Both the position numbers and the translations under genes were made by a program. Below, one piece after another: positions 1 through 20,687 of a DNA stretch of 20,687 nucleotides (position 1 is its first letter; each line of letters opens with the position of its first letter). The notes under the pieces are model-generated. The model ran no database searches. It was not told where the DNA came from and worked only from the letters and a program-made list of their open reading frames with translations. The stretch comes from a virus: positions 1-20,687 of IMG/VR virus record IMGVR_UViG_3300042344_000184; one strand, 5' to 3'.

Positions 1-96
1 CACACGGCCACCAAGAGGTTTTGCACCAGGATCTACGCTCGGAAATGCCCAAGCCATCTCAGCGTCGTGAGACGCTACTGGTTCATTCATATTCAT
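1..96 (-). CDS. Partial protein, possibly co-chaperonin (GroES)-like
   Basis: Only the first 32 codons lie in the window; the gene runs off the left edge. ATG at 96 follows a purine-rich GAGAGATGAAG leader, and a second in-frame ATG lies at 90. The visible peptide ends in PGAKPLGGRV, which resembles the start of a Cpn10/GroES chain (cf. P-L-G-x-R-V-L-V). Phages of this kind sometimes encode GroES-like co-chaperonins near their head genes, where they assist capsid folding. That family assignment rests on about ten residues and is inference. The gene overlaps the end of the 61-residue gene by 14 bases, so it belongs to the late minus-strand operon downstream of the portal. Confidence 0.55.
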   Translation of the reverse strand, partial: MNMNEPVASHDAEMAWAFPSVDPGAKPLGGRV

Positions 97-268
97 CTTC
101 ATCTCTCAAAATAGAGTCAATCATCTGAAGCGTTTGTTCAAAGCCCAGATATATCCCGACCGTGCGCTGATACGCTTCCCAATTCGCAGCATTTCCTGCT
201 GCAAGAGACTGGCTTATTTCAGCCTGGCGTATCTTGATGTCACGGATCAGGTCCGCTAGTGGGTTCAC
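83..268 (-). CDS. Hypothetical protein, 61 aa, downstream of portal
   Basis: Small mostly helical acidic protein ending in RDEDEYE, with no recognised domain. It starts at a GTG that overlaps the TGA of the preceding 53-residue gene as GTGA, a typical translational coupling. It overlaps the following gene by 14 bases. Short proteins of this shape (M-N-P-L-x-D-L start, a central aromatic AYQ..GxYxGFE segment) are common next to portal genes in uncultured phages, but no function is known to me. The coding call rests on tight packing within the operon. Confidence 0.7.
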   Translation of the reverse strand: MNPLADLIRDIKIRQAEISQSLAAGNAANWEAYQRTVGIYLGFEQTLQMIDSILRDEDEYE

Positions 269-426
269 TTTTTCTTAGCCGGCAGTGCGCCTCCTTTGGT
301 TTTAGGTTGCTGGGTTTGGCCTTTGGACTGCAGGCTAGTGCCATCAAGATTTGCGCCCATCGCAATACGCTTGTGATAGGGCACGGCTTCTTGGTCTTTC
401 AGGTTGTTACTGGATGGTTGGGCCAC
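265..426 (-). CDS. Hypothetical protein, 53 aa, GTG start
   Basis: Short basic protein not obvious from ATG-only scanning. GTG at 426 is preceded by an AGGAG ribosome binding site five to six bases upstream. The frame stays open for 53 codons to TGA at 265. It overlaps the portal 3' end by 20 bases and the following gene by four (GTGA). The product is rich in Gln, Lys, Pro and Gly in its second half (SKGQTQQPKTKGG) and ends in KKK, so it is probably disordered and might bind nucleic acid. No family is recognised. The good ribosome binding site and the overlaps on both sides make it likely to be translated. Confidence 0.65.
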   Translation of the reverse strand: MAQPSSNNLKDQEAVPYHKRIAMGANLDGTSLQSKGQTQQPKTKGGALPAKKK

Positions 427-2977
427 GATTAGCTCCTAAGTTGCGTTGTGCTTCGTTTTGAAGCCGGATAGCAGTCTCAAACTGCTCTGCCTGCAATTGC
501 TCATCCTTCTGGGTGAGTTGTGCAGTTGCGATGCGCTCCTTGGTGAGGTTGTTTGTGGCGTTCAGTGCCACATCTAACTGGTCACGCTCGGATGCGCGTT
601 GTTGATCGCCCTGCAGGCGCGCCATGTCAATCTGGCCACGCTGCTGCATATCGGCACCTTTGAGTTGCATCTCAGCCTGATCGCGCTGTGCGCGGCGCTG
701 GGTCTCAGCCAGGCTCGTTTCCTTAAGCACTTGCGCTTCAGGCGGCAGTTGCGGCTGGGGCGTAAGTTTCTGCATGGCTTGCATGAGTTGCTGCAGCTTG
801 GGCACCATTTGCTGGAAGGCTGCGCTTGTGTCTTGCATGACATGCTGCGATGCAATAGCAAAGGTCTTGTCGATTTCCGAGGTCAGCATCTTGTTCTCGT
901 AGTCGCTTTCTGCCATAGGCTTGCCACGAGCCTTATTGACATAGCCATTCATGCGACCTAAGTACCATAAGACCATGTGCTGCTTGATGTGCTCGAGCAC
1001 CCGCGGCAGGTAGAACGATGCCATGATGGGATTGCCACCAAAGGCAGGGTTAAGCGCGAAGTCCAAGTGCGTTTGGATGTGCGATAACTGGTCCTGATGC
1101 GGGTAGGCGTAGGCATTCTGACCCAGTGCCATGGCCACATTCTCATCAGACGCCGGGCGCTCCTCGGGTACTGGCGTTCCTTTGAGCAATTCGTTGATGC
1201 CAGGGATCTTTAGCTGCTTGAGCAGGCGCTCTTCAACTGCGCGACGGTCATAAAGGTCAGGTGCCTTGTCAGCACGCGTCAAAACCGCCTGAATCTGCGC
1301 CATGCGCTGGGTTTCAGAGAAGATATTGGGGTCTGAGACAGGTACCACATCGCCCATGCGCTCAAAATCACCGGGTTGGACCTCTAAATCGACCACATCC
1401 TCACCGCGGCGCATGTCTTCGATGTACCAACGGTTAAGGCGCTGCAAAATCTTGAGCACGCGGCCCTGTGACTTGTGCAATCGGGCGTGAATAGCCGAAA
1501 ACACGGCTGCACCCTGCTCAATTAGTGCTTGTGTCGTGCCTACAGGGGCTTGTGCCGTGACATCAGCGATCTTTTCCTCGGCGGTGGTCACTACACCCTT
1601 GGCAGCCTTGTCTAAGAAGCCCAAAAGCTCGAATAGCACGGGGCTTGGCGGGTTAAAAGGCATCGGCATCGCGATCTTACGGATGTCATCCACGCCTGGC
1701 GCAGCTTCAATCTCGACTACCTGCGTCACATCGGCCTGAACGGACTGGCCTGAGACCTTGGCACCCTTGAGTTTGAGCGTGGCAGGGGCGTTATTGATGT
1801 GCGCTGAGTCTAAAAGCGCCCGTAAGGCCCCTGTAAGTGCTGCTGCCAGGCCACCAATGAGGTGGGGCATACCAATAGCGTAGGCACCGCGCCATGGGAT
1901 GAACTTGTACTCGACCACCCAGTCGAGTTTTTCCATGGTTTCGTCGCCTTCTTCCCAGTTGCGGTACAAACCGACCACTTCACGGTCGATTTCATCCACC
2001 ATCAAGATGTAAGGCGCCATGTCACCCTTGGAATAGGTGTCGTCATCAAGCTCGAGGTAGGTGTAAATGTGAAAAACACGGCGCATCCCGTCGATGTTTT
2101 CCTCAGCTTTGCGCCCTTCGATCTTGTTGTTGGCCTTTTCTGGCCGGGTTGGCTCTGGTTCCAGGCTTACGCGGGTCAAACTGATGTCGCGATACAGGCC
2201 TGCATCAATGCGTTGGTTGAATTCAAACTCAGTGATGTCATGAATCTCTGCAGCGCGCTGTGCGGTGTAAAAACTTGTGGCTGCAAACGGAATCAGGACC
2301 TTGTCGATGGGCAAAAACTCAGCCACCGGACGCATTTTTTTGTCATCCCAGTACAGTTTGAGGTACTGAGAGCCGCCAAGGGGCAGTTGCGTGAGCAGTT
2401 GCTCTTGCTCATCGCGGAATTCTTCGATCTGCTCGGTTAGCTGCCAGTTCATCCAGTCGCGTTTGCGCTCTGCACGCTTGGTTTTCTCCTCGTCAGTCTC
2501 GCCAAGGATCTTGGTTTTGACCGGGCCATCAGGTGGGAATAGCTCCTTGATGGTCCTCGAGGCAAAATCCACGCAGGCTTCAGCAATAACGGGGTGGACT
2601 ACCTTGCTGGCACCGAAGAAAGTAGCGCCACCAGGGGCGTCTTTGCCCATGCCCGTGCGCTTGATACCCTCTTCGTACTGCTTATCGCGGTCCTCGCGTG
2701 CTGTTTTGTCCTTATCCAGCAGGTTTAAGTAGCGCGATGCCATAGCATCCAGCGTAATGGGATCTATAACTTCTGCTAAGTTCTCGTAAAAGTCGGGATC
2801 TTCCAGCGGCCCTTTAGTGCTTGGCATGTAAACCACTGCCGAGCCATCGGGAAGCTCTTCAATCTCAGCCTCTTCATCAGGCAACTCGGCTGACATATCA
2901 GCGACGGGCACCTCGTCATCGGCCATACCGCTAATGAAGCGGCCATAGTCCTGCTCAATAGGCATTTCGGTGGCCAT
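407..2977 (-). CDS. Portal protein, large podovirus-type, 856 aa
   Basis: Portal proteins form the dodecameric ring at one capsid vertex through which DNA is packaged and ejected. This one is long (856 residues), in the range of P22/N4-type portals. An acidic N-terminal tail (residues 18-45) precedes the folded core. Around residues 463-520 is the conserved segment with VTTAEEKIADVTAQAPVGT followed by the long helix ALIEQGAAVFSAIHARLHKS, typical of these portals. Residues about 700-850 form a Gln/Glu/Ala-rich helical region that would build the C-terminal barrel or coiled coil, like the P22 portal barrel. ATG at 2977 has AGAGGA about eight bases upstream. The packaging genes lie upstream on the same strand, but an opposite-strand gene separates portal from them. 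The portal identity is by recognised pattern and position; the exact portal family is less certain. Confidence 0.85.
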   Translation of the reverse strand: MATEMPIEQDYGRFISGMADDEVPVADMSAELPDEEAEIEELPDGSAVVYMPSTKGPLEDPDFYENLAEVIDPITLDAMASRYLNLLDKDKTAREDRDKQYEEGIKRTGMGKDAPGGATFFGASKVVHPVIAEACVDFASRTIKELFPPDGPVKTKILGETDEEKTKRAERKRDWMNWQLTEQIEEFRDEQEQLLTQLPLGGSQYLKLYWDDKKMRPVAEFLPIDKVLIPFAATSFYTAQRAAEIHDITEFEFNQRIDAGLYRDISLTRVSLEPEPTRPEKANNKIEGRKAEENIDGMRRVFHIYTYLELDDDTYSKGDMAPYILMVDEIDREVVGLYRNWEEGDETMEKLDWVVEYKFIPWRGAYAIGMPHLIGGLAAALTGALRALLDSAHINNAPATLKLKGAKVSGQSVQADVTQVVEIEAAPGVDDIRKIAMPMPFNPPSPVLFELLGFLDKAAKGVVTTAEEKIADVTAQAPVGTTQALIEQGAAVFSAIHARLHKSQGRVLKILQRLNRWYIEDMRRGEDVVDLEVQPGDFERMGDVVPVSDPNIFSETQRMAQIQAVLTRADKAPDLYDRRAVEERLLKQLKIPGINELLKGTPVPEERPASDENVAMALGQNAYAYPHQDQLSHIQTHLDFALNPAFGGNPIMASFYLPRVLEHIKQHMVLWYLGRMNGYVNKARGKPMAESDYENKMLTSEIDKTFAIASQHVMQDTSAAFQQMVPKLQQLMQAMQKLTPQPQLPPEAQVLKETSLAETQRRAQRDQAEMQLKGADMQQRGQIDMARLQGDQQRASERDQLDVALNATNNLTKERIATAQLTQKDEQLQAEQFETAIRLQNEAQRNLGANRGPTIQ

Positions 2978-3017
2978 AGTTATATTCCTCTGCGGCTAAC
3001 TCGATAAGTGGATAAAA

Positions 3018-3033
3018 TGTTTGTTCGCAAACA
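3018..3033 (+). promoter_or_regulatory. TTCG-loop hairpin abutting a ribosome binding site
   Basis: A perfect six-base stem TGTTTG/CAAACA closes a TTCG tetraloop. The stem ends on the first base of the AAGGAG ribosome binding site (3033-3038) of the plus-strand gene at 3044. It lies in the 66-base divergent gap between that gene and portal. An AAGTGGATAAAA sequence (3006-3017) immediately precedes it; its TAAAAT at 3013-3018 could be a -10 box, although no good -35 is seen. It could limit ribosome access or protect the 5' end. It could also be a protein-binding inverted repeat. Confidence 0.4.
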
Positions 3034-3043
3034 AGGAGCAAAC

Positions 3044-3520
3044 ATGCTAAGCAAACCTCTTAAGCCTAAAGTAGTAAAGATCCAGGGTGATGGCTTGTAC
3101 GCAACGGTTGAGTTCAACCATAGTTGCGGCGAACGGGTCAGCGGTGTTTTTTGGATTTTAGCCTGGGTCCATAGGCCAGAGGAAATGCTGAACGAAACCA
3201 AAATCGTTATCAACCGTGGATACTTTGGCCTCAACAGTCCTGATCTCTCAACGCTGGTAAAAAAACGAAATAAGCGTGAAAACGAGCGTTTATTGGCATA
3301 CTCAAGCACTAAGCTGCGCAAGCTAAAGCGGCCCAAGGTCATTGAAGTTGATGATCTTTTTGCGGTCATTGAGTTTACGCAAGACAACGGCGAGCGTGTA
3401 AGCGCCGAGTATCGCCGTCTCGGCTGGGTCATTGCTCCAGGCTTTGTTATTGCTGAAGTCCAAAAGTCCTTGGCTAGAGGATATAAAACCATCACCGGGC
3501 CTCGGATAACAATTCGCTGA
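3044..3520 (+). CDS. Protein with a duplicated domain, 158 aa, reverse-oriented in the late block
   Basis: ATG at 3044 has AAGGAG five bases upstream, so I prefer it to the earlier in-frame GTG at 3008. The product contains two copies of a ~50-residue unit. The first starts KPKVVKI, then LYATVEF, GERVSG and AWVHRPE, ending INRGYFG. The second starts RPKVIEV, then LFAVIEF, GERVSAEY and GWVIAPG, ending LARGYKT. This conservation between the repeats on this strand is the main evidence that it, and not the antisense frame, is coded. No family is recognised; the repeats look like small beta-rich domains. The gene lies between portal and the 1822-residue gene, opposite to both, and its 3' end overlaps the latter by 29 bases tail to tail. 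This is the layout of a 'moron', an extra gene with its own control. Confidence 0.75.
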   Translation: MLSKPLKPKVVKIQGDGLYATVEFNHSCGERVSGVFWILAWVHRPEEMLNETKIVINRGYFGLNSPDLSTLVKKRNKRENERLLAYSSTKLRKLKRPKVIEVDDLFAVIEFTQDNGERVSAEYRRLGWVIAPGFVIAEVQKSLARGYKTITGPRITIR

Positions 3521-6500
3521 CCATTTCAGCAGGCAGTGCTTCGCCAGCAGCAAGTGCAGCCATGAGTGCCGGTATACCGCCGCGCTTGATTAGCTCGAGT
3601 GCTCGTGCATAGTCTGGGCGCATCGGTATATTGGCGCGCTCATGCTGTTTGGTCATGAGTTCCAGTACATCACCGGCTATTGGCTGCGCTGCTTCGCTCA
3701 GTCTTCTTTGGCTAGCCACATCAAGTGGTGACAAGCGCTCTTGCAAGATCTTAGTGGCAGCACCCGTACCTTGCGGTCCTGTCAAAGCCTCGGAGTAGTC
3801 AATGTAATCACTGATATTTCTGGTCGGCACAGCGTCCTGTGAGCCTAGGTAATCAGCAATGTCTCTGCGACCTCGCTCTCCAAGGGGCAAGTTGCCTGGC
3901 TTGTACGGGTTGAAAATGGCCGCCACACCCCTGCCCGTATCAGCCAAGAACACATCATCATCTGTCATGGCTGAGGCATAGCGTATGTTTTCAGGATCGG
4001 CTTTTTTCTCAAGCTTCACCATGGCGCTTTCGCCCTTTAGCGTAGGAACCTGCAGGTTATATGTTGACCCTTGTTGCCCAGTCATGTAGCCACGCAAAGC
4101 CTCGGCGGCCCCAAGCTTCTCCTTGTAATCTTTGGGAATATCGCCGCGCTTGGTAAGCGGCACTTCAACGAGTGAAGCGTAGCCAGGGTTTGTTTCACGC
4201 GCCTTGGGTACGCCATAAGCCTGCTCTCTGACATTACCTTGAAAGCCAATCTCGCCTGATGGCCTGAATGATCCCGTCATGGACCTGGTTTGCAGCGGCT
4301 CGAGACCTAACGATCGCTGCAGTATGTCGCGCTCTTGCGGATCGCGGAAAGCGCCTGCCATGCGGCTTGAAAAGTATTGCTTTGCGCCAGGCGATGCAGT
4401 AATCATGTCGGGCAAGATGCCTGTGCCTTCGCCGGGTATGTACTCAATTTGTGCTGATGCAAAGCCTGATTCAGGCATGATCTCTCTAACTTCACCGCTA
4501 GGAAGCGTTCTTGTCTTTGGCAATTCAAAGATCTTTGACCTGCTCTCGCTCTCACGCAAACCCTTAAGGCTCTCAAGCCGCCGTGCTGCACGCTCTACCT
4601 CACGCTGCTCTGACAAGCTTAGGCTCGGGGCTGACTCAGGGAATTGATAAGGCTTCATGGCCGATAGCTGCTCGCCATAGCCTGCCTGGCGCAGCACATC
4701 GCCGTACTGACCCTGCGTGAGTAGCGTTGAAAAGTCGGGCGTACCGCGGATGCTTTCAGGCGTCAGTAAGCCGCGCTGCAGGATCTCGCGTGCTGGCAAT
4801 CCCGTCTTGCGTTGCATCTCATAAAGCGGCATGAAGTAGGACCAGGTGGTTTCCTGCGCCTCAGACGGCAGCATCTTGTTCAACTGCCCGGCTTCACGCA
4901 TGCGCGCACTCGAAGCGATGTAACCAGGCGATAAGCCAGGATCGCCGCGGCTTAGCTGCAGTGCGGTAGGCGAGCCGCTGAACATACCTTGATCCACGCC
5001 TAAGCCTGATGCCATCCAGGCGTCGTTTGTTACGCGGTACACATCATCAGCCAGGTTGCGGTAGAACGAGTCAACCTTGGGGCCTGAGAGCACCACATCG
5101 AGCGGATTAGGCGCACGCAAAGCGCGCATGGCGTTGTTGGTCCATGCATCAAGCACTGAGGCTTCAGTGCCCGAGCCTTGCACTGACTGGCCCATAATGG
5201 CCCTGATCTGCCTGGGATCAGTAGGCCTGCCTGCCGCGGTCCAGTTCTTCCAGGTGTTCAGCGCGTTAATCAGGTTGGACTCAACGCTGGTTTGTGGCGA
5301 CATGGCGGCCAGAAGTGATGCAAAGCGTGGCGCATCCTGTATGCCAAACACATCAATGAGCGCCTGTGTACTGGCTCGATACCAGCCCTGCTTGGGTGTG
5401 CCGGCCTTGGCCACAGCGGCCAGTTCTTTAGCCGATGGGATGGTCTGCAGCAGGCGATCCATCTCCTTGACGCCCTCGGGGTTGCGGATGATCTTGCTGA
5501 CTTCCTGTGGCGTCATGAACTTGACGGCATTTGAGAAGTCGGGGTAAGCCTGACGCAACCCATCGAGCGTTTCTTTCTCCTGGTCCGTTAGCTGCTTGGT
5601 CTGCGCCTTCAGTAGCTCCTTGCTTGTCTCACCCCTTACAGGGGCTTGTAACGGTGCTAGAGCGCCTGAAAGCGTTACGGACTCACGCTGCCTGCGCCCT
5701 TCTTTGACCGCCTGTCCTAGCGTGGTATCGCCCAGTTTGCTGATGTCTGCAGAGGCCGCCGCAGCTTTTGGCAAAAACTTCTTGCCTGCGAATTCAGCAA
5801 CATCAGAGACGGCCTTGCCACCGGCCATGCGGACAGGGCCGCCCATGGCAAGCTCGAGCAGCATCGTGTCGGGGTTATCAGATATGTGAACTCGTTTCAC
5901 GGCACCACCTTCTTTGTAAGGGATGGGTTTGCTGAACTTCTCGCGGATCTCAGGCGTGATGTCGAAGCCTAGCTGAGGCAAGGCTGGATGTGTTTTTTCA
6001 AGCTTGGCTATGTAAGTCTCTGCTTCATCAAGCGTGTCAAAATAATTTAACAACTCGCCAGACCTATCGTCATAAACATTGTATTTGTTATCACCTTCAT
6101 AATATTTAATGTAAGGATCTGGCACAGCATTCTTTACGGCCCCTGGTATGTTCCTGACTTTATCTTTGCCAATTAGCTTGCGTAGGCGATCGGGCACGAT
6201 TTGGTCATAAAACTTCTTCATGCCCTCGCCGCCAATGCTTAAGCCCTCGCCTTCTAGGCTGCCCGACTCACCGGCCATGATCTTCCTGGCAATATCCTTG
6301 CCAACAACATCGTCTAGCCTTTTGTCATCAAACTGTTTATCAAAACTGCTTTTTACAACACCTTCACGCGTAACAAGCAATTTAATCGGATTGCCGTTTT
6401 GCGTATTGATAACTACCGATTTATGTTCGGGAAAATGTTTTTTATAAATTTCATTTTGTGGCTTGTTGTTCCATGTAATATTGTCCACATAGTTAGCTAG

Positions 6501-8957
6501 ATCATATCGATCTGCTGACTGCTTACCATTGATGAACGCTACACGGTCATAGCCCTCATCAACCGCACGCTTGAGGATGCTCTTTAGCGACAGGTCAACC
6601 CATTCGTTGGTATTTTTTACAAATGGGCCTTCAGGAATTCCTGAGTTTTTGGCATCGATTAGATTGTTGCCCCAGTCTATTTCTTCAGCTTGTTTGTTTG
6701 TAAGCGTGCCGTATTCTTCCATTAGGATATTACGCTCATCAGGTGCAAGCCCTGGCTGATCAAGCTTGCTTTTGATGGCTGCAAGTTGATCGCGAATTAT
6801 CACCAATCTTTTTTCGCCCTCTTTTATTTGACGCTCAAAGTCTTTTGGTGCAAACCCTCTTTTGCGACCCTCTTGTGCCCAGTCGGATTGCATCTCTTCA
6901 ATGAAAAGCACCTTCTTGCCATTGAAGTCGGTGCGGTCATTCATGCGGATGTGGGACACAATATTGGGATCTTCCCAATGGCTTGATCGGAAAGAATTTC
7001 TTTTCTCAGAAAATACAGAGCCTTTGTTTAAGGCCTCGATTGCACCTTTGATTGCTTCTTCTTCAGTATCAAATCTTCCATCAAGCCGCCTTGAGTTATA
7101 GCCGAGAGCTACTCCCCCTTGATCTACAACTTTGTAACCTTCGTTAGCACGCGCTGATGGTGCAGATGGGAGTAACTTGACTGAATAACCTTTTGGCAAC
7201 TCATTAAAAGATTTTTCTGGCACGGTCAATAACACTTCGCGGTAATTCTTGCCGCCAGGAAGCTGGTATTCCGCGTACTTGGACAGACGGTCTGCTGGCT
7301 TGCTGCCACTTTCATATTGGCTTGCAAGCTTCTTGGCCTCAGTCTCAGCCTGCTCAGCAAACTCAGCAATATCCAGGTCACCCTCGGCCATAGCCCTTTG
7401 ATAACGCTGGTCTGCAACCTGGATCAACTTGGCGATGCTGTCCTTGTTGTTGGGATTAAAGTCTGGCAGGTGGACCTTGGCAAACTCAGTCACGCTCGGC
7501 GGTATGACATTGGACCCGAGCACAACTTCTTGGACCTCGGGCACAGCGCCCTTGGTCATTGCCTGCACTTCATCGCGGGTGATGTTGGGTGCGGCACGCA
7601 GCTTTTCAGCAATGCCTGACGCCTCAAGGAAGTCCTTGCTGACATTCTCTGAGCGCTGTAGCTCGTTCAGGAAGGCTTGCCCTGGCCCTTGCTTGCGCTG
7701 GATGTTCAGCCCTGCCTGCTCGACAGGATCGTAAAAGCCAAGCCTGCTTACAGGAGCTTGAACCCTTGGCACGGCTTGTAGTGGTGCTACAGGCGCAACC
7801 AGTGAAGCCAGTGGCCCTTCGCCAAACATGGCGCGATCAACCTGCTCGAGGCCTGTCCTGCCCAGTGCTGAGGCACCGCGTGTGATGGCCTGGGTTGCAG
7901 GCTTGACGAATGGCGTAACCATGCCACCGATGTCTGTCAGTGCGCCGACATTGCGGCCAATCTCGCGCAGGTTTGCCTGCGATTGCTGGCGCTGTGGCGA
8001 GCCTTCCATGATGCTGCCGGTGTAAGGCACCGGGTCTTCAATGTTGCCGAATAAACCGCTAGCAAAGCCGCGGCTGAGCGCACCGAGTGGCGTCTCAGGC
8101 GTGGACTCACGCATCTGCTTTTGCTTGGCAGCCTTGGCGGCCATGGGATTGAAGTTGAACATCTGAGTGGGATCGCCACCGTCTTGCATGTTGACTGCGC
8201 CGCCGTCCTTGTACTCAAAGTCTTCAGGCTTGCCGCGGATGGGCTTCTTGCCCAGCACGAGCGGCCCGATCTGGATGATGCCTTCCTCAGTGCCGATGAT
8301 CGGCTCCATGGTCCTGCGATCGTAGAAAAAGCCACGGCGCTCGGGGTCATAGCCGATCTGAGCGTAGTCCTTGCTACGCAGGGCTTCGATGGCCCTCTCG
8401 ACGGCTTCCTCGTCACTGCCAGGCTTGTAAGCACCGCGGATGGTGGCGAAGGATGACTTGTCGTCTTCGCCCTTGGCAACCTTGCGCGCAGCCTTGGTGC
8501 CAGGCAGCATCTTGGTCTCGCCCTCGAGCATCATGGTCGGGGTGTAAATGGTCTTAGGCTCATCAGCAGGAGGCTTTAAGCGATGCTGTGATGTAACCCA
8601 AGTACCCTTTTTCGAGTAGGCCGGGATGTCGAGCCTACTCAGGATTGTCTCGCCTGGTGTAAGCACATCAGTGCGGCCAAAGTCCTTGACCTTGTCCTTT
8701 GAGAGTGCAGCCAGTGCTTCTTCAGCCGTGGCAGGCTTGGGTATGAAGTCATAAGGCGTGACAGGCTTTAGCTGGTCAACGATGGCGTAGTACTGCTCGC
8801 GGGTGATCTTGCCCTGCTCGTAAAGCCTGGCAGCCTGCTGCAGTTCAGGCATGCGCTTGGTGACATCCTTGAAGTTCATGTTCAAGCGACTGACGGCAGG
8901 CTTGGGCGCACCGTACAGCATCTCGAGCACCTTCTTAGCGTCTGTTGGCTTGGGCAT
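3492..8957 (-). CDS. Very large polyvalent-type phage protein, ~1821 aa
   Basis: The leader GGAGGTCGATGATG favours the second ATG (8957) for spacing; the first, at 8960, is possible. Using 8960 as residue 1, I see three parts. First, residues ~160-245 hold a segment (FFYDRR, then IIQIGPLVLGKKP) seen in large polyvalent phage proteins. Second, residues ~408-932 form a module common in such proteins: GPGQAFLNEL near 427, HIRMNDRT then VLFIEEMQSDW at 670-694, GYDRVAF then RYDL near 803-821, GGEGMKKFYDQIVP at 910-923. Third, residues ~1190-1370 hold APRFASLLAAMSPQTSVE and GPKVDSFYRNL then VTNDAWMA, followed by a long uncharacterised tail. Linkers YKDGGAV (250) and YKEGGAV (1015) separate the parts. 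Its place between terL and portal suggests a virion or ejected protein, which is inference. No catalytic function is established. Confidence 0.85.
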   Translation of the reverse strand: MPKPTDAKKVLEMLYGAPKPAVSRLNMNFKDVTKRMPELQQAARLYEQGKITREQYYAIVDQLKPVTPYDFIPKPATAEEALAALSKDKVKDFGRTDVLTPGETILSRLDIPAYSKKGTWVTSQHRLKPPADEPKTIYTPTMMLEGETKMLPGTKAARKVAKGEDDKSSFATIRGAYKPGSDEEAVERAIEALRSKDYAQIGYDPERRGFFYDRRTMEPIIGTEEGIIQIGPLVLGKKPIRGKPEDFEYKDGGAVNMQDGGDPTQMFNFNPMAAKAAKQKQMRESTPETPLGALSRGFASGLFGNIEDPVPYTGSIMEGSPQRQQSQANLREIGRNVGALTDIGGMVTPFVKPATQAITRGASALGRTGLEQVDRAMFGEGPLASLVAPVAPLQAVPRVQAPVSRLGFYDPVEQAGLNIQRKQGPGQAFLNELQRSENVSKDFLEASGIAEKLRAAPNITRDEVQAMTKGAVPEVQEVVLGSNVIPPSVTEFAKVHLPDFNPNNKDSIAKLIQVADQRYQRAMAEGDLDIAEFAEQAETEAKKLASQYESGSKPADRLSKYAEYQLPGGKNYREVLLTVPEKSFNELPKGYSVKLLPSAPSARANEGYKVVDQGGVALGYNSRRLDGRFDTEEEAIKGAIEALNKGSVFSEKRNSFRSSHWEDPNIVSHIRMNDRTDFNGKKVLFIEEMQSDWAQEGRKRGFAPKDFERQIKEGEKRLVIIRDQLAAIKSKLDQPGLAPDERNILMEEYGTLTNKQAEEIDWGNNLIDAKNSGIPEGPFVKNTNEWVDLSLKSILKRAVDEGYDRVAFINGKQSADRYDLANYVDNITWNNKPQNEIYKKHFPEHKSVVINTQNGNPIKLLVTREGVVKSSFDKQFDDKRLDDVVGKDIARKIMAGESGSLEGEGLSIGGEGMKKFYDQIVPDRLRKLIGKDKVRNIPGAVKNAVPDPYIKYYEGDNKYNVYDDRSGELLNYFDTLDEAETYIAKLEKTHPALPQLGFDITPEIREKFSKPIPYKEGGAVKRVHISDNPDTMLLELAMGGPVRMAGGKAVSDVAEFAGKKFLPKAAAASADISKLGDTTLGQAVKEGRRQRESVTLSGALAPLQAPVRGETSKELLKAQTKQLTDQEKETLDGLRQAYPDFSNAVKFMTPQEVSKIIRNPEGVKEMDRLLQTIPSAKELAAVAKAGTPKQGWYRASTQALIDVFGIQDAPRFASLLAAMSPQTSVESNLINALNTWKNWTAAGRPTDPRQIRAIMGQSVQGSGTEASVLDAWTNNAMRALRAPNPLDVVLSGPKVDSFYRNLADDVYRVTNDAWMASGLGVDQGMFSGSPTALQLSRGDPGLSPGYIASSARMREAGQLNKMLPSEAQETTWSYFMPLYEMQRKTGLPAREILQRGLLTPESIRGTPDFSTLLTQGQYGDVLRQAGYGEQLSAMKPYQFPESAPSLSLSEQREVERAARRLESLKGLRESESRSKIFELPKTRTLPSGEVREIMPESGFASAQIEYIPGEGTGILPDMITASPGAKQYFSSRMAGAFRDPQERDILQRSLGLEPLQTRSMTGSFRPSGEIGFQGNVREQAYGVPKARETNPGYASLVEVPLTKRGDIPKDYKEKLGAAEALRGYMTGQQGSTYNLQVPTLKGESAMVKLEKKADPENIRYASAMTDDDVFLADTGRGVAAIFNPYKPGNLPLGERGRRDIADYLGSQDAVPTRNISDYIDYSEALTGPQGTGAATKILQERLSPLDVASQRRLSEAAQPIAGDVLELMTKQHERANIPMRPDYARALELIKRGGIPALMAALAAGEALPAEMVSELLSEAR

Positions 8958-8996
8958 CATCGACCTCCGTTTGCGCGGGATGATAACCCTTTGCGG

Positions 8997-10427
8997 TTAG
9001 CTTGCATACGGATTGGTCCTCGTGATGCCTGCGTCCACATAGTCCTCGGGATCGTAGTCATCAGGCGGTAGCGGGTCGATGTTGAGCCAGCTTGCATCCC
9101 TAAGGTACCTGAGCGCCTGGCTGAAGGCGTCGCAAAAGTCGTCGTGGTCAGTATTCGGAAAGCTGCAGATCTGCGTGACCATAGCCTCAGCCCAGTCGCG
9201 GACATAGCCAGGCCTGTTGCTGGACTCGGGAACATAGACGCGGCCAGCCTTCACGATGTTGGCCACAATCGATAAGCGCTGGATCTTGTCAGCCCTGCCG
9301 GGGTTGTAAGCCCTCACTGGGATGTGTGCGCGCTGCAGGTCTTGGATCAGCACAATGCCAGCGGCCTTGTCCTCGACCAGGACCAGGTCCACCTTCTTGG
9401 CGGTCTTGCCATCACCGAAGATGATCTCGAACTCGTCAATGACCTTGGGCTTCAGGTCAGGGTACTGGAGCCGGTCCTGCCAGGCGTCGATGATGAGCAC
9501 GCACATGCCACCGTCCTGGGGCTTGAAGACACCGAAGGTGATTGATGCCGTGGGGTCGTTGACCGTCTTCTCGGTGAAGGCGCAGTCGTAGGACTGGACC
9601 ACATACTCGAGCTTGGGTATGGGTTTGTCAGCAGGCCAAAGCTTGAACCAGTCGCGCTGCACGATACCGCCCTCTTCGGGGTCGATGATCTCAGCGTAGA
9701 TCTCCTGCCTTCCAAGCTTGGTGCCTTCGTACTGCAGGATCTGGCGCTTGAAGTTCTCGGACAGGTTATCCAGGTTTGAGTAGGTGCTGGCAGTGGTGAG
9801 CACCACATCGTCGCCCTCGCGGCTGATCAGGTCGATGATCAGGTCCTTAGGCTTGGGTGTCGTCGTGCAGATCAGCCTGGTCTTCATATCATGCAACTTT
9901 AGTCGCATACCAAACTGGATCTGGTCCCAAGCTTCTTGGATGTACTCCCAGGCTGCCAACTCATCGAGCCATCCGCCGTGAAACTGTGGACCGCGGAAGC
10001 GCTCAGGCTCCGAGGCAGGGATGCCTTTGATCAGCGAGCCGTTGGTCAGGCGTAGCTCATGCAAGGCCTTGTTGTAATCAGCGATCAGGACCGCAGGAAT
10101 CACGCTCAGAAGGCCCGAATCACCCTCGAAGCATGTACCCCTCACATCACTACTCGTTGGGGCCGCTACGAGCCATCTGGTGGCCTTGTAGGACTGTGCC
10201 CACCAGCCGATCTGCTCGGCTGCTGTCCTGGTCTTACCAGCGCCGCGGCCTGCCAGCATCAGCCATATGGACCACCAGTCACCGTGCGGTAGGATCTGGT
10301 GCTTGAGTGCTCGTGTGAGCCACATCATGCGCCAGGACCAGGCGGCAGCCGCTTGTGGCTCCAGCCTGGTGTACTGCTCGCGGATCTGTGGATCTTTGAG
10401 CAGGACCTCAAGATCACTTGTCCCCAA
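8997..10427 (-). CDS. terL: Terminase large subunit (packaging ATPase/nuclease), 476 aa
   Basis: TerL drives DNA into the prohead by ATP hydrolysis and cuts the concatemer. The N-terminal ATPase has Walker A AGRGAGKT at residues 59-66, Walker B with GGWLDE at 151-156 (D155, catalytic E156) and coupling motif CTTTP at 187-191. The C-terminal RNase H-like nuclease shows the expected acidic residues: D281 in SYDCAF, E352/D353 in VEDKAAG, and D429/D430/D433 in TDHDDFCDAF. The length is normal and all key residues are present. The only start that covers the N-terminus is a TTG at 10427 inside the last codons of terS (14-base overlap), with AGAGG about five bases upstream; translation is probably coupled to terS. 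The frame has a stop (TAA) a few codons upstream, so no earlier start exists. Confidence 0.97.
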   Translation of the reverse strand: MGTSDLEVLLKDPQIREQYTRLEPQAAAAWSWRMMWLTRALKHQILPHGDWWSIWLMLAGRGAGKTRTAAEQIGWWAQSYKATRWLVAAPTSSDVRGTCFEGDSGLLSVIPAVLIADYNKALHELRLTNGSLIKGIPASEPERFRGPQFHGGWLDELAAWEYIQEAWDQIQFGMRLKLHDMKTRLICTTTPKPKDLIIDLISREGDDVVLTTASTYSNLDNLSENFKRQILQYEGTKLGRQEIYAEIIDPEEGGIVQRDWFKLWPADKPIPKLEYVVQSYDCAFTEKTVNDPTASITFGVFKPQDGGMCVLIIDAWQDRLQYPDLKPKVIDEFEIIFGDGKTAKKVDLVLVEDKAAGIVLIQDLQRAHIPVRAYNPGRADKIQRLSIVANIVKAGRVYVPESSNRPGYVRDWAEAMVTQICSFPNTDHDDFCDAFSQALRYLRDASWLNIDPLPPDDYDPEDYVDAGITRTNPYAS

Positions 10428-10962
10428 GTTGCCTCTTGCTCTCGAGGTTCTTTAACATGGCGTCAAAGATGCTGATGTCAGCCTGCATGGCCACGGGATT
10501 GTCAGCGTCACCAGCGTGAGTGAGGCGCTCACCGTACTTCTTGGGATTCCACTTGGCCAGCAGCTTGAGCCGTGTCTCGATCTGCAGCTTGCGGTGGCCG
10601 AGCATGTCCTCCCTGGTAACCGTTATGCCATCTTCAGTTTCAACCTGCTTGGTGCCCCACTTGGGCGTGTCAGCTAGCTCGAGGCATTCCTCGGCCATCT
10701 TGTCGTAGCCGATTTCGCGTGCGCGTGCGATCGCTCTGGAAAGACCGACGCCCTCCGCACCCAAAGCATCATCTCGATACATCCAATCGTAGATTGTTTG
10801 CCATGCTGGCATACCCTCATCTCTGCATATCTGTCTTAATGGCTCAGCGTTACTTAAGCGCTCCACAATCTCTTGGGCGATCTCAGGGGTGTATTTGCTG
10901 GGGCGGCCAGTTTTCTTGGGCGCGGGTTTTGGCGCGGCTTTAGGTTTGGCGGGTTTGGGCAT
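10414..10962 (-). CDS. terS: Terminase small subunit, Sf6 type, 182 aa
   Basis: TerS recognises phage DNA and regulates TerL. The sequence matches the Sf6 small terminase pattern: a GRPSKYTPEIA opening, a helix-turn-helix (about residues 20-62, with QICRDEGMPAWQTIYDW), a central oligomerisation helix (RAREIGYDKMAEECLELAD) and a closing NPKKYGERLTH. A Lys/Pro/Ala-rich N-terminal tail of about 18 residues precedes it. I chose ATG at 10962 because GGAAG lies five bases upstream. ATG at 10980 and a TTG at 11037 are in frame but have poorer ribosome binding sites. Its last codons contain the TTG start of terL. Confidence 0.93.
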   Translation of the reverse strand: MPKPAKPKAAPKPAPKKTGRPSKYTPEIAQEIVERLSNAEPLRQICRDEGMPAWQTIYDWMYRDDALGAEGVGLSRAIARAREIGYDKMAEECLELADTPKWGTKQVETEDGITVTREDMLGHRKLQIETRLKLLAKWNPKKYGERLTHAGDADNPVAMQADISIFDAMLKNLESKRQLGDK

Positions 10963-11022
10963 CACATCTTCCAGTGACATAAGATCCGCTGATGATAGGG
11001 TTTTGGTGGGCTGGTGGCAATT

Positions 11023-11039
11023 GCTTGCGCAAGGCAAGC
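11023..11039. promoter_or_regulatory. Inverted repeat in the terS leader
   Basis: GCTTGC and GCAAGC form a six-base inverted repeat around five bases, and the centre CTTGCGCAAG (11024-11033) is itself a perfect ten-base palindrome. It lies between the terminator at 11071-11097 and the terS start, where a late promoter for the packaging operon would be expected. I cannot identify convincing -35/-10 boxes. It could be an operator, a leader hairpin or a packaging-related site. Confidence 0.35.
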
Positions 11040-11070
11040 TCTAACTGCTTGATTTTACTACAGCTTTACC

Positions 11071-11097
11071 AAAAAAAGAACCCCCAATTGCTGGGGG
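11071..11097 (-). terminator. Intrinsic terminator at the end of the early minus-strand operon
   Basis: Read on the minus strand, a six-base stem CCCCCA/TGGGGG with a GCAAT loop is followed by TTCTTTTTTT. This is a standard Rho-independent terminator. It lies after the last early gene (stop at 11161) and before terS. The packaging genes therefore probably have their own promoter between here and 10962, or need antitermination. Confidence 0.85.
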
Positions 11098-11160
11098 CCA
11101 ACTCTACGGGGAAGTGCAGAGGATTTCAGGAGAACATCAACATGGACTGCCAAGTTCAGT

Positions 11161-11373
11161 TTAAGCGCTCTCTGCTGTGTTGGCAACCTCGTTCATGGCG
11201 AGGAATTGGTTAAGGCCATTGCGCAATTCAATGACTTTGTCGCGGTTAACGGCTACTGCTGCATGAGCACCTAACTTCCATACTGACAGCCATAAGCCAT
11301 GGTCATGCTCACTCAATGTAAGACGGTCAACTCCTTCAAGGTCAATACAAGTATCAAATTGTTTTTTGCTCAT
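11161..11373 (-). CDS. Hypothetical protein, 70 aa
   Basis: Small soluble protein with no recognised domain; the last gene before the early-operon terminator. ATG at 11373 has a GGAGCAAACACC leader. The sequence has an acidic N-terminal half (DLEGVDRLTLSEHDHG) and a helical C-terminal half (VNRDKVIELRNGLNQFL). A GC-rich hairpin lies just upstream of its ribosome binding site. The coding call rests on the ribosome binding site and position; function is unknown. Confidence 0.65.
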   Translation of the reverse strand: MSKKQFDTCIDLEGVDRLTLSEHDHGLWLSVWKLGAHAAVAVNRDKVIELRNGLNQFLAMNEVANTAESA

Positions 11374-11392
11374 GGTGTTTGCTCCAGGTGGT

Positions 11393-11406
11393 GGGGCCGT
11401 AGCCCC
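11393..11406 (-). promoter_or_regulatory. GC hairpin with UACG loop before a ribosome binding site
   Basis: On the minus strand GGGGC-TACG-GCCCC forms a perfect five-base stem with a C(UACG)G loop, one of the especially stable UNCG tetraloops. It lies between the stop of the 84-residue gene and the GGAG of the 70-residue gene. No T-tract follows, so it is not an intrinsic terminator. It may block 3' exonucleases or set the relative expression of the two genes. Confidence 0.5.
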
Positions 11407-11415
11407 TGGGTTTAA

Positions 11416-11670
11416 TTAGACCTTGCAAGTCTCATTTTCGATAACGCTTTCAATCAAGTCTTGATCGCGTTTGGACAGGTTATTAACTGATTTACACACC
11501 GACGCGTAAAGGTCAGCATGCGCATCAATCTGTGAGCGTATGCCAAAGTTTAAGCCTGCATTTGCACATTCTTCAGCGCGAGCAAGTAAGTCGCGCATGT
11601 CAGCAAGAGTTAAGCGTGATACATAAGCCATCAGAATAGCTTTGTGCATTTCAATGTTTTTATTTTCCAT
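11416..11670 (-). CDS. Hypothetical protein, 84 aa
   Basis: Helical small protein, no recognised domain. ATG at 11670 is preceded by CCAGGAGCAAACGAC, a good ribosome binding site. It follows the Ref-like gene after a 58-base gap. That gap holds a sequence shared with the leader of the plus-strand gene at 20185, so the gene may have its own promoter. The residues around LTLADMRDLLARAEECANAGL and the C-terminal KRDQDLIESVIENE are probably amphipathic helices. Function unknown. Confidence 0.65.
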   Translation of the reverse strand: MENKNIEMHKAILMAYVSRLTLADMRDLLARAEECANAGLNFGIRSQIDAHADLYASVCKSVNNLSKRDQDLIESVIENETCKV

Positions 11671-11727
11671 GTCGTTTGCTCCTGGTTGGTTTGCGTTGTT
11701 TGCTACTGAGACTCAATCGTACTCTCA

Positions 11728-11741
11728 TTTAATCCACTTGT
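11728..11741 (-). promoter_or_regulatory. 14-base motif shared with a distant gene leader
   Basis: On the minus strand this reads ACAAGTGGATTAAA, identical to 20113-20126 on the plus strand and close to 3006-3017. All three lie upstream of a gene whose ribosome binding site is (A)GGAGCAAA. Here it overlaps the last codons and stop of the Ref-like gene, and TACGAT lies about ten bases downstream as a possible -10 box. Promoter activity is inference from the second copy, which contains a near-consensus sigma-70 promoter. Confidence 0.4.
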
Positions 11742-12055
11742 GTAGACACACGCCATCCATCCGACAAGTGGTCATGGTAGGCAACTAAACGGCGTGTCAC
11801 ATGCAGCAGTTCAGCCTCATCCACCTGGTAATGCTTAGTAAACGCTTTGATACCCATGCCATGGATGCCAGTGCGTCCCCTATGGTGCTCAGGGCATAGC
11901 GGTATCGCGTCCCAGTGGCTTGCGCGCTGGGCCATGCCCGTGCCCTTCCTGGGGTGATGGATTTCACTCGGAGTGCCAGGATTGCCCTGAAGATGGCATA
12001 AAACACAACCAATTGCGGCAACTTTGCTCAAATGTTTTTTTTCTTCTTTATTCAT
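11729..12055 (-). CDS. Ref-like HNH nuclease, 108 aa, with recoded 5' end
   Basis: Matches the RecA-dependent Ref nuclease family of phage P1 and relatives, small HNH-type nucleases that act in phage recombination. I see IGCVLC with paired cysteines (residues 15-20), IHHPRKG (32-38), and IPLCPEHHRGRTGIHG (51-66), the usual Cys/His metal-binding pattern, then a helical tail. ATG at 12055 lies inside the last codons of the homing endonuclease gene (ATGAATAA, eight-base overlap), so translation is probably coupled. Codons 1-31 are AT-rich (9/31 end in G or C), while codons 32-51 have 17/20. The first 31 codons thus look like a foreign, recoded replacement of the original 5' end, a copy of which remains at 12614-12709. 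The product is still full length with all motifs, so probably active. Confidence 0.88.
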   Translation of the reverse strand: MNKEEKKHLSKVAAIGCVLCHLQGNPGTPSEIHHPRKGTGMAQRASHWDAIPLCPEHHRGRTGIHGMGIKAFTKHYQVDEAELLHVTRRLVAYHDHLSDGWRVSTQVD

Positions 12056-12569
12056 AATAGATATAAGTTTTTTGACATTTTATACGGCTAATACAGTTTT
12101 TTGACACTCCAAATTTTTCAGCCAATTTGTTTAATGAATCATTGCTTTGCCTAATTTTTCCAGCTTCTTCATTTGTTAATTTTGCAAATGGATTTTTCTC
12201 TCCAGCTTGCCATGTCCCATGTTTTTTCTTATCAGCATGGTTGTTTTTAATCGTGTCCCATCGAAGATTAGTTAAATAGTTATTAATTCTGATGCCGTCA
12301 TTGTGACAAGCCTCTTGATTTTGCTCAGGCTCACCTACAAAAGTGAGCAAGACGAGCCGATGAACAAGCTCTTGTTTCCTGCATCCTCCACCCGTCAAGT
12401 TAACGCATTCATAACCATTTTTTGCCACAATTTTTTTTAAGACTATGCCTCCTCGTGTTGAAATGCCAAACCGAGTTGGAACAGGCCGTCTTTTTGATCT
12501 TATGTTGCCGAAGGCTGAAACTTCATAAAAATTTTCCCAGCCAAAACACTCTTTCCATAACTCTTCCAT
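12048..12569 (-). CDS. HNH homing endonuclease with NUMOD4, 173 aa
   Basis: Homing endonuclease of the free-standing phage type that cuts alleles lacking its own gene. From ATG at 12569: a NUMOD4-like DNA-binding motif (WKECFGWENFYEVSAFGNIR, residues 5-24), an HNH_3-like core (VHRLVLLTF at 69-77, CHNDGIRINNYLTNLRWD at 88-105), and a C-terminal helix-turn-helix/NUMOD-type region (NPFAKLTNEE at 126-135, KLAEKFGVSKNCISRIK at 148-164). I chose this start because a full AAGGAGGT lies five bases upstream (12574-12581); the frame is open further upstream only because it runs through the ref fragment. The gene is visibly richer in A/T than its neighbours. It splits a ref-like gene and overlaps the intact ref copy by eight bases. 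Confidence 0.93.
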   Translation of the reverse strand: MEELWKECFGWENFYEVSAFGNIRSKRRPVPTRFGISTRGGIVLKKIVAKNGYECVNLTGGGCRKQELVHRLVLLTFVGEPEQNQEACHNDGIRINNYLTNLRWDTIKNNHADKKKHGTWQAGEKNPFAKLTNEEAGKIRQSNDSLNKLAEKFGVSKNCISRIKCQKTYIYYE

Positions 12570-12581
12570 GACCACCTCCTT

Positions 12582-12605
12582 TACACCATTGTAGCGAATG
12601 GTGTA
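12582..12605. repeat. 9-base inverted repeat upstream of the homing endonuclease
   Basis: TACACCATT and AATGGTGTA are perfect complements separated by six bases. They lie directly before the AAGGAGGT of the endonuclease gene and after the broken ref end. The stem does not include the ribosome binding site. It could be a transcript hairpin, an operator, or part of the element end. No T-tract follows, so a standard terminator is unlikely. Confidence 0.6.
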
Positions 12606-12613
12606 CAAAATTG

Positions 12614-12709
12614 CTACTCTGCTGGCGTACCTGGTGTGCCCTGCAAGTGACACAGCACGCAGCCAATGGCAGCCACCTTATCGAGGTGCTTTTTCTCTTC
12701 GTTGGTCAT
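12614..12709 (-). pseudogene. Stranded 5' fragment of a Ref-like nuclease gene (31 codons)
   Basis: ATG at 12709 overlaps the stop of the upstream gene as ATGA, the usual coupling in this operon, so this was probably the original ref start. The peptide matches residues 1-31 of the intact Ref-like protein at 26 of 31 positions (shared core KVAAIGCVLCHLQG), then hits TAG at 12614. It lacks the IHH and HH metal/catalytic motifs and cannot be an active nuclease. Its codons are like those of neighbouring phage genes (20/31 end in G or C), unlike the intact copy's 5' end. It is best read as the remnant left upstream of the homing element. It may still be translated as a short peptide. Confidence 0.88.
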
Positions 12710-12924
12710 AACGCTTTGCGGATCTGCTCAGCATGCTCAATGCCCCAGCCCCTGCCTTGTGATTGCGCAATCTTTGCGGCGTAAGCCAATCCCGACCTGA
12801 AGCCAGCGCTCCAGCCCTCGGCGTACACCTCCTCAGTCCAGCCCTTATCGTCCTCAAACGCTACGGCTCCGATGAAGTCAGCCAGGTCTGCCAGCATTTG
12901 CTTGTGACGGCCATCGTTGCTCAT
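12706..12924 (-). CDS. Hypothetical protein, 72 aa
   Basis: Small protein with a Gly/aromatic-rich centre (GWTEEVYAEGWSAGFRSG) and a helical C-terminus. No function recognised. ATG at 12924 overlaps the stop of the preceding gene as TGATG. The frame extends upstream to an ATG at 13011, but that would overlap the preceding gene by 88 bases, unlike the rest of the operon. Its stop overlaps the start of the broken ref copy as ATGA. Confidence 0.7.
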   Translation of the reverse strand: MSNDGRHKQMLADLADFIGAVAFEDDKGWTEEVYAEGWSAGFRSGLAYAAKIAQSQGRGWGIEHAEQIRKAL

Positions 12925-13262
12925 CAAATCGTGGCCTTGCCTTCGTTGCGCAGATTGGCTTGTTCCGTTCTCCAGATGTCCACTCTCGCTTGCGCTGCGA
13001 TCAAATCCCATCTTAATTTCTCCTCAACTTGCACTGCAATTTCAATGCCCCTAAGCAGTTCAATGTACTCGGGGTGCGCGTAAGCGTCACGCTCTTGAGC
13101 GCCTAGCGCTGTCTCGAGCGATTGCTTCATGAGCAAAGCCTTCTTGCTCTTTCGGAATTCTTCAAGGTACACGCGCTGTGCTTTTGCGTCAGCAAATTGT
13201 TTCGCATGCTTGATGATGTAATCGACTGCAGCGTGCGGATCATGCTTCATTTCTTTTCTCAT
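12924..13262 (-). CDS. Hypothetical helical protein, 112 aa
   Basis: Strongly helical, charged protein with likely coiled-coil segments. The segment AQERDAYAHPEYIELLRG followed by EEKLRWDLIAAQARVDIWRTEQ resembles a family of small phage proteins found in recombination and replication regions, but I cannot name a function. ATG at 13262 overlaps the end of the DUF3310 gene by 23 bases, and its stop is joined to the next start as TGATG. Its place between DUF3310 and ref-like genes suggests a DNA-metabolism accessory role, which is inference. Confidence 0.78.
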   Translation of the reverse strand: MRKEMKHDPHAAVDYIIKHAKQFADAKAQRVYLEEFRKSKKALLMKQSLETALGAQERDAYAHPEYIELLRGIEIAVQVEEKLRWDLIAAQARVDIWRTEQANLRNEGKATI

Positions 13263-13461
13263 TCATGATGCGTGCAATTTCCCGACTGATGTACCACCGG
13301 GCCTTGCGCAAGTCTTCGACCTCCTTGCCCTTGAGGCTTGCGCGCCAGATGTATTTCACGGCATTGCCGAGGCAGAAGTTCATGTGCTCAGTGATCTCGA
13401 TGCACTCCACACCTGATGGGTGTGAGTTGTAATGATCCGGGTGATTAACATTGTCATTCAT
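13240..13461 (-). CDS. DUF3310 protein, 73 aa
   Basis: Matches DUF3310, small phage proteins sometimes described as nucleotide-kinase-like; the function is not established. Recognisable signature: NHPDHYNS at the N-terminus, GVECIEITE, then FCLGNAVKYIWRA, KGKEVEDLRKARWYI. ATG at 13461 has AAAGGG about five bases upstream. The family usually sits among replication and nucleotide genes, as here. A 64-base gap separates it from rusA upstream. Confidence 0.93.
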   Translation of the reverse strand: MNDNVNHPDHYNSHPSGVECIEITEHMNFCLGNAVKYIWRASLKGKEVEDLRKARWYISREIARIMNEKRNEA

Positions 13462-13525
13462 GGATGCCCTTTCTAGCCTTGTCTTGCCGCCTCAGAGGCA
13501 AAAATAATGGTTGGTTGATATCCAC

Positions 13526-13933
13526 CTACATGCTTTCGGAAAAATCGCTTGTAGGCGGTTCTAGCTCATACACCCTGACCTTCACGATTCCGGCGATTTG
13601 CTTGTTTCTGAAGATCCTCAGGTCCGAGATTTGGTTGTCGTCCTTCCAGACTTTCGCGTGGGTCAGACTGTCGAGCAGGGACTTGAGCAGGTTGTCGATG
13701 TCCCGCTTGCGTTTGTCCGGTGGGAACACTTCGATCTCGACTCGCAGGTCCCCCTCGAGTTCGTAGGTCTTCACCCCATGTTCCGCTAAGCACAGATTGA
13801 CCGCCTTGCGGTAGGCCTGGCCCTCCTGCGAAATGTAAACGGTGGCGAGCTTGCCAATGACTCTGTGCCGCCAGTAAGTGTTTACGGTAGGTGGCCATGG
13901 CAATGTGGCCTCAAAAGATAATGGGGTTTCCAT
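13526..13933 (-). CDS. rusA: RusA-type Holliday junction resolvase, 135 aa
   Basis: RusA is a dimeric endonuclease that resolves Holliday junctions and branched replication intermediates. The N-terminal LPWPPTVNTYWRH (residues 11-23) is the family hallmark. Catalytic residues are present with the spacing of E. coli RusA (D70, D72, K76, D90): here D78, D80, K84 and D98 in KRDIDNLLKSLLDSLTHAKVWKDD. The length is close to the usual ~120-140. I chose ATG at 13933, which overlaps the helicase end by 23 bases. The frame is open to 14017 but that extension lies within the helicase gene and has no family similarity. Confidence 0.95.
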   Translation of the reverse strand: METPLSFEATLPWPPTVNTYWRHRVIGKLATVYISQEGQAYRKAVNLCLAEHGVKTYELEGDLRVEIEVFPPDKRKRDIDNLLKSLLDSLTHAKVWKDDNQISDLRIFRNKQIAGIVKVRVYELEPPTSDFSESM

Positions 13934-14810
13934 AGGCTTGCTCAGTAAATTGCTGTGAGTTTTTGTCGAACCAAAGCCTGATGACGCCTTCGTATTCGCC
14001 GTTGCGTTGCTTCTCAATGGCCAGATAAGCGTCAGGGATTGACTGGTCTACCACATGGCCAGCCTCAAGCTCACGCTCCTTCTTTTTGTTGCGGTGCATC
14101 AGGATCACATTGTCCACCTGGTCGGCCACCGAGCCTGAGCCTTTAAGGTCCATCTTCGTAGGTGCGTTCTCGTCATTAGCCTGCTTGCGGATGTGATGCA
14201 CCAGGTGGATGTGCGTGTCATAGTCTCGAGCCAAAGTACAGAGTTGGTCCACAAAGTTTTTCTGACCGTTGTAGTCGTCCTCATCACGCAGGCATTTCAT
14301 CAGCGAGTCGATCAGGTAGTGCTTGCAATTGAGATTGGCTGCAGCGTAACTGCCGACCCCTAGAACCTGCCCAGGGCTTACCGTTCCTTGCTGGTCATAA
14401 AACCACATCTTGTCGCCAACCCACGCCTTAAAGGCCTCGTAATCGGCTACAGCAGGGTCTCTACGGCGGGACCATTGCCTGACCATGCGTTGTAGGGTGC
14501 GTAAGGGCTTCATCTCGAATGAGGCAATAACGACACGCTGGCCTTGTGCGATCAGGCTCAGCGCAATCATGCCGGTCAGCATGGACTTGCCACTACCGTT
14601 TGTGCCGGCAAAAACCGTAACCTCGGCAGGCCGGAACTCGAAGAGGCCTAGCGTCTTGGACCAGGGCATAGTCACAGGCTTGGTTGTGACCGGGTTCTTG
14701 ACCTGGTCGATGAGTTGGTCCATGCAGTCAGCCGCGGACCTAACGCGGACCTGAGCCTCCATGGAGTCATACCAGGCTTGAAAATCGATGTCTTGAGGGA
14801 TTGTGTTCAT
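13911..14810 (-). CDS. DnaB-like replicative helicase domain (RecA-fold ATPase), 299 aa
   Basis: Equivalent to the C-terminal motor domain of DnaB/T7 gp4 helicases. Walker A is AGTNGSGKS at residues 68-76; SFEM (97-100) matches the DnaB catalytic-glutamate motif; Walker B is HYLID with D168; HLVHHIRK (202-209) is the sensor motif; GSGSVADQVDNVILMHR follows, and KQRNGEYEG (267-275) includes the arginine finger. It lacks the DnaB N-terminal domain and any primase domain (only ~60 residues precede the motor), so priming must come from the host or a gene outside the window. ATG at 14810 overlaps the previous stop as ATGA. Confidence 0.92.
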   Translation of the reverse strand: MNTIPQDIDFQAWYDSMEAQVRVRSAADCMDQLIDQVKNPVTTKPVTMPWSKTLGLFEFRPAEVTVFAGTNGSGKSMLTGMIALSLIAQGQRVVIASFEMKPLRTLQRMVRQWSRRRDPAVADYEAFKAWVGDKMWFYDQQGTVSPGQVLGVGSYAAANLNCKHYLIDSLMKCLRDEDDYNGQKNFVDQLCTLARDYDTHIHLVHHIRKQANDENAPTKMDLKGSGSVADQVDNVILMHRNKKKERELEAGHVVDQSIPDAYLAIEKQRNGEYEGVIRLWFDKNSQQFTEQAYGNPIIF

Positions 14811-15103
14811 GCGTCAACCTTTGAGTCCCACAAAATGGGAAAGCGTGATTCGGTGTAATGGGCGAAGACTCGAGCAGCGCCGCAGCGAAGCAGTTCTTTG
14901 GCGGTACGAGCAACTGCATCGGAATCCCGGCCAGTGACATGAGCTACCAGACCTTTAACCCAACGGTAGTCATAGTCGAACTTGCTGACCACAACCACCG
15001 GGGCTTCGGCATAAGCATCAGGCTTGCCATCGAACTCAACGAAGACGGCGCGGGGCGGCTGTTTTTTGGCCAGCAGGTCCATAACGAAATCGTGCCCTTT
15101 CAT
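14807..15103 (-). CDS. Hypothetical protein, 98 aa, between replication genes
   Basis: Small alpha/beta-like protein with no recognised family. Both ends overlap neighbours by four bases (ATGA), so it is co-translated between the DUF1376-type initiator and the helicase. A helicase-loader or initiator partner role would fit the position but is inference. The sequence has a beta-rich stretch (APVVVVSKFDYDYRW) and a C-terminal half with AVARTAKELLRCGAARVF. Confidence 0.8.
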   Translation of the reverse strand: MKGHDFVMDLLAKKQPPRAVFVEFDGKPDAYAEAPVVVVSKFDYDYRWVKGLVAHVTGRDSDAVARTAKELLRCGAARVFAHYTESRFPILWDSKVDA

Positions 15104-15747
15104 ACGCCACCCCGGCTTGCGAAGGGATCTTGGCTTGCAGGCTTCGCCTTGCCTTCTTTCTCAGCAAGCACCCAGTTTTGGAAGGTCTTATCCCAATCCA
15201 GCTTGGTCGCATCCTTGCCTGACTTGGCTTGCCAGTAATTGCAAAACTTCATGATGGTATGGCTTGGATTCAGATCAGGCCTTTCCTTGCGCATGAAAGC
15301 AATCAAATCATCGGAAGGTTCCCAGTCTGGAGGCAAGCGCGTAGCGCGGCTCTCTCTGGTTCTTGGTTCTTGGTTCTTGGTTAGGATCTGTTCCGCATCT
15401 GATTTCAGATCTGATTTCAGATCCTTTTCAGATCCCCATCTAATCTGATTCGCACGCTTTGCAGAAGCTGCCTTGGCTTGGTACTTGCGAATCTCGGCGT
15501 CAATCCTCTGATGCGTATGTGATTTCAGATCTGAATCGTATGTGAAATAGATCTGAACCAGACTCCGCACGCAATCCTCCTTGCCACGCGCTCCGATCTT
15601 GAAGGCAAGGCTTGGAATATTGTCTGGGAGCGGCTTTTCGGTGTCGTAATACAGCCAGATCAGCCGCAGGTAGTAGTAGGACTCTTCGGGTGTTAAGGAC
15701 GAGGTGTCCTTCAAAAAGTCCCCAATATGGTGGGGATAAAAGTGCAT
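15100..15747 (-). CDS. DUF1376/YdaU-type replication protein, 215 aa
   Basis: The N-terminal ~90 residues match DUF1376 (YdaU-like): FYPHHIGDFLKDTSSLTPEE, YYYLRLIWLYYDTEKPLP, then DLKSHTHQRIDAEI. The C-terminal ~75 residues (PPDWEPSDDLIAFM, then FCNYWQAKSGKDATKLDWDK) resemble the DnaT-like end of phage replication initiators or helicase loaders. The two halves are joined by a charged linker (about 105-138) encoded by tandem DNA repeats. ATG at 15747 has GGAAGGT upstream; the frame extends eight codons further but without a better start. The protein probably binds the origin and loads the helicase encoded two genes downstream, as lambda O or DnaT do; this is inference from domain type and position. 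Confidence 0.88.
   Translation of the reverse strand: MHFYPHHIGDFLKDTSSLTPEESYYYLRLIWLYYDTEKPLPDNIPSLAFKIGARGKEDCVRSLVQIYFTYDSDLKSHTHQRIDAEIRKYQAKAASAKRANQIRWGSEKDLKSDLKSDAEQILTKNQEPRTRESRATRLPPDWEPSDDLIAFMRKERPDLNPSHTIMKFCNYWQAKSGKDATKLDWDKTFQNWVLAEKEGKAKPASQDPFASRGGV
15358..15557. repeat. Iteron-like repeats inside the replication gene, candidate origin
   Basis: Plus-strand reading. A 7-base unit GGTTCTT occurs three times in tandem with a partial fourth (15358-15382). A 12-base unit ATCTGATTTCAG occurs twice exactly in tandem (15397-15420), then as a degenerate third ATCCTTTTCAG (15421-15431). A perfect 12-base palindrome TTCAGATCTGAA lies at 15524-15535, and AGATCTGAA recurs at 15549-15557. 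The core CAGATCTGA occurs at 15406-15414 and 15526-15534. In lambda the origin iterons lie inside the initiator gene O, which is why I consider this a candidate origin. Confidence 0.6.
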
Positions 15748-15771
15748 TTCATAACCTTCCATCAAAGGCAA

Positions 15772-15853
15772 TCATCACTGAAGTTGGGCGTTGGCAGGCG
15801 GGTGATGAAGCCGCTTTTCGGTAGCTAACCTAGCCATGCCCTTTGGACTTTAC
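15772..15853. other. Short gap with no supported gene
   Basis: This 82-base stretch separates the replication gene from the gene ending at 15854. Nothing convincing is seen. A 20-codon minus-strand frame (ATG at 15837) is too weak to call. It may hold a promoter or leader for the replication genes, but I see no clear -35/-10 pair. Confidence 0.3.
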
Positions 15854-16120
15854 CTAATGCTTGGTTGGTGTGCAAGCAAAAGTTTGGATCATCTCGCGCA
15901 GCTTGCTATCGACATCTGACCAATAGCTTTCAAAGGCTGCGGCACCGTTGTTCTCAGCAATACCTAGGCAGATCTTAGTCAGCATCGTGAGCGCTACGCT
16001 GTTGAAGACTTGCTCGGCAAAGTTACTGTCATGCTGCTCTTCAATAAGATCGATGTGATGACCGATGCTTTTGACCATCGCAAAAGCTGTCTTGGCTATC
16101 TCAATCTCGGTCTTAGTCAT
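15854..16120 (-). CDS. Hypothetical protein, 88 aa
   Basis: Helical, mildly acidic protein, no recognised domain. ATG at 16120 overlaps the previous stop as ATGA. Features are a helical N-terminus (TEIEIAKTAFAMVKSIGHHI) and an acidic middle (DLIEEQHDSNFAEQ). It ends the first group of leftward genes before an 82-base gap. Function unknown. Confidence 0.7.
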   Translation of the reverse strand: MTKTEIEIAKTAFAMVKSIGHHIDLIEEQHDSNFAEQVFNSVALTMLTKICLGIAENNGAAAFESYWSDVDSKLREMIQTFACTPTKH

Positions 16121-16482
16121 TTTATGATTCTCCCCAATCGGTTCAGGACTGCGTGCTCTTGAGCCACTACCAGATCATGGTTCGGGTTTTGCATTTTGGC
16201 TGCCGTTTCGCACAAATCCGCAAGCAGCAAGTGCAACACCTCATGAATTGCTAGTGTTTCGACATTGGTAATAAAACCAAAGTCCCCTTCGGAGTTAATT
16301 GTCAACCGTATCGATGCATTCTTGCTGACCGTGTTGTATTGCGTTTGTGCGGCAATTCCATTCCCGATCTGCTCATGCGTGATCGACAAATGCCACTCGG
16401 TCATGCCTAATTCATTGATCAATGACTGCACTTTGGCAGCAAACCGCTTAAAATCTGAAGCTAAAAAAATATGGGTTTTCAC
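16117..16482 (-). CDS. Putative HExxH metallopeptidase-like protein, 121 aa
   Basis: Contains ETLAIHEVLHLLLADL with the zinc-binding HExxH signature at H80-E81-V82-L83-H84, inside a long helix, and a possible third ligand at E109 or H110 about 25 residues later in VAQEHAVLNRL. This is the spacing of gluzincin-like metallopeptidases and fits small phage HExxH proteins. The N-terminal half (WHLSITHEQIGNGIAAQTQY, then SIRLTI) looks beta-rich, as in SprT/IrrE-type folds. Substrate unknown. Start is GTG at 16482, overlapping the upstream TGA as GTGA, with AAGGGG six bases away. Confidence 0.78.
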   Translation of the reverse strand: MKTHIFLASDFKRFAAKVQSLINELGMTEWHLSITHEQIGNGIAAQTQYNTVSKNASIRLTINSEGDFGFITNVETLAIHEVLHLLLADLCETAAKMQNPNHDLVVAQEHAVLNRLGRIIK

Positions 16483-16772
16483 TGCTTACCCCTTGCTCGT
16501 ATGGCGGCGGCGCATCTCTCAATCGTTGGCCCATGCGTCAATGCTTTTGAATCTTTTGGCAAAGGAATATCCTCACACACCTTTGCACACGCAGAACGCT
16601 CAGCAGCAGCAACAAGGGCGGCGAAGCGTTTAATTTGCTCCATCGTTACGGGAACGGTCAGGCTTTCCTTCACTGGCGTCCAATCTGGACTGCCATCAGG
16701 CTCACGCCATTGCGTGTAAATGCCAGACCAGCCAGCCTCCCGCGCCAGCTTAATAATTTCCTCGTGGGTCAT
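16479..16772 (-). CDS. Small phage protein with IRARG C-terminal tail, 97 aa
   Basis: Belongs to a common but uncharacterised phage type with an EEIIKLAREAGW start, a MEQIKRFAALVAAAERSACA centre and a CAAAIRARG ending. Three or more cysteines (SACAKVCED, ERCAAAI) could bind metal. ATG at 16772 has AAGGGG six bases upstream and overlaps the previous stop as ATGA; the longer frame to 16805 has no better start. The tail codons for IRARG lie on a DNA segment repeated at the end of the next upstream gene and also provide the AAGGGG for the downstream gene. Confidence 0.8.
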   Translation of the reverse strand: MTHEEIIKLAREAGWSGIYTQWREPDGSPDWTPVKESLTVPVTMEQIKRFAALVAAAERSACAKVCEDIPLPKDSKALTHGPTIERCAAAIRARGKQ

Positions 16773-17185
16773 GTGTTTCCCCTTGCTCGTATAGCTTTCT
16801 TGCAATCCTCGGCATCAGGTTTGTTTCTGTAAGCCTCGTCCTCGTCTTCAAATTCTTGATTGCACCAGTCATGAAACATCTGGTCGCACAATGTTGCACA
16901 CGCCTCACGCTCGGCAGCGATGCGCTCATCAATCTGCCAATCAAGTTGTTTGAGCAGGTCTTCCGTGGTGTCACCGTGCCCTGTTGCGTAGCCTTGTCGC
17001 ATCATCCAAGCGGCCAGCTTCTCACGCTCGGCAGCCACAGCATCTGCAATTAACTTATCAAGTTGCGAGGCTTTACGCAGCCGGCTTACATGGCCTTTGT
17101 CGTACCCGGTTTGCTTTACGATGTCCTTGATCCTCAAAGACTCGTCCTTGACCAGCATCCTGACTTCAAAGTATCGGTGCATCAT
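16769..17185 (-). CDS. HTH protein with IRARG C-terminal tail, 138 aa
   Basis: The N-terminal ~40 residues contain a helix-turn-helix (RIKDIVKQTGYDKGHVSRLRK), implying DNA binding. A central helical region with AAEREKLAAWMMRQG and AAEREACATLCDQM leads to a C-terminal CKKAIRARG tail like that of the next gene. It is therefore a fusion of a DNA-binding head with the same AAERxxCA...IRARG module. ATG at 17185 (or 17182) overlaps the previous stop. A regulatory role is likely from the HTH; target unknown. Confidence 0.8.
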   Translation of the reverse strand: MMHRYFEVRMLVKDESLRIKDIVKQTGYDKGHVSRLRKASQLDKLIADAVAAEREKLAAWMMRQGYATGHGDTTEDLLKQLDWQIDERIAAEREACATLCDQMFHDWCNQEFEDEDEAYRNKPDAEDCKKAIRARGNT

Positions 17186-17463
17186 TTATCTGTCTTTTTT
17201 GAAAATATTTCAGGCTTGTAAACCCGCACGCTTGCATCATGCAGGTAGATCACGCGGATCATGTCGTCCACTACAGTCCAGCAAAACTCAAACATCCTGC
17301 CACTAGACCCATAGCTGTAACCATCCACCAGGCTTTTGCCGAATTCCTTGCATTTGATTTGACGCAAGGTCAGTACGATCTCACCGCCGCCCTCATTGTT
17401 GGCAGACCAAGTCTGTGCTGAGACAGCCACTGGCAATGCCAGCAAAAGCGCGGCAAGTCTCAT
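17182..17463 (-). CDS. Predicted secreted small protein, 93 aa
   Basis: N-terminal signal peptide: basic start MRL, hydrophobic core AALLLALPVAV and an SAQ cleavage-like site after about residue 16-17, so the product is probably exported to the periplasm. The mature part starts QTWSANNEGGGEIVLTLRQ and contains two cysteines (about residues 38 and 61) that could form a disulfide. Similar secreted small proteins with an aromatic/GGxIVLT start and a YxDxxxRVY end occur in phages of Burkholderiales, function unknown. Both ends overlap neighbours by four bases (ATGA). An exported protein near the repressor might act in superinfection exclusion; that is speculation. Confidence 0.82.
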   Translation of the reverse strand: MRLAALLLALPVAVSAQTWSANNEGGGEIVLTLRQIKCKEFGKSLVDGYSYGSSGRMFEFCWTVVDDMIRVIYLHDASVRVYKPEIFSKKTDK

Positions 17464-17675
17464 AGCTTCACAAAAAGGCGCTCGATCCCTTTTTCCTTAA
17501 CGAAGGTGGTGAAGTCCAAAGGCTTAGTTGCCAGCACAGCAAAGGTCAGCATGTGAGCCAATTGCGCAGCTTCATAACCGCTGCAGTTTTCAGGGACCGC
17601 GATGCGGTGCATAGCGCCATCAATCTCAACATCAATAGGACCGATGGGACTAAGTTCAGTTATGTTCAATTTCAT
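17460..17675 (-). CDS. Hypothetical protein, 71 aa
   Basis: Small protein with a beta-rich N-terminal half (IGPIDVEIDGAMHRIAVP) and a helical second half; no recognised family. ATG at 17675 overlaps the repressor gene by 20 bases. AAGGAG lies only one base upstream, closer than usual, so translation may depend on coupling to the repressor gene. Confidence 0.7.
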   Translation of the reverse strand: MKLNITELSPIGPIDVEIDGAMHRIAVPENCSGYEAAQLAHMLTFAVLATKPLDFTTFVKEKGIERLFVKL

Positions 17676-17844
17676 GCTCCTTGATTGGTGTGTGGATGAG
17701 CTTGCCTTTTGTCAGCACAAGCAGTCTAAAAATAGGCATACGGTCATGCTTGCAGTAGTAATGGACCGTCGAAGGCGCAACGCCCAACAGCCTGGCTGCA
17801 GCCCGTATACCACCAACAGATTCAATAAGGTCTCGAATGTTCAT
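17656..17844 (-). CDS. Cro/YdaS-like repressor, 62 aa
   Basis: Single helix-turn-helix protein: VGGIRAAARLLGVAPSTVHY (residues 10-29) matches the YdaS/Cro-like pattern, followed by the characteristic RMPIFR turn. The length is typical of Cro. It is the first gene of the leftward early operon and faces the rightward operon across a 108-base control region with candidate operators, the classical lambdoid arrangement. I chose ATG at 17844. The frame extends to 18000, but the extension would run through the control region and the opposite gene. No ribosome binding site precedes this ATG, and a promoter-like TTGCAT-17-TATGCT ends six bases before it, so the transcript may be leaderless. A partner CI-type repressor is not in the window. 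Confidence 0.85.
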   Translation of the reverse strand: MNIRDLIESVGGIRAAARLLGVAPSTVHYYCKHDRMPIFRLLVLTKGKLIHTPIKEHEIEHN

Positions 17845-17952
17845 GGCGTTAGCATAATCGAACACCCTTGAACATGCAACCACAGGGAAACTTGTTGACA
17901 TAGTGTTCGATACATGAAACACTTTAGACTCCGCAAACTTTAGAGCAAACTC
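17845..17952. promoter_or_regulatory. Divergent early control region with operator-like repeats
   Basis: Between the minus-strand repressor and the plus-strand 55-residue gene. ATCGAACAC (17857-17865) recurs inverted as GTGTTCGAT (17903-17911). Further GAACA/TGTTC half-sites occur (GAACATGC near 17870, GTGTT...AACAC spanning 17903-17922). A perfect -35 TTGACA lies at 17895-17900 on the plus strand, but its -10 at 17-base spacing (AACACT) is weak. On the minus strand, TTGCAT and TATGCT at 17-base spacing end just before the repressor ATG. The GAACAC motif is the likely repressor site (inference). Confidence 0.65.
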
Positions 17953-18120
17953 ATGGAAAGAAATGATGAATGGCAGTTGATGATGCAAGAGCGCGAGCAA
18001 ATGACTGAGGAAGCTTTTCTGCGTGCCAAGCTAGGCATGGCTAATGAAAACGATTGGAAATGGCTTGCAAACGAACTCGGATTAGATCTTTACAAAAGGA
18101 AAGCAAATGTTGATCTCTGA
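17953..18120 (+). CDS. Hypothetical protein, 55 aa, first rightward gene
   Basis: ATG at 17953 opens a 55-codon frame (stop 18118-18120) that overlaps the SSB-like gene by 14 bases. The ribosome binding region AGAGCAAACTC is weak but shares the GAGCAAAC string with other genes of this phage. The product is charged and helical with Trp-rich stretches (NENDWKWLANELG). No family recognised. Position as first gene after the control region resembles small early regulators. Confidence 0.6.
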   Translation: MERNDEWQLMMQEREQMTEEAFLRAKLGMANENDWKWLANELGLDLYKRKANVDL

Positions 18121-18736
18121 AAACAATACTGAACGCACATTCAAACTCGTACCGCCCGGCTCTCACATGGCCATCTGCTATGGGTTTGTGGACCTTGGAA
18201 CTCAAGACTACTTTTACCAAGGCGAACCAAAAAAGGCTCGTATGTGCCGGATCATGTGGGAATTGCATGGCGAAGATGCTGATGGCAATCCTCTTACGCT
18301 TGATGATGGCAGGCCTCTCAGCATCAGTGCCAAGTACACCATCAGCTTGCATGAGAATGCCAAGCTACGCATCATGCTCAAGTCTTGGCGCAATAAAGAC
18401 TTTACTGAGGCTGAGCGCCGAGGCTATGACATCAGAACCATTCTTGGTCAGCATTGCATGATCACAGTGGAGCACAGGACAAAGGACGATAAAACCTTTG
18501 CGAATGTTGGCGCGGTTACAGGAGTGCCAGCAGCATTGCGCAAGCTCGGCCTTCCTGATCAGGTTAACAAGCGCACCTACTTTAGCTTTGGGTACTACGA
18601 TCAAAGTGAATTTGATTCGCTAACCGATGGCCTGAAGAAAATCATCATGCAGTCGCCTGAATGGGAGGCTCGGTCAAAGGTTAAACATGTGGCACCGACC
18701 AAGCTTGACGACATCGATGATGATATTCCCTTCTGA
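18107..18736 (+). CDS. Phage SSB-like replication protein with DDDIPF tail, 209 aa
   Basis: Resembles a widespread phage family (annotated in some genomes as NGO0469-type replication protein) that looks like a single-stranded DNA-binding protein. N-terminal MLISE...FKLVPPGSHMAICYGFVDLGTQ, then WELHG, YTISLHENAKLRIMLKSWR (residues 77-95), FDLxxILGxxC-like YDIRTILGQHC (107-117) and HRTKDDKTFANVGAV. The chain ends DDIDDDIPF, the same acidic tip (DDDIPF) that bacterial SSB uses to recruit partner enzymes. This strongly suggests binding to host SSB-interacting proteins. ATG at 18107 has AAAGGA upstream and overlaps the 55-residue gene. It sits upstream of a RecB-like nuclease, so a recombination/replication role is likely. 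Confidence 0.85.
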   Translation: MLISENNTERTFKLVPPGSHMAICYGFVDLGTQDYFYQGEPKKARMCRIMWELHGEDADGNPLTLDDGRPLSISAKYTISLHENAKLRIMLKSWRNKDFTEAERRGYDIRTILGQHCMITVEHRTKDDKTFANVGAVTGVPAALRKLGLPDQVNKRTYFSFGYYDQSEFDSLTDGLKKIIMQSPEWEARSKVKHVAPTKLDDIDDDIPF

Positions 18737-18762
18737 TCTTTATAACAGTCAAGGATAACAAA

Positions 18763-18996
18763 GTGCCGTCAAAACAGCTAACCCAAAAAACAGCAGTCGC
18801 CAAGCCTGTTGAGAACAAACTTGCTGAGCGGGATTGGGTAACGATTTGGTATGTCGATGGGGTCATGGTAGTGCCGCACTTCACAAAGCCGCATTTGTGG
18901 GTGTGGCCTGGCGGCCAGCTTTTTAATCCATCAGAACTTCTTAATATGGGCGGCAAGGAATCAACCACATTACTTTGGCCAAGGCATTGGCTGTAA
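18763..18996 (+). CDS. Hypothetical protein, 77 aa
   Basis: GTG start at 18763 with AAGGA seven bases upstream. A basic, disordered-looking N-terminus (about 20 residues) precedes a Trp-rich body (WVTIWYVDG, then HLWVWPGGQLF). No family recognised. It lies between the SSB-like and winged-helix genes with short gaps, so it is part of the rightward operon. Confidence 0.7.
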   Translation: MPSKQLTQKTAVAKPVENKLAERDWVTIWYVDGVMVVPHFTKPHLWVWPGGQLFNPSELLNMGGKESTTLLWPRHWL

Positions 18997-19006
18997 GGAT
19001 CAAATC

Positions 19007-19324
19007 ATGTTTAACGATGATGATCTCCCACCACATCAAAGGCATAGCGACACAAGCACTGAAGCTGCAGAGCTTATAGCGCCCAAGTTTGGCACCCTGA
19101 TGTTCAAGCTTCTCGAGGCCTTTAAGAACCGCCCTTACTCGGGCTTGACCGATGAAGAAGGGCAAATCCTACTCAACATGGAAGGCAACACTTACAGGCC
19201 TTGCCGGGTAACCCTGAAAGACCGCGGCTGGCTTGAGGACAGTGGTCAGCGCAGGCTTACTCGATTCAAACGCAAGGCCGTGGTCTGGATTCTCAAACCA
19301 CCTAAAACGGACGGATTATTCTGA
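19007..19324 (+). CDS. Winged-helix DNA-binding protein, 105 aa
   Basis: Common phage pattern: HQRHSDTSTEAAELI near the start, then a winged-helix segment with YSGLTDEEGQILLNM (recognition region) and NTYRPCRVTLKDRGWLEDSG, ending in a beta wing (RRLTRFKRKAVVWIL). This is a MarR-like or restriction-associated type of wHTH used to bind DNA; target unknown. ATG at 19007 has AAGGA upstream. Its stop overlaps the nuclease start as TGATG. It may regulate the operon or act as a DNA-binding accessory to the nuclease. Confidence 0.82.
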   Translation: MFNDDDLPPHQRHSDTSTEAAELIAPKFGTLMFKLLEAFKNRPYSGLTDEEGQILLNMEGNTYRPCRVTLKDRGWLEDSGQRRLTRFKRKAVVWILKPPKTDGLF

Positions 19325-20067
19325 TGGAAATAAAAGAACGCCCTACTGAGGCTGGCCACTGGTACACGCGTACCGGCGAGCCGATGTACCAGGTCAAATC
19401 AAATGCCGGCCACCTGCGCAATACAACGCTCAGGGACGCTCGCAAGTATGACCTGGTACCTTCGGTCACCACGATCCTCAATTGCGCCGCTAAGCCTGGT
19501 TTAGAGGCCTGGAAACAGCAACAAATCTTGCTCGCCGCCATGACGCTACCAAAGCGTGATGACGAGTCCTTGGACCAGTACGCTGACCGAGTTCTGAAGG
19601 ACAGCAAAGAGCAAGCTGCTGAGGCTCGCGATCTGGGCACCGCTATTCATGCGAAGGTCCAATCAGCCTTCGAGGGTGGGCCACCGAATGAGAGCTACCT
19701 AGCCGTCAAGCAGATCCTTGATCAGGCCTACGGCAAGCAGGACTGGATCAGTGAGAAGTCCTTCTCACATCCACAAGGCTTTGGTGGCAAGTGTGACTTG
19801 CACTGCAAGGTAGCGGTCATTGACATCAAGACCAAAGCATTTGGGCCACAGGATGATCCGCAAGGATTTGATGAGCACCTGATGCAGCTAGCAGCCTACC
19901 GATCAGGATTGATCCTGCCTGGAGCGGCCTGTGCCAATGTGTTTGTAAGTACAACCCATGCTGGCCTGGTATCGCTTTATGAGTGGACCAAGGCTGATGT
20001 CGAGAGAGGTTGGTTAATGTTCGAGTCGCTTTTGAAGTATTGGCAGGCAAAAAATAATTATCAGTAG
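19324..20067 (+). CDS. PD-(D/E)XK exonuclease, RecB/Cas4-like, 247 aa
   Basis: Phage recombination-type exonuclease. Core motifs in order: H109 in GTAIHA, the E144 region (SEKSFSH), D158 in GFGGKCDLH, then VIDIKTK (D167-I-K169, the (D/E)xK pair), and Q188xxxY192 in HLMQLAAY, the usual RecB/Cas4 motif. No iron-sulfur Cys cluster is obvious, unlike true Cas4. The N-terminal ~50 residues hold LVPSVTTIL, also typical. It probably resects double-strand ends and would pair with the SSB-like protein upstream, as Exo/Bet or RecE/RecT systems do; no Bet/RecT gene is visible here. ATG at 19324 overlaps the previous stop. Confidence 0.92.
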   Translation: MEIKERPTEAGHWYTRTGEPMYQVKSNAGHLRNTTLRDARKYDLVPSVTTILNCAAKPGLEAWKQQQILLAAMTLPKRDDESLDQYADRVLKDSKEQAAEARDLGTAIHAKVQSAFEGGPPNESYLAVKQILDQAYGKQDWISEKSFSHPQGFGGKCDLHCKVAVIDIKTKAFGPQDDPQGFDEHLMQLAAYRSGLILPGAACANVFVSTTHAGLVSLYEWTKADVERGWLMFESLLKYWQAKNNYQ

Positions 20068-20109
20068 TACGAGTGGTAGCTCCTGGGTGGATGAACGGTC
20101 GGGTGGGCT

Positions 20110-20162
20110 TTGACAAGTGGATTAAACAAGCCTAAGATTTATCCCATAGCAACTTCGCTATG
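20110..20162 (+). promoter_or_regulatory. Sigma-70-type promoter with a 5' hairpin
   Basis: -35 TTGACA (20110-20115), 17-base spacer, -10 TAAGAT (20133-20138): perfect -35 and five of six bases in -10. Expected transcription start is near 20145. CATAGC-AACTTC-GCTATG (20145-20162) would then form a hairpin at the very 5' end of the transcript. The promoter drives the gene at 20185. The spacer includes ACAAGTGGATTAAA (20113-20126), shared with 11728-11741. Confidence 0.8.
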
Positions 20163-20184
20163 TAAGCAAACCCAGGAGCAAAAA

Positions 20185-20478
20185 ATGCAAAACGACATCG
20201 CAAACATCACCGCAGCATCGGTTGACCAACTCGGCGCATTGCTCGCCCAAATCGCAGACCTGACCAAGCAGGCTGACGCAATCAAAGACGCCATCAAGGA
20301 CAGCGCTAGCAACGGCGGTGCTAAGTCTGTTGAAGGCAGCCTCTTCAAAGCCACCTACACCGAGACCAATCGTTGCGTCTTTGACAAGGACGCCTTCATC
20401 AAAGCCTTTGGTGCCGAGGCTTATGTCAAGTACACCAAGACCACCGCTGTGTTCAGCGTCAAAGTTACCAGCCGCTAA
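20185..20478 (+). CDS. Hypothetical protein with N-terminal coiled coil, 97 aa
   Basis: ATG at 20185 is preceded by CCAGGAGCAAAAA, a good ribosome binding site; I prefer it to the upstream in-frame TTG, which overlaps the promoter. The N-terminal ~45 residues form a likely coiled coil (LGALLAQIADLTKQADAIKD). The C-terminal half is beta-like (SLFKATYTETNRCVFD, then VFSVKVTSR). Small phage proteins with this layout are common near recombination genes, but function is unknown to me. It has its own strong promoter, unlike most genes here. Confidence 0.8.
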   Translation: MQNDIANITAASVDQLGALLAQIADLTKQADAIKDAIKDSASNGGAKSVEGSLFKATYTETNRCVFDKDAFIKAFGAEAYVKYTKTTAVFSVKVTSR

Positions 20479-20484
20479 TCAACT

Positions 20485-20499
20485 GGGGGCCTAGCCCCC
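20485..20499 (+). promoter_or_regulatory. GC-rich hairpin between two genes
   Basis: GGGGGC-CTA-GCCCCC forms a perfect six-base stem six bases after the stop at 20478 and two bases before GGAGG of the next gene. No T-tract follows, so it is not a standard terminator. It has the same placement as the hairpin at 11393-11406: stop codon, hairpin, ribosome binding site, start. Confidence 0.55.
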
Positions 20500-20511
20500 T
20501 TGGAGGACGCC

Positions 20512-20687
20512 ATGATCAAACTGATTGAATCTGACAAATACGATCTGCGTATGCAGGTCTGCAATGTGGTCGAGACGGCCAACAACTTGAACCGCACATT
20601 GGCAAGTGAGTATCAAGATCTTGATGGCTATCAACTCAACGCCTTCGCTCGCTTGCAAAAAGAAATGGAAGAGCTTGAGTCGATGTT
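20512..20687 (+). CDS. Partial hypothetical protein, right edge
   Basis: ATG at 20512 has GGAGG six bases upstream. The frame is open for 58 codons to the window edge; the 3' part is missing. The visible start is MIKLIESDKYDLRMQV and then helical with charged residues (ALxxEMEELES-like). No family recognised. It follows the 97-residue gene and the GC hairpin in the same rightward unit. Confidence 0.6.
   Translation, partial: MIKLIESDKYDLRMQVCNVVETANNLNRTLASEYQDLDGYQLNAFARLQKEMEELESM

Follow-up and report, generated by a model that had tools for sequence, protein, structure and literature searches.

The WHO elements at the FBA1 gene of Torulaspora and Lachancea yeasts consist of a nuclease gene and an adjoining FBA1 end that together form a mobile unit; the carried end confers resistance, older ends are pushed aside, and allele-specific cutting has been shown in yeast (PMC7282813). 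In fungal mitochondria, mobile ORFs in atp6 of Allomyces and Glomus, and also in atp9, cox2, and nad3, comprise an endonuclease ORF that brings a foreign gene end with it, and in Glomus atp6 the native remnant is 91% identical to relatives, with the two ends being 63.5% alike (PMC3630166). Phages are known to harbor free-standing homing endonuclease genes (HEGs) that home without introns, such as T4 SegF, MobE, which splits nrdA in Aeh1, and MobA in gene 60 (PMC2988022, PMC12724721); the accounts of SegF, mobE/nrdA, and mobA/gene 60 report no HEG located inside its target gene together with a substitute gene end (PMC2988022, PMC10448857, PMC12724721). Engineered home-and-rescue and cleave-and-rescue drives pair a nuclease with a form of its target that it cannot cut (PMC7968924, PMC7951863).

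Here, we analyze a ref locus in a stretch of 20,687 nucleotides of viral DNA (IMG/VR record IMGVR_UViG_3300042344_000184; hereafter, the window), where an HEG separates a short ref fragment from a complete ref gene. The locus is, with high probability, best explained as an intron-less, end-replacing homing element in phages that acts at the 5′ end of its target gene.

Organization of the split ref locus

The locus reads on the minus strand, in the order upstream phage gene, ref fragment, leader, HEG, and full-length ref (Table 1). The ATG of the fragment overlaps the stop codon of the upstream gene (ATGA). The fragment, or stub, contains C17 and C20, lacks the IHH and CPEHH motifs, and is nonfunctional. 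Across codons 1 to 31, it shares 26 of 31 residues and 59 of 93 bases (63.4%) with the intact gene, and 20 of the 26 shared residues are specified by different codons. The GC content at third codon positions (GC3) is 20/31 in the fragment, 9/31 in the 5′ end of the intact gene, and 17/20 in codons 32 to 51 of the latter. All these figures, first given in a sequence-only reading of the window, were reproduced on recomputation. One detail needs a small correction: the fragment's terminal TAG already belongs to the insert as its first codon, which places the unit at 12616-11963 (654 bp).

Within the leader, a perfect 9-bp inverted repeat (TACACCATT/AATGGTGTA) is located just 5′ of the HEG ribosome-binding site and folds weakly better than shuffled sequences (z −1.94). 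Scans for promoters and terminators yielded nothing beyond chance. At the distal end of the HEG, its stop codon overlaps the start of ref, an arrangement that may couple the translation of Ref to that of the HEG; comparable overlaps are present in L088, L162, L177, and vB_VpP_1.

Table 1. Features of the ref locus in the window
Feature	Position	Strand	Remarks	Basis
Upstream phage gene	12706..13011	−	101 aa; without Pfam match	
Ref fragment including TAG	12614-12709	−	31 codons plus TAG	
Stranded native ref codons 1-31 (stub)	12617..12709	−		Identity to empty allele L016 (see text)
Mobile unit, 654 bp	11963..12616	−	Leader, HEG, and foreign ref codons 1-31	Near-identical in L066 and L009
Leader, 47 bp	12570..12616	−	Stub-ending TAG, 9-bp inverted repeat, AAGGAGG ribosome-binding site	Sequence
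HEG	12048..12569	−	173 aa; NUMOD4 (residues 3-59) and HNH_3 (residues 68-111); I-HmuI-like	Pfam; PDB 1u3e
HEG stop/ref start overlap	12048..12055	−	8 nt, ATGAATAA	Sequence
Carried foreign ref codons 1-31	11963..12055	−	AT-rich	Identity of 93/93 across all carriers
Native ref codons 32-108 and stop	11729..11962	−	Continuous with the original gene	Identity to empty allele L016 (see text)
Intact ref	11729-12055	−	108 aa	

The HEG product has the domain composition of an I-HmuI-like HNH homing endonuclease, with a NUMOD4 match (E 3e-10; 40.6 bits, cutoff 23.4) and an HNH_3 match that falls just under its curated cutoff (E 5e-5; 23.3 bits, cutoff 24.8); the sole solved relative found was the HNH homing endonuclease I-HmuI (PDB 1u3e; E 7e-13). 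The intact ref product matches PF16786 (Ref, RecA-dependent nuclease) at 36.5 bits (cutoff 26.9), which places it in this sequence family, and is shorter than the 186-aa Ref of phage P1, for which RecA-dependent cleavage is known (PMC4330346).

I-HmuI itself is intron-encoded (PMC2988022), and the insert could accordingly be viewed as a group I intron or an intein with an embedded HEG that is spliced out. However, the HEG is preceded by a stretch of only 47 bp and is not separated from ref, no intron family was matched (the sole hit, RAGATH-31, was subthreshold, with E of 0.21), and the stub ends at a stop codon, with the downstream ref possessing its own start and 5′ end. Given the absence of an intron family match and the separate ORFs with their own starts and stops, we reject a splicing element, the probability of which is next to nil.

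Empty sites in related phages

Querying IMG/VR with the Ref protein returned 78 loci, and 68 full-length ref sequences, including that of the window, were compared. The data are mostly metagenome contigs, and one structure recurs in ten of them. In 57 of the 68, corresponding to 41 distinct sequences, ref is uninterrupted and full length. A complete HEG lies between the fragment and ref in nine contigs besides the window (L001-L007, L009, and L066), and four further contigs (L008, L010, L090, and L102) end inside the element.

An uninterrupted ref with codons 1 to 31 like the fragment and a remainder like that in the window, for which the sequence-only reading had suggested searching, was found in L016, which matches the fragment at 89/93 bases and codons 32 to 108 at 216/231. 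Codons 1 to 31 of the intact gene in the window match L016 at only 62/93. Likewise, the L009 fragment shares all 93 bases with the empty allele L030, with 226/231 for codons 32 to 108. Overall, the carried end matches the close empty alleles at 62 to 66 of 93 bases and the fragments match them at 89 to 93, as would be expected if the fragments are remnants of the native gene. Because uninterrupted relatives match both the fragment and codons 32 to 108, ref was once a single gene, interrupted by the insert precisely at the boundary of codons 31 and 32; the earlier claim that the HEG splits ref is thus borne out.

Two consecutive ref 5′ ends with 63% base identity might also be taken for tandem ref paralogues, one of them truncated, between which an HEG landed by chance. 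However, 57 relatives have a single uninterrupted ref that matches the fragment and codons 32 to 108, not one of these 57 has two ref genes, and the GC3 switch coincides exactly with the end of the fragment. Furthermore, codons 32 to 108 of the occupied ref genes group with the local lineage, and not with the distant one that the sequence-only reading had named as a sign of paralogy. For this phage group, tandem paralogues are refuted by the empty sites, and we accord them hardly any probability.

Movement of the 654-bp unit

The element that would replace the ref end is nearly invariant in sequence, with 654/654 positions identical between the window and L066 and 653/654 between the window and L009. 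These contigs represent different backgrounds: upstream DNA is ~88-90% alike between the window and L066/L009, ~156 bp ahead of ref are present in the L066/L009 group and absent from the window, and the fragments differ at 8 to 10 of 93 bases. The shared identity stops 6 bp to the left and 20 to 23 bp to the right of the unit. As the sequence-only reading had proposed, the foreign 5′ end moves with the HEG as one unit of 654 bp, which the two backgrounds share, and this pairing of a nuclease gene with an adjoining divergent target end is what an end-replacing element would be expected to mobilize.

The closest pair of an occupied and an empty contig, L066 and L026, shows four differences in the 3,093 bp up to the insertion, and three of the four lie within the last 37 bp, as break repair with co-conversion from a donor would leave. 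To the right of the insert, L066 follows L010 (162/162) and not L026 (143/162), and therefore the exchange ran on or crossed over there. With one junction in two backgrounds and an empty/occupied pair, the HEG displays site-specific mobility. The unit moved recently between backgrounds, is polymorphic for presence and absence, and has defined boundaries, and the frame of the hybrid ref is open in every carrier.

These genomes are highly recombinant, with patchwork identities, and pieces of the foreign end are also found where the HEG is absent (in L028 and in the L031/L033 tails, see below), so the HEG could be aimed elsewhere or inactive and have traveled together with the ref 5′ end through ordinary homologous recombination between phages, the nuclease playing no role at codon 31. 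We consider such passive carriage unlikely, given that the exact left junction is common to two backgrounds, that identity is limited to the unit, that the differences cluster within the 37 bp leading up to the insertion, and that the design is repeated at ref with different HEG types. Moreover, ordinary homologous exchange produces neither a stub nor a nonhomologous left junction.

Origin of the carried 5′ end

Taken over its full length, the carried end has no close counterpart among the empty alleles; the nearest are L035, L047, and L051, at 77/93 bases, followed by L043 and L048, at 72/93. In a tree of codons 1 to 31, for which the bootstrap is not fully settled, the carried end groups with L035/L051, then with L028 and L033, with good support (97/97), apart from all fragments. 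The L035-type genes have a low-GC3 start (11/31) and a normal remainder. Thus, the "recoded copy" of the sequence-only reading is indeed a differently spelled 5′ end, but purposeful recoding is probably not how it arose, considering that L035, L047, and L051 are AT-rich, match the carried end at 77/93, and group with it. The existence of such empty alleles makes an origin by selected recoding unnecessary; the carried end appears to be a divergent natural allele, for which "recoded" is probably the wrong word. Empty relatives with an AT-rich ref start had been put forward as evidence against the model. Such counterevidence exists in part, in three contigs; the model is not broken by these alleles.

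At the junction, native GGTACGCCAGCAGAG is replaced by GGCACTCCGAGTGAA, a change at 7 of 15 bases, and on the codon-32 side nothing beyond ordinary variation is seen. In L028, native codons 1 to 21 are followed by sequence identical to the window from approximately codon 22 to codon 47, without an HEG. This pattern looks like the product of deletion or exchange between two 5′ copies, although L028 could also predate the unit. The empty AT-rich alleles and the presence of codons 24 to 31 of the foreign end in L028 without an HEG indicate that parts of the foreign end circulate apart from the unit, and ordinary recombination might explain part of the pattern. The L035/L047/L051 and L028 alleles may have supplied the foreign end or be left over from elements since lost.

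Separately, a second HEG of this phage group, with HNH-AP2 architecture, is found in a different background, in L031 and L033, where it immediately precedes ref (~600 bp before it); codons 27 to 31 of their ref match the tail of the carried end of the window.

Further HEG-ref arrangements

Further cases were sought with broader Ref and HEG profiles and as gene pieces repeated on either side of an HEG. A redundant set of 357 ref loci was scanned for another ref start on the upstream side. The highest score attributable to chance was 52, with nearly all remaining alignments at 41 or below, and this level was surpassed only by the family of the window and by three families from other ref lineages (105, 73, and 65). 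Because only these four families outscore the best chance alignment in 357 loci, the likeness between fragment and ref is not accidental. In L144, a stub of ~29 codons precedes a NUMOD4-HNH HEG (48% amino acid identity to that of the window) and ref; the stub matches the empty L154 at 83/84 bases and its own ref at 53/84. L177 and L181, which are identical in sequence, contain an 18-codon stub, an HNH-AP2 HEG, and ref, with 47/51 bases shared with the empty L147, 32/51 with their own ref, and a GC3 of 4/17 in the carried end versus 12/17. In L162, a 17-codon stub is fused in frame to the HEG, which is followed by ref; this stub shares 43/51 bases with L166 and 32/51 with the ref of L162 itself. 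In all four families, fragment and carried end are ~63% alike, close to the value for the two ends of Glomus atp6 (PMC3630166); the stubs are short in two of the four.

An HEG also lies directly before ref, with no stub detected, in L088/L089, L195/L196/L425, L197, L200, L212, L031/L033, L386, and Vibrio phage vB_VpP_1, with L425 located within an Aeromonas enteropelogenes genome. Stop/start overlaps are found in several of these pairs, which are likely precursors of the element. Among 222 distinct ref genes, an HEG is directly upstream in 17 and downstream in 2, and in about 8 versus 2 when only ref-found lineages are counted; this is only a hint that HEGs favor the upstream position because some loci came from searching with the HEG.

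Several other loci deserve mention in their own right. The HEGs before ref in L088 and L089 have near-identical C-terminal halves and ref genes and different N-terminal halves, as if nuclease halves had been swapped. A related HEG (36% amino acid identity) in L038 (1321-1815) and L040 (794-1288) is located in the region of an upstream DUF3310-type gene, apparently in a lengthened reading frame; as this HEG is not at ref, these contigs were rejected as ref-splitting cases. In L047 (and L051), a DNA cytosine methyltransferase-like gene (3300-4442) is inserted at ref codon 103 and the Ref C terminus is shortened; the original ref tail is left behind the insert, and hence the 3′ end of ref is an insertion site as well. 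In L244, copies of a C-terminal peptide of 12 residues (AQFLAMRENMG) flank an HEG (2350-2386 and 3039-3075), in different codons and not in the frame of the upstream ORF, which may reflect an end-replacing element in another gene, and L245 contains repeated pieces across an HEG that are paralogue-like (31%). Two phages were rejected as split-ref cases: in Thalassomonas phage BA3, ref is frameshifted and the HEG is located between it and a RusA-like gene, and in Pseudomonas phage FBPa19, ref is intact and there is no HEG.

A model of homing with end replacement

We propose that, during mixed infection, the predicted endonuclease would cut or nick native ref near codon 31/32, and an element-bearing genome would then serve as the repair template, from which the HEG and the foreign 5′ end would be copied. 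Codons 1 to 31 of the recipient would remain upstream as the stub, and the foreign 5′ end would join codon 32 in frame, yielding a full-length hybrid Ref that is presumably active. Immunity of the resulting allele is expected, as the left half-site now runs into the leader and the half by codon 32 differs at 7 of 15 bases. The first such event probably involved an HEG-ref pair from another phage lineage, the right side of which would have recombined in conserved ref sequence, with the left side joining the broken end without homology.

The sequence-only reading had gone further and called the locus a natural cleave-and-rescue element, that is, a drive in which the endonuclease disables a growth-needed ref in noncarriers and only carriers of the uncuttable copy survive. 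The linkage of a nuclease to a differently spelled, presumably uncuttable target copy fits such a drive, as does the hybrid ref being kept open in every carrier. Nevertheless, the label overreaches, and a strict drive of this kind is improbable: nothing shows that ref is essential here or that element-free genomes die, empty alleles outnumber carriers, and insertion at the cut site is homing, which alone accounts for insertion at a target with homology on both sides.

Tentatively, the end-replacing homing proposed here might extend to a whole class of phage elements for which ref is a standing battleground. Different nuclease families would repeatedly capture divergent ref 5′ ends, home by means of them, and leave immune alleles of the L028 and L035 type when lost, with homing conflict driving the diversity of the ref 5′ end and Ref, as a recombination-promoting nuclease made from the same mRNA, perhaps helping the copying step; we regard this broader scenario as possible rather than probable.

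Two nuclease architectures converge on one small gene, ref, and near-isogenic genomes with and without the element capture the insertion almost in progress. The model explains how a gene can harbor a free-standing HEG that has no intron around it and still not be destroyed, and the locus offers a small natural model for home-and-rescue inheritance and resistant alleles. For annotators, short gene stubs before HEGs can be homing footprints.

Comparison with known systems

Like the WHO elements, the phage unit mobilizes a nuclease gene with a divergent end of the target gene, leaves the native end as a fragment, and occurs in diverse copies at one gene. However, the WHO elements reside in a yeast nuclear gene, encode an intein-derived zinc-finger nuclease, replace the 3′ end, and form tandem clusters, whereas the unit described here is a single-copy phage element with an HNH enzyme that acts at the 5′ end. 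The WHO family proper is defined by an intein-like zinc-finger nuclease at the 3′ end of FBA1, and the phage locus has a NUMOD4-HNH nuclease at the 5′ end of ref. With the fungal mitochondrial mobile ORFs, the unit shares the replacement of a native end by a foreign one, and the likeness of the two ends is almost the same (63.4% here and 63.5% in atp6); the mitochondrial ORFs differ in encoding LAGLIDADG or GIY-YIG nucleases and in replacing the carboxy end. Because nuclease families, gene end, and genomes differ, the phage unit is a member of neither group.

Within phages, the closest parallels are free-standing HEGs, with which the unit shares a free-standing nuclease gene and, presumably, resistance through replacement of the target by donor-allele sequence and an HNH enzyme that nicks. 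The T4 mobA gene and the gene 60 bypass sequence reportedly form a mobile cassette (Bonocora et al. 2011). There too, an HEG moves together with an adjacent target-altering sequence and the target gene stays usable, but gene 60 is saved by ribosome bypassing, and ref by a replacement 5′ end. A literature search, with most subscription papers outside its coverage, found no phage element of this design.

Engineered drives differ from the phage unit in being engineered and aimed at essential genes, and ClvR need not sit at its target; the unit is closer to home-and-rescue than to strict cleave-and-rescue. End-replacing homing elements have already been described in yeast nuclear and fungal mitochondrial genes, and the present locus probably extends them to phages and to the opposite, 5′, end of a gene.
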